DNA of 64,000 nucleotides from Gemmatimonadota bacterium. Lineage in GTDB: Bacteria; Gemmatimonadota; Gemmatimonadetes; Longimicrobiales; Gaopeijiaceae. Positions within the stretch are counted from its first letter, which is position 1. The number at the start of each line of letters is the position of its first letter. Below the pieces are notes generated by a model, which was not told the DNA's origin, searched no databases, and was given only the letters and a program-made list of their open reading frames with translations. Both the position numbers and the translations under genes were made by a program. Location of the stretch: NCBI GenBank assembly GCA_009841165.1, contig VXMI01000173.1, forward strand, positions 1 through 64,000. Direction: 5' to 3'. This document shows, one piece after another, positions 1 to 64,000 of the stretch.

Positions 1-631
1 CCCCTCCCTGGACCTGCGCAGCGACCCCCGCCCGCCGTCTGTACCGCCACCAGCCGATGAGCAGCACGATCGCAAGCACCGCCGACGCGACGAGCAGCCC
101 CCGGTTCGTGCGGGCCAGCGCGTTCATCACCGCCTCCAGGTTGTCACCCGCCAGGTAACCGACACGCACCAGCGCACCGTACCAGACCGCCGACGCGGCG
201 AGCAGCGGAGGGACCACCCGGAGCGCTCCCACGCCGGCCACACCGGCGAAGACCGGGACCAGGGCGCGAAACCCGGGCAGGAAGCGGGCCACGAAGATGG
301 CCGCGACGCCCCAGCGCCGATAGAAGGACTCCATGCGCCGCATTCCTCCCCTCGGGACAAGGCGCTGGCCGGCTCCGGTGTGGAAGAAGGCTCGTCCGTA
401 GCGCAGGCCGAGCAGATAGACCGCCACCGCCCCGGCCACATTGAAGAGCCACACGGTGAGGAACACGGGTACGATGCCGACTCTTCCGAGTCCCGCGATG
501 AAGCCTCCCACGACGATGAACGTGTCGGCCGGGACGACCGGCAGGATGTTCTCGACGACCGCGCCGGCGGCCAGTACCGGATAGACCAGCGAGGGTGGCA
601 ACCCGGTCAGCAGGTCGACCGCTCCGTCCAC
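1..631 (-). CDS. DedA family membrane protein (3' end outside window)
   Basis: Reading leftward, a frame with no stop runs off the window edge after about 210 residues. It encodes several hydrophobic helices and the DedA/SNARE-associated pattern: a VVPADTF-like stretch near residues 25-35, then a basic loop (GMRRMESFYRRWG) followed by FVARFLPGFRALVPVFAG, which matches the family's conserved F-x-R-x-x-P-G-x-R. DedA proteins are inner-membrane proteins linked to lipid flipping and membrane homeostasis. The most plausible start is a GTG at 631, 22 nt after the ispF stop, with a weak AAGG upstream; a later start cannot be excluded. It closes the fatty-acid/phospholipid run, which fits a role in the membrane. 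The family call is firm; the exact substrate is unknown. Confidence 0.8.
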   Translation of the reverse strand, partial: MDGAVDLLTGLPPSLVYPVLAAGAVVENILPVVPADTFIVVGGFIAGLGRVGIVPVFLTVWLFNVAGAVAVYLLGLRYGRAFFHTGAGQRLVPRGGMRRMESFYRRWGVAAIFVARFLPGFRALVPVFAGVAGVGALRVVPPLLAASAVWYGALVRVGYLAGDNLEAVMNALARTNRGLLVASAVLAIVLLIGWWRYRRRAGVAAQVQGG

Positions 632-653
632 TGTGTCGCCGACCTTGTCCGCG

Positions 654-1187
654 CTAGCCGTTGGAGGCTCGAACCACCGTCGCGACGGCGTGCACCGCAA
701 TTCCCTCACCCCGCCCGATCCACCCCATTGCCTCGTTGCTCTTGCCCTTCACCGACACGGCCCCGGCCCCGACACCCATCCGCTCCGCCAGGCGCGCCCG
801 CATCTCCGCCGCGCGGGGACCGATGCGGGGCCGCTCGCAGATCACCGTCACATCCACATTCCCCACCACCCAACCCTCGTCGCGCAACATCGCCACCGAT
901 GCTGAAAGCAGTTCCATCGAGTCCGCGTCGCGCCACTCCTGCTCGCCCGGCGGAAAGTGGGTGCCGATGTCACCCAGACACGCGGCCCCCAGGAGCGCGT
1001 CGATCACCGCGTGGCCCACGGCGTCCCCATCCGAGAAGCCGCTGAGCCCCGGGCTGCCGGGGAAGTGTACGCCGCCCAGCTTCAGCGGCCTGCGTGGATC
1101 GAAGCGGTGGGAATCGTAGCCGGTCCCGACCCGCACCACGGGGGAAGGGTGCTCCCCTGCCCTCCGAGCGCCGGGCGAACCGCCCAT
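654..1187 (-). CDS. ispF: 2-C-methyl-D-erythritol 2,4-cyclodiphosphate synthase
   Basis: IspF cyclises CDP-ME 2-phosphate to MEcPP in the non-mevalonate isoprenoid pathway. The protein shows the metal-binding DSH motif (D25, H27), the second ligand region SDGDAVGH with H59, and DIGTHFPP. At 177 aa it is about 18 residues longer than usual; the extra residues are an N-terminal basic stretch before VRVGTGYDSHR, so the true start may be one of the internal GTG codons. Its ATG directly follows the fabF stop with no spacing, and AGGAG of the fabF end lies just upstream, consistent with coupling. ispE, the preceding enzyme of the pathway, sits about 35 kb away in the same window. Confidence 0.95.
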   Translation of the reverse strand: MGGSPGARRAGEHPSPVVRVGTGYDSHRFDPRRPLKLGGVHFPGSPGLSGFSDGDAVGHAVIDALLGAACLGDIGTHFPPGEQEWRDADSMELLSASVAMLRDEGWVVGNVDVTVICERPRIGPRAAEMRARLAERMGVGAGAVSVKGKSNEAMGWIGRGEGIAVHAVATVVRASNG

Positions 1188-2456
1188 CTACTCCTCGAAT
1201 TTCCGTATGACCAGGCAGGCGTTGTGCCCGCCGAAACCGAACGAGTTGCTGAGCGCGGCCGAAACCGGACGCTCGATCATTCCGCCGTGGGCATACTCGA
1301 GGTCGCAGTCGTCGTCCTTCGTGGAGAAGTTGATCGTGGGCGGGATCCTGCCCGTACGGCAGACCATCGCGCAGATCACCGCCTCCACGGCGCCCGCGGC
1401 ACCGAGAAGGTGGCCCGTCATGGACTTGGTCGATCCGACGACGATGTCGTACGCCCCGGCACCGAAGACCTCCTTGATCGCCAGCGTCTCCGACTTGTCG
1501 TTGAGCGGCGTCGATGTCCCGTGGGCGTTGACGTAGCCGACGTCGCGCGGAGTCAGCTGCGCGTCCTCGATGGCCGTGCGCATCGCGGACCTGGCGCCCT
1601 CCGCTTCCGGCGGAGGAGCCGTGATGTGGTATGCGTCGCCCGAAGCGCCGTACCCGGCGACCTCGCCAAGAATCTCGACCCCGCGGGCGCGGGCGTGCTC
1701 CATGTCCTCCAGCACAAAGCAGCCCGCCCCTTCGCCGATGACGAATCCGTCCCTGGTGGCGTCGAAGGGCCGGCTCGCTCCCGCGGGGTCGTCGTTGCGC
1801 CTCGACATCGCCTTCATCGCCGCGAAACCCGCGATCGTGATCGGCGTCACCGCCGCCTCGGTGCCCCCGGCCAGCATGAGGTCGGCGTCTCCCCGCTGGA
1901 TGTGCCTCGCGGCATCGCCGATCGCATGTGCGCTCGACGCGCAGGCGGAGACCGTTGCGTAGTTGGGCCCCTGCAGGCCGTACCGGATCGAGACGAGACC
2001 CGAGGCCATGTCCGGAATGAACATGGGCACGAAGAAGGGACTCACCCGCCCGGGACCCCTCTGGAACAGGGTCAGGCAGTTCGCTTCGAGGGTTGCGATT
2101 CCCCCTACGCCGCTGCCGATGATCACACCGAAGGCGCCGGGGTCGCTTCCCGGCGGAGGGCCTGAGAGTCCGGCGGAATCCATGGCCTCCTCGGCCGCCG
2201 CGATCGCGAAGTGCAGGTACGTGTCGTACCGGCGGACTTCCTTCCGGGTCACGTACCGTCCCGGGTCGAATCCCTTCACCTCGCAGGCTATGCGCGTGGC
2301 AAAGCCTTCCGTGTCGAAGCGCGTGATGGGACCGCCGCCCGAGGTGCCCGCAAGCAGCGCGTCCCAACTTGAAGCAAGATCCAGGCCGACTGGAGTGACC
2401 ATCCCCATTCCGGTGATGGCGACCCTGCGGCACCCCTCTCTCGTGCTGCTCATCAT
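1188..2456 (-). CDS. fabF: beta-ketoacyl-ACP synthase II
   Basis: This is the elongating condensing enzyme of type II fatty-acid synthesis, joining malonyl-ACP to acyl-ACP. The thiolase-fold catalytic triad is visible: C172 in VSACASS, H312 in NAHGTST and H349 in MTGHLLGAAG. The C-terminal NSFGFGGHN glycine-rich motif is present. Length (422 aa) is normal for FabF. The N-terminus carries two consecutive Met codons, either of which could start. The gene follows acpP by 46 nt, the usual acpP-fabF order, and precedes ispF without a gap. Confidence 0.97.
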   Translation of the reverse strand: MMSSTREGCRRVAITGMGMVTPVGLDLASSWDALLAGTSGGGPITRFDTEGFATRIACEVKGFDPGRYVTRKEVRRYDTYLHFAIAAAEEAMDSAGLSGPPPGSDPGAFGVIIGSGVGGIATLEANCLTLFQRGPGRVSPFFVPMFIPDMASGLVSIRYGLQGPNYATVSACASSAHAIGDAARHIQRGDADLMLAGGTEAAVTPITIAGFAAMKAMSRRNDDPAGASRPFDATRDGFVIGEGAGCFVLEDMEHARARGVEILGEVAGYGASGDAYHITAPPPEAEGARSAMRTAIEDAQLTPRDVGYVNAHGTSTPLNDKSETLAIKEVFGAGAYDIVVGSTKSMTGHLLGAAGAVEAVICAMVCRTGRIPPTINFSTKDDDCDLEYAHGGMIERPVSAALSNSFGFGGHNACLVIRKFEE

Positions 2457-2502
2457 CCCGGCCGGGTGACCCGGTGCACCCGCCTGCCCGCGCTATCGCG
2501 TA

Positions 2503-2742
2503 TCAGTCCGCATTCTGCTTGATGTAGTCGATGGCGTCACCCACGGTGCGCATCTGTTCGGCGTCCTCGTCGGGGATGTCAATTTCGAATTCCTCCTCGA
2601 ATGACATGATCAACTCGACGGTGTCGAGGGAATCCGCGCCGAGGTCGTCTACGAACGAGGCGTCGGCGGTGACCTTGTCAGCTTCGACGCCGAGTTCGTC
2701 GATGATGATCTCCATGACCCTGTCTGCCACAGTGTCGGACAT
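2503..2742 (-). CDS. acpP: acyl carrier protein
   Basis: A 79-residue acidic protein with the phosphopantetheine attachment site [11 protein letters not shown], Ser38 being the modified residue. It carries growing acyl chains for FabD, FabF, FabG and FabH, which are its neighbours. The start chosen is the ATG at 2742 (MSDTV), preceded by GGAGA at an 8-nt spacing; an in-frame ATG 19 codons upstream would add a Pro-rich tail not typical of ACPs. A 113-nt gap separates it from fabG upstream, where I see no clear gene. Confidence 0.97.
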
Positions 2743-2855
2743 GCTCAAGTTCTCCGTGGGTGGTTTTCTTGGTGCTGAGGTTCCTGAATGGCCCGGCAAT
2801 CCGCCTGTCGCGTGACGGAGGTCCGAACCGTCGCCTCAGGGAAGGAAAGAGGGTG

Positions 2856-3602
2856 CTACATTGCCATGCCGCCGTCAACCGTGAGAATCTGGCCTGTAAT
2901 GTAACGCGCCTCCGGTCCCGCGAGGAACCGAACGACGCCGGCGACATCCTCGGGCTCCCCGAAGCGTGCCAGGGGGATCCTCTCTCGCAGATCCTCGACA
3001 ACGGAGTCCGCCAGCCCCGCGGTCATGTCGGTCGTGATGAACCCCGGTGCCACCGCGTTGCATCGGATGTTGCGCGAGGCCAGTTCCTTGGCGACCGATT
3101 TGGTGAGTCCGTGCAGTCCGGCCTTGGAGGCTGCGTAGTTGGCCTGACCGGCGTTCCCCATCAGGCCGACGACGGAGGTGATGTTCACGATGGACCCCGC
3201 CCTGCGCTTCATCATGCGGCGCGCGACCACCCGGATCATGTTGAATGCGCCGCCCAGGTTCGTCCCGATGACATCGGCCCAGTCGTCGTCGCGCAGACGC
3301 AGGAGGATATTGTCGCGGGTGATGCCGGCGTTGTTGACCAGAATCGAAACCGCGCCCTGGGCGGACTCGACGGCCGCCACCGTCTTCTTGCAGGCGACGG
3401 GATCGGCGACGTCGCAGGAGTAGGCCGCGTGGCCATCGCCCGGGAGGCCGGTCACGGCACCCGCAGCCCTCTCTGCATCCCGTGCGACAATCGCAACAGC
3501 GGCACCCGCCTGCGCCAGCGCCGCCGAGACGGCCAGGCCGATCCCCCTCGATCCGCCGGTTACGATCGCAACTCCACCCTCAAGCTCGCGCGTTTCCGTC
3601 AT
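2856..3602 (-). CDS. fabG: 3-oxoacyl-ACP reductase
   Basis: Short-chain dehydrogenase reducing beta-ketoacyl-ACP with NADPH. The nucleotide-binding TGGSRGIG is at residues 15-22, NNAG at 90-93 and the catalytic residues are S143, Y156 and K160 (YAASK). Length 248 aa is standard. The PGFI-TDMT segment and terminal VDGGMAM are typical of FabG. Its ATG overlaps the fabD stop by 4 nt (ATGA), so it is probably translated by re-initiation. Location between fabD and acpP supports the fatty-acid role over a generic SDR. Confidence 0.96.
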   Translation of the reverse strand: MTETRELEGGVAIVTGGSRGIGLAVSAALAQAGAAVAIVARDAERAAGAVTGLPGDGHAAYSCDVADPVACKKTVAAVESAQGAVSILVNNAGITRDNILLRLRDDDWADVIGTNLGGAFNMIRVVARRMMKRRAGSIVNITSVVGLMGNAGQANYAASKAGLHGLTKSVAKELASRNIRCNAVAPGFITTDMTAGLADSVVEDLRERIPLARFGEPEDVAGVVRFLAGPEARYITGQILTVDGGMAM

Positions 3603-4528
3603 CGTTCATTCTCCATGGATTCCACACTCTCCGGTGTCCCGTAGGCACGTGTCGGAACCCCTCTGGCGTTCCGTCGGTTCAAGCCCGTCAATACCCTGCC
3701 CGGCCCCAGTTCGGCAAACTGCTCGGCTCCGAGCACTCTCATGCGCGCTATGCAATCGATCCACCGGACCGGCGAGGTAAGCTGCAGGACAAGCAGGTCC
3801 TTGATGGCAACGGGGTTGTCGGCCGCTTCGGCGGTCACGTTGGACACAACGGGGAAGGCCGGGCGGCGGAACGGCAAGCCCTGCAGGTGCTGCCGGAACT
3901 CCTCGGCCGCCGGTCCCATGAGGGGCGAATGGAAGGCCGCCGACACAACCAGCTCCACCACCCGTTTCGCGCCCTTCCTCCGCGCGGCTGCGGCAATCCA
4001 GTCGATCGCGGCGCGTTCGCCGCTCACGACCACCTGGCCCCTGGTGTTGAGGTTGGCGGGCACCAGAACCATGCCGGCCTCTTCGGCTTCGCGGCACAGT
4101 TCCTCCACTGCGGTGTCTCCCAGACCCAGGAGCGCGGCCATCGACCCCGGAGCCCGGTCTCCCGCATGCGCCATCAGTTCACCCCGGCGCCGGACGGCGA
4201 GCAGCCCGTCCCGAAAGCTGTACGTGCCGGCTGCACCGTGCGCCGACAGCTCGCCCAGCGAATGTCCGGCAGCGGCGCATACCGGCCCGAGGCGGCGGGA
4301 CAGCACGCGGTGCATGGCGAGAGAATGTACGTACAGCGCGGGCTGGGCGTTTTCCGTCGCGGTCAGCACCTCTTTCGGGCCTTCCCAGGCAATGCGCGAA
4401 AGACCGAATCCGAGGGTATCGTCCGCTTCCTCGAACGCCTCCCGGGCCTCGGGAAAGTGCTCTGCAAGCGCCCGGCCCATCCCGACATGCTGCGATCCCT
4501 GGCCCGGGAACAGCAACCCGACCCTCAA
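3599..4528 (-). CDS. fabD: malonyl-CoA:ACP transacylase
   Basis: FabD moves the malonyl group from CoA to ACP. The sequence has the opening LFPGQGSQ motif at 6-13, the nucleophile Ser90 in GHSLGE and the partner H200 in SAAFHSPLM. Length 309 aa is normal. It lies 42 nt downstream of fabH and overlaps fabG by 4 nt. The reading GHSLGELSAHGAAG differs slightly from the usual GHSLGEYSAL but retains the key residues. Confidence 0.97.
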   Translation of the reverse strand: MRVGLLFPGQGSQHVGMGRALAEHFPEAREAFEEADDTLGFGLSRIAWEGPKEVLTATENAQPALYVHSLAMHRVLSRRLGPVCAAAGHSLGELSAHGAAGTYSFRDGLLAVRRRGELMAHAGDRAPGSMAALLGLGDTAVEELCREAEEAGMVLVPANLNTRGQVVVSGERAAIDWIAAAARRKGAKRVVELVVSAAFHSPLMGPAAEEFRQHLQGLPFRRPAFPVVSNVTAEAADNPVAIKDLLVLQLTSPVRWIDCIARMRVLGAEQFAELGPGRVLTGLNRRNARGVPTRAYGTPESVESMENER

Positions 4529-4570
4529 GGACTCATCTCCATCCGCACTGTGCTCCCGAACCGGTTGCGG

Positions 4571-5563
4571 CTACCAGCGCATCGCCATGGCGCCCCAGGT
4601 GAGCCCGGCCCCGAAAGCCGCCATCAGGATGTGCGACCCCGGCCCGATCCTTCCCTGCTCGACCGCTTCATCCAGGCCGACGGGGATCGTGGCGGACGAG
4701 ATGTTGCCGTAGCGGTGGAGGTTCACGAACACTCGATCCATGGGCACCCGGGCATACCTGGCCGTCGCCTCGATGATCCTGGCGTTCGCCTGATGCGGGA
4801 CCAGGAGGTCGATGTCATCGGCCTCGAGTCCGGCGGCTTGCATGGCCTTCGCGCTCGCTCCGGCCATCGCCTTGACGGCGGCCTTGAAGACCGCCGGCCC
4901 CGACATCTGCAGCATGTGCTCCCTTCTGCGGAGCCGTTCCGGGGTAAGCGCCAGGGCGGCGCCGCCGGCCGGGCGGGTAATCAGCTCCGCGAGGCTGCCA
5001 TCGGAACTGTGGTAGCTCGACAGGATGCCCTCGCCGTTCGTGGAAGGCTGCACCACCGCGGCGCCGGCGCCGTCGCCGAACAGAATGCAGGTGGCCCGGT
5101 CGTCCCAGTCGACGATCGTCGACATCTTCTCGGTGGAGACGATCAGCACGTTTTCGGCGCGGCCCGAGGCGATCTGGCCCTCGGCCATGGTCAGCGCGTA
5201 AAGGAAGCCCGTGCAGGCCGCCTGCAGATCGTAGGCGAAGCACCGGGAGGCGCCGATCATGGCCTGGATTGCGCAGGAGGTGGTTGGGAGCAGCCTGTCG
5301 GGAGTCGCCGTGGAGACGATGAGCAGGTCCACGTCCCGTGCGGACAATCCGGCCTTTTGCAGCGCGCCGCACGCCGCCTGGGCGCCCATTGCCGCCGCAC
5401 CGGTGTCTTCGTCGGCGATGCGCCGCTCCCTGATGCCGGTCCGTTCGCGGATCCAGGCGTCGCTGGTGTCGACCATGTCCTCGAGGTCGGCGTTGGTGAG
5501 CACCCTTTCCGGCAGGTAGCGGGACGTGGCCGCAATCCGTGCGACGGGAGTTGTTGTGCTCAT
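4571..5563 (-). CDS. fabH: beta-ketoacyl-ACP synthase III
   Basis: Initiating condensing enzyme that joins acetyl-CoA (or a branched starter) to malonyl-ACP. The catalytic triad is seen as C117 (AACTGF), H257 (VPHQAN) and N287 (YGNISS). Length 330 aa fits the family. Its ATG shares one base with the plsX stop (TGATG), placing plsX-fabH-fabD-fabG-acpP-fabF in the conserved bacterial order. The residues that decide starter-chain choice cannot be read with confidence from sequence alone. Confidence 0.96.
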   Translation of the reverse strand: MSTTTPVARIAATSRYLPERVLTNADLEDMVDTSDAWIRERTGIRERRIADEDTGAAAMGAQAACGALQKAGLSARDVDLLIVSTATPDRLLPTTSCAIQAMIGASRCFAYDLQAACTGFLYALTMAEGQIASGRAENVLIVSTEKMSTIVDWDDRATCILFGDGAGAAVVQPSTNGEGILSSYHSSDGSLAELITRPAGGAALALTPERLRRREHMLQMSGPAVFKAAVKAMAGASAKAMQAAGLEADDIDLLVPHQANARIIEATARYARVPMDRVFVNLHRYGNISSATIPVGLDEAVEQGRIGPGSHILMAAFGAGLTWGAMAMRW

Positions 5564-6537
5564 CAGGCACTCCTATGCGCTGCGAGGTCTCGCTCCGCGT
5601 GGGCGACCATTCCGGTACGCACCACCTGTGTCGCCACGCCCACGGCCTTCCCGATGGCCTTGTCCGACGATGCTCCGTGGCAGACGATGCAGACACCGTT
5701 TACCCCGAGCAGGGGAACGCCCCCGTATTCGGCGTAGTCGAATTCACGAAAATGGTCTTCAAGTCTTGCGTGAAGCAAATCCGATTCCAGGCGTGAACGG
5801 AAACTCTCGAAGAAAAAGTGCGCGAGCGACTCGTAGAACTTGAGCAGGACGTTGCCGCTCAGGCCGTCGCAGACGAGGACATCGCAAGCGCCGTGGATGA
5901 TGTCGCGGCCCTCGATGTTGCCGACGAAGTTCAAATCGCTGCGAGCGAGCAGGCGGTGGGTGACCTTCAGCACGCCAGGTCCCTTGACCTCCTCCGCGCC
6001 GACGTTGAGGAGCCCCACCCGGGGGCGCTCGATTCTCTCCACGTCCTGCATGTAGATGGAAGCCAGCCGGGCGAACTGGACGAGGTGTTGCGGCTTGCAC
6101 TGAAGATTCGCGCCGACATCCACGACGAGGGTCTTCCCTTCGGTAGTGGGAAACGGAGCGGCGAGTGCGGGCCGGTCCACCCCGGGGAGCAACCTGAGCG
6201 CCATCAGCGAGGCTGCCATTACGGCCCCGGTCGAACCGGCGGACACGAAAGCGTCCACCTCGCCGTTCCGTTGCAATTCGACTCCCAGCCTGATGGAGGA
6301 GCGCGGATTGCGACGTAGCGCCGAGACCGGCGAGTCTCCGGGCCCGATGCTCTGACGCGTGTGCAGGACGGTAATCCTGTCGTGACTGCCTCGGGCGCGC
6401 AGGTCGCGCTCTATGGCAGTTTCGTCGCCGATCAGGAGCACTTCGAGCCCGGGATCCCGCTCGACTGCGGCTACGGCACCACCGACTTCACTGGAGGGGG
6501 CGTGGTCCGTGCCCATTGCATCGAGGGCGATCCGCAT
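5563..6537 (-). CDS. plsX: phosphate acyltransferase PlsX
   Basis: PlsX makes acyl-phosphate from acyl-ACP, feeding PlsY in phospholipid synthesis. Recognisable motifs are the N-terminal ALDAMGTDHAP, SAGSTGAVMA (usually GNTGA), DVGAN, NVGAEEVKG, NIEGRDI and CDGLSGNVLLK. The protein is 324 aa, slightly short at the C-terminus. The gene is 32 nt downstream of rpmF, the widespread DUF177-rpmF-plsX arrangement. A membrane-associated cytosolic role is expected from the family. Confidence 0.95.
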   Translation of the reverse strand: MRIALDAMGTDHAPSSEVGGAVAAVERDPGLEVLLIGDETAIERDLRARGSHDRITVLHTRQSIGPGDSPVSALRRNPRSSIRLGVELQRNGEVDAFVSAGSTGAVMAASLMALRLLPGVDRPALAAPFPTTEGKTLVVDVGANLQCKPQHLVQFARLASIYMQDVERIERPRVGLLNVGAEEVKGPGVLKVTHRLLARSDLNFVGNIEGRDIIHGACDVLVCDGLSGNVLLKFYESLAHFFFESFRSRLESDLLHARLEDHFREFDYAEYGGVPLLGVNGVCIVCHGASSDKAIGKAVGVATQVVRTGMVAHAERDLAAHRSA

Positions 6538-6569
6538 TTCGGAACCGGGGTGGCCCGCTCAGGGGCAGG

Positions 6570-6752
6570 CTATTCTTCGTCGACCTCGTAGATGAGCTTG
6601 CCGCGGTACCGTCCCGATGTCGGGCACACGCGATGGCGGAGCGTGGGCGCACCGGTTCGGGAGCACGTTGCCAGCGTCGCTTCCGACGCCTTGTAGTGTG
6701 TCCGGCGCTTCCGCTTCCGTTGTTTCGACACCCGCTTCTTGGGAACGGCCAT
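6570..6752 (-). CDS. rpmF: 50S ribosomal protein L32
   Basis: A 60-residue basic protein starting MAVPKKRVSK, the standard L32 opening. In many bacteria L32 has a zinc ribbon of two CxxC pairs; here only C30 and C43 remain, the partner positions being T33 and S46, so the zinc site looks half lost. The remaining core (HRVCPTSGRYRGK) is clearly L32. The start is fixed by the conserved N-terminus; it lies 11 nt after the DUF177 gene. Co-transcription with DUF177 and plsX is common across bacteria. Confidence 0.96.
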   Translation of the reverse strand: MAVPKKRVSKQRKRKRRTHYKASEATLATCSRTGAPTLRHRVCPTSGRYRGKLIYEVDEE

Positions 6753-6763
6753 CTGAGTCCTTC

Positions 6764-7276
6764 CTAGTCCGTTTTCAGGGCCTTCAGTGCCGACCACCTC
6801 GGGTCGGTCCCCTCCCGGGGTTCCTCGGCCACGTATCTGTATCGCTCGACGGAATCGCCGCACGCGGTGCAGCGTCCATCCTCGTCCGCCGGCAAGTGGT
6901 ACCGCGGCACCTCCAGCAGTACCTCTTCCCGAATGGCATCTTCCAGGTCCAGCGTTCTTTCCTGGTATCCCATGGTTCGCACGTCGGGATCCGTCCCTTC
7001 CCACTCCTCGCTCGCCACGTAGAGCAGCACAAGCGGTCTTTCGACCGCGATATCCAGTGGTTTCAGGCACCGGCCGCATTCGTAGCGGACCGGAGCCCGC
7101 CAGGAGCCCCGCACGACGACCCCGCCCTCGGCCGTCAGGCTGGCCGAAGCGGTGACCTCTACCGCGCCCGAAAATTCAAGTTCCGAATCGGTCCAGATTT
7201 CGGATTCAGAAGTGACAGCCCCGTTCAGTGCCAACCTTCGGTCTCGCCGCAACCGCGGCAAATCTATTTGCAACAT
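6764..7276 (-). CDS. DUF177 (YceD) family protein
   Basis: A 170-residue protein with two Cys pairs, YECGRC near residue 67-70 and CTAC near 136-139, typical of the DUF177/YceD family that is encoded upstream of rpmF and is implicated in 23S rRNA maturation or ribosome assembly. The N-terminal half is a beta-rich domain, and the middle contains the acidic DLEDAIREEVLLEVP motif conserved in the family. It heads the lipid-synthesis run. The start ATG at 7276 lacks a Shine-Dalgarno, and a possible promoter ends only about 8 nt upstream. Confidence 0.88.
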   Translation of the reverse strand: MLQIDLPRLRRDRRLALNGAVTSESEIWTDSELEFSGAVEVTASASLTAEGGVVVRGSWRAPVRYECGRCLKPLDIAVERPLVLLYVASEEWEGTDPDVRTMGYQERTLDLEDAIREEVLLEVPRYHLPADEDGRCTACGDSVERYRYVAEEPREGTDPRWSALKALKTD

Positions 7277-7284
7277 AGATCAAA

Positions 7285-7314
7285 AAGCTAGCGCATTTTC
7301 GGAGTATGCGTCAA
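7285..7314 (-). promoter_or_regulatory. putative promoter of the DUF177-rpmF-plsX-fab run
   Basis: On the minus strand, TTGACG (7309-7314) is followed after 18 nt by TAGCTT (7285-7290), in a locally AT-rich stretch. The -35 is good and the -10 is weak. The distance from the -10 to the DUF177 ATG is 8 nt, so transcription from here would give a nearly leaderless mRNA. Inference from sequence only. Confidence 0.4.
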
Positions 7315-7350
7315 TCGCTTTCCACTTCCCACAGGGCGTCCGGAATCCCC

Positions 7351-7767
7351 TTACCCGATGCGGTCAGTTTCCGGGAAGAAGAAGGCGATCTCCCGGCGGG
7401 CGTTCTCATTCGAATCGGATGCGTGGATGGCGTTCCGCTCCTTCGACTCGGCGTGCAGCCGCCGTACGGTGCCCTCGGCCGCGTCGGCCGGATCGGTGGC
7501 GCCGATCACTTCGCGGAGTCGCGCTACCGCGTCAGGGGCCTCGAGGACCATTGGGATGCAAGGGCCGGAAGTCATGAAGTCGACCAGGGAATCGTAGAAC
7601 GGGCGTTCGCTGTGGACGGCGTAGAAGGATCGGGCGTGGGCACGGGTCATCCTGATCATCCGGGCGGCCTTGAGCGTGAATCCGGCGGCTTCGACGTGGG
7701 CGAGAATCTGCCCCGCTTTCCCGCTACCGGTCGCATCCGGCTTGATGATGGCAAGCGTCTGGGTCAT
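7351..7767 (-). CDS. ndk: nucleoside diphosphate kinase
   Basis: Ndk transfers the gamma phosphate between nucleoside triphosphates and diphosphates through a phospho-His. The 138-residue protein begins MTQTLAIIKPDA, has the catalytic H115 in NAIHASDS and the usual FY--H and RPFY segments. The start at 7767 is chosen from the conserved N-terminus and a GGAAG 6-7 nt upstream; an upstream in-frame ATG adds 22 unconserved residues. It lies 43 nt after the CBS-domain gene and ends the sucC-sucD run; sucCD with ndk is a common pairing because succinyl-CoA synthetase makes NTP. Confidence 0.96.
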   Translation of the reverse strand: MTQTLAIIKPDATGSGKAGQILAHVEAAGFTLKAARMIRMTRAHARSFYAVHSERPFYDSLVDFMTSGPCIPMVLEAPDAVARLREVIGATDPADAAEGTVRRLHAESKERNAIHASDSNENARREIAFFFPETDRIG

Positions 7768-7810
7768 CGGTTCTTCCGGCGTGGGTGCAAGGAGTGGCGC
7801 GGTAACGGAA

Positions 7811-8692
7811 TCAAGGCTCGGGCGCGGAGTCAACCCGCCTGGGGGACCGCGAGGTCACGAAGGCCTCCGCAAAAGCCTGCATTACGGTGTCACCGGACAG
7901 GAACCCGACGAGCCGGCCATCAGTAACCACCGGAAGCCGGGAGACCCCTCGCGAGATCAGCGAACGGCTCGCGGCCGCCAGTGTTTCGCTTTCGGACACG
8001 CAGAGCACCGATCGCGTCATGAGGTCGCTCGCGTGCAGGTTCCGACGCCCGGACGGTGGTCCGCCTTCCCGTCGCGGCAGAATGTGGCACAGGATGTCCT
8101 CGGCGGTGATCACGCCCAGCAGCTCGTGATCCTTCCCGACCACCGGAAGGACTCCAAGCCCGCGCCTCAGCATCAGGTGCTGAACTTCCCCGACCGGTGT
8201 ATCGGGATAGATCCGGTATGTGAGCGGCTCCATAACCTGCTCGACTCGGACGTCCACGTCTATGTGATTTTCCAGAAACGCTTTGGAGTTCGTTAGTTCG
8301 AGTATGTTCTCATGTGTGGGGCGGTCACCCATTCCGCGCGAATACCGGACCAGTGCCGGCGCCAGAAAGAGGTTGACCGACGGTCTGGGCAGTCCCCATG
8401 CCACCCAGGCCGCGCTACGCTTCGCACCCGCCCGGTCCTGCCCCGACGCGAGGCAGACGACCAGCCCCGGCTTCGGATGATCCCGGCCGAGATTGACGAA
8501 GTCCACGTGGCCGGTGAGGGGTATCCGCCATGGGGGTACGCCCGACAGGGCGGCCGTGCCGGCCGCCGCGAGGAGTGGATGGTCGCCCGGCAGTTCCGTC
8601 CCTCCCGGTTCGAGACACGACAGCGGATCGTCTCCGGGTGTCGCGACGATACCCGGTGCGATCAGCAGTCGCCCAAGCGTTACGCCATCCAT
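7811..8692 (-). CDS. CBS-domain protein with unassigned N-terminal region
   Basis: The C-terminal half, from about residue 150, holds a tandem pair of CBS domains: VMEPLTYRI...GVLPVVGKDHELLGVITAEDI and LMTRSVLCV...SRLPVVTDGRLVGFLSGD. Such pairs bind adenine nucleotides and usually regulate a partner. The first 120 residues match nothing I recognise; they contain a hydrophobic stretch (GLVVCLASGQ) and no obvious catalytic motif. An internal ATG at 8332 (MGDRPTHEN) would give a stand-alone 173-residue CBS protein, so the start is uncertain. It sits 24 nt after sucD and 43 nt before ndk, suggesting co-expression with succinyl-CoA synthetase. Confidence 0.75.
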   Translation of the reverse strand: MDGVTLGRLLIAPGIVATPGDDPLSCLEPGGTELPGDHPLLAAAGTAALSGVPPWRIPLTGHVDFVNLGRDHPKPGLVVCLASGQDRAGAKRSAAWVAWGLPRPSVNLFLAPALVRYSRGMGDRPTHENILELTNSKAFLENHIDVDVRVEQVMEPLTYRIYPDTPVGEVQHLMLRRGLGVLPVVGKDHELLGVITAEDILCHILPRREGGPPSGRRNLHASDLMTRSVLCVSESETLAAASRSLISRGVSRLPVVTDGRLVGFLSGDTVMQAFAEAFVTSRSPRRVDSAPEP

Positions 8693-8716
8693 GACACGAA
8701 GGAGCCCAAACGGGTG

Positions 8717-9604
8717 CTACCGGCCCAGCGCCTCGGCCACGAGCACGGATATCTCCGCTGGACGCCTGGCGACCCTGATTCCATTGTCCTCGAAGGCCCT
8801 GGTCTTTTCGGCCGCGGTTCCAGCCGATCCGCTTATGATCGCTCCGGCGTGGCCCATCCGCTTGCCCGGTGGAGCCGTTCGCCCCGCAATGAAGCCGACC
8901 ACGGGGATGCTCAGATTGGCGCTGACCCACTCGGCTGCCTCCTGCTCGGCGGTTCCGCCGATTTCTCCGATCATGACCACGGCCTCGGTTTCGGGGTCGT
9001 CGGCGAACGCCGAGAGGCAGTTCACGAAGCTGGTTCCGATCAGCGGATCGCCGCCGATCCCAACGCAGGTCGTCTGACCCAGACCATCCCGGGTCAGGTG
9101 GTGCACCGCCTCGTAGGTGAGCGTCCCGGATCTCGATATCAGTCCGACGGGGCCGGGCGTCACCATTCGCCCGGGAATGATGCCCAGCGTGGTCTTGCCA
9201 GGACAGATGATCCCGGGGCAGTTGGGGCCGAGCACCCGGCTGCCACGATCCCGTGCCAGCGCGTGGGTGCGCGTCATGTCCAGGACCGGGATTCCCTCGG
9301 TCACGCAGACGATGAAGGAAACGCCTGCGTCGGCCGCTTCCATGATGGCGCTCGCCGCGAACGCAGGCGGAACGTAGACCACCGATGCGTCTGCCCCGGT
9401 CTCCGCCACGGCGTCGGCGACCGTGTCGAACACGGGCACAACGCGTCCTTCGGGCCCTTCGAAGCCGCGGCCGCCCTTCCCCGGCGTCACGCCGGCCACT
9501 ACGCGCGTGCCGTACGCCATCATCTGGCGGGTATGAAACGAGCCGTCCCGTCCGGTAATCCCCTGAACGACGACGCGGGTATTCTCGTCAACGAAGATCG
9601 ACAT
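8717..9604 (-). CDS. sucD: succinyl-CoA synthetase alpha subunit
   Basis: Alpha subunit of the TCA-cycle enzyme that couples succinyl-CoA cleavage to NTP formation. The CoA-binding Rossmann part shows [14 protein letters not shown], and the phosphorylated histidine is H252 in [15 protein letters not shown] and SRSGTLTYE are family signatures. Length 295 aa is normal. It follows sucC by 45 nt. The two subunits form the heteromer in the cytosol. Confidence 0.97.
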
Positions 9605-9649
9605 GCTGTCTCTCGGTGTCCTTTGTCGGTCTGGGAGTCATCCGCCAGG

Positions 9650-10780
9650 TCAGCCGGCCAGCCGCACCGCTTCCTGGACCACCTCGTCCATCGAGGTGCC
9701 CGCGGTGAATCCGGCGTCCGCCAGGATCTGCCGAGCGAGGTTCTCGTTCGTTCCCGTAAGCCGGATCACGATGGGAACCTCGATATCGATCCGCTCGGTC
9801 GCTTCCACGATCCCTCGCGCCACATCGTCGCATCGGGTGATCCCGCCGAAGATGTTGAAGAGGATCACCTCAACCGCCGGATCGGAGGTGATGATCTCGA
9901 GCGCGGCCACCACCTTGTCCGGGTTGGAGGAGCCGCCGATGTCCAGGAAGTTCGCGGGATCCCCGCCGTAGTACTTGACGAGGTCCATCGTCGCCATCGC
10001 CAGTCCCGCGCCGTTCACGCAGCAACCGACGTTTCCGTCGAGCTTGACGAAGCTGAGGCCGGCTTCACGTGCCTGCGCGTCGGCCCCGTCCTCCGAGCCG
10101 GAATCTCTCAGGGCGCCAATCGAAGGACGGCGGAAGAGTTCGTTGTCGTCGATGCTGACCTTGGCGTCGATCGCCTTGACCTCGCCCCCGGTCGTCGAGA
10201 TCAGGGGATTGATCTCGGCCATGGAGGCTCCGTTGCCGACGAAGGCGTCGTAGAGCTGCGAGATGATCTTCGCACCCTGTCTGGCAAGGGCAGGATCGGC
10301 ATACAGGCGGGTGGCCAGACGATAGGCCTGGTGCGGCATCAGACCATAGCGTGGATCGACACGGAGCTTGTGAATGGCGTCCGGATTCGTGGCCGCGACT
10401 TCCTCGATGTCGATGCCCCCCTCGGCCGACACCATGAAAACCGGACACTGCCCCTCGCGGTCGACGAGAACGCCCACATAGGCCTCGGTAGCGATCTCCT
10501 CGGTGGGACAGACCAGCACCTTCTCGACCGTGAGTCCGCTGATCTCCATTCCCAGAATGGCCTCGGCGTGGGCAGCCGCTTCGTCCGGACCCGACGCCAG
10601 CTTCACGCCACCAGCCTTGCCCCGGCCGCCGGAATGGACCTGGGCCTTTACGACGACCCCACCCCCGTATCGCTCCGCGATCTCGCGGACGGCCTCCGCA
10701 TTGTCGGCGACCTCACCGGGGTTCACCGCCATGCCGGCGGCGCGGAAGAGTTCCTTGGCCTGGTATTCGTGAAGGTTCAT
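9650..10780 (-). CDS. sucC: succinyl-CoA synthetase beta subunit
   Basis: ATP-grasp beta subunit that binds nucleotide and succinate. It opens MNLHEYQAKELF, has VVKAQVHSGGRGKAGGVK in the nucleotide-binding part, EINPLIST in the metal site region, and a C-terminal GGITRCDDVA motif. Length 376 aa is close to standard. It is first in the sucC-sucD-CBS-ndk run and is divergent from the cysteine desulfurase gene across a 125-nt region that contains a promoter candidate for each side. Nucleotide specificity (ATP or GTP) is not read here. Confidence 0.97.
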   Translation of the reverse strand: MNLHEYQAKELFRAAGMAVNPGEVADNAEAVREIAERYGGGVVVKAQVHSGGRGKAGGVKLASGPDEAAAHAEAILGMEISGLTVEKVLVCPTEEIATEAYVGVLVDREGQCPVFMVSAEGGIDIEEVAATNPDAIHKLRVDPRYGLMPHQAYRLATRLYADPALARQGAKIISQLYDAFVGNGASMAEINPLISTTGGEVKAIDAKVSIDDNELFRRPSIGALRDSGSEDGADAQAREAGLSFVKLDGNVGCCVNGAGLAMATMDLVKYYGGDPANFLDIGGSSNPDKVVAALEIITSDPAVEVILFNIFGGITRCDDVARGIVEATERIDIEVPIVIRLTGTNENLARQILADAGFTAGTSMDEVVQEAVRLAG

Positions 10781-10789
10781 GGAGCCATG

Positions 10790-10817
10790 AAGTTACAGGG
10801 AAGCGGGCACGGGACAA
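10790..10817 (-). promoter_or_regulatory. putative sucC promoter
   Basis: Minus-strand TTGTCC (10812-10817) and TAACTT (10790-10795) are separated by 16 nt, with the sucC ATG 9 nt beyond the -10. Both boxes are imperfect. The short leader leaves no room for a Shine-Dalgarno if this is the start used. Confidence 0.3.
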
Positions 10818-10852
10818 CCATCGCGGGCCGTCGCGCAACCCGACCGGGCACT

Positions 10853-10881
10853 TTGGAGAGACGGCCTTGATATCATATTAC
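10853..10881 (+). promoter_or_regulatory. putative promoter of the cysteine desulfurase-mnmA operon
   Basis: TTGGAG (10853-10858) and TATTAC (10876-10881) are spaced by 17 nt in one of the few AT-rich patches here. The ATG follows 24 nt later with AAGGA in between. Supported only by consensus-like spacing. Confidence 0.4.
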
Positions 10882-10905
10882 AGAGCCCCCCGCCGCTGAA
10901 GGACC

Positions 10906-12084
10906 ATGCTTCCGAACACCTCGATGCACCAGGACTCCCAGGCGATCTACCTGGACCACGCCGCCACGACACCGGTTCGTCCGGAGGTCGCGGCGGCGAT
11001 GGCAACCTGCGTGGTCGAGGACTTCGGCAACCCGTCGAGCCGGCACACATGGGGGCGGAGTGCGAGAAGCCGACTGGATGAGGCTCGCTCGAGAGTCGCG
11101 GCCTCCCTGCGCGTGTCCGCGGCCACGGTGTACTTCACACGAGGAGGCACGGAGTCCGACAACCTGGCCGTTCTGGGGAGGGCGCGAAGCGTTGCGGCAG
11201 CGACCGGCAGCGCGCACGTCGTCACTTCGTCGATCGAGCACCCGGCGGTGCTCGAGGCCGCGCACCAGGCGGTCAGGGAGGGCGGGACACATACGATCGT
11301 CGGCTTCGACGAGGGAGCATTCGATATGGACGCGCTGCGCCGGGTGCTCCGCGAGAGACCGGCGGTGGCGTCGTGCATGTGGGTCAACAACGAGACCGGC
11401 ATGGTGCTTCCGATTCGCGAGATCGCGGCCGAGTGCCGTGCCTGGGGCGTTGCGCTCCACAGCGACGCCGTGCAGGCGGCAGGGAAGATGCCGCTGCTCA
11501 CGGCGGGCATTCCGGCGGACCTGCTCACCGTCACCGGCCACAAGATCTACGGCCCCAAGGGTACCGGGGCTCTCATCGTCCAAAACCGGCACAACCTCTG
11601 TCCACTGCACTTCGGTGGGGGCCAGGAGCGGGGACTGAGGCCAGGTACCGAGGATGTGGCGGGCGCCGTCGGGCTCGCCGTCGCACTCGAGCTCGCGGTC
11701 GCGGAAGCTTCGACCGAATCGGTCCGCCTGACCGCGCTGCGGGAAGAGGTCGAGGCGGGGCTGGTGGATTCGGTTCCGGGCCTGCGCGTAAACGGACGCG
11801 GCCTGCCCCGGGCGCCTCATATCCTCTCCCTGTCGATCCCCGATGCGGATTCGGACACCCTGTTGGCCGCTCTGGACACTTGCGGCATTGCGGCTTCGGG
11901 CGGGTCGGCGTGCGCCAGCGGATCGAGCGCGACGAGCCCGTCGCTGGCGGTGCTCCGGTTCGATGCCGCGAGCGCCGCCCTGCGCCTGAGCTTCGGCCGG
12001 CTCAATTCGAGTGATCAGGTGGAACGGATCGTGGCAGCCGTGGCGGGCGCCGTCGAGCGGACGCGCGCGCTGGTCGTCCGATGA
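10906..12084 (+). CDS. cysteine desulfurase (NifS/IscS family)
   Basis: PLP enzyme that strips sulfur from cysteine and holds it as a persulfide. The PLP lysine is K213 in VTGHKIYGPKG, the conserved His is in SSIEHPAV, and the sulfur-accepting cysteine is C336 in GGSACASGS, a type I-like loop. Start is ATG at 10906 behind AAGGA; Met7 is a possible later start. The gene overlaps mnmA by 4 nt (ATGA), so its most likely job is to supply sulfur for tRNA 2-thiouridine, though it may also serve Fe-S assembly because no isc or suf gene is in view. Length 392 aa is normal. Confidence 0.93.
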   Translation: MLPNTSMHQDSQAIYLDHAATTPVRPEVAAAMATCVVEDFGNPSSRHTWGRSARSRLDEARSRVAASLRVSAATVYFTRGGTESDNLAVLGRARSVAAATGSAHVVTSSIEHPAVLEAAHQAVREGGTHTIVGFDEGAFDMDALRRVLRERPAVASCMWVNNETGMVLPIREIAAECRAWGVALHSDAVQAAGKMPLLTAGIPADLLTVTGHKIYGPKGTGALIVQNRHNLCPLHFGGGQERGLRPGTEDVAGAVGLAVALELAVAEASTESVRLTALREEVEAGLVDSVPGLRVNGRGLPRAPHILSLSIPDADSDTLLAALDTCGIAASGGSACASGSSATSPSLAVLRFDAASAALRLSFGRLNSSDQVERIVAAVAGAVERTRALVVR

Positions 12085-13235
12085 ACGGCGGAAGCGCGCG
12101 GCAGCGCATCCTGGTCGCGATGTCGGGGGGCGTGGACTCCTCGGTCGCGGCCGCGATGCTCGTCGAGGCCGGGCACGAGGTGATCGGCGCCACCATGAAG
12201 ACCTTCTGCTACGACGACGAAGAGGTCGCTGCCGGCACCCGCACGTGCTGCGGACTGGACGGCATCCAGGACGCGAAGGCGGTCGCGGACCGGTTGGGGA
12301 TTCCGCACTACGTCTTCGACGTCGAGCGCGAGTTCACCCGCGACGTGATCGACGACTTCGTGAGCGAATACAGCCGCGGCCGCACGCCGAACCCGTGCGT
12401 GCGCTGCAATTCGAACACCAAGTTCCGGGATCTCTTCCGGAGGGGGCGCGTGCTGGGGTGCGACGGCGTGGCGTCGGGGCACTACGTCAGGATCGACCGG
12501 GACGCCGGCGAGACCCGCTTGCTCCGCGGGCTCGACTCCGCAAAGGACCAGTCCTACTTCCTCTGGGGACTGCCTTCCGGGCTCCTCGACCGGCTTCACT
12601 TTCCGCTCGGGGCACTCACCAAGGCCGAGGTGCGGGCAAGGGCACGCGAGATGGGACTGGTGACAGCAGACAAGCCCGAGTCACAGGAGATCTGCTTCGT
12701 GCCGACCGGCGACTACCGGGACTTCCTGGCCAGGAAGCTGCTCCCCGTCCATCCGGCGCTGCTGCCGGGGGCGATCGTCGACCACCGGGGCCGCGTGCTC
12801 GGCCGCCACGATGGCTATTCCGGTTTCACCGTGGGCCAGCGAAAGGGGATCGGCGGAGGTCTGCCGGAGCCCTGTTACGTGCTCGAAGTCAGACCGGAGT
12901 CGCGCGAGGTGGTGGTGGGTCCCAGGCACCTGCTCGAAGTCGGCGGCGCCGTGGTCGGAGATCTGAACTGGCTCACCGCCACCCCGCTGCCTGGAACGCC
13001 TCTCCATGTGCAGATCCGATACCGGTCGCCGCTCCTGGCCTGCCGGATCGATTCCTGCGGGGACGATACCCTGCGGCTTTCCTTCGACCGACCGGCGAGC
13101 GCGGTGACTCCCGGCCAGTCAGCCGTGCTCTTCTACGGCGACCGCGTGGTCGGGGGCGGCAGGATCCGGCGGGTCACCACTTCATCCCGGACGACTCGGC
13201 GAATTCCCGCATCTGCTCCTGCTGCTCCTCGGTAA
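12081..13235 (+). CDS. mnmA: tRNA-specific 2-thiouridylase
   Basis: MnmA adenylates and thiolates U34 of Lys, Glu and Gln tRNAs. The PP-loop SGGVDSS is at residues 15-21, and the two catalytic cysteines are C106 (NPCVRC) and C205 (QEICFV). The C-terminal beta-barrel ends with [12 protein letters not shown], the usual end of the family, but the frame continues for about 21 more basic residues that read into the 3' end of dnaJ on the other strand; this gives a 62-nt convergent overlap and an atypical tail. Its substrate tRNA-Gln(UUG) is encoded elsewhere in the window. Confidence 0.95.
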
Positions 13236-14286
13236 GAGTTTCGGGGACCTCCACCTTCACCTCGACGAACTGGTCGCCCCGCCGTCCCTCGCGGCTGATC
13301 CCCTGGCCCCGGATCCGGAAGCGGGTGCCGGGCTGGGTACCCGGGGGCACGCGCAGCACGACCTTCCTCCCCGAGATCGTGCTCACCCGGATCCTGGAGC
13401 CGAGCATCGCCTGCACCAGGTTCACCGGCACCGTGACGTGAATATCGTTGCCCTCACGGCGAAAGAACCGGTGCGGCACGACCTTGAAGGTGATGATGAG
13501 GTCGCCGGGCGCCCCACCCTTCGTGCCGCGCTCGCCCCGACCCGTCAGGCGAACCCTGGAGCCGGTGTCCACGCCAGCCGGCACCGTCACCTCCAGCTTG
13601 CGGTTCTGGTGGATCTTGCCGTCCCCGCCACAGGCACCGCAGACCTTTTCGGCTCTCCGGCCACGTCCGACGCATGCCGGACAGGGACGGCTCACCGCGA
13701 ACCCGCCCTGACCGAAGGAGACGGTACCGGATCCCCTGCACTCTTCACACTGCTTCCACGTCGTGCCCGGCGCGCCACCCGTACCCCCGCACGTTGCGCA
13801 CTCCTCGTTGATCGGAATCGAAACCGGCACCTTGCCGCCGGTCGCCGCGACCATGAAGGGCACCTCGACCGTGTACTCTACGTTCTCGCCCCTGGCCGGC
13901 CCGGAAGGCTTGCGCGCCTCTTCCTTCTTTCCCCGATCGAAAATGGACGTGAAGATGTCCGAAAACCCGCCCAGGCCCCCGAGGTCCTCGAAGGAAAAGC
14001 TCGTGGACTGCTGTGTTCCCGGACGTGTTCCGCCGGGACGCGCGCCACCAAACCCGAATGCGCCGAGCTTGCGCACCTGATCGTACCTGGCACGCTTCTT
14101 CGGATCGGACAAAACGGCGTTCGCCTCCCCGACGTCCTTGAAACGTTCGGACGCTTTCGGGTTGTTGGGGTTGGCATCGGGATGGTACTGCTTCGCCAGC
14201 TTGCGATAGGCCTTCTTGATCGTCTCCGCATCCGCCTTCGGATCGACACCGAGGATGGCGTAGTAGTCCTTGTCGGTCGTCGTCAT
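13174..14286 (-). CDS. dnaJ: chaperone DnaJ
   Basis: Full-length (370 aa) Hsp40 co-chaperone that stimulates DnaK ATPase. The J-domain includes the HPD motif (QYHPDAN), then a Gly/Phe-rich region ([10 protein letters not shown]), four CxxCxGxG zinc-finger repeats ([32 protein letters not shown]), and the C-terminal substrate-binding beta domains. It is 13 nt downstream of grpE. No dnaK or hrcA is nearby and no CIRCE-like repeat was seen upstream of grpE. Confidence 0.97.
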
Positions 14287-14299
14287 CGCCTCTGAACCG

Positions 14300-14950
14300 C
14301 TAGTCGGACTTGAAGACGCTCACCCGTGCCGGACGGATGAGAACCCCCCTCAGGGTATACCCTCTCTGGAACACCATTGCGACGGTGTCGTCGTCCTCCT
14401 CCGCCTCGGTCGGAACCCGCATCATCGCCTCCATCGTGTTGGGATCGAAAGCCTCGCCTGCGGGGTCCACGACTTCGACCCCGGCGTCCCCCAGTACGCG
14501 GAAAAACTTGCGCTCGACGAGGTCCACCCCTTCCACGATCGAATCCACGGAGGATTTGTTTTCCGGCTCCAGGGCGGTAACCCGGAGCAGATCATCCAGG
14601 GGATCCAGAAGACGGGAGACGAGGTCGGCCTGCGCCCGGTCCCAGCCTTGCCGCAATCTGTCCTCCGTCCTCTTCCGGTAGTTGTCGAAATCGGCAGCAA
14701 GCCGAAGATGCTGATCCTTCAGACGATCCCTCTCGGCCGCGAGTTCCACGAGAGGGTCCTGCCCGATCTTTTCGGCGCCGGCCCCACCGTCGGCGGGTAC
14801 GCCCTCGTCGCCGTCGAGTTGCTCGGCGCCCTGCTCCTCCCCGGTGCCGGGGCCGTCTTCGCCCTGGGGCGTCTTCTCATGGCCGTCGACTTCGCCCGCG
14901 TCTGCTTCGCGGCCCACCTCTTCACCGTGGTGTTCGTCTTGAGAGTTCAT
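14300..14950 (-). CDS. grpE: nucleotide exchange factor GrpE
   Basis: GrpE releases ADP from DnaK. Residues 1-65 are a very acidic, Gly-rich disordered tail; residues 65-125 form the long coiled helix ([20 protein letters not shown], then NYRKRTE); the C-terminal beta-wing has [13 protein letters not shown] and [14 protein letters not shown]. Total 216 aa. The 158-nt gap upstream (14951-15108) contains a TTGACG but no matching -10, no CIRCE repeat and no clear sigma-32 box, so heat-shock control is not shown by sequence. Confidence 0.95.
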
Positions 14951-15108
14951 TTCCTCGCTCGCAATCTATCTGGTGCCACCGTGGATCCTTCGTGCCACAA
15001 GCCCGGTGGACGGCCCGTCAACGGGTGCATTCCAAAGTCGTGTATTCGGTTGGCGTGGTCCATACATCGGGGGCTCCGGGCTCCCGCCATCGGGCTCCGT
15101 AGGCGCTT

Positions 15109-15624
15109 CTACAGTCGTGCGATGGCCTGCAGCGCCATGTGCAGGACGGCCACGACGCTGCTCTCGCGAACGGTGGTCCTGTCGCCATCGAACAGCTCCT
15201 GACGGGCGATTCCGGTGCCCGTGGACATGGCAACCGCCAGCCACACGGTGCCCACGGGCTTGTCCTTCGTCCCGCCGCCGGGGCCCGCGATTCCGGTCAC
15301 GGACATCGCCAGGTCCGCTGAAAAGGAACGGCAGGCGCCGAAGGCCATCTGCAGCGCGACGATTCGCGAGACCGCGCCGTGACGTTCCAGTGCCATTGGG
15401 TCGACTCCCAGGTGCCGCACCTTGATGTCGTTGGAGTAGGCGATCAGGCCGCCGCTGTAGCAGCCCGATGCACCGGGAAGATCGGTGATCACCTTCGACA
15501 GCAGCCCGCCCGTGCAACTCTCGGCGGTTGCAAGCCTGAGACCGCGGGCCATCGCCCTGCCGGCCAGACGCCGTACCCCGTCCGCAACGGAGGAGAATTC
15601 GCCATTCCCCGCGGTCGACGTCAT
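15109..15624 (-). CDS. pncC: nicotinamide-nucleotide amidohydrolase PncC (CinA C-terminal domain)
   Basis: A 171-residue stand-alone CinA C-terminal domain, which deamidates NMN in pyridine nucleotide salvage. Signature elements are LATAESCTGGLLS near residues 31-43, YSGGLIAYSND, AMSVTGIAGPGGGT and PVGTVWLAV. The N-terminal MoCF-like domain of full CinA is absent. The ATG at 15624 overlaps the pgsA stop by 4 nt, and pgsA-cinA-recA linkage is common in bacteria, although recA is 33 kb away here. Confidence 0.92.
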   Translation of the reverse strand: MTSTAGNGEFSSVADGVRRLAGRAMARGLRLATAESCTGGLLSKVITDLPGASGCYSGGLIAYSNDIKVRHLGVDPMALERHGAVSRIVALQMAFGACRSFSADLAMSVTGIAGPGGGTKDKPVGTVWLAVAMSTGTGIARQELFDGDRTTVRESSVVAVLHMALQAIARL

Positions 15625-16250
15625 CTGGACTGCGCGACCACGGACCTGTAGCGCCAGACATAGTCGGCGAGCGAGAAGAGCGTCAGGAACACCGCGACGG
15701 CCAGGGTGACAGCGACGAAGCCGGTGTGGAGGATCTGCCACGCGTCCCAAAAGCCATGCGTCCAGCCTGCTTCTGTCGCGGAGAGGAACAGGGGATACCA
15801 GAGCAGGAGCGAACCGATGAAGAAATTGGTCACCAGGGACTTGTACTTCCCCGACTTTCCGGCCGCGATCACCGTCCCCCGGCGGGCCGCGTAGCCGCGA
15901 AAAGCGGTTACGAAGAGTTCCCTGCCGAACACCACGGCGATGACCCAGACCGGTAGAGTGCCCCAGAACGGCAATTCGTGGAATCCGTCGTCCCTGCGGG
16001 TGATGAAGTAGAGCGGCAAGAAGGCACTCGCCATCAGCAACTTGTCCGCTATCGGGTCCAGGAGTTTGCCCGCGTCCGAGATCCATCCGTGCTTCCGCGC
16101 CAGATGGCCGTCCCAGACATCGGATAGCGCGGCGACCACGAACACGGCGAAGGCCGCGTACCGATGAAGCCGGTCCGGCGACAGCGCCAGGTACGCGATG
16201 ACCGGACACAGTGCGATCCGCGCAACCGAGATGACATTGGGAATGCTCAC
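15621..16250 (-). CDS. pgsA: CDP-diacylglycerol-glycerol-3-phosphate 3-phosphatidyltransferase
   Basis: Membrane enzyme of phosphatidylglycerol synthesis. The CDP-alcohol phosphotransferase motif is complete: D44, D47-G48, A51-R52, G61, D65 and D69. Hydrophobic helices flank it throughout the 209 residues. Other CDP-alcohol transferases share the motif, but the SIPNVIS opening and genomic position next to pncC favour PgsA. It overlaps both its neighbours by 4 nt. Confidence 0.9.
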   Translation of the reverse strand: MSIPNVISVARIALCPVIAYLALSPDRLHRYAAFAVFVVAALSDVWDGHLARKHGWISDAGKLLDPIADKLLMASAFLPLYFITRRDDGFHELPFWGTLPVWVIAVVFGRELFVTAFRGYAARRGTVIAAGKSGKYKSLVTNFFIGSLLLWYPLFLSATEAGWTHGFWDAWQILHTGFVAVTLAVAVFLTLFSLADYVWRYRSVVAQSR

Positions 16251-16546
16251 GAGCCTGCGACCCTTCCGCGAAGCTCATCCTCCATGCGGGCGAGAATCGC
16301 CGCGGCCCTGCCGCGAAGCAGTCTCCGCGCCTCCCACGCCCGGAAGTCCCGCAGGAGCGTGACCGCACCGACGCTGGCCGGTTCACCGGCGAGATGTCCC
16401 AGGGCCGCCAGCCGGCGAAAAGGGCTGGGGCTGAAGAGGTTCCTGCGGTGGCGAGACACCTGATCGCGCAGAATCAGCGCTGAAATGGCGGCGACCGCGC
16501 CGGCACCAAGCAGAAGCAGTCCGAACCTGCGCATGCGGCGGTCCAT
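16247..16546 (-). CDS. small single-pass membrane protein, unknown function
   Basis: A 99-residue protein with one hydrophobic helix at about residues 8-26 followed by a positively charged helical domain (LFSPSPFRRLAALGHLAGE, then RDFRAWEARRLLRGRAA), giving a short N-in or tail-anchored protein. I do not recognise the family; the pattern of short amphipathic helices is reminiscent of a HEAT-like repeat but this is weak. Start at 16546 is chosen because it clears the recR stop by 7 nt; Met5 is an alternative. It overlaps pgsA by 4 nt, so it may relate to the membrane, but nothing stronger can be said. Confidence 0.6.
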   Translation of the reverse strand: MDRRMRRFGLLLLGAGAVAAISALILRDQVSRHRRNLFSPSPFRRLAALGHLAGEPASVGAVTLLRDFRAWEARRLLRGRAAAILARMEDELRGRVAGS

Positions 16547-16553
16547 CGGCTCG

Positions 16554-17147
16554 CTACATCTCCCTTCGGCCCGCCAGGGCCTCGGCGATGGTCGTCCCGT
16601 CAACGTATTCCAGATCGCTGCCCACGGGAATGCCTCTGGCCAGCCGCGTAATGCGCACTTCCCGGGGCCGCAGGATGCGTTCCAGATACACGGCCGTGGC
16701 CTCACCCTCCACACTCGCGTTGGTCGCGAGGATCACCTCCCTCGCGGGCGTCCCGGCACCCTCCAGCCGCTCGATCAGGCCAGCGATGTTGAGTTTCTCG
16801 GGACCGATCCCGTCCAGCGGGGAAAGACGGCCACCCAGCACATGAAAGAGCCCCTTGTATCGGCCCGCGCGCTCGATCGCTCCGACCTCATAGGCTTCCT
16901 CGACGACGCAGATGACCTCCTGGTCCCTCGACGGGTCCTGACATACCCGGCACAGCTCCGCCTCACAGTAGTTGCCGCATCTGGGACACGGATGCACTCG
17001 GTCGGCCACGTCCTCGAGCGCGCGTGCCAGCCGCCGCGTATCACCCTTGGCCCCCTTTACCAGATGGTACGCAAGGCGCAATGCCGTCTTGGTACCCACG
17101 CCCGGAAGCCTTCCGAGTTCGCGCGTGAGATTCCCGATCGCCGACAC
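16554..17147 (-). CDS. recR: recombination mediator RecR
   Basis: RecR loads RecA at gaps with RecF and RecO. The protein has an N-terminal helix-hairpin-helix (LPGVGTKTALRLAYHL), a four-cysteine zinc finger at C54, C57, C66 and C69, and a Toprim domain with EEAYEVGAIE and ATNASVEGEAT. Length 197 aa is normal. It lies directly after ybaB in the usual dnaX-ybaB-recR order. Confidence 0.97.
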   Translation of the reverse strand: MSAIGNLTRELGRLPGVGTKTALRLAYHLVKGAKGDTRRLARALEDVADRVHPCPRCGNYCEAELCRVCQDPSRDQEVICVVEEAYEVGAIERAGRYKGLFHVLGGRLSPLDGIGPEKLNIAGLIERLEGAGTPAREVILATNASVEGEATAVYLERILRPREVRITRLARGIPVGSDLEYVDGTTIAEALAGRREM

Positions 17148-17164
17148 CGTTAATGTCGCGGGTG

Positions 17165-17482
17165 TCAGAAGAGTCCCGGGAGCTGCACCGGAAACCCTCC
17201 CGCAGCGCTCCGCATGCGTTCTTCCGAAAAGGTGCGGGCACGATGCTGCGCCTCGGCCACTGCGGCGACCACAAGGTCCTCGAGCATCTCCACATCCTCC
17301 GGGTCGACCACTTCGGGCTCGATCGACACGCCGACCAGATCGCCCTTGCCCGTCACGCGCGCCCTGACCATCCCCCCTCCCGCCGAGGCCTCGATCTGCT
17401 CGCTGTCGAGACTGTCCTGCAGCTCCTTCACCTTCGCCTGCAGCTGCTGTCCCATCTTCATGAGTTGCTGAATGTTCGTCAT
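17165..17482 (-). CDS. YbaB/EbfC family nucleoid-associated protein
   Basis: A 105-residue protein starting MTNIQQLMKMGQQLQ, with a Gln/Met-rich helix, then ASAGGGMVRARVTGKGDLV and a VEMLEDLVVAAVAEA helix, all typical of YbaB, a dimeric DNA-binding protein. The start at 17482 is set by this conserved opening; an upstream ATG would add 26 unrelated residues. It sits between dnaX (34 nt upstream) and recR (17 nt downstream). Confidence 0.93.
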   Translation of the reverse strand: MTNIQQLMKMGQQLQAKVKELQDSLDSEQIEASAGGGMVRARVTGKGDLVGVSIEPEVVDPEDVEMLEDLVVAAVAEAQHRARTFSEERMRSAAGGFPVQLPGLF

Positions 17483-17516
17483 TGTGCGTTCTCGTTGCTG
17501 TGGTCCCGGGCTTCCG

Positions 17517-19145
17517 TCAGTCAACCAGCTCCAGGTCCAGTTCCCTGACCGCCCGATCAATGACGGGCGCGCGGTCGATCAAGTCCTGCAAACGGTCTCG
17601 GCGGACCGTTTCCCTCGTAACCCTCTCCGCTGTCGGCGAACCATCGGCCGGTTCGCTCGCGAATAGAATCTTGGCAGATTCGCGCCTGGCATGAAGGGCC
17701 AGTCCTTCTTCGAGCCTCCGGCGGATCGACTTGTCTCCGAGCCGCCCGGACACAAGGTCCTTGCCAACCTCCAGTATCAGGGCTTCACCGTCTTCCCTGG
17801 CTTTCACACCACGCAGAATGCTGGCAAGCCCGCGAGGCAGGCGCGGTCCGTCGTTGAGCAGCTCCCTCCAGGCGTCGGCCAGACGGCGCGGAGCGGACTG
17901 CGCCGTTCTCGGAGCCTCGGCTGAGGAGGAGGGCACCGGGTCGCGGGACACCGGAGCCGCCGTTGGGGCGGCCGGAGCCGGCACCCTTTCTGGTGCTCCC
18001 CCGAGAGCCCGAATAACGTCCTCGAGCTCGACCGTCCTGTCGAGATAGCTCATGCGCAGAAGCAACACTTCGACCAGCACCCGCGGACGGCCTGTCCGCC
18101 GGAGGCTGCCGTCCGCTTCCAGCGAGGAGCACATGGCGAGCATGCGCACGAGATCGCCCGGGGCGAAGGCGGCCGCGCGCTGTGCAAACGCATCCCGCAG
18201 TTGGGCTCCCATCACCCCGGGGGCGGCCTCCGGGTCCACCGCCATGCGCAACAGGAGCCTGAGCTTCTCCGTCAGGCCGTGGTAGAATTCGACCAGGTCG
18301 TACCCCTCGTCGATCAGGGTCTCGACAAAGTCGAAGACAGCCCCGTGCCGCTTCCCGATGATGATGTCCAGGACCTCCAGGTACCGTTCCTCGGCGACGA
18401 CACCCAGCACTTGGACCACCGACTCGACGGACACCTCTTCGTCCGATAGCGCCAGCACCTGGTCCAGGAGCGAGAGCCCATCGCGCATCCCCCCGTTCGC
18501 CTTTCGCGCGATCGCCCGAAGCGCCTCCCGGTCGAACGCGATTCCCTCGGTCGCCAATACCTGCTGCAAACGCTCGACAATGTCGTCGGCGCCGATCCGC
18601 CTGAAGTCGAACCGCTGGCACCGCGAAAGGATCGGCGAGGCACTCTGCTCGATCCGGCGAGGCTCCGTGGTGGCGAAACAGAAGATCACGCGCGGAGGCG
18701 GCTCCTCGAGGATCTTCAGCAGCGCGTTCCACGCCTCGCGCGTGAGCATATGGGCTTCGTCGAGGATGTAGACCTTGAAGCGGCCCTCGTCCGACGGAGC
18801 GTACATCGCGCGCTGTCTCAGGTCGCGGGCGTCCTCGACGCCCCTGTTGGAGGCGGCGTCGATCTCGACCACATCGAGTGAAGTGTGGCCGCCCCATATG
18901 CGTTCGCAGTTGTCGCAGCGTCCACACGGCTCGCCCTCGGGCGTCCGGTCGGCGCAATTCAGCGACATCGCGAGAATCCGCGCAACGGTCGTCTTGCCCA
19001 CGCCGCGGGGCCCACAGAAGAGGTAGGCGTGCCCCACGCGGTCACCGGCCACGGCCCGCTTTAGCGTCTCGGACACGTGCTCCTGTGTGGACACCTCACC
19101 GAAATGGCGGGGACGGTACTTCCGGGCTAGGGCAAGATAGGACAA
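17517..19145 (-). CDS. dnaX: DNA polymerase III subunits gamma/tau
   Basis: Clamp-loader ATPase. The conserved opening SYLALARKYRPRHF follows a TTG at 19143-19145, which I take as the start (542 aa); no strong Shine-Dalgarno is seen. Walker A is GPRGVGKT at 45-52, the zinc knuckle is CGRCDNC preceded by a further Cys, and DEAHMLT plus the ATTEP sensor follow. The C-terminal third is Ala/Pro-rich and then a tau-like tail. A frame running 45 codons further upstream overlaps the SRP RNA gene and is not conserved, so it was dropped. No tau/gamma frameshift site was evaluated. Confidence 0.94.
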   Translation of the reverse strand: MSYLALARKYRPRHFGEVSTQEHVSETLKRAVAGDRVGHAYLFCGPRGVGKTTVARILAMSLNCADRTPEGEPCGRCDNCERIWGGHTSLDVVEIDAASNRGVEDARDLRQRAMYAPSDEGRFKVYILDEAHMLTREAWNALLKILEEPPPRVIFCFATTEPRRIEQSASPILSRCQRFDFRRIGADDIVERLQQVLATEGIAFDREALRAIARKANGGMRDGLSLLDQVLALSDEEVSVESVVQVLGVVAEERYLEVLDIIIGKRHGAVFDFVETLIDEGYDLVEFYHGLTEKLRLLLRMAVDPEAAPGVMGAQLRDAFAQRAAAFAPGDLVRMLAMCSSLEADGSLRRTGRPRVLVEVLLLRMSYLDRTVELEDVIRALGGAPERVPAPAAPTAAPVSRDPVPSSSAEAPRTAQSAPRRLADAWRELLNDGPRLPRGLASILRGVKAREDGEALILEVGKDLVSGRLGDKSIRRRLEEGLALHARRESAKILFASEPADGSPTAERVTRETVRRDRLQDLIDRAPVIDRAVRELDLELVD

Positions 19146-19174
19146 GAGGCCGTCGGTGGGGGCTTCGGGGTGGC

Positions 19175-19285
19175 GCCGCAGTGCCCCAGGCGCTCCACGG
19201 CGACGGTCACCACACTTACCGCTGCTACCTGCGGGGTCCTGACGGGGTTCATGAGCTTCCGACCCGCGGACCTGGGGCACGCAGC
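19175..19285 (-). ncRNA. ffs: signal recognition particle RNA (small bacterial 4.5S type)
   Basis: On the minus strand, a perfect 10-bp helix pairs GTGCCCCAGG (19271-19280) with CCTGGGGCAC (19181-19190), extended by 5 bp with one bulge to 19285/19175. Inside are the SRP signature AACCCCGTCAGG and AGCAGCGGTAAG (plus-strand complements at 19238-19249 and about 19215-19226), which form the SRP54-binding symmetric loop. The apical part between them is 11 nt (19227-19237), ACC-CCGCA-GGT, instead of the usual UCC-GGAA-GGA. Location just upstream of dnaX is common for ffs. Its presence explains why the extended dnaX frame is not real. It would form SRP with Ffh. Confidence 0.88.
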
Positions 19286-19312
19286 AAAGCTACCCGGATT
19301 CGCGAACCAGCG

Positions 19313-19690
19313 TCAACCGGGGCGCCAGGCATCCGGTATGTGCTGTATTTCGACCTCCTCTCCGATGATTCTCACCCCGACCGCATCGAACCGATAGGTC
19401 GTGCCGGCCCTGCCGTGCTCATGGATCCACCTTCTTGCGGCCGACACGACCGTCCTCCGCTTGGATCTTCCGATGGGTTCCAGCGGAGTGCCCCCCGAAG
19501 AGGTCGTGCGCGTTTTCACCTCCACGAACGCGACGACCCGGCCCCTGCGAACCACCAGATCGATTTCCATCGACCCGGCGCGGTAGTTACGTGCCAGCAC
19601 CGTCCAGCCTCGCGACCGCAGATGGGCTGCCGCGATCGCCTCCCCCCTGCGCCCGTGCACCCACCCGTTTCTTCCGGTCCTCGGTCTCAT
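19313..19690 (-). CDS. UPF0102 (YraN) family protein, endonuclease-like
   Basis: A 125-residue protein with GRRGEAIAAAHLRSRGWTVLARNYR, then EIDLVVRRGRVVAFVEVKTR, the E-x-D-(x)n-E-V-K core of the PD-(D/E)XK-like YraN family. Function in the cell is not established. The ATG at 19690 is chosen because the conserved part begins a few residues later; a further 38 upstream codons look unconserved. The ribosome binding site is poor. The 144 nt between this gene and the DAHP synthase gene show nothing recognisable. Confidence 0.85.
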   Translation of the reverse strand: MRPRTGRNGWVHGRRGEAIAAAHLRSRGWTVLARNYRAGSMEIDLVVRRGRVVAFVEVKTRTTSSGGTPLEPIGRSKRRTVVSAARRWIHEHGRAGTTYRFDAVGVRIIGEEVEIQHIPDAWRPG

Positions 19691-19834
19691 GGCCGACAAG
19701 GTGGCGAGGTCCCGCGGGCGTTGGAATGGCCGGATGAGACGCGTCGGAAACAGGTGTTTGTGCGACCGGGACGGAGTCAACCACGACGACTCCGGCCACC
19801 GCACGAAACGGCCCGGCCCCTACTCCGGCGGGGG

Positions 19835-20890
19835 TCAGAAGGATCCGGCGGACCCCACCCTCTCCGGCAGCCGCGCCAGGGAACGATCGATCGCCTCGGC
19901 GATCGGGCCGCACTGGCGGATCAGATGTTCGAACTGCTCGGGGTACAGGCTCTGTGCACCGTCGGAAAGGGCCTCGGGCGGGTTCGGGTGCACCTCGATG
20001 ATCAGGCCGTCCGCCCCAACCGCCACCGCGGCCCGTGCCATGGGTGTGACCTTGTCGCGCACGCCGGTCCCGTGACTGGGATCGGCGATCACCGGCAGGT
20101 GGGTCAGCGACTTGACGAGCGGTATGGCTGTCAGGTCCAGCAGGTTGCGCGTCCGCGTGTCGAAGCTGCGCACTCCGCGCTCGCAGAGGATGACATGGGG
20201 GTTCCCCTCGCTGAGCAGGTATTCCGCCGCGAGGAGCAGCTCCGTGATCGTCGCCGACATGCCCCGCTTCAGGAGAACCGGTCGTCCGGAGCGGCCGGCC
20301 CGCTTCAGGAGCGGATAGTTCTGCATGTTGCGCGCACCGATCTGGATCACATCGGCGTACTCGGCCACCAGAGCCACGCCCTCCGGTTCGACAGCCTCGG
20401 TCACGACTGCGAGGCCGGTCTCGTCGCGGGCCTCGGCTAGGAGTTCCAGACCCCTGGGGCCGAGACCCTGAAACGAATAGGGCGAGGTGCGCGGCTTGAA
20501 CGCTCCACCCCGCAGCGCGCTCGCGCCGGCGTCGCGAACCCTTGCCGCGATGTCCAGGATCTGCTCCCGTCCCTCGACCGCGCACGGGCCTGCGATCACC
20601 ACCACTTCCCGGCCCCCGATCACGACTCCGTTGCCGATGTCAACCAGGGTGTCCTCGTCCCGCCACTCGCGGGAAACCTGCTTGTAGGGCTGGCTCACCT
20701 TGATGAGTTCCCGCACGCCCGGGAGTCCGGCCAGGCGGGCCGACTCCACCCTGCCGTCGTTGCCGACCAGCCCGATCGCGGTGCGTTGTCTCCCGGGCAT
20801 CGGCTTCGCGCCGTATCCCATGTCCGAAATCGTATCGACGACTCGCTGTATCTCTTCGGGCGTCGCCCGATGATCCATCACGATGAGCAC
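19835..20890 (-). CDS. aroF: 3-deoxy-7-phosphoheptulonate synthase (DAHP synthase, type I beta)
   Basis: First step of the shikimate pathway, from PEP and erythrose 4-phosphate. Residues 1-75 form a ferredoxin-like regulatory domain ([15 protein letters not shown]...), as in Thermotoga-type enzymes; the catalytic barrel follows with [38 protein letters not shown] and DPSHGTG. Length 351 aa fits that subclass. The N-terminal domain suggests feedback by aromatic amino acids. Its start overlaps the 3' end of the MBL hydrolase gene by 13 nt. Confidence 0.94.
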
Positions 20891-21672
20891 GGTTTCGCCT
20901 TTCCGATGTAGAATCCCTGACCGTCACGGGCACAGAGCACGCGCCCGGAATAGCCGGCGTCGCGCACCAGTGCAGCGACGGCGTCGGCCTCAAGAGGTGG
21001 ATAGAGGTGCGTGAGCACGAGCGTACCCGGCTGTGCGCAGCGCGCCATGGCCGCCACGGAAGCGGGCGAAAGGTGGTTGTTCGCGGGAGGCGGGTCGGCG
21101 TACGCGCACTCGCTGACGAGGATATCCACGCCCGCGAAGAACGCCCCAAGCGCCGGATCGGGTCCCGTATCGCCGGTATACCCGATCGACCCGCCCTCGG
21201 TGTCCACGCGCACCGCCACCGAGCCCTCCGCATGAGGTGTCGGAAGGAAGCGCAGCCGCAGGGACGCCTCCGCTTCGGTCCAGGTCGCCTGTGTGTCGAT
21301 CTCCTCATACACGACCGTGAAGCCGGGGGCAACGATGAAGTCATCGTGCGCGGCACGCAAGGCCTCCGTGCGGAGCCGCAGGCCGGGGGGACCCAGAATG
21401 TGCAGCGGTCGGCTGCGTGGCGAAGGAGCCGCCCACTTCAAGGCGAAGAGCAGGTGCGGAAGGTCGCCCATGTGGTCGGTGTGATAGTGCGTCAGGACGA
21501 CGTGGCTAATCTTCCACCAGGGTTTGCCGAGACGGGCCAGTCCGTGAACCGCGCCGGGGCCCAGGTCGAGTAGAAGCATATCGGAACCGCTCTCGACCAG
21601 GTGACAGGGGCTGGTGCGATCCGCCGACGGAACCAGCGTCCCCGATCCAATGACCGTCAACCGGGCGGTCAT
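20878..21672 (-). CDS. metallo-beta-lactamase fold hydrolase (RNase Z-like)
   Basis: A 264-residue MBL protein with the HYHTDHMGD metal motif (around residues 62-70), [15 protein letters not shown] and a late LTHLYP. The layout resembles RNase Z and its relatives; however the long insert of the tRNase Z flexible arm is not evident, so I do not assign the tRNA 3'-processing role firmly. It overlaps smc by 4 nt and DAHP synthase by 13 nt. Confidence 0.82.
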
Positions 21673-24600
21673 GCGGTTGTTCCGGATGCCTCGGCCGGAG
21701 ACTCGAGGCGCACGCCCACGATCGACGAAACCCCGGGCTCCTCCATCGTCACCCCGTAGATCCAGTCGGCCGCCGCGATCGTGCGTGGATTGTGGGTGAT
21801 CACCACGAACTGGGTCTGCGACTTGAACCCCTGAAGCAACCGGATGAAGCGCCCGATGTTGGAGTCGTCGAGCGGCGCGTCCACCTCGTCGAGAACACAG
21901 AACGGACTCGGTTTGACGAGGTAGATCCCGAAGAGCAGCGAAAGCGCCGTAAGCGCCCGCTCACCCCCCGAAAGCAGGTCGATCCTCTGGGTGCGCTTGC
22001 CCTTCGGCGCCGCGTGGATCTCCACCGGGGATTCGAGCGGTTCCTCCGGGTTGGAGAGACGAAGATCCGCCCGACCGCCGCTGAACAGATGCTGAAAGGT
22101 CGACCGGAAGTTCTCCGTGATCGCCTCGAACGTGTCCATGAAGAGTGTGGTGGCGGTTGCGTTGATCCGACGGATTGCGGACCGGAGATCGTCTCGCGCA
22201 GTAGCCAGATCATCACGCTGGCGGACCAGGAATTCGAGGCGGTCGCTCTCCTCCGCGTGCTCCTCGACCGCGAGCATGTTCACCGGTCCGATTCGCTCCA
22301 GAGCCCGGACGATCTCCTGAAGTTCGTCCCTGAGCGCCCCGGTCTCGCCCTCGACCCTGCGGGCCTCGTCGAACAGCGCTTCCACGGGCCGGCCCCACTC
22401 CGCCTCCAGGCGCTCTCCGATCCGGGCCGCCCGATTGCGAATGTCCTGCTCCGTCATCTCCAGCTGGTGTCTCCGTCCGACCGCCTCGCGCTCTCTGCCG
22501 CGCATCTCCCTCAGACGACGCTCCGCTTCGGCAACCGCCGCCGAGGCGTTGCCGAGAACCCGGTCCTGTTCCGACAGCACCGTCTTGAGTTCGTCACGCT
22601 TCGAGAACAGGCCCTCGAGCGCGTCCCTTCCTTCGTCCCGCGCGGCGCGAATCCGGACGGACTCGCTGGTGAGCGCATCCTGCTCCCCCGCGAGGTCGTC
22701 AAGACGCGCCACCGTGCTTTCCAGCGTCGTGCGAGCATCTCCCAACTGCCCGTCGAGTCTCTCCAACCGGCTCTCGAGCCGCGCGGAACGGATCGTCACT
22801 TCTGAAGCGGATTCCCTCACATGTTCCCACTCGGCCTCCACCGCGGCGAGCACCTCGCGAGACTCCTGCACACGGTCCGCGACCGATACCTCCTCGTCCC
22901 GGAGCCGGCTCCTTTCGTCCTCCGCCTGACGCTCCCTTCCCAGCGCTCTGTCCCGGGACGCGCGAGTCTCGACAAGCCGGTGCTGGGTTTCCGCCTGGTG
23001 ACGGGACAGCCGTTCCCGCCGCTCACCCTGCGTCGTCGCTTCGGATTCGGCGGCTCTGGCTTCGTCTCGAGCGGCCAGCACCTGGTCCGAGGCCCGATCC
23101 GCCTCGGTTTCGGCACCTCTTTGTTCCTCCTCGCAGCCAAGTCGAACCTCTCTGGCCTCATCCAGCATCTCCCTCGCCAGCTCGCACTCGGCGGACAGGG
23201 CCTCGATCCGTCCCCTTCGTTCCAGACCGCCCTCCGCACCGATGTCGGGAAGGAGGTAGCAGACGCCGCGTACATCCGTCCAGCCGCCATCGTCCCCGGC
23301 ATCCGCCCCCCCGAGAAGCGCCCTCACCCACGGCGCCCCGTCCCCGGCCGCAGTCACGCCGGCGGGAAGCGGTCCCGGCGGCGCGGGCACCGCGTCGAGG
23401 GGCAACAGCCGAAGGGCAGCGCGACGTTCTGCGTTGCCGTGATACCAGCGCGTGATGCGCTCCACGTCGCGCCGTCCGTGCACCACCAGCGCAGATCCGT
23501 AAGGTCCGAGCAGCGCGTCCACGGAGCGAGCAGCAGACCCCGAGACGTGTACGAAATCCGACAGCTCGCCTCGAACCGCCTCCGGGAACGCCTGGCGCGC
23601 GGCAGCCGCCATCGACGCCGCCCCTTCGTCCGACCCGGCCAGCCCTTTCAGTGCCGCAAGCTCCGCGTCGAGAGCGGACAGTTGGGTCTCGGCCCGCATT
23701 TCCCCGGCCCGCGCGGACGCGAGACGCCCCCGCACCATGGCCAGACGCCGACGGGAGGCCTCGAAGTCGCGAGTCACCTGCTCGGCTGCTCTTGTCGCGG
23801 CGGTCTGCCGGTCCGCGAACAGGTCGCGCTGCGACTCGACCTCCCTGAGCGCCCCTGCTCCCTGACGGGCATCTCGCGCCAGCCGGTCCAGCCTGCGCGC
23901 CAGCTCGGCCGCCTGAAGCCGTGCACTGTCGCGGTCCCCCTCGAGGCGAGCCATGCGTGCGGCAACGCTCCTGCTCGCCTCCTCCAGCGTGCGTGTCTCG
24001 GCCCTGGCTTCATCCACCCTCGTCCGGACTTCGTCGGCAGCCTGCTTTCGTTCTGTAAGGTCTACCTGTAAAGATGTAAAGGACAGTTTACATTCTGACC
24101 TTAGATCTTCCAACACAGCCAACTCATCCTTCGCGCTGGCGTGCAACACGGTCACCGACTGCCGTTCCTCGGCGATCTGCGCAAGGCGGCGTCTGCCGTT
24201 GGCCAGGCGCTCGTCCGCGACCGCTACCTCCGTCTCGATCCGGGAGAGTTCGGAGCCGACGGCGTCCAGCCGTTCGGCACAGGCCACCCTCGTCTTCTCG
24301 GCTTCCAGCTGCTCCAGCCGGGTCCGTTCGAGCCCGGTCTCCGCAGCGGCCAGGGCCGCCGCCATCCCCGCCGACTCCTCGCGATCCGACTGCAGGTCGG
24401 CCCTTAATCGCGACAGGTGAAGATCGAGCTCGTCGAGTTCCACCCTCGCGACCGCGACCTCGACCGCCAGGCGCCGCTCCCGCAACTCGCGATAGCGCTG
24501 CGCCTTTCCCTTCTGGCGCGCCAGCGAACGGACCTTGGTCCGGACCTCCGCGATGACGTCCTCGACCCGCTGGAGATCGACCTCCGCCGTCTCAAGGCGT

Positions 24601-25136
24601 CGAATGGCGGCGCGGCGCCGCTCCTTGTACTTCCCTATCCCGGCAGCTTCCTCGAAGAGGGAGCGGCGTTCGTCGGTGCGTTCCGAGAGGATCGCATCGA
24701 TCATTCGGATCTCGATCACCGAGTAGGCGTTGGCGCCCAGACCGGTGTCGCGGCACAGATCGACGATATCCCGCAGGCGACACGCGGAGCGATTGAGCCG
24801 GTAGTCGCTGCCACCGTCCCGATACACCGTCCTGGCGATCTCCACCTCCTCGAACGGGATGGCGAGTGCTCCGTCGTCGTTGTTGACGACCATGGAGACC
24901 GAGCCGCGGTTCACCGGACGCCTCGAAGCCGTGCCCTGGAAGATCACCTCCTCCATCTTGGCTCCCCGGATCGCGGTGGGCCGCTGTTCTCCCAGGACCC
25001 AGCGGACGGCATCGCCGATGTTGGATTTGCCACACCCGTTGGGGCCGACGATCGCGGTGATGCCCTCGTGGAATTCCACCCGCGTGGAATCCGCGAAGGA
25101 CTTGAAGCCGTGGAGCCGGAGGGACTTGAGCTTCAT
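21669..25136 (-). CDS. smc: chromosome segregation protein SMC
   Basis: A 1155-residue SMC ATPase that organises and segregates the chromosome with ScpAB. N-terminal Walker A GPNGCGKSN is at 31-39; two long coiled coils flank a hinge around residues 500-650; the C-terminal head has the signature LLSGGERALT at 1054-1063 and Walker B FCVLDEVD at about 1079-1086. A 48-bp AT-rich palindromic patch at 24056-24103 encodes roughly residues 345-360 in the first coiled coil (see separate entry). The ATG overlaps rsfS by 4 nt. No scpA or scpB is in the window. Confidence 0.96.
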   Translation of the reverse strand: MKLKSLRLHGFKSFADSTRVEFHEGITAIVGPNGCGKSNIGDAVRWVLGEQRPTAIRGAKMEEVIFQGTASRRPVNRGSVSMVVNNDDGALAIPFEEVEIARTVYRDGGSDYRLNRSACRLRDIVDLCRDTGLGANAYSVIEIRMIDAILSERTDERRSLFEEAAGIGKYKERRRAAIRRLETAEVDLQRVEDVIAEVRTKVRSLARQKGKAQRYRELRERRLAVEVAVARVELDELDLHLSRLRADLQSDREESAGMAAALAAAETGLERTRLEQLEAEKTRVACAERLDAVGSELSRIETEVAVADERLANGRRRLAQIAEERQSVTVLHASAKDELAVLEDLRSECKLSFTSLQVDLTERKQAADEVRTRVDEARAETRTLEEASRSVAARMARLEGDRDSARLQAAELARRLDRLARDARQGAGALREVESQRDLFADRQTAATRAAEQVTRDFEASRRRLAMVRGRLASARAGEMRAETQLSALDAELAALKGLAGSDEGAASMAAAARQAFPEAVRGELSDFVHVSGSAARSVDALLGPYGSALVVHGRRDVERITRWYHGNAERRAALRLLPLDAVPAPPGPLPAGVTAAGDGAPWVRALLGGADAGDDGGWTDVRGVCYLLPDIGAEGGLERRGRIEALSAECELAREMLDEAREVRLGCEEEQRGAETEADRASDQVLAARDEARAAESEATTQGERRERLSRHQAETQHRLVETRASRDRALGRERQAEDERSRLRDEEVSVADRVQESREVLAAVEAEWEHVRESASEVTIRSARLESRLERLDGQLGDARTTLESTVARLDDLAGEQDALTSESVRIRAARDEGRDALEGLFSKRDELKTVLSEQDRVLGNASAAVAEAERRLREMRGREREAVGRRHQLEMTEQDIRNRAARIGERLEAEWGRPVEALFDEARRVEGETGALRDELQEIVRALERIGPVNMLAVEEHAEESDRLEFLVRQRDDLATARDDLRSAIRRINATATTLFMDTFEAITENFRSTFQHLFSGGRADLRLSNPEEPLESPVEIHAAPKGKRTQRIDLLSGGERALTALSLLFGIYLVKPSPFCVLDEVDAPLDDSNIGRFIRLLQGFKSQTQFVVITHNPRTIAAADWIYGVTMEEPGVSSIVGVRLESPAEASGTTA
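24056..24103. repeat. AT-rich palindromic element inside smc
   Basis: TAAGGTC (24056-24062) pairs with GACCTTA (24097-24103), and within it ATGTAA (24074-24079) and TTACAT (24088-24093) form an inverted repeat with an 8-nt centre. About 38% GC over roughly 60 bp against the GC-rich background of smc. The inner part matches a motif near ccmC (56056-56075). It does not disrupt the smc frame. Confidence 0.6.
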
Positions 25137-25507
25137 GGGACCGACGAATCGGGGATCGGCATCGAACGCGCGTCGCCCCAGAGCGCCTCCAGGCGGTAGA
25201 AGTCGCGGACGGACGGATGAAAGATGTGGACGACATGGTCGATGTAGTCGAGCAGAACCCAGCGACCCTCGTCCAGTCCCTCGATGTGCTCCGGGCGATT
25301 CCCGTCCCCCCTGGCCGAGTCGAGGATGTGTTCGGCGATCGCGCGCACGTGAATGTCGGAACGCCCCGTCGCGATCACGAAGAAATCGGTCGCGCTCGAC
25401 AGATCACGCAGATCCAGCACCGTGACATCGACGGCCTTTCTGTCGAGGGCATAGTCGGCCGCCTTGCGCACCTCCGACGGCATCTCGAAGTCGGCCGATC
25501 CGTTCAC
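25133..25507 (-). CDS. rsfS: ribosomal silencing factor RsfS
   Basis: RsfS (Iojap/YbeB) binds L14 and blocks subunit joining in starvation. The 124-residue protein has AADYALDRKAVDVTVLDLRD, TDFFVIATGRSDIHVRAIAEHI and WVLLDYIDHVVHIF, the family signature. It starts 13 nt after rplI and overlaps smc by 4 nt. A role in translation agrees with the ribosomal proteins upstream. Confidence 0.95.
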   Translation of the reverse strand: MNGSADFEMPSEVRKAADYALDRKAVDVTVLDLRDLSSATDFFVIATGRSDIHVRAIAEHILDSARGDGNRPEHIEGLDEGRWVLLDYIDHVVHIFHPSVRDFYRLEALWGDARSMPIPDSSVP

Positions 25508-25520
25508 GTTCAGGACGCGG

Positions 25521-25976
25521 TCAATCCTCTTCGGCCTCCACGATGACCTGCACCTCCGTCTCCACCCCGGCGTGCAGCCGCAACGGGACGATGTGCTCGC
25601 CGACCGACTTGATCGGCTCGTCGAGCAGGACGGATCGCTTGTCGAGTTCGAAGCCGATTTCCGATTCCTGCAGCCGGTCGAAGATGTCCTTCATGCCCAC
25701 GGAACCGAAGAGGGTTCCTTCGGGGCTCGCACGGGCCTTGAAGGTCAGGGTCACACCCTCCAGGCGCGACGCGCGACGGTTGGCTTCCAGATACGCTCTG
25801 CGGGCCCGTTCCTCGCCGATGCGCCGTTCCTCCTCGATTCGCCGGACGTTCGCCTCGGTCGCCCTGTAGGCCAGCCCCTTCGGGATCAGGAAATTGCGCG
25901 CGTACCCGGGCTTGACCGTGACCAGGTCACCGGCCTGTCCCAGATGGGCCACTTTTTCACGAAGAATCAGTCTCAT
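25521..25976 (-). CDS. rplI: 50S ribosomal protein L9
   Basis: L9 of 151 aa with the N-terminal domain MRLILREKVAHLGQAGDLV and GYARNFLIPKGLA, the long connecting helix rich in Glu and Arg (IEEERRIGEERARRA), and the C-terminal domain. The gene follows the S6-S18 gene by 31 nt, the standard S6-S18-L9 order, which supports the identity of that fused gene. Confidence 0.97.
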   Translation of the reverse strand: MRLILREKVAHLGQAGDLVTVKPGYARNFLIPKGLAYRATEANVRRIEEERRIGEERARRAYLEANRRASRLEGVTLTFKARASPEGTLFGSVGMKDIFDRLQESEIGFELDKRSVLLDEPIKSVGEHIVPLRLHAGVETEVQVIVEAEED

Positions 25977-26007
25977 TGGTTGCTCCGGTTCGGATGCTGC
26001 ACGGACC

Positions 26008-26697
26008 TCAGGCCTCGTGATCCCTGATGTACGGGAGAAGCGCGAGGTGCCGCGCGCGCTTCACGGCGACTCCAAGCTGCCTCTGGAAGCGGGCCGTGAC
26101 CTTCGTCGTGCGCTTCGGCAGGATCTTGCCCTGCTCGGTGAGGAAGCGGGACAGGGTCGTGACGTCCTTGTAGTTGAGGAGAACGATCGGCGGCCCCTCG
26201 TGGCGCCGGCGACGCCCGCGGGCACCGGAGAACACCGGGGGGCCCGAAGTCTGCTCCTCCTCCGGTGATTCCGCCTCCGTCTCTTCGCCGCTGCCGCCGT
26301 CGCCGTCCGCGTCCGAAGCAGTCTCTTCTTCGGCCTCCTGCGGGGGCGGCTCCGGGTCGGCATCCTCCGCGGCCGGCTGCTGCGGCCGTTCGGCGAGGAC
26401 CGAGGCACCCGAGCTGGGCTGCCCCTCGTTGAGCACAATCAGGTAGCGCATCATCTCCTCGTCGAGCTTGAGGAGGCGTTCGAACTCCGGGAGGCCGACC
26501 GGGTCGGCGGTTACGTGGACGATGACGTAGTACCCGGTGCCGACCTTGCGGATCGGGTAGGCGAGCGGTCGCACCCCCCAGTGGTCGACGGTGTTGACTT
26601 CCCCGCCCAGGGCGGCGTGGAAGGTATCGAGTTTGGCGTCCACGGCTTCCCGACTCAGAGCCGAGTCGAGGATATAGACGATTTCGTATTCTCTCAT
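26008..26697 (-). CDS. rpsF-rpsR: fused 30S ribosomal proteins S6 and S18
   Basis: One uninterrupted 229-residue frame. Residues 1-92 are S6 ([47 protein letters not shown]). Residues 93-157 are an acidic, Glu/Ala/Pro-rich linker with no predicted fold. Residues about 158-229 are S18 ([21 protein letters not shown], then [19 protein letters not shown]). S6 and S18 form a dimer on the 30S platform. No stop or frame change separates them; the only candidate for a separate S18 start is a GTG at the linker end without a good Shine-Dalgarno. The start at 26697 follows GGGAG. The S18 part lacks the cysteines found in some S18 proteins. rplI and rsfS follow. Confidence 0.9.
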
Positions 26698-26732
26698 TCG
26701 CGGGAACTCCCTTGGACCGCGGTGAACTACGG

Positions 26733-26753
26733 GCTCCGCTTCCCGGGCGGAGC
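26733..26753 (-). promoter_or_regulatory. hairpin in the leader of the S6-S18 mRNA
   Basis: GCTCCGC (26733-26739) and GCGGAGC (26747-26753) form a perfect 7-bp stem with a 7-nt loop, 36 nt upstream of the S6-S18 ATG. Leader structures containing CCG elements are bound by the S6:S18 complex in other bacteria; whether this one is, is inference. Confidence 0.4.
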
Positions 26754-26771
26754 GGGTATGGTTGTCAGCGA

Positions 26772-26801
26772 AATGTAGCACCTTGCCATCTGGCGCGGGA
26801 A
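26772..26801 (-). promoter_or_regulatory. putative promoter of the S6-S18 operon
   Basis: Minus-strand TTCCCG (26796-26801) and TACATT (26772-26777), 18 nt apart. The -10 is fair and the -35 weak. It would give a leader of about 68 nt including the hairpin. Confidence 0.3.
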
Positions 26802-26856
26802 GGCGACCTTGTGTACGCTACCTGCCTTACCCTGAACCCGAGAGGTCCCCTCGCAC

Positions 26857-27942
26857 ATGGACTTTGCGTTCGTAGGTGCTACGAGCAGCGAAACCTTCGG
26901 CTGGTTCGCCCGCGGCTTGCGGGAGGTGATGGAATCGGAAGGTCACCGGTATATGGAGGACTCGGGTGACGCCAAGCTGGTTCTCAACTTCTTTCCGCCG
27001 ACTCGGCCGAGGCCGGTGCGGCGGAAGGCCAACGCCGTGTTCGTCTGTGCGGTCACCGAGTTTCCGGTGCCCTTCACCGAGCACCTCTCCCAGGGGTATC
27101 CCTTCCTGCTGCGCTCGCTGGCCAACCTCGTGGCGGGGTTCGTCCCGTCGTCCGACGGCGGAGGTGCCGACATCCATTTCGTCACCCCGGAACAGGGCCA
27201 CTATGTCGTGTCCGGCGGACTGGACCGGGAGAACTTCTTCCGCGAGGTCTACACGCGCATCGAGCCTCTGGCCGCCTCGACTCTCGTCATCGACAACATT
27301 TTCGAGCCGGATCTGCCGGAGGAGCTCTGGCAGGGCGACGACATCACCGAGTCGATCTACCGGGCCGGGAAGCACCTGGAGGGCCTCAACCTTCTTCCGG
27401 CGCCCTTCCCGATCCATGACTACCTGGCCGAAAGGGACCTGCGGCATCTGAAGCGGCTCTTCGGGATCGGGGGGCTCAGCTACGGCAACCTGTCGGCGCG
27501 CTACAACGACGAGTGGTTCTGGATGAGTGCGAGCGGGGTCGACAAGTCCAACCTGAAGGATATCGGGCAACACATTCTCATGGTCAAGGACTACGACGCC
27601 GAGCGCAACGGCATGCGGGTGAGCCACCCCCCCGGAGTGGAGCCGCGCCGGGTCTCGGTCGATGCGATCGAGCACTGGATGATCTATCGCGAGCACCCGG
27701 AGGTCGGGGCGATCCTGCACGTCCACGGCTGGATCAACGGTGTGCCGTCGACCGAGTTCAACTACCCGTGCGGCACGCGCGAACTGGGCCAGGCCGTCGC
27801 GGACATCGTCCGGGAGTCGGACGACCCCAGCCGGTGCGTGGTGGGGCTGAAGAACCACGGCCTGACGATCACCGGGACCAGCCTCGACGAGATCTTCGAG
27901 CGGGTGGGTGCCCGGATCGTGCAGACGGTGCCGATGAACTAG
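26857..27942 (+). CDS. class II aldolase/adducin-domain protein with unassigned N-terminal domain
   Basis: Residues about 185-355 form a class II aldolase/adducin head: GGLSYGNLSARY, SGVDKSNL, the metal-binding ILHVHGWING and LKNHGLTITG, the pattern of zinc aldolases and epimerases. Residues 1-180 are a separate domain I do not recognise (MDFAFVGATSS, LVLNFFPPTRPRP, FVCAVTEFP), with no transmembrane segment. Such two-domain proteins could act on a phosphorylated sugar, but the substrate is unknown. Length 361 aa. It stands alone on the plus strand between divergent S6-S18 and convergent M20 genes. Confidence 0.8.
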   Translation: MDFAFVGATSSETFGWFARGLREVMESEGHRYMEDSGDAKLVLNFFPPTRPRPVRRKANAVFVCAVTEFPVPFTEHLSQGYPFLLRSLANLVAGFVPSSDGGGADIHFVTPEQGHYVVSGGLDRENFFREVYTRIEPLAASTLVIDNIFEPDLPEELWQGDDITESIYRAGKHLEGLNLLPAPFPIHDYLAERDLRHLKRLFGIGGLSYGNLSARYNDEWFWMSASGVDKSNLKDIGQHILMVKDYDAERNGMRVSHPPGVEPRRVSVDAIEHWMIYREHPEVGAILHVHGWINGVPSTEFNYPCGTRELGQAVADIVRESDDPSRCVVGLKNHGLTITGTSLDEIFERVGARIVQTVPMN

Positions 27943-27990
27943 CGCGCGGATCGTCCCGCCCCCCGCCACGCGGAGAGGCGAGACTTCCGC

Positions 27991-29226
27991 TCAGCCGCGG
28001 CCTGTGCGCGCGGCGGTCTGCACGGCCGGCACCAGGTCCAGGTACTTCCCGTAGCCCCAGCGCGCTTCTGCCAGATCGAGCCGTTCGGTGTTGGTGTGCG
28101 CGTGCCGCTCCTCGCCCGGGGCGAAGCCGATGGTGGGGACGCCGCGCACGCCGCACGTCCAGCCGCCGTCCGTGGCGAAGGTCCAGGGTCGGACCCTGGC
28201 GGGTTCGCCGTTGCCGTTCCGGCTGCCCACCGCGCGGGCCGCCGCCGTGACGATGGGGTGGCCAGGATCCATGAGGAAGCCCGGGCTGAGGATGCGGCGT
28301 TCCTCTTCGACCCCGGTCCACGCGCGCTGGATCTGCGTGGCCAGGCGGAACTCGACGCCCGCTCCGCGCTGCCCCCCCTCTTGCGCATCGAACCGGTCCA
28401 GGTGGGGACGGACCGCGTCGGCAAGGCGGCCGAGCAGGCTCTCTTCCGTGTCGACGGGGAGAATGCGCCAGTCGAGCGTGACCGTGACCCGGTCGGGGAT
28501 GACGTTGAGGCTGGTGGGGACGGCGTCGATACCGGTCGCCACCACCGATGAGGCTCCCAGGACGTCGTCCGAGTCCTGGCGGGCGGCGAGGTCCCGCACA
28601 CCGGCAAGGATGGGAGGCACGAGATCGAAGGCGTTGCGTGCGCGTTCGGGCGCCGAAGCGTGGCCCGCCAGCCCCTGGGCGATGATCTCGACCTCGGCGC
28701 GTCCACGGTGCCCGATGGCGACGTCTCCCTGCGTCGACTCGCCGATGATCACCGCGTCGGGGCGCAGCCCGCCGTCCGGACGGGTGAGGTGGTCCATGCC
28801 CCAGCCGCCACGCTCCTCGTAGACGGGGTGCGCGACGATGATGTCACCGGGTGCCCGGTCTCTCAGCGCCGCGGCCACGTGGGTCTGGATGGCGAGCGGG
28901 CCCTTGATGTCCATGGCGCCGCGTCCGTGCAGGAAGCCGTCCGCGATCACGCCGTCGAAGGGCGGGTACTCCCACTCCTCCGGGTCTCCGGCGGCAACCA
29001 TGTCGAGGTGTGCGCTGAGCATGACGGTCGGCCCGGTGCCTCCCCGCACGATCCCCACGACGCTGCCGAGGTCGTCGGTCCAGGCCTCGTCGTAGCCCAG
29101 TTCCTCCATTTCGGCGACGACGCGGCGCGCGAGCTCACCCTCCTCTCCCGGCATCGAGGGGATACGGATGAGGTCCTGCGCGAACGCCACGGCGGCGTCG
29201 AACGATGCTCTTCGTGATGAGGTCAT
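27991..29226 (-). CDS. M20 family metallohydrolase (ArgE/DapE/CPG2-like)
   Basis: A 411-residue di-zinc hydrolase. The metal site is visible as H73 and D75 in SAHLDMV, D106 in GRGAMDIKG, the catalytic E137-E138 in VYEERGG, and GESTQ; the inserted dimerisation domain carries [10 protein letters not shown]. The substrate could be an N-acylated amino acid or a small peptide; ArgE, DapE and YgeY-like members cannot be told apart from what I see. It lies 6 nt downstream of hppA, so the two may be co-transcribed. Confidence 0.85.
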
Positions 29227-29232
29227 TGCGGG

Positions 29233-31290
<2,058 letters not shown>

Positions 31291-31369
31291 CTGGTCTTCA
31301 TCTCTCTCTTGTGGAGGTTGTCATTCGTCCGTGTGCGTGTTACGCCAAGGCTGGTCGCGCCGGCAGCGC

Positions 31370-31978
31370 TCATCGGTTGAAGCGGTTCATCGCTGCCTCG
31401 ACCCCGTCATCGGCCCACACCCCTATCGCTTCGCCAAGCTCCGGCAACAACGCCACGACCCGGTCCTCATCCTCTTCGGGCATGGGCGAGAGCACCCAGT
31501 CGGCAAGATCCGCTCCCGGCGGGGCGATTCCCACTCCGACCCGGAGGCGGGCGTAGGCCGTGGTGCCGAGCACCTCGCTGACGGACTTGAGGCCATTGTG
31601 GCCGCCCGCGCCGCCACCGGGGCGGAACCTCACCCGTCCCACGTCCAGGTTGGCGTCGTCGGTCACGACCAGGAGATCGTTCTCGACGCGGAATCCGTCG
31701 ATCCGCCACAGGTTGGTCAGGGCCAGCCCGCTTCGGTTCATGTATGTTCGCGGCTTGACCAGGAGGATGGTGCGTCCGCCGACCACGCGGGAGGCCTCGA
31801 ATCGCTTCGCCCGGCGCGCGAAAGGCTCGAATTCGTGATCGTATGCGAAGCGGTCCAGCACCCACCACCCGACGTTGTGGCGCGTGGAGTCGTACTCGGG
31901 TCCCGGGTTTCCGAGGCCGACGACCACGATGGTGCGGATTTCGGGGGCGCGGCACTCCGCTTCCCCACCCGTGGTCAA
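31370..31978 (-). CDS. pth: peptidyl-tRNA hydrolase
   Basis: Releases peptides from stalled peptidyl-tRNA. Catalytic H34 lies in DSTRHNVGW; VGLGNPGPEYD is the family start; TYMNRSG and HNGLKSV are also present. The aspartate pair around D107-D108 matches the catalytic acid. The protein is 202 aa with about 14 extra N-terminal residues. It overlaps the L25 gene by 4 nt, the usual prs-rplY-pth arrangement. Confidence 0.96.
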   Translation of the reverse strand: MTTGGEAECRAPEIRTIVVVGLGNPGPEYDSTRHNVGWWVLDRFAYDHEFEPFARRAKRFEASRVVGGRTILLVKPRTYMNRSGLALTNLWRIDGFRVENDLLVVTDDANLDVGRVRFRPGGGAGGHNGLKSVSEVLGTTAYARLRVGVGIAPPGADLADWVLSPMPEEDEDRVVALLPELGEAIGVWADDGVEAAMNRFNR

Positions 31979-32295
31979 CCGTTGTCCCCGCCGGACCCCT
32001 CCGTTCCGACACGGAGAAAATCAACGTGGAGAAGCTGGGCGCGGACGGGATGAACCTGTACCTCCTGCACCGTGGCGAGTTCGGTCGTCCCGTCGTCCAC
32101 CGCCAGTTGGAGTACGGTGTCGTCGAGCGAAATCGAATGGAGGAGGTTGTGGGTTTCACGGGCCTCCATCGAGACCAGCACCGTGTCGCGCCCGTCACCG
32201 TAGATGACACCGGGGACGCGGCCGGCGCGCCGCAGTCTGCGGGCGGCTCCCTTTCCGGCTTCGTTGCGGGCTTTGAGGTTCAGTCTTGCTTCCAT
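31975..32295 (-). CDS. rplY: 50S ribosomal protein L25 (short form)
   Basis: A 106-residue L25 covering the 5S rRNA-binding domain (RNEAGKGAARRLRRAGRVPGVIYG, ending LLHVDFLRV) without the TL5/CTC C-terminal extension. It sits 33 nt downstream of prs and overlaps pth. The Arg-rich N-terminal stretch agrees with rRNA binding. Confidence 0.93.
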   Translation of the reverse strand: MEARLNLKARNEAGKGAARRLRRAGRVPGVIYGDGRDTVLVSMEARETHNLLHSISLDDTVLQLAVDDGTTELATVQEVQVHPVRAQLLHVDFLRVGTEGSGGDNG

Positions 32296-32328
32296 GGGAA
32301 AGTTCCGTACGTCAGTGAGGACTCGAAA

Positions 32329-33318
32329 TCATCCGGCGACCACCTTTGGCGGCCCGTATTGATTCGTGAGTTCGAAGAGCTGGCTGACCGACGAGTGCGT
32401 GTGGATGTAGGTGATGGCCCGCGACAGCAGATCCGCCACCGAGAGTACCGTCAGTCGGTCGAAGCGCTTCTCGTGGGGAATGTGGATCGTGTTGGTTACC
32501 ACCAGTTCCGACAGCGGCGAGGCCGACAGCCTCGACACGGCCTCGCCCGAAAGCAGGGCGTGCGTGGCCCCGACGTAGACGCGCCTGGCCCCGCGTTCCT
32601 TGAGCGCGGTGACCGCCTGCGCGATGGTGCCGCCGGTGTCGATCATGTCGTCGGTGATCAGGCACGTGCGTCCGTCCACATCACCTACGACGTTGAGGAC
32701 TTCGGAGACATTCGCGGTGGGCCTCCGCTTGTCGATGATCGCGAACGACGCGCTCAGCCGTTTGGCGAACCCCCGCGCCATCTTGGCCGAGCCTACATCG
32801 GGCGCAACCACTACCAGGTCCGGCAGCCGCTTCTGCTTGAAATAGCTCGTGAAGACCGGCGCGGCATAGAGATGATCGACCGGAATGTCGAAGAATCCCT
32901 GGATCTGGTGCTGATGGAAATCGATACTGACCACCCTGTCGGCTCCTGCCGCCGTGATCAGGTTGGCGACAAGCTTGGCGCCGATTGAAACACGAGGCTG
33001 GTCCTTGCGATCCTGGCGCCCGTAGCCGAAATAGGGCACCACCGCCGTGACCCGCGCCGCCGATGCGCGCCGGGCGGCGTCAACCAGCAGGAGCAGTTCC
33101 ATGATGTTGTCGGCGTTCGCGACCGTCGGCTGGACGATGAACACGTCCCTGCCCCGTGCGTTGCGGTCGATCCGCACGAAGATCTCACCATCCGCGAAGT
33201 TGTAGATGGTGACCCCGTCCGCCGATGTGCCGAGGTTGTCGGCGATCTCCCCGGCCAGAGGCCGGTTGGCCCGGCCAGCCAGGAGCAGGAGCGGATTCGG
33301 CCCGATCGATTCTTCCAT
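32329..33318 (-). CDS. prs: ribose-phosphate pyrophosphokinase
   Basis: Makes PRPP from ribose 5-phosphate and ATP. Motifs include FADGEIFVRI, RGRDVFIVQPT, PYFGYGRQDRKD, DFHQHQIQGFFD and the PRPP loop DDMIDTGGT. Length 329 aa from the ATG at 33318; an in-frame ATG 30 codons upstream would overlap the promoter and is unconserved. It is first in the prs-rplY-pth operon. Confidence 0.96.
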   Translation of the reverse strand: MEESIGPNPLLLLAGRANRPLAGEIADNLGTSADGVTIYNFADGEIFVRIDRNARGRDVFIVQPTVANADNIMELLLLVDAARRASAARVTAVVPYFGYGRQDRKDQPRVSIGAKLVANLITAAGADRVVSIDFHQHQIQGFFDIPVDHLYAAPVFTSYFKQKRLPDLVVVAPDVGSAKMARGFAKRLSASFAIIDKRRPTANVSEVLNVVGDVDGRTCLITDDMIDTGGTIAQAVTALKERGARRVYVGATHALLSGEAVSRLSASPLSELVVTNTIHIPHEKRFDRLTVLSVADLLSRAITYIHTHSSVSQLFELTNQYGPPKVVAG

Positions 33319-33367
33319 GAAGCGGTGCCTTGGAGATGGATGCCCGTCGATTCCGTGACAGCCGTAA

Positions 33368-33373
33368 ATTATA
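33368..33373 (-). promoter_or_regulatory. putative prs promoter (-10 element)
   Basis: A perfect TATAAT on the minus strand, 50 nt upstream of the prs ATG, in an otherwise GC-rich gap. The -35 region is not consensus, the nearest being a TCTCAC-like sequence. The TSS would fall about 40 nt before the start. Confidence 0.5.
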
Positions 33374-33447
33374 GCGATTCCGGGTCGGCAGGTGTGAGAG
33401 GCCGACATGGTCGCACCTGCGGCCCCGGGCGCTCGCTCAAGCAGTTG

Positions 33448-35184
33448 CTATCGTACCCGGAAGCTCCGTCGCCCGGAGAGCGGAGAGCGGCCCGGAGCGG
33501 ATACTTCCACCACGACGTCGTACTCTCCCGCGTTGAGATCCGGCAGGCCGATCCGGAAGGCGCGGAAGAGCGGTCGGGGCCGATCCGGGCCGGCCTCTTC
33601 CCAGCTCACGGACACCTCTTCCTTCGGGCCACCGAAGCCCAGCCATCGCACTGCCCGCGAGAGGATACCTTCGCCGCGCTTCTCCACCCACGCGTCGAAC
33701 CCCACCACTTCGGACCGGAAGCCAAGCCCGTACACCTCGAACGCGACGCTCAGGGCCTCCCCGGCCGAGACCTCGCCGGAGCCCCTGAGGACGGTGAGCA
33801 TTTCGTCGAAATCGGCCGGCTCGGCATCGGCGTCGAGCAGCACGAGGTCCGAGATGGAAAGCACATCGGGCGGTACGCGCCTCAGCCCCACCCCGGTGCG
33901 CAGGCGGTACCCCCGGCGGATTTCCGGTGCGAGGACCTCGAAGCTGACGATTCCCCACTCACCCCACGGAGTCAGCCCGGAGATCCTGACCGTCTCGCCG
34001 GCACGGGCCTTCGTGGTAGTGTCGAGCTCGAGTGCGCCGAACTGCTCGACGAACAGCCCCGCCTCAACGGGTCCCAGCTGGAAACCGGCGCTGTCGGCCG
34101 CCGACGCGGTGGACGGCTTCCAGGCGGCCGCGACGACCACCCCGTCCCGGCGCCAGAACCGTCCCACCTGGCCATCGAGCGGGGCGAGCGAGTCCAGAAA
34201 CGGAGGAAGGTGGACGCTACGCGCGTGTCCGTCGCGGATCTCCCAGGGAACGGCGTCCTCGGCGGCGAATTCGAGCACCTCAACCGGAGGCAAGGTCCTG
34301 ACCGCCGCCGGGTTGTCGCGCCCCGTCACCGTGAACGTCTGCGATCCGCCCCGCGGCCACGAACGCTCCCAGGCAACCGGCCACCCGTAGCGGACCGCGG
34401 CCTCCGCCATGTCGTCGCCCCATCGCAGGCGGTGCGGGTTGCGCGCTCCCTCGGAGCCCATGGCGTACACCCACCGACTCAGGTGCCCGGTCCAGCGGTC
34501 GTTGCCGCCGGCGAGGAACAAGGGGTCGGCCAGCACCCAGAGCCGGTCCGCCGCACGGGACGAGTCGGCCTGGGCCGAGAGCCAGTCCATGAGTCCGCGG
34601 TCGAGGAGCGGCCCGGGGTCCGTCCACTCCGTCCGGAGTTCCGCGGGCATGGCCTCCAGTGCCCGTGCGAAGGCGTCCTCAGCGCCTTCGACATCCTCCG
34701 CATGGTGCCGCACGTAGCCAAGATAGGCATCGCATCGCCATCGATCCGGCAGCCCGCACGCCAGTGCCAGCGATTCGGCGCTCTCCAGCCGCTCCGCCTC
34801 GACGAAGTAGCGGATCCGCTGTCCGAAGATCCAGTGATCTCCGGGGATCAGGCGGGCCAGCGAGTCCAGAGCGGCCAGGAACTCGATTCGGGCCGCGCCG
34901 ATGTCTTCCGGTTCCTCCCGCGGCCGCCAACCCTCGTCCCCGTCGTCCCAGACACAGAGCCGTCCGATGATCTCGTCGCACTCGTGGCCCCCACCCGACA
35001 GCGAGCGGGGCAGTTCACGTACGCGGCGGCGCTCGAACCGCGCCTGGAGGCTGCGGGCGTGGTCGTGGGCATCGGCGGAATCAGTGACTTGAGAGTGCTC
35101 GGCCGCCGAGTATGTCGCCGCGGACGCAACGGCGCCCGAGGGCAGCACCGCCAACGCGGCGGCCAAGGTGGCATGGGAGATCAT
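33448..35184 (-). CDS. exported protein of unknown function
   Basis: A 578-residue protein beginning with a probable signal peptide (MISHATLAAALAVLPSGAVA, cleaved near ASAA). The first part is helical and includes repeats of a pattern like a tetratricopeptide (ALDSLARLIP...; ESLALACGLP...; AFARALEAMP), and the C-terminal half is beta-rich with repeated VxRISG and FEVxxxG strands. I do not recognise the family. The start at 35184 is chosen for the signal peptide; an earlier Met would put 19 polar residues before it. It is divergent from the small gene at 35270. Confidence 0.7.
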   Translation of the reverse strand: MISHATLAAALAVLPSGAVASAATYSAAEHSQVTDSADAHDHARSLQARFERRRVRELPRSLSGGGHECDEIIGRLCVWDDGDEGWRPREEPEDIGAARIEFLAALDSLARLIPGDHWIFGQRIRYFVEAERLESAESLALACGLPDRWRCDAYLGYVRHHAEDVEGAEDAFARALEAMPAELRTEWTDPGPLLDRGLMDWLSAQADSSRAADRLWVLADPLFLAGGNDRWTGHLSRWVYAMGSEGARNPHRLRWGDDMAEAAVRYGWPVAWERSWPRGGSQTFTVTGRDNPAAVRTLPPVEVLEFAAEDAVPWEIRDGHARSVHLPPFLDSLAPLDGQVGRFWRRDGVVVAAAWKPSTASAADSAGFQLGPVEAGLFVEQFGALELDTTTKARAGETVRISGLTPWGEWGIVSFEVLAPEIRRGYRLRTGVGLRRVPPDVLSISDLVLLDADAEPADFDEMLTVLRGSGEVSAGEALSVAFEVYGLGFRSEVVGFDAWVEKRGEGILSRAVRWLGFGGPKEEVSVSWEEAGPDRPRPLFRAFRIGLPDLNAGEYDVVVEVSAPGRSPLSGRRSFRVR

Positions 35185-35269
35185 GGTGTTCGACGGGTCC
35201 GGGTTGCTGTATACCTTGAAGGCGGGCCCGGCGCCTCGCAACGTCGGACATCATTCCTGGAGCCTCATG

Positions 35270-35668
35270 ATGTCAGATTCCTACGGCAGTCAACTCCCTG
35301 TGCCGGCCGGTCGCGGCGTGGTCATCAGGGACTTCATCGTCTTCCAGATCAAACTGGCGGCTGACGGGCTGAAGGACGTAGTCGCGATCAACCTGTCGAT
35401 CATCGCCATCGTGATCGACCTGCTCACCGGGCGTGGAAGCCGTCCGCGCTTCTTCTATGGCGTAGTGCGCCTGAGCGCCCGCTTCGAAGGATGGCTGGAC
35501 CTGCACCGGCTACGGGGGATTCCCTCCAGCGATGACCGCGACCCCCTGTCCCGACTCGAGGCACCGGACGCCGACGCGCTCATCGACCAGTTCGAGGGCC
35601 TGGTGCAGCGCAAGACCTCGGAGATGCGGGCCAGGCGGGAAGAGGACCCGTGGGACTCCATGGGCTGA
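35270..35668 (+). CDS. small protein of unknown function with one hydrophobic segment
   Basis: A 132-residue protein with a hydrophobic stretch at about residues 36-52 (DVVAINLSIIAIVIDLLTG) and a polar, acidic C-terminal tail ending DPWDSMG. Two ATGs (35267 and 35270) lie behind GGAG; the second has the better spacing. No family was recognised. It is divergent from the exported protein gene and faces tRNA-Gln at its 3' side. Confidence 0.6.
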   Translation: MSDSYGSQLPVPAGRGVVIRDFIVFQIKLAADGLKDVVAINLSIIAIVIDLLTGRGSRPRFFYGVVRLSARFEGWLDLHRLRGIPSSDDRDPLSRLEAPDADALIDQFEGLVQRKTSEMRARREEDPWDSMG

Positions 35669-35701
35669 CCTGGGACACGGCCCACGCACCGCGGCACGCA
35701 G

Positions 35702-35772
35702 TTGGCCCGGGTGGATTCGAACCACCACCGCCGGTTCCAAAGACCGGTGTCCTGCCATTAGACGACGGGCCA
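35702..35772 (-). tRNA. tRNA-Gln (anticodon TTG)
   Basis: Minus-strand cloverleaf: acceptor TGGCCCG (35766-35772) pairs with CGGGCCA (35703-35709), anticodon stem CCGGT/ACCGG around loop CTTTGGA with anticodon TTG, and T-loop GTTCGAATC. The 3' CCA is not encoded. It is transcribed toward the 35270 gene and is a target of MnmA. Confidence 0.95.
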
Positions 35773-35867
35773 GACAGCGGGAATCTCCGGTCGACGACGA
35801 CCGATTGACGGACGTCGTCGCTCCCGATTCCCCGCACCGGAATCGTAGCGCAGGCACGGGAGCGGGT

Positions 35868-36815
35868 TCAAGACGCGGGCGCGCGCCCGGGCGCAGCGGA
35901 AACCGGCACCGGCTCGGGAATGGTCGTCAGGGTCGGCACCACCAGAACTGCCGCGATCCGTGGTCCGCCGCGGACTTCTCCGGCGACCCGCAAGGCCTCT
36001 CGCTCGCGGTCGAAGATCCCGAAGACGGCCGAACCGCTTCCCGTCAGGCCGCTCAGCACGGCCCCGCGTCGCTCCAGGGTATCGCGGACGGCAGCGAGCC
36101 TGCCAAACCGGGCAAAGACCGGTCGCTCGAAGACGTTGGCCTGGAGCGAGGCGAGGTGCCGCCAGTCCGCGGAGTCCATTCCATCGAGCATCACGGAAGC
36201 GGCGGGGAACTCCAGCCCTGCCGACGCCTCCCGGTAGCCGGCGGCGGTATTCGCGCGGTCGCGCGGAACCACGACCACGATCCTGGCGGCGGGGGGCGGC
36301 GGACAGGGCAGCAACCGGTCACCCCTGCCCCACGCCAGCGCGGCGGGGACCCGGGCACAGAAGAAGGGAACGTCCGAACCGATTCGTCCTCCCAACTCGA
36401 TCAGATCGCTCCTTGTGAGCGGTCTGCCGTACAGGAGATTCAGCGCCGCAAGCGTCCCCGCGCCATCGGACGAACCGCCGCCCAGACCGGTCCCGGCCGG
36501 AATCCTCTTGGTCAGTGACATCGAAACCGACGGGGTGATTCCGGTGGTTGCGAAGAAGGCCTGCGCCGCCTTCATCACGGTGTTCTGCTCGGGCTGCCCG
36601 AGGTCGCCGATAACGTCGCCGCTTCCAGCAACGGATTCTCGGCGGCGGATCTCCAGGGAGATGCCTGTGCTCGTTTGCCGCCGGACCTCGACCCGGTCGA
36701 AGAGCCCGATCGCCTGGAATAAGGTCTCGATCTGGTGATACCCCGTGTCTTCGCGCGCAAGGATGCGCAGGAAGAGGTTGACCTTGGCCGGACACGCTAC
36801 CGAGACGCCGGTCAC
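35868..36815 (-). CDS. ispE: 4-diphosphocytidyl-2-C-methyl-D-erythritol kinase
   Basis: GHMP kinase of the non-mevalonate pathway, phosphorylating CDP-ME. K11 in PAKVNLFLR, the nucleotide loop PAGTGLGGGSSDGAG at 106-120, and D148 in GSDVPFF are present. The start is a GTG at 36815 that overlaps the preceding stop (GTGA). Length 315 aa. Its product's next enzyme, IspF, is encoded at the left edge of the window. Confidence 0.94.
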   Translation of the reverse strand: MTGVSVACPAKVNLFLRILAREDTGYHQIETLFQAIGLFDRVEVRRQTSTGISLEIRRRESVAGSGDVIGDLGQPEQNTVMKAAQAFFATTGITPSVSMSLTKRIPAGTGLGGGSSDGAGTLAALNLLYGRPLTRSDLIELGGRIGSDVPFFCARVPAALAWGRGDRLLPCPPPPAARIVVVVPRDRANTAAGYREASAGLEFPAASVMLDGMDSADWRHLASLQANVFERPVFARFGRLAAVRDTLERRGAVLSGLTGSGSAVFGIFDREREALRVAGEVRGGPRIAAVLVVPTLTTIPEPVPVSAAPGRAPAS

Positions 36816-37861
36816 GGTACCGCCTGTCCGCGGCCGCGCATTCCGCTTGCGGACGTGGCCTCGCGGGCGCTTCCGCGCAGGTCCCCCATCGAGAGGCCGA
36901 TGCGGCGCGCGTACCACAGGCCCATCAGGGTGATCGGAATGAAGCCTCCCAGGTGCCAGCCAAAGGCGAACCCGATGGCGGAGGCCGCGGCCACCCCGTA
37001 GATGTCGGTCAGCGCGAGCTTTGCACCGGCGTGAAAGGTCCCCACGTAGCCCGGTGCCGACGGGACCGCCACGGCGAGGGCCACCGTCGCGTTCGCGAGA
37101 AGAGCCGCTGCAAATGGCAGGTCGATGCCGAAGGCGAAGAAGCCGATCCAGAAAGAGAGCGACTGCATCGTCCACACGGCCAGACTCCATGCGAAGGCGG
37201 GGAGCAGAAGGCGCCAGCCCCGCATCGACGCAAGTCCGGCTACGATGTGCTCGGCGATGGTCACGAGCGCCGCGGCGATGCGAGTCGGCAGCAGTGCGTG
37301 AGCCACCGTCGTGGCGGCGCGGAGGCTGCGTTCGGGAAAGGCGAGCAGGACCAGGCAGACGAGAAGAACGACGGCGAGAAACAGCGATGCCCCCCGGACT
37401 CCGACAACCAGCTCGTCCGGCAGCGAACCGGAGGGGAAGTCCGGGTGCGCCAGGGCCACGACCAGCAGGAGCAGGATCACGACTCCGTCCAGGAATCGCT
37501 CGACCACCAGCGTGGCCAGCGCCGTGGCCGTGGACACCGGTTCCAGCCGGCTGTACGCGTACGCCCGGGCAAGTTCCCCGGCCCGGGCCGGCAGCAGGTT
37601 GTTGGCCATGAAACCGACGCAGACCGCGGCGAAGCGCGAGCGGAACGGGCTGTCGGCCTGAGCCGGCGCCAGGAAATAGCGCCAGCGAATCGCCCTCAGC
37701 GGAAAGACGGCGGTGGTAACGACGACCGCAAGCGTCAGGAGCGCGAAGTCCGCGTTCCGGACGTGACTCCAAACCTCGGCCGGATCCTCGTGACGCAGCA
37801 GCCACCAGATGAGGGCCGCGGCAATCGCGAGCCCGAGAAACGTCATCCATCGGGTGCGCAT
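36812..37861 (-). CDS. UPF0104/AglD-like membrane protein (flippase-type)
   Basis: A 349-residue integral membrane protein with about eight hydrophobic helices, carrying the N-terminal RAIRWRYFLAP and GFMANNLLPARAGELARAY motif and later VALAVAVPSAPGYVGTFHAG, the pattern of the lysylphosphatidylglycerol synthetase membrane region/UPF0104 family. The soluble aminoacyl-transferase domain of MprF is absent, so it is a flippase-like or lipid-handling protein of unknown substrate. It overlaps ispE by 4 nt and follows pdxJ by 19 nt. Confidence 0.82.
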   Translation of the reverse strand: MRTRWMTFLGLAIAAALIWWLLRHEDPAEVWSHVRNADFALLTLAVVVTTAVFPLRAIRWRYFLAPAQADSPFRSRFAAVCVGFMANNLLPARAGELARAYAYSRLEPVSTATALATLVVERFLDGVVILLLLVVALAHPDFPSGSLPDELVVGVRGASLFLAVVLLVCLVLLAFPERSLRAATTVAHALLPTRIAAALVTIAEHIVAGLASMRGWRLLLPAFAWSLAVWTMQSLSFWIGFFAFGIDLPFAAALLANATVALAVAVPSAPGYVGTFHAGAKLALTDIYGVAAASAIGFAFGWHLGGFIPITLMGLWYARRIGLSMGDLRGSAREATSASGMRGRGQAVP

Positions 37862-37880
37862 CCGAGAGCCGGTCAGCCCT

Positions 37881-38651
37881 TCAGAAACCGATCGGCGGTG
37901 CCCACTCGCCGGGGCGTCGAACGCGCCCGGGGGCCCCTTCCACGATCTCCTTCATTTCACGCACCGCGCGCTCGATTCCCACGAAGACGGACCGCGACAC
38001 CACGCTGTGCCCGATGTTCAATTCCTCGATCAGGGGAAGCGCGGCGACCGGAACGACGTTCTCGTAGGTAAGCCCGTGGCCGGCGTGAACGGCCAGTCCG
38101 GCCGCGGCGGCGCGCACCGCCGCTTCCGCCAGGCGCGCAAGCTCCATGGCCTTGTCGCGGTCCCCGGCCGCGTTTGCGTATTCACCGGTGTGCAGTTCGA
38201 CGGCGTCCGCCCCCAGCGCCTTCGTCTCGTCCACCGACACCGTATCCGGATCGATGAATAGCGACGTGCGGATGCCGGCGTCCGCCAGCCGCGCCAGCGC
38301 CGCGGTCAGCGAACCCTGCACCGACCCCGAGGCCAGGTTCAGCCCGCCTTCGGTGGTCACCTCCTCGCGCTTCTCGGGAACCAGCGTGACCTGCATGGGC
38401 AGCGTCCGCACGGCAAGGTCGACCATGCGTTCGTTAGACGAGATCTCGAGATTGATCCCGGTGCGTACGGTGCGTCCCAGGAGCTCCACGTCGCGCACCG
38501 AGATGTGACGGGCGTCCTGACGATGGTGGATGGTGATGCCGTCGGCGCCGCCGAGTTCCGCGAGCACGGCCGCACGCACCGGGTCGGGTTCATCCGTCAT
38601 GCGCGCCTGCCGCACCGTCGCGACGTGGTCGATGTTGATGTACAGTCTCAT
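37881..38651 (-). CDS. pdxJ: pyridoxine 5'-phosphate synthase
   Basis: Joins 1-deoxyxylulose 5-phosphate and aminoacetone phosphate to PNP, in vitamin B6 synthesis. The 256-residue barrel has NIDHVATVRQAR, ITIHHRQDARHI, ELHTGEYA and HAGHGLTYENV. ATG overlaps the hflX stop by 4 nt. No pdxA is visible in the window. Confidence 0.95.
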   Translation of the reverse strand: MRLYINIDHVATVRQARMTDEPDPVRAAVLAELGGADGITIHHRQDARHISVRDVELLGRTVRTGINLEISSNERMVDLAVRTLPMQVTLVPEKREEVTTEGGLNLASGSVQGSLTAALARLADAGIRTSLFIDPDTVSVDETKALGADAVELHTGEYANAAGDRDKAMELARLAEAAVRAAAAGLAVHAGHGLTYENVVPVAALPLIEELNIGHSVVSRSVFVGIERAVREMKEIVEGAPGRVRRPGEWAPPIGF

Positions 38652-39916
38652 TTGGGACTTCCCTGGTTGATGTCGGTTACCTGAACTCCCGCGATACCCG
38701 AGAGACGACCGATCAGAGCCGGAGACGCCTTGGCCACCACGCTGACGGTACACCCATCCTGGCTGCGCGAGAGGACCTCGCCTTCCTCGTAGAGCGTCGC
38801 CAACGTCCTCCCTTCGGTGGCGGGCAGTCGTACCCGGACCTCTCGCAACCCTGCACGGATGCGGGCCCTGAGTTCCCTGCGAAGCGGCCTTAGCGTGGCC
38901 GGAACCAGCGCTGAAAGATAAAGCGTGGACCTCCCCCTCGTGCCCGCGGCGCCCAGCTTCTTCAGCGTAAGCAGGTCGTCCGGCGCAAGAAGGTCCGTCT
39001 TGTTGTAGACCAGCATTCTGGGTCGGCGGCTCAGCGCCAGTTCGTCGAGCACTCCGTGCACCACCCTCCTGTGACTCTCCCGGTCCGGGTGCGACGCGTC
39101 GACGACGTGCAGGAGGACATCGGCTTCTCGGGCTTCCTCCAGTGTGGAGCGGAACGAGGCGATCAGGTGGTGGGGCAGCTTGCGGATGAAGCCGACGGTA
39201 TCGGTGAGAAGCGTCTCGTATCCGTCGCCCAGGGAAACCAGTCGGGTCGACGCGTCCAGAGTGGCGAAGAGCCTGTCCTCGACGAACTGCTCCGAGCCGG
39301 ACAGTGCCTGCAGGAGCGACGATTTGCCCGCATTGGTGTAGCCGACGAGCGCCACCCGGAAGTAGCTGCGCCGCCCCTTGCGCTGGGTGGCCTGCGCCCG
39401 GGCGACGGACTTCAGCTTGCGGCGCAACTCGGCGATCCTGACGCCGATCAGCCGGCGGTCCGTCTCCAGCTGGGTCTCGCCCGGTCCCCGAAACCCGATC
39501 CCGCCACGGATGCGCGAGAGGTGGACCCACATCCTGCGCAGCCTCGGAAGCAGGTATTGCAACTGCGCGAGTTCGACCTGCATGCGCGCTTCGTAGGTTC
39601 GCGCGCGGGTCGCGAAGATGTCCAGAATCAGTTCGGCCCGATCCATGACCCGCACGCCGCACAGGTCCTCGAGGTTCTTGCCCTGCGCAGGAGTCAACTC
39701 GTCGTCGAAGATGACCAGTTCGGCCTTCTGCGCCCGGACCATCTCGGCAAGTTCGGCGGCCTTGCCCTTGCCCACGTAGTATCGCGGACCCGGGGCACGG
39801 ATCCGCTGGACGACCTCACCGACGACCACCCCGCCGGCGGTGTCCGTCAACCGGCCGAGTTCGGCGAGGTGTTCGTTCGCCTCGGCGCCCCCTTCGGGCC
39901 CGCGCGGCGTCCCCAC
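38648..39916 (-). CDS. hflX: GTPase HflX
   Basis: Ribosome-splitting GTPase. It has the N-terminal HflX domain (YYVGKGKAAELAEM, FDDELTPAQGKNLE), RGPGETQLETDRR, and a GTPase domain with G1 GYTNAGKSSL, G3 DTVGF and G4 NKTD. The coordinates use the first canonical codon in frame, a GTG. The conserved part seems to begin earlier: 17 codons upstream, an ATA at 39965-39967 follows AGGAGG (39977-39982) with 9-nt spacing, and the added residues RKVVERVVLVG fit the family. If ATA is used the protein is 439 aa. It follows rarA directly and overlaps pdxJ. Confidence 0.93.
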   Translation of the reverse strand: MGTPRGPEGGAEANEHLAELGRLTDTAGGVVVGEVVQRIRAPGPRYYVGKGKAAELAEMVRAQKAELVIFDDELTPAQGKNLEDLCGVRVMDRAELILDIFATRARTYEARMQVELAQLQYLLPRLRRMWVHLSRIRGGIGFRGPGETQLETDRRLIGVRIAELRRKLKSVARAQATQRKGRRSYFRVALVGYTNAGKSSLLQALSGSEQFVEDRLFATLDASTRLVSLGDGYETLLTDTVGFIRKLPHHLIASFRSTLEEAREADVLLHVVDASHPDRESHRRVVHGVLDELALSRRPRMLVYNKTDLLAPDDLLTLKKLGAAGTRGRSTLYLSALVPATLRPLRRELRARIRAGLREVRVRLPATEGRTLATLYEEGEVLSRSQDGCTVSVVAKASPALIGRLSGIAGVQVTDINQGSPK

Positions 39917-39973
39917 GAGGACTACCCGTTCGACGACCTTGCGAGGATCCAGCAGCTGGGTTGGTATGAGCCG

Positions 39974-41326
39974 TTACCTCCTCTTCCGTCGCCACTCGGC
40001 CAGCCGCTCCCGCAGAGCGGACTCCCAGCCGGAATCGCCGGGGCTGTAGAACTCCTCGCCGAGCATGCTCTCGGGCAGGTAGCTCTGGCGGGACACGCCG
40101 TCCGGCTGATCCGGATCGTAAAGATACCCCTTTCCGTAGCCCAGGTTCTTCATGAGCCGGGTGGGCGCGTTCCTCAGGTGAAGGGGCACCGCCTCGCCCG
40201 GCGTCTCGCGGGCACGGTTCAGCGCACGTCCCCACCCCTTGTAGAGCCGGTTGGACTTGGGGCTGCCCGCCAGGTATACGGTCGCCTGCGCGAGCGCCAG
40301 CTCCCCCTCGGGCGAGCCCAGGAAGCGGTAGGCGTCCCGCGCCGCGATCGCGATCGCCAACGCCCCCGGCGCGGCGAGTCCGATGTCCTCGACCGCCATC
40401 CGGACCAGCCGCCGTGCGATGTACATGGGGTCCTCGCCCGCGTCGAGCATCCGCCCGAGCCAGTAGAGGGCGGCGTCCGGATCTCCGCCGCGCACCGATT
40501 TGTGCAACGCCGAGATGAGGCCGTAGTGCTGGTCGCCCGACTTGTCGTAGACGGCGAAGCGTCGCTGGATGGCGGTCTCGACGGCTTCGACGGTCAGCGC
40601 TCCGCCGGGACCCGTGACCTCGGCCGCCCGCTCCAGGATACCGAGCGCGCGCCGGGCGTCGCCGTCGGAGGCCTCCGCGATCCGCTCGAGGACCTCCGGC
40701 GGCGCGTCGATCCCGGCCTCGCCGAGGCCCCTCTCGCCGTCCGCGATGGTGTCGCGCAGCAGTTCGCGAAGATCGTCCCGCGAGAGCGCCTCGAGCACCA
40801 CGACGGGGGCCCGCGACAGGAGCGGGCGCACAACCTCGAAACTCGGGTTCTCGGTGGTTGCGCCGATAAGCACGATGTCGCCGGCCTCGACGTGCGGGAG
40901 AAACGCGTCCTGCTGCGCCTTGTTGAAGCGATGGATCTCGTCGCAGAACAGTATGGTCCCCCGCCCCGTCGCGCGTCGCCGGGTCCGCGCCTCGGCGATG
41001 ATCTTGCGAACCCGCGCCACTCCTTCGGTGACCGCGCTGAAGGAGACGAAGGCGGCGTCGGCGGATCCGGCGACCAGCCGGGCAAGCGTCGTCTTGCCGC
41101 ACCCCGGCGGTCCCCAGAGAATGAAGCTGGAGATCCGCCCGGTATCGATCATCGTGCGAATGGCGCCGCCCGGGCCCACCACCCTCTCCTGGCCGCGGAA
41201 CTCCCCCAGTGTGCGCGGGCGCATGCGCGCGGCGAGGGGAGCCGACGGGTCCGGGTCCTTCCCGGCCGCGCCTTCGCTGCCACCGCCGTGTGCCGCACCC
41301 GGGAACAGCTCAAAACTCTCGCTCAC
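39974..41326 (-). CDS. rarA: replication-associated recombination protein RarA (MgsA/WRNIP1 family)
   Basis: AAA+ ATPase of clamp-loader type that acts at stalled forks. Walker A is GPPGCGKT at 72-79, Walker B is FCDEIHRF, sensor 1 is GATTENPSFEV and the C-terminal RarA/MgsA domain carries GYGKGYLYDPD. Start is GTG at 41326 overlapping the CCA/poly(A) polymerase stop (GTGA); the frame continues upstream but reads into that gene. Length 450 aa is normal. Confidence 0.95.
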   Translation of the reverse strand: MSESFELFPGAAHGGGSEGAAGKDPDPSAPLAARMRPRTLGEFRGQERVVGPGGAIRTMIDTGRISSFILWGPPGCGKTTLARLVAGSADAAFVSFSAVTEGVARVRKIIAEARTRRRATGRGTILFCDEIHRFNKAQQDAFLPHVEAGDIVLIGATTENPSFEVVRPLLSRAPVVVLEALSRDDLRELLRDTIADGERGLGEAGIDAPPEVLERIAEASDGDARRALGILERAAEVTGPGGALTVEAVETAIQRRFAVYDKSGDQHYGLISALHKSVRGGDPDAALYWLGRMLDAGEDPMYIARRLVRMAVEDIGLAAPGALAIAIAARDAYRFLGSPEGELALAQATVYLAGSPKSNRLYKGWGRALNRARETPGEAVPLHLRNAPTRLMKNLGYGKGYLYDPDQPDGVSRQSYLPESMLGEEFYSPGDSGWESALRERLAEWRRKRR

Positions 41327-42609
41327 CGAACCGGTCCCTCCTCGGCCGCCAATTCGAGCAGCGTAGCGCGGTCGTTCAGACCGGGGTCGCTCCACACCGC
41401 CTCCAGGAGGCGCCCCAGCGTGCGCCCGATCTCCGGGCCCGGCGCCCACCCCTTTTCCAGCAGGTCTTTCCCGGCGACCGCCAGATCGGCGAGGGACATC
41501 GGGACACCGTTCCGAAGATCGCTCCGGGCCTGGGCGATCAACCGGAACACCTCCGCCCTGCCGGCCGGAGATGTGCCGGCGCGCAATGCTGCAAACCAAA
41601 TGCGAAGCACGTCGTGAGCGCGCCAACGTCCCAGTGAAGCATGCCAGCGGCGCCGGGCCACCGGGTCGCTCAGAAGGCCGGCCCCGGGGCCCAACCCCCC
41701 GCTGATCGCGGCCTGTACCCGCTCGGTTTCCGATTTCGAGAAGCGAAGACGCGTCAGTGTATCTGCTACCATGGTCGGATCGGCCTCCAACCCGGCCCCG
41801 AAGAGTAGGAGCACCGCAAGCCGGACTTCCGCCGCCACACTTCGAGATTCCTTGGTTCGCCTGCCCCGAACCGCGTCGATCGTAGCCAACGCCGATGATC
41901 CGATACCCTGTTGGAGATCGGGAAGAATCAGGGCTCGGGCTCCAGAGCGCTCGTAGAGTTCCAGCGCCCGGGAGGGGACGGCGCTTGCGAGAACTCTCAG
42001 CAACTCTTCCCGCACACGCTCCATCGACAGGCGAGCGAGTCCCGGGACGGCATCGACCATGCCCTTCCACGTGTCCGGATGGATTTCCATCTCGAGGGTT
42101 CCAGCGAATCGCAGGCCGCGCAGCACGCGCAGGTAGTCCTCCCGAAACCGCTCGGCCGGATCGCCCACGGTCCTGAGAAGGCGGTGCTCCAGGTCCTTCG
42201 CGCCGCCGTAGGGATCGAACAACTTCCGTTCCGGATGCCACGCGATGGCGTTTACCGTGAAGTCGCGCCGAGCGAGGTCTTCTTCCAGACTGGTGGCGAA
42301 GGCGACCACGGCCTTGCGGCCGTAGGTGAGCACATCGTGGCGAAAGGTCGTAACCTCGTAGAGAATGTCATCGGATCCGAACACTCCGACGGTTCCATAC
42401 CTGATGCCAAGCGGCACAGTGCGCCGAAACAGCCGTTGGACTTGACGAGGCGTCGCACGGGTGGCCAGGTCCCAATCGCCATCCCCTCCAGGCTCGCCCA
42501 GAAGCGCATCCCGGATTGCACCGCCGACCGCCCAGGTCTCGAAGTCCTCTCCCTCGAGCGTGGCGATCAATTGGTGGACAGCGGGCGGAGCGTTCACCTT
42601 CACGTTCAC
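41323..42609 (-). CDS. CCA tRNA nucleotidyltransferase/poly(A) polymerase family protein
   Basis: Class II nucleotidyltransferase. GGAIRD is at residues 29-34 and the catalytic acidic pair D45 and D47 lies in GDGDWDL; RRDFTVNAIA, DPYGGAKDLE and DYLRVLRGLRFA are family signatures. Length 428 aa. Sequence alone does not decide between CCA addition and poly(A) polymerase; the tRNA-Gln in this window does not encode CCA, so a CCA enzyme is needed. Start GTG at 42609 overlaps the SDR stop (GTGA). Confidence 0.9.
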   Translation of the reverse strand: MNVKVNAPPAVHQLIATLEGEDFETWAVGGAIRDALLGEPGGDGDWDLATRATPRQVQRLFRRTVPLGIRYGTVGVFGSDDILYEVTTFRHDVLTYGRKAVVAFATSLEEDLARRDFTVNAIAWHPERKLFDPYGGAKDLEHRLLRTVGDPAERFREDYLRVLRGLRFAGTLEMEIHPDTWKGMVDAVPGLARLSMERVREELLRVLASAVPSRALELYERSGARALILPDLQQGIGSSALATIDAVRGRRTKESRSVAAEVRLAVLLLFGAGLEADPTMVADTLTRLRFSKSETERVQAAISGGLGPGAGLLSDPVARRRWHASLGRWRAHDVLRIWFAALRAGTSPAGRAEVFRLIAQARSDLRNGVPMSLADLAVAGKDLLEKGWAPGPEIGRTLGRLLEAVWSDPGLNDRATLLELAAEEGPVR

Positions 42610-43373
42610 CCGACCAGTACCGATCCCCCGTTCACGTTCACGATCTCTCCGGTGATGTGGCGCGCCAGAGGCGAGCAAAGGAGCACGATGGGGCCCGCCA
42701 CGTCATCGGCGCTGGCAACCCTGCCGAGCGGAATGGCCGCGTCGATCGCAGCCCTGTCGGGCCCCTGCAGCGCGGCCTCGGACATCTCGGTATCGATCCA
42801 CCCGGGCGCCACCGCGTTCACCGTGATCCCGCGACGGCCCACCTCCACGCACAGCCCCTTCACCATTGAGATGATCGCGCCTTTCGTGGCCGCGTAGTCG
42901 CCGTGGTACGCTTCACCGCGCTGCCCAGCCGTGGAGCTTACCAGGATTACGCGGCCATCGTCGCTCATGCGCTGCAGCGCTGCCCGGGTCGTGAAGAAGA
43001 TGGAATCGAGATTGACCGCCAAGGTCCTGTGCCACTGTTCGTCCTCCATCTTCGCGAACGGCACGTCCGCAACGGGCCAGATTCCAGCGTTGCCCACGAA
43101 GATGTCGAGGCCTCCGAACTCGGTGTCCACGCGCTTGAACAGGGCATCGGCGGCACCGCGTTCGGCGAGGTTTCCGCCCACGGCCCAGCTCCGCACCCCC
43201 ATTGCGCGCGCCTCTTCGACCACTCGCCGCGCGTCGTCCGCACGGCTGTGATAGGAGATGCCGACATCGGCGCCGGCACGGGCAAGCAAGCGGACTGTGG
43301 CGGCGCCTACCCCACGCGACCCTCCGGTAACCAGGGCCCGCTTGCCTGCCAGTTGCAGATTCAATCCCGTCAC
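42606..43373 (-). CDS. SDR family oxidoreductase
   Basis: A 255-residue short-chain dehydrogenase with TGGSRGVG near residue 17, GNAGI and catalytic Y-x-x-x-K in YAATK, with the Ser in VSSTAG. NADPH preference is suggested by the basic residues after the beta-2 region but is not certain. Terminal VNGGSVLVG resembles FabG-like SDRs; substrate unknown. It overlaps the nucleotidyltransferase gene by 4 nt. Confidence 0.85.
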   Translation of the reverse strand: MTGLNLQLAGKRALVTGGSRGVGAATVRLLARAGADVGISYHSRADDARRVVEEARAMGVRSWAVGGNLAERGAADALFKRVDTEFGGLDIFVGNAGIWPVADVPFAKMEDEQWHRTLAVNLDSIFFTTRAALQRMSDDGRVILVSSTAGQRGEAYHGDYAATKGAIISMVKGLCVEVGRRGITVNAVAPGWIDTEMSEAALQGPDRAAIDAAIPLGRVASADDVAGPIVLLCSPLARHITGEIVNVNGGSVLVG

Positions 43374-43387
43374 TTGGTTCTCCGTGT

Positions 43388-44014
43388 TCAGGTTCGATCC
43401 GTTTCAGGGCCGGGCTCGTGTCCGACGGCCTCGGTTGTGGCCGCGCCCTGAACGTAGCCGCAGACGATGTGACCAATCGCCAGCTGGATCTCCTGGGCGC
43501 GCGCAGTGCGCTCCGTAGGGACCACAACGGCCGTGTCGACGAGCCCGGCGAGGCGCCCGCCGCCCCGTGCGAGAACCGCCACCGTGCGGATCCCCGCGGC
43601 CGCTGCCGCTTCGGCGGCGCGCAGAAGGCTGGCGGGCTCGCCCGATGTCGAGTGCAGGACCAGAAGGTCGCCGGGCCGTCCCAGGGCCTCGATCTGGCGC
43701 GCGAACACCTCCTTGTAGCCGAGGTCGTTCGCGCATGCGGTAAGGATGGAGCTGTCAGTCGTCAGCGCAACGGCGGGCAGCGCCCTGCGGTCAACGGAAA
43801 AGCGGACCACGTATTCGGCGGCAAGGTGCTGTGCGTCGGCCGCCGACCCGCCGTTTCCGCAGAACAGGAGCTTGCCGCCGCTGCGCAGTGTCTCCGCAGC
43901 GCTGCGCGCGTACGCGCCGATGGCGTCGCTGCAGACGGTGGCGGCCGCACGTGCTACCTCGGCGAGTTCGAGGAGGTCTTCGCCGAACGCGGCCGGGGTG
44001 AGGGCGGGAGCCAT
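43388..44014 (-). CDS. SIS-domain protein, phosphoheptose isomerase-like
   Basis: A 208-residue protein close to GmhA: CGNGGSAADAQHLAAEYVVRF near residues 52-72, then ALTTDSSILTACANDLGY and SGEPASLLRAAEAA, with an EIQLAIGHIVC tail holding the catalytic Glu and His region. GmhA makes D-glycero-D-manno-heptose 7-phosphate for LPS or capsule. ATG at 44014 lies behind GGAGAG. The next gene upstream encodes a capsule-type tyrosine phosphatase, which fits a surface-polysaccharide role. Confidence 0.82.
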   Translation of the reverse strand: MAPALTPAAFGEDLLELAEVARAAATVCSDAIGAYARSAAETLRSGGKLLFCGNGGSAADAQHLAAEYVVRFSVDRRALPAVALTTDSSILTACANDLGYKEVFARQIEALGRPGDLLVLHSTSGEPASLLRAAEAAAAAGIRTVAVLARGGGRLAGLVDTAVVVPTERTARAQEIQLAIGHIVCGYVQGAATTEAVGHEPGPETDRT

Positions 44015-44093
44015 GTGCGTGGGTCTCTCCGGGCGAGGGTCGCGGCCTTTCATCGTGCAGGCGCACCGTGCGGCGGTGGAGGGTGCATCGCGC

Positions 44094-44894
44094 TCATCCG
44101 GGGGACCCGCTTGCGAAGCGGTCGCTCTCCTGCTCATCGACCACCAGGGGGGGCACGGGAAACGGCGGCCGATCATCGAAGAGCCGACCCGGATTGACCT
44201 TGCCCAGAAGTTCCAGCTGCGCGGCGCCCCCGAGGCGTCGGAGACGATCGGCGCCGGGCGGGAAGTAGAGCGTGTAGTCCGGCCGTCCGTGGAAATCGGA
44301 ACAGAGATAGTCGAGGAGGCCTTCGCGGAGTAGCCGGATGAGGAGGTCCCGGGCACGAGGACCGTTCTGCCCGGCGAGCGAGCCGTAGTTGCCCTGCAGG
44401 AATGCGCCGGCGCTCTTCCAGGCCCTGACGACATCGAGTCGCTCGTCGATCCCGTAGTATCGCTCGGGGTGCGCGACAACCGGGGTCAGGCCACCGGCGG
44501 CGATGCGCTCGAGCATTTCGGGGGTCTCGCCGTGGGCCCGGAACCCATGCCACTCGACGAGGACGAAGCGCGTGCCGCCGAGCCGCAGTCGTTCGTCTTG
44601 CGTGTCCGGGAATGCCGCATCGAGCCTCACTTCGAATCCGCGCCGGAAATCGAGGTCGGGATGGCGGTCGCGGACGACGTCGCGCAGCATGTTCCAGCGA
44701 CGGTCGAAAAGCCCGAGGTAGGCGGCGAAGTCGTGGGTCGTGGCAATGGAAGCGGAAAGGTGCGGTGTAGTGATCACGCGGGTGATCCCGGCGTCGAGCA
44801 TGCGTTCCAGCGAATGGACGGCCTCGGCCAGTGTCTGCGATCCGTCGTCCACTCCCGGGATCAGGTGACTGTGGAAATCCGCGTACCCCGCCAT
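44094..44894 (-). CDS. PHP-domain tyrosine-protein phosphatase, CpsB/YwqE-like
   Basis: A 266-residue PHP protein starting MAGYADFHSHLIPGVDDG, with ITTPHL, LVEWHGF, VVAHPERYYGID and a C-terminal YLCSDFHGR, the metal-ligand set of CpsB/YwqE phosphatases that act on capsule-regulating tyrosine kinases. No cognate kinase is in the window. The start at 44894 is fixed by the conserved N-terminus and the ORF's upstream 57 codons are not conserved. Nine nt downstream of the 109-residue gene. Confidence 0.82.
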   Translation of the reverse strand: MAGYADFHSHLIPGVDDGSQTLAEAVHSLERMLDAGITRVITTPHLSASIATTHDFAAYLGLFDRRWNMLRDVVRDRHPDLDFRRGFEVRLDAAFPDTQDERLRLGGTRFVLVEWHGFRAHGETPEMLERIAAGGLTPVVAHPERYYGIDERLDVVRAWKSAGAFLQGNYGSLAGQNGPRARDLLIRLLREGLLDYLCSDFHGRPDYTLYFPPGADRLRRLGGAAQLELLGKVNPGRLFDDRPPFPVPPLVVDEQESDRFASGSPG

Positions 44895-44902
44895 GAGCGT
44901 TC

Positions 44903-45228
44903 CTACTCGCGCCAAGCCGCACCGGCCACTCGCCGTACGACCGATTTCAGCGCGTCGGTGCAGCCGTCGTTCACCACAAGCCAGAGGCAGGCGTATGTGA
45001 TGTAGGCGTCGGCGGCCAACAGCCCGAACGCAGCATCCCGGTCGCGGTGGGTGCCGGCGCGACACGCTTGCGCCGCCCGTTCCGCGGCCCTGACCATGGC
45101 ATCCGCAGTGACGGTGCCGTCAGTGTTCAGATGGCGGCGAAGCGGCTCGGGGACCGGACGCTCACGCCGGTCGATCCACTCGCCGAACGTCAATGCGGCC
45201 ACTCCCGAGGGGTCATTCTCGCGTGCGG

Positions 45229-45232
<4 letters not shown>
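44903..45232 (-). CDS. small protein of unknown function
   Basis: A 109-residue protein with FGEWIDRRERPVPEPLRRHL in the first third, then an Ala-rich helical part (AAERAAQACRAGTHRDRDAAF) and LLAADAYITYACLWLV. No signal peptide or transmembrane segment is clear. The start is a GTG that overlaps the alaS stop (GTGA). I do not recognise it. The gene could be real on the basis of its overlap and length, but independent evidence is lacking. Confidence 0.6.
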
Positions 45233-47907
<2,675 letters not shown>

Positions 47908-47955
47908 CGGGTTCGCGGGTTCTGCGCACGCTCGCGGCTGATTCCGTCACGGGCG

Positions 47956-47976
47956 GCCGGCCACCACCGGGCCGGC
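47956..47976. other. GC-rich stem-loop between recA and alaS
   Basis: GCCGGCC (47956-47962) and GGCCGGC (47970-47976) make a perfect 7-bp stem with a 7-nt loop. No T-run follows on either strand, so this is not a convincing intrinsic terminator, but it may stall polymerase at the recA 3' end. Confidence 0.35.
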
Positions 47977-48024
47977 GCGCCCAAGGGCTCTGGAAGTTAG
48001 CCCAACCCGGTTGCGACCGCCCCC

Positions 48025-49104
48025 CTACACCACCTTGACCGACGGTGCGCCCTGCGGGTCCTCGGCCGGCGGCTCCACGATGCCCAGCGCGACCAGCAGC
48101 CGCGCCTCGATCTCTTCCGCAACGTCCGGATTCTCCTCCAGGAAGGTTCGCACGTTCTCCTTGCCCTGACCCAGCCGCAGATCACCGTAGGAAAACCACG
48201 ACCCGGACTTGTCCACCACCCCCTGTTCGACCCCGATGTCGATCAGGAGCCCCGTGTGGCTGATTCCCTTGCCGTACAGGATGTCGAACTCGGCCTGCTT
48301 GAAGGGCGGCGCGCACTTGTTCTTCACGACCTTCACCCGGGTCCGGTTCCCGATGATGTTGGGGCCGTCCTTCAGCGCGCCGATCCGGCGGATGTCCATG
48401 CGGAGCGACGCGTAGAACTTCAGCGCGCGTCCGCCCGACGTCGTCTCGGGGCTCCCGAACATCACCCCGATCTTCTCGCGGATCTGGTTGGTGAAGATGA
48501 TCGCCGCGTTCGACCGGCTCACCGCCCCGGTCAGCTTCCTCAGCGCCTGGCTCATCAGGCGAGCCTGGAGTCCGACGTGCGAATCGCCCATCTCGCCCTC
48601 GATCTCCGCCCGCGGCACCAGCGCCGCCACGGAATCCACCACGATCACGTCGACGGCGTTGCTGCGGATGAGCACCTCGGCGATCTCGAGCGCCTGCTCC
48701 CCGGTGTCCGGCTGGGAAACCAGCAGGTCGTCCACGTCGATCCCCAGCTTCCGCGCATACTGAATGTCCAGCGCGTGCTCGGCGTCGATGAAGGCGGCCA
48801 CGCCTCCGTCCCGCTGCGCATTGGCGATGATATGCAGGCAGAGCGTCGTCTTGCCCGAGGACTCGGGCCCGTAGATCTCGCTGATCCGCCCGCGCGGGAC
48901 CCCGCCGATGCCGATCACGGCGTCGAGGTTGATCGCGCCGGTGGAGATGCTCCTGATCCGCAGGCTGGGCTGATCGGACCCCATGCGCATGATGGCCCCC
49001 TTCCCGTACGACCTCTCGATCTGGGTGACGGCCGTGTCGAGCGCCTTCTTCTTCAACTCCCTGTCTCTGCCGCTCGCAGAGGGCTTCTTCTGTTTTCCGG
49101 ACAT
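48025..49104 (-). CDS. recA: recombinase RecA
   Basis: A 359-residue RecA. Walker A GPESSGKT is at 79-86, Walker B is [12 protein letters not shown], loop L2 carries [15 protein letters not shown], and the C-terminal domain is standard with an acidic/hydrophobic tail. The ATG at 49104 is chosen for the MSGKQKK opening and an AAGGA about 10 nt upstream; an upstream ATG would add 25 hydrophobic residues. It faces the oxidoreductase operon across a 275-nt divergent region. Confidence 0.97.
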
Positions 49105-49145
49105 CGTTGCCTGTTCCTTTGCAGTCGGGGTTCGTACCAAAACCG

Positions 49146-49173
49146 AAGATAACACGAAATAGCTCGTCGTCAA
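49146..49173 (-). promoter_or_regulatory. putative recA promoter
   Basis: Minus-strand TTGACG (49168-49173) and TATCTT (49146-49151) with 16-nt spacing, 42 nt upstream of the recA ATG. No clear LexA box of known type was recognised; GGTT-N8-AACC lies nearby but is weak. Promoter strength is judged from consensus only. Confidence 0.5.
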
Positions 49174-49311
49174 GAACATCGGACCCGATGACGGTGGCCG
49201 GTGTAGCGAACCGGAAGAGGCTCCACGCCCACTCCCGCGCCCGCTGCCGCGCTCCGCGGAAGCGCCGCCGGGACGACGACAATCAAGCTATCCTTATCGG
49301 GGGGCGGTTCC

Positions 49312-49383
49312 ATGTCTGAATGCGCCAATCTGCGACGCGGCCCCCGAGACGCGCGGCGCCCGGCATTCCCACTCGTCAAATGA
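49312..49383 (+). CDS. possible 23-codon leader ORF coupled to the oxidoreductase gene
   Basis: An ATG at 49312 after a GGGGGCGG stretch opens a 23-residue Arg/Pro-rich frame whose TGA overlaps the oxidoreductase ATG by 4 nt (ATGA, 49380-49383). The downstream gene has no Shine-Dalgarno of its own, so translation of this short frame could feed it. The peptide has no recognised function. This is an arrangement-based inference. Confidence 0.35.
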   Translation: MSECANLRRGPRDARRPAFPLVK

Positions 49384-50792
49384 ACGCAGAATACGACCTC
49401 GTAGCGATCGGCGGCGGCACCGGAGGACTCGTCACGGCCGCGGGGGCGGCCTATCTGGGGCTCGACGCCGCAATCATCGAAAAAGCGGCCCTCGGCGGCG
49501 ACTGCCTCTGGACCGGCTGCGTTCCCTCCAAGGCCCTCATCGCCTCGGCCCGCCTCGCACACCACATGGACCGCGCCGCCGACCTGGGCCTCGCCAACGG
49601 GGGCCCCCGACGCCACGACTTTCGCGCCGTCATGGAGCGCATGCGGGCGGCCCGCCACACCGTCTCCCACCACGACGACCCCGAACGCTTCCGCGCCATG
49701 GGCGTCGCCGTCCACTTCGGCGCCGCCCGCTTCCTCGACCCGAACACAGTCGAGGTCCCGGGCATCGGCCGGGTCCGTTCGAAGCGCTTCGTGGTGGCGA
49801 CCGGTGCCGTCGCCGCCATCCCGCCCATCCCCGGGCTCGCCGAAGCCGGCTACTGGACCTACGAAACCGTCTTCGACGAGAACGAACTGCCGCGGTCGAT
49901 CGTCGTCGTCGGGGGCGGACCGATCGGCGCCGAGTTCGCGCAGGTCTTCTCCAGGCTGGGATCACGGGTCACCATGGTCGAGATGATGCCGTCGATCCTC
50001 ACCCACGAGGACCCCGACGCCTCCTCCTTCATGAAGGACCTCTTCACGGCGGAGGGGATCGATGTCCACGTCGACGCGGCGCTGGAGCGCGTGAGCGTGG
50101 AGGACGGATCCAGGGTCCTGCACACCAGCGACGGTGCCCGGATCGCCGCCGATGAGATCTTCGTGGCCACCGGACGTCGTCCCATGATCGAAGGGCTGGA
50201 CCTGGAGGCCGCCGGTGTCGAAACCGAAAGGGGGGCCATCACCGTCGACCCCCACCTCCGCACCACTTCCCCTTCCGTCTGGGCCGTCGGCGACGTCACC
50301 GGGGCCATGCAGTTCACTCACGTCGCCGACCAGATGGCGAAGATCGCGCTCCGCAACTCGGTCCTGCCGCTGAAGGCGAAGATCCGCTACGACAACGTGC
50401 CCCGGGTCACCTACACCGACCCCGAAGTCGCCCACGTCGGCATGCCGGAGGCCGAGGCGGCCGCAGAGGGCGGCACGACCTACACCTACCAGCTCGACGA
50501 CCTCGACCGCGCGATCGTGGACGCCACCGCCACGGGCTTCGTGAAGGTCTCGGCCGACCGCAAGGGCCGGGTCATGGGAGCCACCGTGGTCGCGCACGGG
50601 GCCGGCGATCTCATCCTGCCCTTCGTCCTGGCGAAGCAGCACGGGCTCAAGCTCGGCAGCATCGCGAACACGATCTTCCCCTACCCCACGATGGTCGAAG
50701 GGGTGAAGCGGGCCGCCGGCGAGTTCATGCGTTCCCGTCTGGACACCGCGTCGGGGCGCTTTCTCAAGCGAGTGATACGATGGCTGAAGTAG
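49380..50792 (+). CDS. FAD-dependent disulfide oxidoreductase (mercuric reductase/dihydrolipoyl dehydrogenase family)
   Basis: A 470-residue pyridine nucleotide-disulfide oxidoreductase. FAD-binding GGGTGG is in AIGGGTGGLVTA near the start; the redox CxxxxC is GGDCLWTGCVPSK at about residues 41-46; the NAD(P) site GGGPIGAEFAQ and the ATGRRP and VGDVTG motifs follow. Mercuric reductase, DLD and glutathione reductase-like members share this; no N-terminal MerA heavy-metal domain and no C-terminal CysCys pair is seen, so a metal role is not supported. It overlaps the TVP38-DUF547 gene by 13 nt. The start at 49380 is uncertain: an earlier in-frame ATG at 49320 exists. Confidence 0.85.
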   Translation: MNAEYDLVAIGGGTGGLVTAAGAAYLGLDAAIIEKAALGGDCLWTGCVPSKALIASARLAHHMDRAADLGLANGGPRRHDFRAVMERMRAARHTVSHHDDPERFRAMGVAVHFGAARFLDPNTVEVPGIGRVRSKRFVVATGAVAAIPPIPGLAEAGYWTYETVFDENELPRSIVVVGGGPIGAEFAQVFSRLGSRVTMVEMMPSILTHEDPDASSFMKDLFTAEGIDVHVDAALERVSVEDGSRVLHTSDGARIAADEIFVATGRRPMIEGLDLEAAGVETERGAITVDPHLRTTSPSVWAVGDVTGAMQFTHVADQMAKIALRNSVLPLKAKIRYDNVPRVTYTDPEVAHVGMPEAEAAAEGGTTYTYQLDDLDRAIVDATATGFVKVSADRKGRVMGATVVAHGAGDLILPFVLAKQHGLKLGSIANTIFPYPTMVEGVKRAAGEFMRSRLDTASGRFLKRVIRWLK

Positions 50793-52390
50793 ACCGCACT
50801 GCCGCGTCGCCGGAATCCGCGGCACGAACCCACCCGGCCGAGCCTGCGGACACGACCGCGCCGGCCGCTCCGGCGAAGCCCCGGTCGCGTGGCGCCCTCT
50901 TCAAGCTGGGCGCGCTCGTCCTGCTCATCATCGCAGGCTACCTCGTGGCCACACGGACGCCGCTGGGCGGCTACCTCAGCCGCGAAGGGATCTTCGAGCT
51001 CGTCAACTGGCTCCGAGGCCACCCCTGGGCACCCGTCATCTTCGTCGCCCTGTATGCGACCGCCACCGCGCTGGCCGTCCCCGGCACGATCCTCACCCTC
51101 GGCGGGGGCGCGATCTTCGGCTTCTGGTGGGGCACGCTGCTGAACTTCACGGCCGCCAACATCGGCGCCAACGCGGCCTTCGTGATCGCGCGGGCCATGG
51201 GACGGGACGGCGTCCGCCACCTCATCGGCGACGATTCGGCCGCCCTCGAAAAACTCGACAATGTCGTCAAGCGCCACGGATTCCAGGGCCTGCTGACGCT
51301 GCGGCTCATCCCGCTGGTCCCCTTCAACGCGCTCAACTTCGGTTCCGGGCTGATGCCGCTGAAGTGGCGCACTTACGCGGTGGCCACGTTCGTCGGCATC
51401 CTCCCGGGGACGGCCGTCTACACCTTCTTCGCGGACGCGCTGTTGCAGGGCTCGCAGGAGGCTTCTCGCGACGCGCTCATCCGCGTGGCCGTCGCCGGCC
51501 TACTCCTCATCTCGCTCAGCTTCCTTCCCGCGCTGCTCAAGCGGCTCGACGTGCGGTTGCCGGGCATGGGCGCGGTGGTTCTCGCCGCGGCACTGGCGTC
51601 CGGCTTCGCGGGAACCAGTAAAACCGCCGCCCAGGCGCCCGACGACGGCGGGCTCCCCGACCACCGGGCCCTCACTGCGGTGCTCGCCCCCGTCGTGGGC
51701 GCGCCGCCGCTGGTGGACTACGCGCGCCTCGCCGCCGACCGCTCGGCCCTCGACGCCTACATCGCCGCCCTCGACGCCACCGACCCCACCGCGCTCCGCG
51801 CCGCCTCCCCCGACGCCCAACTCGCCTTCTGGATCAACGCCTACAACGCCTGCATGCTCAAGCGCGTGGTCGACCACTACCCGATCAGGCGCGCCGGCGG
51901 GCTCCAGCGCATCACGAACGCCGTCGCGGGACGCCCGGCCAACTCGGTGTGGCAGATCGCGGACGTCTTCACCGGCGACCACTGCCCCGTGGCCGGCAGC
52001 GTGCGCTCCCAGGACGAGATCGAACACGAGATCATTCGCCCGATGGGCGACCCCCGCATCCACTTCGCGATCAACTGTGCCGCGCTCAGCTGTCCCCCCC
52101 TGATCCCGGAGGCCTACGACGCTTCCACGCTGGACGCGCAGCTGGACGCCCGCGTGCGAGCGTTCGTGAACGATCCCCGGCAGTTCACCGTGGCGGCGGA
52201 AGGCGGGCGGCGCACCGTGCGGGTCAACATCGTGCTCGACTGGTTCAGGGAGGACTTCGGCGGCCTCGCAGGGATCCGTCCGTTCCTCGCGCGCTACACC
52301 CCCGGATCCGACGCCGAGGCTCTCGAGGACCCGAACACCGGCCTCGAGTTCATCGACTACGACTGGACGCTGAACGACACTTCGCGCTAG
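50780..52390 (+). CDS. TVP38/TMEM64 (VTT)-DUF547 fusion protein
   Basis: A 536-residue fusion. After a Pro/Ala-rich N-terminal stretch and a hydrophobic helix, residues about 70-230 form a VTT/SNARE-associated domain (GTILTLGGGAIFGFWWG, RLIPLVPFNALNF), a membrane domain related to DedA. A last hydrophobic helix leads to residues about 290-536, a DUF547 domain (LAFWINAYNACMLK, FAINCAALSCPPLIPEAY, LDWFREDFGG), predicted outside the cytosol. DUF547 function is unknown. The overlap with the oxidoreductase gene and proximity to the glycosyltransferase gene suggest one operon. Confidence 0.88.
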   Translation: MAEVDRTAASPESAARTHPAEPADTTAPAAPAKPRSRGALFKLGALVLLIIAGYLVATRTPLGGYLSREGIFELVNWLRGHPWAPVIFVALYATATALAVPGTILTLGGGAIFGFWWGTLLNFTAANIGANAAFVIARAMGRDGVRHLIGDDSAALEKLDNVVKRHGFQGLLTLRLIPLVPFNALNFGSGLMPLKWRTYAVATFVGILPGTAVYTFFADALLQGSQEASRDALIRVAVAGLLLISLSFLPALLKRLDVRLPGMGAVVLAAALASGFAGTSKTAAQAPDDGGLPDHRALTAVLAPVVGAPPLVDYARLAADRSALDAYIAALDATDPTALRAASPDAQLAFWINAYNACMLKRVVDHYPIRRAGGLQRITNAVAGRPANSVWQIADVFTGDHCPVAGSVRSQDEIEHEIIRPMGDPRIHFAINCAALSCPPLIPEAYDASTLDAQLDARVRAFVNDPRQFTVAAEGGRRTVRVNIVLDWFREDFGGLAGIRPFLARYTPGSDAEALEDPNTGLEFIDYDWTLNDTSR

Positions 52391-52412
52391 ACGCCACCCG
52401 CAACCCCCGACC

Positions 52413-53768
52413 ATGGACACCCCGGAACTCGGGATCGTCATCCCGGCTCTCGACGAGGCCGAGGCCCTTCCGGACCTGCTCCGGGATCTCGCGCAACTCG
52501 ACCTCCGCCATGAGGTGCTGGTGGTGGACGGAGGCTCGCGTGACGAAACCGTGCAAGCGGCCCGGCGTGCCGGTGCCCGGGTCATGAGGAGCCGCACGGG
52601 GCGCGCGCGTCAGATGAACGCCGGTGCGCGCCTGCTCCGGACACCGTGGCTGCTCATCGTGCACGCCGATTCGCGTCTGGACGCGGACGCCCTCCGCGCG
52701 GTCGAGTTCCACGTGCGCGCCGGCCGCTCCGACGCCGCGTGCTTTCGCCTGGCCATCGCACATCGGCACCTCTTCTACCGGTTCATCGAGGCCGCCCAGC
52801 GCATTCGCGCACGGTACGCCGGCCTCGTCTACGGCGACCAGGGGCTCCTGATCCCGCGCGACCTCTTCTTCGGCCTCGGCCCCTACCCCGACGTGCCGAT
52901 CATGGAGGACGTCATCCTCAACCGTCGGCTGATCGTCGCGGGGAGGCTCCGGACCCTCCCCGCGACCATCACGACCAGCCCCCGCCGCTACGAAGAAGAG
53001 GGCCGCCTGCGCGCATGGATCCGCAACGCGACCCTGATCACCCGGTTCCTGCTGGACGCAAGCCCTGCGGAACTGGCGCACCGGTACCCTCCGCGCAGGC
53101 TGCGCGCTGCCGCGACCCCTGTCCAGCGGGGCACCGCGACCCTGCTCGTCTTCGCCAAGGCCCCACGCCCCGGGAAGGTGAAGACCCGGCTGGCCCGGAC
53201 CATCGGGGATGCGGCGGCGGCGGACGTCTACCGGCGCATGGGCCGCCTTGTGGTTGATCGGCTGACGGACGCACGAGCCACGGTGACCGTCTGCTACGAC
53301 CCGCCGGGGTCCGGCGGCGAAGTCCGCGCCTGGCTCGGGGATGTCCCGGCACGGTACACGGCGCAGCCACCGGGCGACCTCGGTCAGCGCATGGCCCGCA
53401 TGTTCGAGCGCGCCTTCGAGGCCGCCGACCGGGTCGTCGTGATCGGCACGGACACGCCCTCGGTGGACGCCGGAACCATAGACCGCGCCCTCGACGCCCT
53501 CGACTCGGCCGACGTGGTACTGGGACCCGCCACCGACGGCGGCTACTACCTGATGGGCCTCCGCGCCCCGTGCCCGGCGCTCTTCGAGGGAATCGCCTGG
53601 AGTACCGACACCGTACTTCACGACACCGCGTCAAGGGCCCGCGAAGCCGGAGCGCGCCTGACCTGGCTCGAGCTGGAGTCCGACATCGACACGGCAGACG
53701 ACCTCACGCCGGAAGTGCTGGAGCGGCTCGGGCTCGACCCGGCACCGGGTGGAGGTCGCGGCGTGTAG
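52413..53768 (+). CDS. double glycosyltransferase fusion (TIGR04283-like + TIGR04282/DUF2064-like)
   Basis: A 451-residue fusion. Residues 1-235 are a family 2 glycosyltransferase with IVIPALDEAEALP, VVDGGSRDET and the HADS acceptor-metal motif at 84-87, of the TIGR04283 type. Residues about 243-451 are a DUF2064/TIGR04282-type nucleotidyltransferase-like domain with LLVFAKAPRPGKVKTRLA, IGTDTPSVD and ATDGGYYLMGL. These two families are often encoded side by side, sometimes in arsenosugar loci; neither arsM nor an arsenosugar radical SAM gene is present here. Its 3' end overlaps the convergent surface-protein gene by 151 nt. Confidence 0.85.
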   Translation: MDTPELGIVIPALDEAEALPDLLRDLAQLDLRHEVLVVDGGSRDETVQAARRAGARVMRSRTGRARQMNAGARLLRTPWLLIVHADSRLDADALRAVEFHVRAGRSDAACFRLAIAHRHLFYRFIEAAQRIRARYAGLVYGDQGLLIPRDLFFGLGPYPDVPIMEDVILNRRLIVAGRLRTLPATITTSPRRYEEEGRLRAWIRNATLITRFLLDASPAELAHRYPPRRLRAAATPVQRGTATLLVFAKAPRPGKVKTRLARTIGDAAAADVYRRMGRLVVDRLTDARATVTVCYDPPGSGGEVRAWLGDVPARYTAQPPGDLGQRMARMFERAFEAADRVVVIGTDTPSVDAGTIDRALDALDSADVVLGPATDGGYYLMGLRAPCPALFEGIAWSTDTVLHDTASRAREAGARLTWLELESDIDTADDLTPEVLERLGLDPAPGGGRGV

Positions 53769-55144
53769 CGCTGCCACAGGCCCGGGGCAACCGGCACGTA
53801 CAGCACCGGGTACGGCTCCGCGTCGCCGGTCGCGGCGAATACGGGCACACCCTCGTAGCCGGCCACCGGCACGATCCCCCTGCAGGCGGACCGAATCGGC
53901 GGTCCGGACTTCTCATACTCTCGCCCGCCCAGGTCGACCGGATCACCGAGCTCGAACCAGTCCTCCCCGCCGGCATAGGTACCCGCGAAGTCGACGCCCG
54001 GGCGCAGTTCGCGAATGGCAACCCCCGCCGGACCCACCAGCGTGTCCCCCGCAGCGGTGATCGACACCTCGACCTCGATCCCGGTGGCCAGGCAGAGCAT
54101 GACCGGCGTCCCCGGGACGAGCTCCGCGGCAGGCGCCTGTTCGATGAGCACCGTGTCCGGCGGCGGCGCGGGCAACACGACCGTGTCCGGCGCGGGGCCG
54201 TGGGGCCCCGGGCCGCACGGCGACGCGGTCCCCGCACAGAAAACCACCGAAGCCAGCACCCCGAACCGGGCCGTGCGAAAGGTCGACTGCCCGTCCCCGC
54301 CCAGACTCAGTGAGAAGGCGCCCAGCCGCAGGCCGCCCAGGTCCAACTGGACCCCCGCGTTCGCGTCGAAGCCGTCGTACTCGGCCATGACGTTGACGAG
54401 CCGCCCCCGTCCCATCGACAGGTGGACCGCCGATCCCACGAACAGCCCTCCCGACGAGCCGGCGCGGTAGAACTCCAGTTCCCTTCCGGCCGAAAACATC
54501 CCGCCCCCCCACCCGGCGGTGAGGGTGATGTCGTAGCCGGGATCGGGCTCCAGGCCGGGGAGCCGGGCGGTCCCGACCACGTAGGGGGTCAGCGTGCTGT
54601 TGAACGGCTCGCCGCCGACACCGTCGAAGATTCGTGAATCGGGGTAGCCGAGCCGGTTCGGCTGAAAGTCGTGGCCGTAGCGGCCGCCGAAGGTGGGCGC
54701 CGGCACATACCGCAGCCCTGCGGCGACATCCAGATACCGCACCGACGAGGGCAGCACCGAGATACGGCCGAACGCACCGACCATCCGGCCGCCCTCAGCC
54801 TCATCGCCGAAGTGCTGCAGGGTCGCGCCCGCCTCCACGCGGTTGAAGAGCCCGATTGCGACCGAGCCGTCCGACATCCACTTCTCGAAGGGCTCGCCCG
54901 CCGCGAAGCCCTCGCGGTTGCGATCCACGATCAGGAGATTCGGGACCGAGACCCGGAACCCCGAGTAGGTGCCGGTGACCACGAGGTGCGGCAACACCGA
55001 CGCCACCGGGATGTGCAGCAGCCCGGAACCGTACCGCAGGCTCGAGGGGACGCGCAGGGTCTGCGCGCTTCCCGCCACGTGAAGTGTGAGCGCCAGAACG
55101 CCGGCGACGCCCATGAGGGAGAGCCGGCGGTGTGGGCGCGTCAT
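53618..55144 (-). CDS. exported outer-surface protein, likely beta-rich
   Basis: A 508-residue protein with a signal peptide (LSLMGVAGVLALTLHVAGSAQ), followed by many short beta-strand-like repeats (GYDITLTAGWGGGMF, VHLSMGRGRLVNVMAEYDGF, VQLDLGGLRLGAFSLSLGG), suggesting an outer-membrane beta-barrel; then a Pro-rich linker and a C-terminal beta domain that ends near QRYTPRPPP. The last about 50 residues are Ser/Pro-rich and lie antisense to the glycosyltransferase gene, so they may be a read-through tail. Start at 55144 (MTRPHRR) overlaps ccmD by 4 nt. Family not recognised. Confidence 0.75.
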   Translation of the reverse strand: MTRPHRRLSLMGVAGVLALTLHVAGSAQTLRVPSSLRYGSGLLHIPVASVLPHLVVTGTYSGFRVSVPNLLIVDRNREGFAAGEPFEKWMSDGSVAIGLFNRVEAGATLQHFGDEAEGGRMVGAFGRISVLPSSVRYLDVAAGLRYVPAPTFGGRYGHDFQPNRLGYPDSRIFDGVGGEPFNSTLTPYVVGTARLPGLEPDPGYDITLTAGWGGGMFSAGRELEFYRAGSSGGLFVGSAVHLSMGRGRLVNVMAEYDGFDANAGVQLDLGGLRLGAFSLSLGGDGQSTFRTARFGVLASVVFCAGTASPCGPGPHGPAPDTVVLPAPPPDTVLIEQAPAAELVPGTPVMLCLATGIEVEVSITAAGDTLVGPAGVAIRELRPGVDFAGTYAGGEDWFELGDPVDLGGREYEKSGPPIRSACRGIVPVAGYEGVPVFAATGDAEPYPVLYVPVAPGLWQRYTPRPPPGAGSSPSRSSTSGVRSSAVSMSDSSSSQVRRAPASRALDAVS

Positions 55145-55338
55145 CCGTCTTCGGTCGAGTCCAGTTGCCTGAATCCGCGCCAGATCCGCCAGACCCAGAA
55201 CAGGATCAGGATCCAGGCCGCCGCATAGGCGAGAAAGATGTGCAGGTAGGGCCGCAGCGAGGGACTCCCGCCCTGCGCCGGCAGAGCGATCAGGTCCAGT
55301 GCCGCGGCGGCCGCGTCCGTGAAAGTCCACACGATCAT
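55141..55338 (-). CDS. ccmD: CcmD-like small haem-exporter subunit
   Basis: A 65-residue protein with one membrane helix (LHIFLAYAAAWILILFWVW) and a basic residue right after it, the CcmD layout. It lies between ccmC and the surface protein, overlapping each by 4 nt, so its identity is mostly positional. It would hold CcmE-haem in the CcmABCD complex. Confidence 0.7.
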   Translation of the reverse strand: MIVWTFTDAAAAALDLIALPAQGGSPSLRPYLHIFLAYAAAWILILFWVWRIWRGFRQLDSTEDG

Positions 55339-56042
55339 GTCGACACCTCACCGGCCAAGCGTGCAGCGCCTCCCCGTCCCGGGCGCCGGCCCAGAAACTC
55401 GACCGTGTAGCGAAAAAGGAACAGCCCGAAGAACAACATCGTGAATCCTGCCAGCGAAGTCAGCAGCGTCGTGAGCATGTCGGGGTGCAGCGTGGGTCCT
55501 TCGGCCTTGATCACGACCGGCTCGGGATGCAGCGATCTGAACCAGACGACGCTCACATGGATCAGCGGGATGTTCAGCGATCCGACGATCGCCAGCACGG
55601 CCGCGAATCTCTTGCCCTTGCGGGGATTGGCGACCGAGCCCCGGACAAGGAAGTAGCCGAGGTACGTGAACCAGAGCAGCAGCGTAAGGGTCAGCCGCGG
55701 CTCCCAGGTCCAGTAGGTTCCCCACGCGATCCGTCCCCACAGCGGCCCCGAGATCAGCATGATCGCGCCGAAGATCAGGCCGCCCTCGGCAGCCGCCACC
55801 GCCGCGGCGTCGGCCCGCTCGTCCTCGAGCCACAGGTAGGCCGCGCTCGCCAGCGCAACCACGCCGAAGGCGAGGAAGGTCGTCCACGCCGCCGGGACGT
55901 GAATGTAGAAGATCCGCTGGACGATCCCCTGCTCTGCCTCCGTCGGCACCCAGAACACCACCATCCAGTGCACGAGAAGCATCGTGGCGACTCCGGCGGC
56001 CACCAGGACCAACCCGATCGTCGTCGCGCTCCTTGTATTCAT
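55335..56042 (-). CDS. ccmC: haem exporter protein CcmC
   Basis: Inner-membrane WWD-type protein that loads haem onto CcmE. Six hydrophobic helices; the tryptophan-rich motif is WGTYWTWEPRLT followed by LTLLLWF, with conserved His residues in YIHVPAAW and LIHVSVVW. The start at 56042 gives 235 residues; a GTG at 56066 adds eight. The region just upstream is AT-rich and holds the palindrome at 56056-56075. Overlaps ccmD by 4 nt. Confidence 0.92.
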   Translation of the reverse strand: MNTRSATTIGLVLVAAGVATMLLVHWMVVFWVPTEAEQGIVQRIFYIHVPAAWTTFLAFGVVALASAAYLWLEDERADAAAVAAAEGGLIFGAIMLISGPLWGRIAWGTYWTWEPRLTLTLLLWFTYLGYFLVRGSVANPRKGKRFAAVLAIVGSLNIPLIHVSVVWFRSLHPEPVVIKAEGPTLHPDMLTTLLTSLAGFTMLFFGLFLFRYTVEFLGRRPGRGGAARLAGEVST

Positions 56043-56055
56043 GCCGTCAGTCGCA

Positions 56056-56075
56056 ATGTAAAGCACATATTACAT
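56056..56075. promoter_or_regulatory. AT-rich palindrome ATGTAA-N8-TTACAT upstream of ccmC
   Basis: ATGTAA (56056-56061) and TTACAT (56070-56075) form an inverted repeat with an 8-nt centre, followed by a second looser repeat ATGT-N7-ACAT (56082-56096). The region 56041-56100 is markedly AT-rich. The same arrangement, with 16 of 20 bases identical, occurs in smc (24074-24093). A regulator-binding site or a small repeat element are both possible. Confidence 0.5.
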
Positions 56076-56108
56076 ATTGTCATGTTTACCATACATTCTA
56101 CAGGCTCT

Positions 56109-56786
56109 CTACTCCTCGGCCAGGTATCTGAAGAGCACGGAACCCACGGCGACGAAACCGATCGCGAAGGCCCAGAGCAGCCGTACCGATCCCGAGATTT
56201 CCGCCCACGGCCGTTCCGTGAGGACCCGGCCCGAGGCGGTGGCTCCGAAGAAGATAACCGGAACCAGCAGCGGAAAGGTCAGCACCGGAAGAAGCGTGTC
56301 CCCCAGCGAACTGTGACGCGACATGAGGCCGAAAAAGGTGCCCACCGCCGCCAGCCCGATCGTTCCCGGCAGGAGTACGGCTCCGTGCCGGGCGATGGAA
56401 CCGGCGTCGCGTACTCCCAGGAAGCTCGTCAGGGCGACGAAGGCGAGGATCGTCACGATCCACACCAGCACCAGGTTCGCCGCCGACTTGCCCAGGAAGA
56501 TCGCGTGTCTCGACACGGGGGTGAGAAGCAGATGCCGGAAGGCCCCGTCCTCCTCTTCCGTGTCGAACGTCCGGCCGGCGCCGGTGGTTGCCGCAAAGAG
56601 TATGGTGAGCCACGCGAGGCTTGCGGCCACGTTCCTCGCCGGCACCAGGCTCCTGTCCAGCGCAAGGGCGAAGAGGAAGCACGCGAGAACCACGAAGGCG
56701 ATCATGGCCAGGAGCCGTCCGCCGGACCGGAACTCCACCTGCAGATCCTTCCAGGCGATCAGCCGGGCCCAGCGAAGCGACATCAT
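56109..56786 (-). CDS. ccmB: haem exporter permease CcmB
   Basis: A 225-residue membrane protein with six hydrophobic helices and the CcmB opening LIAWKDLQVEFRSGG, then FDTEEEDGAFRHLLLTPV and FPLLVPVIFFGA. It forms the exporter with CcmA. It overlaps ccmA by 4 nt. Confidence 0.93.
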   Translation of the reverse strand: MMSLRWARLIAWKDLQVEFRSGGRLLAMIAFVVLACFLFALALDRSLVPARNVAASLAWLTILFAATTGAGRTFDTEEEDGAFRHLLLTPVSRHAIFLGKSAANLVLVWIVTILAFVALTSFLGVRDAGSIARHGAVLLPGTIGLAAVGTFFGLMSRHSSLGDTLLPVLTFPLLVPVIFFGATASGRVLTERPWAEISGSVRLLWAFAIGFVAVGSVLFRYLAEE

Positions 56787-57490
56787 TGGACCCTGGTCCC
56801 TCCGGCCGTGAAAAAGGGCAGCAGATCCTCGGCCTCCCGCCCGGAGGACTCCGTGTCCAGGACCCTTCTGCCCCGGCGCAGCACCACGGCCCTGTCCGCC
56901 AGCTTCAGGCCCCGCTCAAGGTCGTGTGTCACCAGCACCACGACCGTCCCCGCTTCCCTGCGCGCCTGGAGCATGGCCTCCAGGGTCGAAGCCCCCCCAG
57001 GGTCGAGACCGGTGAAGGGTTCGTCCAGGAAGAGCACGTCGGGGTCGTGCAGCAGCGAGCGCGCCAGCGCCGCCCTCTGCCGCTGGCCCCGCGAGAGCTT
57101 CTCGACCGGGACATCCGCCAGATCCGCGCCGCCCACCTCGTCCAGCACCCGGACCGCCATCTGCCGATCACGGTTGATTCCGTGGAGCGCGCCGAAAAAG
57201 GCGAGGTTCTCGCCGACGGTGAGCTTCCGGTACAGACCGGTGCGGTGCGAGACCAGCCCCACCCGCGCCCGCCACGCCGGATCGGAGCCCGAGACCACCG
57301 CGCCGTTCAGCGTGACCTCGCCGGCGTCGGGCCTGCGCTCGCCGCTGAGCGCCCGCAACAGCGTGGTCTTCCCCGCGCCGTTGGGCCCGAACACCGCCAG
57401 GATCGATCCGCCCGCCGCATCGATATCCACCCGGTCGAGCGCGCGGGTGGGGCCGTAGTCACAGACCAGTCCCCGCGCCGACAGAGTCAT
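56783..57490 (-). CDS. ccmA: haem exporter ATPase CcmA
   Basis: ABC ATPase of 235 aa. Walker A is GPNGAGKTT, the signature LSRGQRQRAALARSLL, Walker B DVLFLDEP, with H-loop VTHDLERG. The start at 57490 (MTLSARGLVCDY) overlaps the CcmI-like gene by 4 nt. It energises CcmB/C in haem handling. Confidence 0.94.
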   Translation of the reverse strand: MTLSARGLVCDYGPTRALDRVDIDAAGGSILAVFGPNGAGKTTLLRALSGERRPDAGEVTLNGAVVSGSDPAWRARVGLVSHRTGLYRKLTVGENLAFFGALHGINRDRQMAVRVLDEVGGADLADVPVEKLSRGQRQRAALARSLLHDPDVLFLDEPFTGLDPGGASTLEAMLQARREAGTVVVLVTHDLERGLKLADRAVVLRRGRRVLDTESSGREAEDLLPFFTAGGTRVQ

Positions 57491-57990
57491 CTTCCCGGGC
57501 CGTCGACCGGCATCCCGCCGGCTGCCACGGTTGCCGCCGCGCCCTCCGTCAGGTCGGGTGCCGAGCCCAGTGCCTTGCCGCAATGGCCGCAGAAGCGCGC
57601 TCCCCTGCGGTTGACATGCTCGCACCGGGCGCACTGGAGCCCCTCACGAAGCGCGTCGCGGAGCTGGGCGATCTCTTCCTCGAGTTGCCTGGAAGCCCGG
57701 TCCACACCGGGATCGCTCGCACTTTCTTCCGGCCCCGGCCCCAGTTGCCGCAAGGCGTCCCGCGACAGCTCCCCCTTCAGCAGCTCGTAGTCCTTCCCGT
57801 CGAGCTTTCCCGTCATCCTGTCGTATTCGAGATCGCGGAGCGCAGTGAGCGCGACACGCCGGCGCGCCGCCCCCTCGTCGTAGTCGTCCTCGCCGGCATA
57901 GACCGGCGCGCCGCGCCCGGAGAACACCGGTTCGAGCACGTACAGCATGACACCCGCGGCGAGGAGAATCCCGCCGATCAGCGCGGTCAT
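57487..57990 (-). CDS. CcmI-like protein with C-terminal zinc ribbon
   Basis: A 167-residue protein: one membrane helix (residues 4-20), then ALRDLEYDRMTGKLDGKDYELLK, the CcmI/CycH N-terminal signature, and a C-terminal zinc ribbon with C120, C123, C134 and C137. The TPR part of typical CcmI is missing. It lies between ccmF and ccmA, overlapping ccmA by 4 nt. CcmI presents apocytochrome to the maturation complex; whether the zinc ribbon replaces the TPR role is unknown. Confidence 0.72.
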   Translation of the reverse strand: MTALIGGILLAAGVMLYVLEPVFSGRGAPVYAGEDDYDEGAARRRVALTALRDLEYDRMTGKLDGKDYELLKGELSRDALRQLGPGPEESASDPGVDRASRQLEEEIAQLRDALREGLQCARCEHVNRRGARFCGHCGKALGSAPDLTEGAAATVAAGGMPVDGPGR

Positions 57991-57997
57991 GGCGAGA

Positions 57998-60039
<2,042 letters not shown>

Positions 60040-60043
<4 letters not shown>

Positions 60044-60462
60044 GTCGCGAAGTCCTCCTCGGCGGCCTCGTACCGGCTGCCGCACTTGGTGAGGACGGTG
60101 TGGGCGCGGAAAACGCCGTCCGGGCCGTAGATGCCTTCCAACACGACCTCGGCCTGGTCGTTGAAGGTATCGGGCAGCACGTCGTCGTAGCGGACCACAA
60201 ATGCGACCTCCGGCTGCTCCAGATCGGAAACCGTGAAGGCATGCGTGCCCGTGCCGGCCACGCCGCGTTCCCAGGAGCCCTCGACGACCCGCCCGCTCAC
60301 CTTTACACCCACTTCATGGAAGGTGGGATCCGCTTCCACCCTCTCGGCGAGTTCGACCGGGGTCAGGTAGTACACCATGCTGTCGCTGATCCCGGTCCAC
60401 ATCAGATACGCCACCACCGCGGCCACGCCGACCAGGCCGACAAAGAAACGTCCGTGCTTCAT
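60040..60462 (-). CDS. ccmE: haem chaperone CcmE, CxxxY variant
   Basis: A 140-residue protein with one N-terminal membrane helix and an OB-fold domain (KVSGRVVEGSWERG, then AFVVRYDDVLPDTF and VVLEGIYGPDGVF). In most CcmE the haem is bound by His in LAKHD; here the same place reads LTKCGSRYEA, with C127 and Y131. This is the CxxxY form known from some archaea and sulfate reducers. Start behind GGAGAGAGGA. First gene of the ccmE-ccmF operon. Confidence 0.93.
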
Positions 60463-60560
60463 GAGTATCCTCTCTCCGGTTCCGTAGTGGGACCGCCCAG
60501 CCGTGCCGCCCCCCGGCACCTTGCGGGACGGGCACCAGGATAATCTAGGCACACGTCGTG

Positions 60561-62054
60561 TTACCGGGACAGTCCGGACGCCGCCAGGACGCCCTGCACG
60601 GCACGCTGCCAGCCCTCGATCAGCGTCTCCCGCTCCCCGGCGTCGATCCTGGGTTCGAAGCTGCGTCCGGCCGCGAAGACCCGGGAAAACTCCTCCGGCG
60701 AGCGCCACACCCCGGCGTGCAGTCCGGCCAACCCGGCGGCGCCCAACGCGGTCGTCTCGACCATCTTCGGGCGGCTCACCGGGACCCCGAGCACTCCGGC
60801 CATGAAATCGAGCAGCCAGTCGTTCTTCGCCGCACCGCCATCGACCCGGAGTCCGGTCGAGCGCACCCCCGAATCGCGTTCCATTGCAGCCAGAATCTCC
60901 TGCGTTCCGTACGCCATCGCCTCGAGCGCGGCACGGACCAGGTGCTCGCGTGTCGTTCCGCGGGTGAGGCCGGTGATCGCGCCGCGCGCGTCGGGCTTCC
61001 AGTGGGGAGCGCCCAGCCCCGTGAACGCAGGGACGAGGTAGACGCCATCGTTTCCGGAGAGGGAAAGCGCCATCGCCTCGCTCTCGGCGGCGTCTTCCAG
61101 AATCCCGAGACCGTCGCGCAGCCACTGGATGGCCGCGCCAGCGACGAAGATCGAACCCTCGAGGGCGAAAGCCGGACCTCCCATGGCGTTGCAGGCCGCC
61201 GTCGTCAGCAGACCGTGATCGGATGCCACGCGCGTGGACCCGGTGTTGAAGAGCAGGAACGCCCCGGTGCCGTAGGTGCACTTCCCCGTCCCCGCTTCCC
61301 AGCATCCCTGGCCGTACAGTGCCGCCTGCTGATCGCCGGCGACGCCCGCGATCGGGACTTCAACGCCCAGCACACCGCCGTCGGTGACTCCGAAATCCCC
61401 CGAACTGGGGCGCACTTCCGGCAGAATGCGCCGGGGAACGCCCATCAGCGCAAGGAGGTCGTCGTTCCAGCCCCCTTCGTCCAGGTCGAAGAGGAGGGTG
61501 CGCGAGGCGTTCGTCGGGTCGGTCGCGTGCACGGCACCCGCGGTCAGGCGCGCCACCAGCCAGGCGTCGATCGTCCCCACGGCCAGGTCTCCGCTCTCCG
61601 CCCTGGCCGCCAGTCCGGGATCCGTCTCGAAGAGCCAGCGCAGCTTGGTCCCCGAGAAGTAGGGATCCAGCAGAAGGCCGGTGCGGCGGCGAACCGTTTC
61701 CTCGTGCCCCGCCGCCCGCAGTTCGCGACACAGCGCGGAAGTGCGCCGGTCCTGCCAGACGATCGCGCGGTGCAGCGGCCTGAGCGTGGCCGGATCCCAC
61801 ACCACGACGGTCTCGCGCTGGTTCGTGATCCCGACCGCGGCGACCTCGGTGTTCGCGTCCGCGATCGCCTCGCGGGCCACCCGCGCGGTCACGGCGAAGA
61901 TCTCCTCCGCGTCGTGCTCCACCCACCCGGGCCGCGGGAAGTGCTGCATGAATTCGCGATACGACCGCCCCACCACCTCGCCCCGGGCAGATACCACCAG
62001 CGCCGACGACCCCGTGGTGCCCTGGTCGATGGCGAGGACCGCGCCGCCGCTCAT
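60561..62054 (-). CDS. glpK: glycerol kinase
   Basis: FGGY-family kinase of 497 aa with AIDQGTTGSSA, TNQRETVVVWD, DPYFSGTKLRW, GTIDAWLV, AGDQQAALYGQ and DGGAAKNDWLLDF, the glycerol-kinase specific residues. It makes glycerol 3-phosphate for lipid synthesis and catabolism. Overlaps maf by 4 nt. No glpD, glpF or glpR is in the window, so it may mainly serve phospholipid synthesis. Confidence 0.96.
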   Translation of the reverse strand: MSGGAVLAIDQGTTGSSALVVSARGEVVGRSYREFMQHFPRPGWVEHDAEEIFAVTARVAREAIADANTEVAAVGITNQRETVVVWDPATLRPLHRAIVWQDRRTSALCRELRAAGHEETVRRRTGLLLDPYFSGTKLRWLFETDPGLAARAESGDLAVGTIDAWLVARLTAGAVHATDPTNASRTLLFDLDEGGWNDDLLALMGVPRRILPEVRPSSGDFGVTDGGVLGVEVPIAGVAGDQQAALYGQGCWEAGTGKCTYGTGAFLLFNTGSTRVASDHGLLTTAACNAMGGPAFALEGSIFVAGAAIQWLRDGLGILEDAAESEAMALSLSGNDGVYLVPAFTGLGAPHWKPDARGAITGLTRGTTREHLVRAALEAMAYGTQEILAAMERDSGVRSTGLRVDGGAAKNDWLLDFMAGVLGVPVSRPKMVETTALGAAGLAGLHAGVWRSPEEFSRVFAAGRSFEPRIDAGERETLIEGWQRAVQGVLAASGLSR

Positions 62055-62713
62055 GGCGCGAACACCTCGCCCGGGCGGTAGGCGAGCCCGAGTTCCGGGA
62101 GCAGTTCGACGAAGGCGGCCACGGAGAGCCCGACTACCGTGAAGTAGTCGCCCTCGATCCTCTGCACCAGAGCCGAACCGTATCCCTGTATGCCGTATCC
62201 GCCCGCCTTGTCCAGCGGCTCCCCGGTCTCCACGTAGCTGCCGATCAGGTCATGGCCGACGCCGCGAAACGTGACCCGCGCCGTCGCCACGCGGGACGCC
62301 ATCCGTCCCCCGCATGCCAGTGCGAGACCGGAATGGACGAGGTGCACGCGCCCCGACAGGGACGCCAGCATTCCGGCGGCGTCCTCCCCGTCCGCCGGCT
62401 TCTCCAGGACCTGCCCGTCCAGCACCACGATCGTGTCGCCCGCGATTGTCAGCGCGTTCGCCCGGGTCGCCCACACCGCTCGGGCCTTCTCCCTGGCAAG
62501 GCGCTCCACATAACGAAGCGGCTCTTCACCCGGCTCACGTCGCTCCTCGATCCGGGCCGGCGCCACGTCGAACGAAAGGCCGAGCATCTTCAGGACTTCG
62601 GCCCGCCTCGGCGATGCCGACGCCAATACGACCGGGACCGAGCCGCGCACTGAAGGAGTCACCGCCGTGGTCCCGGCCCGCCGGGCCCGTACCGGGTTCG
62701 AACGCCCGGTCAT
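62051..62713 (-). CDS. maf: Maf-like nucleotide pyrophosphatase
   Basis: A 220-residue Maf/YhdE-type protein, hydrolysing non-canonical or canonical NTPs to NMPs. The N-terminal [15 protein letters not shown] motif, [25 protein letters not shown] and [20 protein letters not shown] are present; about 25 extra N-terminal residues precede the conserved part. ATG overlaps the dtd stop by 4 nt. Substrate preference (dTTP/UTP type) not decided. Confidence 0.92.
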
Positions 62714-63168
62714 GATGCCGCGTCTCCCTGCCGCTCGACCACCAGCGTCACCGGGCCGTCGTTCACCAGCGCCACCCGCATCTCCGCGCCGAACCGGCCA
62801 CATCGCACGCGTCCCGGCAAGCGCGTCTCCAGCTCCGCGACGAAGTCCTCGTAGAGCGGAATCGCGATCCCGGGCCGGGCCGCGCGCACGAACGACGGCC
62901 GACGCCCCTTCCGCGCGTCTCCGTACAGCGTGAACTGACTCACTGCCAGCACCTCGCCCCCGACATCGGCGAGCGACCGGTTCATCCGTCCCTCCCCGTC
63001 GGCGAAGATCCGCAGGTTGACCAGCTTGTCCGCCATCCACGCAGCGACGCCCCGGTCGTCCCCCGGCACGAACCCCGCCAGCACGAGCAACCCGGGTCCG
63101 ATCTCGCCCACGACCTCGCCCTCCACCGTCACCGAAGCCTCGGCGACCCGTTGCACCACGACCCTCAC
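62710..63168 (-). CDS. dtd: D-aminoacyl-tRNA deacylase
   Basis: A 152-residue Dtd that removes D-amino acids from tRNA. It starts [15 protein letters not shown] and has SQFTLYGD and the NDGPVT (NxGPxT) motif that binds the substrate. The gene is 7 nt downstream of glmS and overlaps maf by 4 nt. Confidence 0.95.
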
Positions 63169-63175
63169 CGCCCCG

Positions 63176-64000
63176 TCACTCCACCGTCACCGATTTGGCG
63201 AGGTTGCGCGGCTGGTCCACATCGCAGCCGCGCATGACCGCGATGTGGTAGGCGAGCAACTGAAGGGGCACGGTCGTCAGCACGGGCATCAGCGCCGGGA
63301 TCGTGCGCGGGACTACAATCACGTCGTCCACAAGGTCGACGACCTCGCTGTTGCGGTCGTTGATTACGGCGATCACGCGGCCGTGCCGGGCCCGCACCTC
63401 CTCGATGTTCGACAGCGTCTTCGGGTACACCACGTCACGGGGCGCGAGCACCACCACGGGCATGTTCTCGTCGATCAGCGCGATCGGACCGTGTTTCATT
63501 TCCGCAGCGGGATAACCCTCTGCATGGATATAACTTACCTCCTTCAACTTCAACGCCCCCTCGAGGGCCACCGGGAACTGGTATCCGCGCCCCAGATAGA
63601 GGAAGTTCGGCGCGTCCCCGTACTTCCGCGCCAACTCCGCCACCCGGTCGTCGGCCTCCAGCACCTCCTCCACCTGGTCCGGCAGCGCCCGGAGCGCGCG
63701 CACCAGCCGGCGACCCTCCGGCAGCGACATGTTCCGTCGGCGTGCCAGGTACAGAGTGACCAGCGCCAGCGCCACCACCTGGCTCGAAAACGCCTTCGTG
63801 GACGCCACCCCGATCTCGGGTCCTGCGTGCAGATAGACCCCGAAGTCCGTCTCCAGCGCGATGCTCGAGCCCACCACGTTCACGATCCCCATGATCCGGC
63901 AGCCGCGACGCCTGGCCTCCCTGAGCGCGGCCAGCGTGTCCGCCGTCTCCCCCGACTGGCTGATCCCCATCACCAGCGTTCCCGGGGACAGGACGGGATT
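63176..64000 (-). CDS. glmS: glucosamine-fructose-6-phosphate aminotransferase, C-terminal part (5' end outside window)
   Basis: The last 274 codons of GlmS, open to the window edge. It covers the end of the first SIS domain ([28 protein letters not shown]) and the second ([37 protein letters not shown]), ending [13 protein letters not shown], the family's standard C-terminus. GlmS makes glucosamine 6-phosphate for peptidoglycan and LPS. The N-terminal glutaminase domain would lie to the right. Confidence 0.96.

Follow-up and report, generated by a model that had tools for sequence, protein, structure and literature searches.

The SRP RNA takes part in the delivery of bacterial proteins to the membrane and nearly always ends in a four-base loop of the GGAA type. 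This loop is treated as a near-invariant receptor-capturing switch and is under exploration as an antibiotic target; in E. coli, it catches FtsY as the early complex of SRP and receptor forms. In the stretch of Gemmatimonadota DNA analyzed here (64,000 nucleotides, referred to as the window), an SRP RNA-like hairpin carries the five bases CCGCA where this loop is expected. This raises the question of whether the departure is real and, if it is, whether the receptor could still be engaged by such a loop.

Identity and reality of the five-base loop

The RNA in question (ffs) was identified with cmscan as a match to the bacterial SRP RNA model RF00169 at 19181–19277 on the minus strand (37.7 bits, E 7.9e-7). 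The alignment spans the full model (1–97) and contains one extra base in the loop compared with the GGAA consensus. This is the sole RF00169 match in the 4.27 Mb assembly at E≤0.001, and hence the assembly holds no better SRP RNA elsewhere; the earlier note on this DNA had named such a better copy as a finding that would refute it. A scan of the whole window against Rfam at the gathering threshold returned only a tRNA and did not report the SRP RNA, solely because 37.7 bits falls below the curated RF00169 gathering score of 40 bits. That score is a curation cut-off and not a biological feature; it is passed by 13 of 59 relatives, including one locus (L007) with an identical CCGCA loop that reaches 41.3 bits.

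On the minus strand, the RNA reads CCCGUCAGGACC-CCGCA-GGUAGCAGCGG, with the core GUCAGG-ACC-CCGCA-GGU-AGCAGC. With its basal helix GUGCCCCAGG/CCUGGGGCAC counted in, the hairpin occupies 19178–19282 on this strand, as supported by RF00169, by covariation, and by a custom covariance model (R1) that matches the window at the same positions with 112.6 bits, the sequence itself being among those used to train R1. The symmetric internal loop is present, with CAGG on its 5′ side (19238–19241, minus strand), which is the SRP54/Ffh M-domain binding site, and AGCA, as part of AGCAGC, on its 3′ side (19223–19226, minus strand), both placed from the sequence and the RF00169 alignment. Thus, the Ffh-binding part of this SRP RNA is standard, and the helix and intact SRP54-binding loop that had been reported from the sequence are borne out. 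Above it, on the same strand, the apical stem is formed by ACC (19235–19237) and GGU (19227–19229), and the loop CCGCA (19230–19234) lies at the usual place of the GGAA tetraloop, so the reading of 19227–19237 as ACC-CCGCA-GGU also stands. The apical GNRA/GGAA tetraloop is absent, and for this reason we call the RNA a variant; it is a variant SRP RNA and not a new RNA. Such a tetraloop is usual for the family without defining it, since the SRP RNA of Physcomitrella patens is accepted with a loop of 10 nucleotides.

The gene neighborhood is consistent with this identification. Directly downstream of the SRP RNA lies dnaX, encoding DNA polymerase III gamma/tau (17517–19142, minus strand; TIGR02397, 386.9 bits); its open reading frame extends to 19280, with homology beginning only at residue 47. 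It is followed on the minus strand by ybaB/ebfC (17165–17560; TIGR00103, 67.7 bits) and recR (16554–17147; TIGR00615, 227.6 bits). Upstream, at 19313–19804 on the minus strand, is a yraN-family gene (NF009154, 106.4 bits, just below the cut-off of 109). The minus-strand order is therefore smc, MBL-fold hydrolase, DAHP synthase, yraN, SRP RNA, dnaX, ybaB, recR, which makes the placement “upstream of dnaX” correct and adds the strand that the earlier note had not given. The protein partners are likewise encoded in the genome, in the form of two SRP54-domain genes, ffh (TIGR00959, 566 bits) and ftsY (TIGR00064, 318.5 bits).

The simplest way to dismiss the loop would be to regard it as a sequencing error, or to suppose that the RNA is a degenerate copy and that the genuine SRP RNA lies elsewhere, and the score below the Rfam gathering cut-off could be taken in that direction. 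Against this stands the fact that the genome's only RF00169 match is the feature with the pentaloop, as well as the evidence from 43 relatives of the same genus, family, and order, which were found by RF00169 search and whose loci were then read. All 43 share the same architecture, their loops have five bases that fit N-Y-G-M-M, and GGAA occurs in none of the 43. The loops are CCGCA (23), GUGAA (6), UCGCC (5), UUGCC (3), and CCGCC (2), with GUGCA, GCGCA, CUGCA, and CUGCC found once each. Recurrence of CCGCA in separately assembled genomes (20 whose stem is ACC/GGU and another 3 whose stem is GCC/GGC) refutes a read error in the apical region. The aligned 43 sequences form one helix of 32 pairs in which 97.7% of the cells are paired, compared with 32–42% in slid controls of the same alignment. 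Two-sided compensatory changes are found in 15 of the 32 pairs, a number matched by none of 500 shuffles, and they support the helix; they extend to the apical stem, which pairs in all 43 and changes from A-U to G-C in four genomes. The artefact reading is refuted, and we give it virtually no weight.

Distribution and sequence constraint of the loop

The same loop was followed across the phylum, with families coded f1 to f11 and f11 being a sister class. Model R1 found an SRP RNA in 130 of the 149 genomes of the class; 60 of its matches and ten further loci were read for their loop sequence, and a search with the core pattern covered 395 genomes of the phylum. Among the matches listed, which are phylogenetically clustered and give a tally, not a prevalence estimate, 219 Gemmatimonadota genomes comprise 180 with pentaloops (14 sequences) and 39 with tetraloops (6 sequences). 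In f1–f4 and f10, every genome read has a pentaloop. Family f7 has mostly CCGAA, along with GAAA, GAGA, and one GGAA, and in f6 the pentaloops CCGCA, UCGCC, UUGCC, GUGAA, and GUGCA are mixed with the tetraloops UAAC, UAGC, GGAA, GAGA, and GGCA. GGAA is kept in f5, in f8, and in the sister class. As judged from these sequences, the pentaloop is a feature of the class Gemmatimonadetes, not of a single genome. Within f6, tetraloops of the UMAC/URRC type take the place of GGAA in some genomes, for example UAAC at L143 (G074) and UAGC at L138 (G144).

Beyond the phylum, the earlier note's view that such a loop is unusual among bacteria holds for the phyla sampled. In 299 Pseudomonadota genomes, about 150 places among the matches listed read GGAA with the exception of a handful, and no pentaloop recurs; for Bacteroidota, a looser pattern, which admits more chance matches, was applied to 396 genomes, and there GGAA is the recurring loop and again no pentaloop recurs. 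A scan of named genomes led, among the matches listed, to Gemmatimonadota as the named records with the pentaloop pattern. Pattern matches in Azospirillum, Paraburkholderia, Pseudomonas, Mesorhizobium, Ruegeria, Pontibacter, and two MAGs (one Chloroflexi, one Frankiaceae) were put down to chance, as the model matched at none of the sites; the true SRP RNAs of these genomes have tetraloops, GGAA or GAGA, and that of Paraburkholderia reads UCG-GGAA-CGA. A record titled Gammaproteobacteria (SB0675_bin_31, VYDD01000073.1; L232/L335) contains a Gemmatimonadota-type SRP RNA with a GUGCA loop (99.9 bits with R1), which is probably explained by mislabelling of the MAG or by faulty binning. Separately, RF00169 matches the Pseudomonas graminis genome at two sites (L328 and L336, G408 contig C46; 75.4 and 31.8 bits) that lie some 12 kb from each other, and the second of these may be a decayed duplicate.

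The bases of the pentaloop are not free to vary. Among the 180 pentaloops in the matches listed, position 3 is always G, position 2 is always C or U, and position 4 is A or C, with one U. The first and fifth bases combine as C-A (110), U-C (36), G-A (28), or U-A or C-C (6), such that the first three combinations account for 174 of the 180, and the first and fourth bases of the 39 tetraloops listed are only G-A (33) or U-C (6). Over 26 family-by-loop combinations, which are not fully independent, U at position 1 is coupled with C at position 5 (Fisher p 0.0018). In the sequences read, then, the conserved pentaloop consensus is N1-Y2-G3-M4-M5. This constraint bears on the suggestion that selection has been relaxed and that a loop that no longer matters is drifting. 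The 14 pentaloop and 6 tetraloop sequences found in one class, among the matches listed, would fit such drift; the fixed G3 and the pyrimidine at position 2 would not, and neither would the recurrence of the 1-5 coupling in separate families or the restriction of all SRP matches read to loop lengths of four or five, no other length having been seen among them. Drift of this kind is already disfavored, and we regard it as improbable.

An FtsY tree built from E. coli and 36 genomes, which is only partly resolved and does not tell gain from loss, calls for a minimum of seven shifts between the two loop lengths. Mapped in this way, the loop has alternated several times within the class between four bases and five, with the FtsY contact residues unchanged.

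Two groups of genomes depart further from the ordinary pattern. In f3, a family of the same order with large genomes that is probably Longimicrobiaceae, the SRP RNA scores only 22–26 bits with RF00169 (L114, L115) and sits in a tRNA array, ending directly 5′ of tRNA-Val(CAC), not at dnaX. Four loci from f3 and the group of two related named MAGs (L114, 1497–1579, minus strand; L115, 1513–1595, plus; L221, 804–888, minus; L272, 3602–3684, plus) have in common an RNA of about 80 nucleotides composed of a short Ffh-binding hairpin followed by a second hairpin. The first of these keeps CCGCA and shows compensatory stem changes, and the long helix (helix 5) of the ordinary SRP RNA is absent from all four. 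If processed there, the 3′ end of this RNA would come from RNase P cleavage of tRNA-Val. No better-scoring conventional copy was found at E≤0.1 in G038 and G042, the two f3 genomes with matches, which are incomplete drafts. One could imagine a sweeping account in which the class exchanged the near-universal GNRA tetraloop for an NYGMM loop family with its own receptor-docking geometry and f3, in addition, pared its SRP RNA down to one short hairpin for Ffh binding and a second one made as the tRNA-Val 5′ leader, dispensing with the long helix and the distal GTPase-activation site; we consider this combination unlikely.

The second group is f9, in which the SRP RNA was sought in genomes G088, G090, G094, G100, G116, G130, G148, and G169, some of them single-contig. 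In the f9 genomes tested, none was detected by RF00169 at E≤0.1, by model R1, or by the core pattern, and an FtsY match at E≤1e-60 was likewise not found in G088 and G094. The SRP components of f9 may be very divergent.

Receptor residues and a putative GNRA-like fold

If the pentaloop is real and conserved, the receptor might be expected to bear on how it is used. Contacts with the tetraloop have been reported for FtsY residues K399, R402, K405, and K406 (PMC11404819) and for the surroundings of S362, F365, D366, and V403 (PMC6059433). Alignment of 37 FtsY proteins shows no variation at K399 or V403; R402 is arginine in 35 (with one threonine and one lysine), position 365 is phenylalanine or tyrosine in all, and position 406 is mostly lysine or arginine; hence, the patch comprising K399, R402, V403, F365, and K406 is conserved whatever the loop. 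The K405 position is occupied by A, G, R, S, T, or K, is unconserved in tetraloop genomes as well, and thus represents a part of the E. coli contact patch that is not conserved. No position in the inspected FtsY stretches of these 37 proteins separates tetraloop from pentaloop genomes, a comparison that can show only the absence of change. On the Ffh side, the M-domain motif RRKRIA-GSG...VNRL is kept. A loss of the GNRA function, as might be read from the earlier note, is not supported: the pentaloop is conserved throughout the class, it begins and ends with bases that obey the G-A/U-C code of the tetraloops in this lineage, and the FtsY residues reported to touch the tetraloop are unchanged.

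We therefore turn to how five bases might serve in the place of four. Solved structures include GNRA-like pentaloops in which one base is looped out, with insertions at four positions and several of them protein-bound, and UMAC loops that mimic GNRA (PMC12550061). By analogy, the pentaloop probably makes a U-turn like that of GNRA, from which one of the five bases would be looped out; a closing 1-5 pair of the G-A, C-A, or U-C type would replace the 1-4 pair of the GNRA and UMAC tetraloops. Two registers can be envisioned. If base 4 loops out, the arrangement G-Y-G-(M)-A would be of the GNR(N)A type and a purine would stay at the R position; if base 2 does so instead, G-(Y)-G-M-A would be of the G(Y)GNA type, which would be the simplest insertion into GGAA or GGCA. 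If the GNRA-like fold is kept, the proposal is that the pentaloop would therefore still take hold of FtsY when SRP and receptor first come together, in the manner of the E. coli GGAA loop. The 1-5 code, as tallied among the matches listed, is compatible with such a fold, which would have a sheared-type 1-5 pair and a stacked 3′ side. The commonest combination, C-A, is no standard GNRA or UMAC closing pair, and the majority of loops with C1 and A5 are thus the weak point of this reading.

That weakness, together with the C at position 4 of many loops, makes for a poor GNRA fit and invites the view that the pentaloop is not GNRA-like, with FtsY docking in a different manner (backbone charge or a looped-out base might serve, for instance) or needing the loop less for fast assembly. 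The loss of K405 could be read similarly, as could the chloroplast SRP RNA of Physcomitrella patens, whose 10-nucleotide loop coexists with SRP54 and lowers its affinity (PMC5115805). However, positions 2 and 3 and the 1-5 combination are strongly constrained, and the loops have repeatedly been swapped with tetraloops of the GNRA and UMAC types while the FtsY contact surface stayed the same. We hold this second view to be a minority possibility. The reading we favor, and consider probable as a whole, is that the feature is a functional 4.5S-type SRP RNA of this Gemmatimonadota bacterium, normal except for a loop that gained one base, in which the extra base would be looped out of a fold that otherwise stays GNRA-like and FtsY would still be docked.

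A class in which loop length toggles several times while the receptor surface remains unchanged amounts to a natural mutagenesis series, one that says what FtsY needs (for example the combination of first and last bases) versus what it does not (length, or the exact GGAA). On the practical side, covariance models built on GGAA under-score the SRP RNAs of a large environmental phylum.

Comparison with known systems

Bacterial SRP RNA has been described with a conserved tetraloop (PMC5115805, PMC7775534), and we found no report in the open-access literature of a bacterial clade with a conserved SRP RNA pentaloop. In most respects, the RNA resembles RF00169 and E. coli 4.5S RNA: it is a single hairpin with a CAGG/AGCA symmetric loop and an A-containing asymmetric region before it, and it lies upstream of dnaX. 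It differs from them in its NYGMM loop in place of GGAA, in its ACC/GGU stem in place of UCC/GGA, and in a score around or below the cut-off. With the GNRA-like pentaloops (those of phage boxB RNAs, CRISPR RNA, and others; PMC12550061) it shares the five bases, the purine at position 3, the 1-5 G-A combination in the GYGMA subset, and the alternation with GNRA tetraloops in relatives. The described examples include no SRP RNA, and the loops here are mostly C1-A5 or U1-C5. UMAC tetraloops offer a further parallel, in that UAAC occupies the identical SRP RNA position in f6 and has the same outer bases, U and C, as the U-C pentaloops, although the pentaloop is one base longer and has G at position 3. 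Finally, the P. patens chloroplast RNA is also an SRP RNA without a GNRA tetraloop, and there the much longer apical loop accompanies weak SRP54 binding in a degenerating system (PMC5115805). In contrast, the Gemmatimonadota loop is under tight constraint in both length and sequence, and with Ffh, FtsY, and the RNA all present, no component of the system seems to be missing.

Follow-up and report, generated by a model that had tools for sequence, protein, structure and literature searches.

Ribosomal proteins S6 and S18 are joined in one reading frame across one large family of Gemmatimonadota

Among the assembly proteins of the small ribosomal subunit, S6 and S18 form a textbook pair. Ribosomal proteins made in fusion are familiar from eukaryotes, where eS31 and eL40 are produced as ubiquitin fusions and the non-ribosomal partner is cleaved off. 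S6 and S18 work together as a heterodimer (PMC4647458, PMC10931766) and are encoded in rpsF(-priB/ssb)-rpsR-rplI operons in E. coli, B. subtilis and other bacteria, with a structured leader before rpsF (PMC4647458, PMC10931766). In the S6:S18 autoregulatory element, a stem and a hairpin flank a conserved CCG (PMC10931766, PMC4647458). Furthermore, the acidic C-terminal tail of E. coli S6 is extended by RimK (PMC10931766), and a fusion of two ribosomal proteins, L10-L12, has been described for Candidatus Sulcia muelleri DMIN (PMC2859065).

As outlined in Table 1, the window, i.e. the whole stretch of 64,000 nucleotides analyzed here (contig VXMI01000173.1), carries S6 and S18 in a single gene. 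The preliminary description of this DNA had claimed one stop-free frame joining a complete S6 to a complete S18 with rplI next in order, and both points were borne out: the frame comprises 229 codons, its product matches Pfam Ribosomal_S6 (PF01250) at residues 3-88 with 79.2 bits (cut-off 27) and Ribosomal_S18 (PF01084) at residues 174-221 with 72.6 bits (cut-off 21), the NCBIfam equivalogs TIGR00166 (S6) and TIGR00165 (S18) each exceed their cut-offs, and rplI follows, with rsfS and an SMC gene also downstream. The separate-gene arrangement of rpsF and rpsR, with an S6 stop codon and an S18 start codon between the two domains, is not found here. Searching all 4.27 Mb of the genome returned this locus as the sole S6 and the sole S18. 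The linker between the two Pfam matches spans 85 residues; since the last ~20 of these are conserved and partly represent the basic N-terminal tail of S18 itself, the acidic tether proper comprises about 60 residues. Elsewhere in the window, a 361-residue protein is encoded at 26857-27942 (+), whose class II aldolase domain is confined to the C-terminal half, while the N-terminal part of ~190 residues gave no Pfam match.

Table 1. Positions of the fused gene, its parts, its leader and the neighbouring genes in the window.
Feature	Position	Strand	Remarks
Structured 5' leader	26709..26756	-	conserved order-wide, with compensatory P2 changes
Leader P1, CCC/GGG	26754-26756 with 26709-26711	-	pairs part of the Shine-Dalgarno run
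Leader P2, GCTCCGC/GCGGAGC	26747-26753 with 26733-26739	-	compensatory changes
Leader P3, CCGT/GCGG	26729-26732 with 26717-26720	-	RNAalifold helix
Fused rpsF-rpsR gene	26008..26697	-	229 codons, ATG start, TGA stop; open frame and profile matches
S6 domain, residues 3-88	26434..26691	-	contact loop R-x-L-A-Y-P and conserved Arg (R84) kept
Acidic, length-variable tether, ~residues 94-151	26245..26418	-	composition and alignment of fused loci
Conserved junction block, residues 152-168	26194..26244	-	RRRR aligns with basic N-terminal tail of E. coli S18; no zinc-type CxxC
S18 domain, residues 174-221	26035..26178	-	rRNA-contact K-R-x-R and S6-contact Y-K kept
rplI (L9), next gene of the operon	25521..25976	-	profile match
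rsfS, ribosomal silencing factor, downstream of rplI	25133..25507	-	profile match

The survey of fusion versus separate genes covered the Gemmatimonadota, including a sample of 154 genomes of the order Longimicrobiales, 121 of which belong to the family of the window (f1). Of these 121 f1 genomes, 116 yielded S6/S18 loci, almost all of which were read, and the search gave no S6/S18 match in the 5 further ones, which are probably incomplete. The profile search of both domains in related genomes, proposed in the preliminary description as a check, revealed the one-frame fusion in 109 of the 116 genomes and in 37 of 40 genera; the close reading reported below covers 103 fused loci, to which 6 more were added to reach the 109. 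Just two f1 genomes (G053 and G054) are truly unfused, and three other loci lie at contig ends or are unresolved (G094, G097, G116). The linker of L181 (G055) has a frameshift of one base within a C run, and that of L180 (G091) an N-gap in its scaffold; both seem to reflect problems of assembly where the sequence is repetitive and GC-rich. The two sister families of the same order, f2 (18 loci) and f3 (11 loci; together 29 genomes), keep two genes, as do 20 loci from other Gemmatimonadota families; S6 ends in a stop codon at all of these loci, and at nearly all of them the S18 start is a few bases off or overlaps. Further long S18 frames from elsewhere in the phylum were inspected as well, and every one proved to be unfused. 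The earlier view that both proteins are separate in every bacterium consequently needs changing, as one large family normally has the fusion and its sister families have separate genes.

In a tree built from S6, S18 and, where available, L9, all fused copies fall into one clade with an SH-aLRT of 99 (105 rows, namely the 103 fused loci, the frameshifted one and the N-gapped one), and the unfused genomes G053 and G054 are placed outside of it. The fusion is real, of single origin and retained across ~37 genera of one large uncultured Gemmatimonadota family. In the unfused f1 loci L182 and L184, S18 lies in the frame of S6, with the stop and one codon preceding its ATG, and the same in-frame layout occurs in one genome of f3 and several of f2. 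Loci with this layout include L088, L212, L214, L222 and L223, several families are represented, and some members of genus g71, which belongs to another family, have the in-frame S6/S18 layout and are yet unfused. At its C-terminal end, the S6 of the in-frame unfused relatives has an acidic stretch of the same type, and S6 of the unfused Gemmatimonadota closes with runs of D/E. Since S18 is in the S6 frame and a stop plus one codon apart, losing one stop codon would fuse these relatives. Because two early-branching unfused genera have an in-frame S18, we infer a single event early in one Gemmatimonadota family, in which the rpsF stop codon would have been lost while rpsR already lay in the rpsF frame one codon downstream. 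The old acidic C-terminal tail of S6 would thereby have turned into the tether, and the separate ribosome-binding site of S18 probably decayed and the zinc ligands of S18 were probably lost after the fusion.

Among the 103 fused loci the linker varies between 47 and 189 residues (median 59), and every linker length is a multiple of three bases. Its coding frame contains stops at 0/103 loci versus 21/103 and 78/103 for the other two frames. The D/E content has a median of 35%, and amounts to 33% in the coding frame versus 3% in each other frame. With coding-frame stops absent and the D/E bias limited to the coding frame, the acidic open linker is not a product of chance. The block before S18 reads PPEFSG-x-RGRRRR-x-EG, with most positions conserved to 90-99% in the fused loci. 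For R, G and P in this block 4-6 codons are in use, and as the codons vary freely while the amino acids stay, we concluded that purifying selection acts on the translated sequence across the old gene boundary. In genus g6 (L167, L183 and L185 from G038-G040, with 2 Mb genomes) the junction block diverges, reading EVVGPRGSARRRQMDG, and the linker is less acidic. The longest linkers are found in L175 (G037; 189 residues, Ala/Gly-rich) and L172 (G024; 134 residues), and both fusions are otherwise ordinary.

Its occurrence in 109 genomes of one clade, the lack of separate copies, the in-frame indels and the junction conservation support the reading of the locus as an S6-S18 fusion. There is practically no chance that errors in sequencing or assembly produced it, or that it is a decayed copy accompanied by intact, separate genes. 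Two clade members do exhibit trouble at the linker, namely the C-run frameshift of L181 and the N-gap of L180; against this stand the single S6 and single S18 in the genome of the window, the concurrence of the 109 genomes and the selection seen across the junction, by which both a sequencing error and a duplicate gene are refuted. As the fused copies include single-contig chromosomes (G032, G033, G037, G041 and G043), an assembly error, and with it a hidden stop as feared in the preliminary description, is excluded. S18 might additionally be made alone by internal re-initiation in the linker, the fusion then being part of the product, and in-frame ATG, GTG or TTG codons do occur between the domains at 94/103 loci, including an ATG three codons before the S18 domain at 33 loci. 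However, no start position is common to the clade, and that commonest internal ATG is accompanied by a Shine-Dalgarno-like site in just 2 of 33 cases. Unfused S18 starts have such a site at 48/51 loci versus 19/103 for in-frame starts near S18 in the fused loci, and the one late in-frame start of the window (GTG at -14) has none; the internal start has decayed, and since these sites are so much rarer in the fused loci and absent from the window, re-initiation, including the internal start near the linker end that the preliminary description had raised, is very unlikely.

Post-translational cleavage is the main rival as judged from the sequences: the fused precursor would be cleaved within the linker or at the RGRRRR block, and S6 and S18 would be separate chains in mature ribosomes. 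Conservation is strong in the block directly preceding S18 but not in the acidic part, and PPEFSG-x-RGRRRR could in principle be a cut site. Furthermore, an AlphaFold model of the fusion (21 sequences) was poor, with a mean pLDDT of 49, and its low-confidence linker is likely disordered and would thus be accessible. However, in the alignment the RRRR matches the basic tail that ordinary S18 of E. coli has, which provides another reason for its conservation, and genus g6 differs at the very same block. We regard cleavage as quite unlikely, and an uncut, tethered chain as the preferred reading. Also unlikely, though conceivable, is that the uncut chain with its long negative linker and PPEFSG-x-RGRRRR junction forms a new element of the 30S platform which alters assembly, initiation or autoregulation; such an active tether would, as part of the same unlikely proposal, sit by the mRNA exit and the 3' end of 16S rRNA.

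The E. coli residues with roles in S6:S18 and rRNA contact were taken as described (PMC4647458), and S6 was tested for the S18-contact loop RQLAYP and Arg85 in the numbering of that work. In the fused loci the loop is kept with R at 101/103, Q at 89/103, L at 95/103, A at 100/103, Y at 103/103 and P at 81/103 loci, the window reading RPLAYP, and the conserved Arg (R86 in genomic numbering) is present at 103/103. For S18, the rRNA-contact residues K60, R61 and R63 and the S6-contact residue K24 are each found at 103/103 fused loci, whereas Y23 is Y in 92 and F in 11. The residues predicted by this alignment to touch the partner and the rRNA are almost invariant in the fused proteins. The zinc-type (C+) bS18 signature, i.e. 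CxxC with the C..[HC] pair, is absent from 103/103 fused loci, while the zinc-type cysteines are present at 17/18 f2, 11/11 f3, 2/2 truly unfused f1 and 17/20 outgroup loci. Their loss is associated with the fusion and is not unique to it, as some unfused outgroups lost cysteines too. At L212-L214, L197, L198 and L207, unfused Gemmatimonadota S18 loci, the zinc-type cysteines were apparently lost independently. Loss of S21, the platform neighbour of S18, was considered as a correlate of the fusion and ruled out, S21 occurring in fused and unfused genomes alike.

The start codon of the fused gene is preceded by a leader with the consensus CCC-GCTCCGC...GCGGAGC-CCGT...ACGG-ACC-rAGGGA, and related leaders were found in f2, f3 and other families. 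RNAalifold analysis of 54 f1 leaders yielded three helices. Pairing was found in 99.7% of the leader cells versus a mean of 97.4% with the 3' halves shuffled, a value of 99.7% being reached by 0 of 1000 shuffles, and both-side changes occur at three P2 pairs; the leader covaries. Taken alone, the single leader sequence of the window does not fold with unusual stability (z -0.64). The leaders at more than 100 loci share the covarying three-helix form, and some f1 genera seem to have a much longer P2 hairpin. Set against the rpsF_leader, the leader has three helices with the CCG and its Shine-Dalgarno GGG is paired, while an Rfam search gave no match for it. It resembles the S6:S18 autoregulatory element and is a putative counterpart of it.

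We consider it highly probable that the fused gene of single origin yields an uncut S6-S18 chain which assembles as a tethered unit under an autoregulatory-like leader. The two proteins, which normally pair before binding 16S rRNA, would be permanently tethered in a single polypeptide, and we expect this chain to form the usual S6:S18 pair on folding and to bind the 30S platform as one unit. The tether would fix a 1:1 stoichiometry and make the pairing intramolecular, and, like the S6:S18 complex of E. coli, the tethered unit probably represses its own mRNA via the conserved leader. As deduced from sequence, uncut translation and the position on the ribosome are most likely, and autoregulation is probable.

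In the open-licence literature, judged by titles and abstracts, we found no report of an S6-S18 fusion, and no PDB chain among the solved chains listed covers both domains; the fusion may already be visible in domain-architecture databases. A natural, clade-wide fusion of this kind would demonstrate that a covalent tether between two ribosomal proteins is tolerated by the ribosome and retained by evolution in bacteria of ordinary genome size. The event is dated to one branch with sister lineages one stop codon away. It is also of interest why the two genes never fused in neighbouring clades that share the in-frame layout. It also offers a ready-made single-chain S6:S18 for work on assembly and autoregulation and a marker for the family.

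In comparison with the bS6:bS18 pair of the rpsF(-priB/ssb)-rpsR-rplI operons (PMC4647458, PMC10931766), the domains, their order followed by rplI and the contact residues are shared, and a structured leader precedes rpsF in either case. In contrast, those operons encode two chains with two start codons and here there is one chain, neither priB nor ssb lies between S6 and S18, and S18 lacks both the CxxC and its own start. The acidic tail of S6 is common to E. coli and the unfused Gemmatimonadota; in the fusion it forms the tether and leaves no free C-terminus to modify. Unlike in the ubiquitin fusions, both parts of the S6-S18 protein are ribosomal and cleavage is not indicated. As here, the L10-L12 fusion of Sulcia brings two mutually binding ribosomal proteins into one frame, but it is confined to one strain of a minimal-genome insect symbiont and absent from the sister strain (PMC2859065), whereas the S6-S18 fusion extends over a whole family with genomes of ~2-5 Mb and 37 genera.
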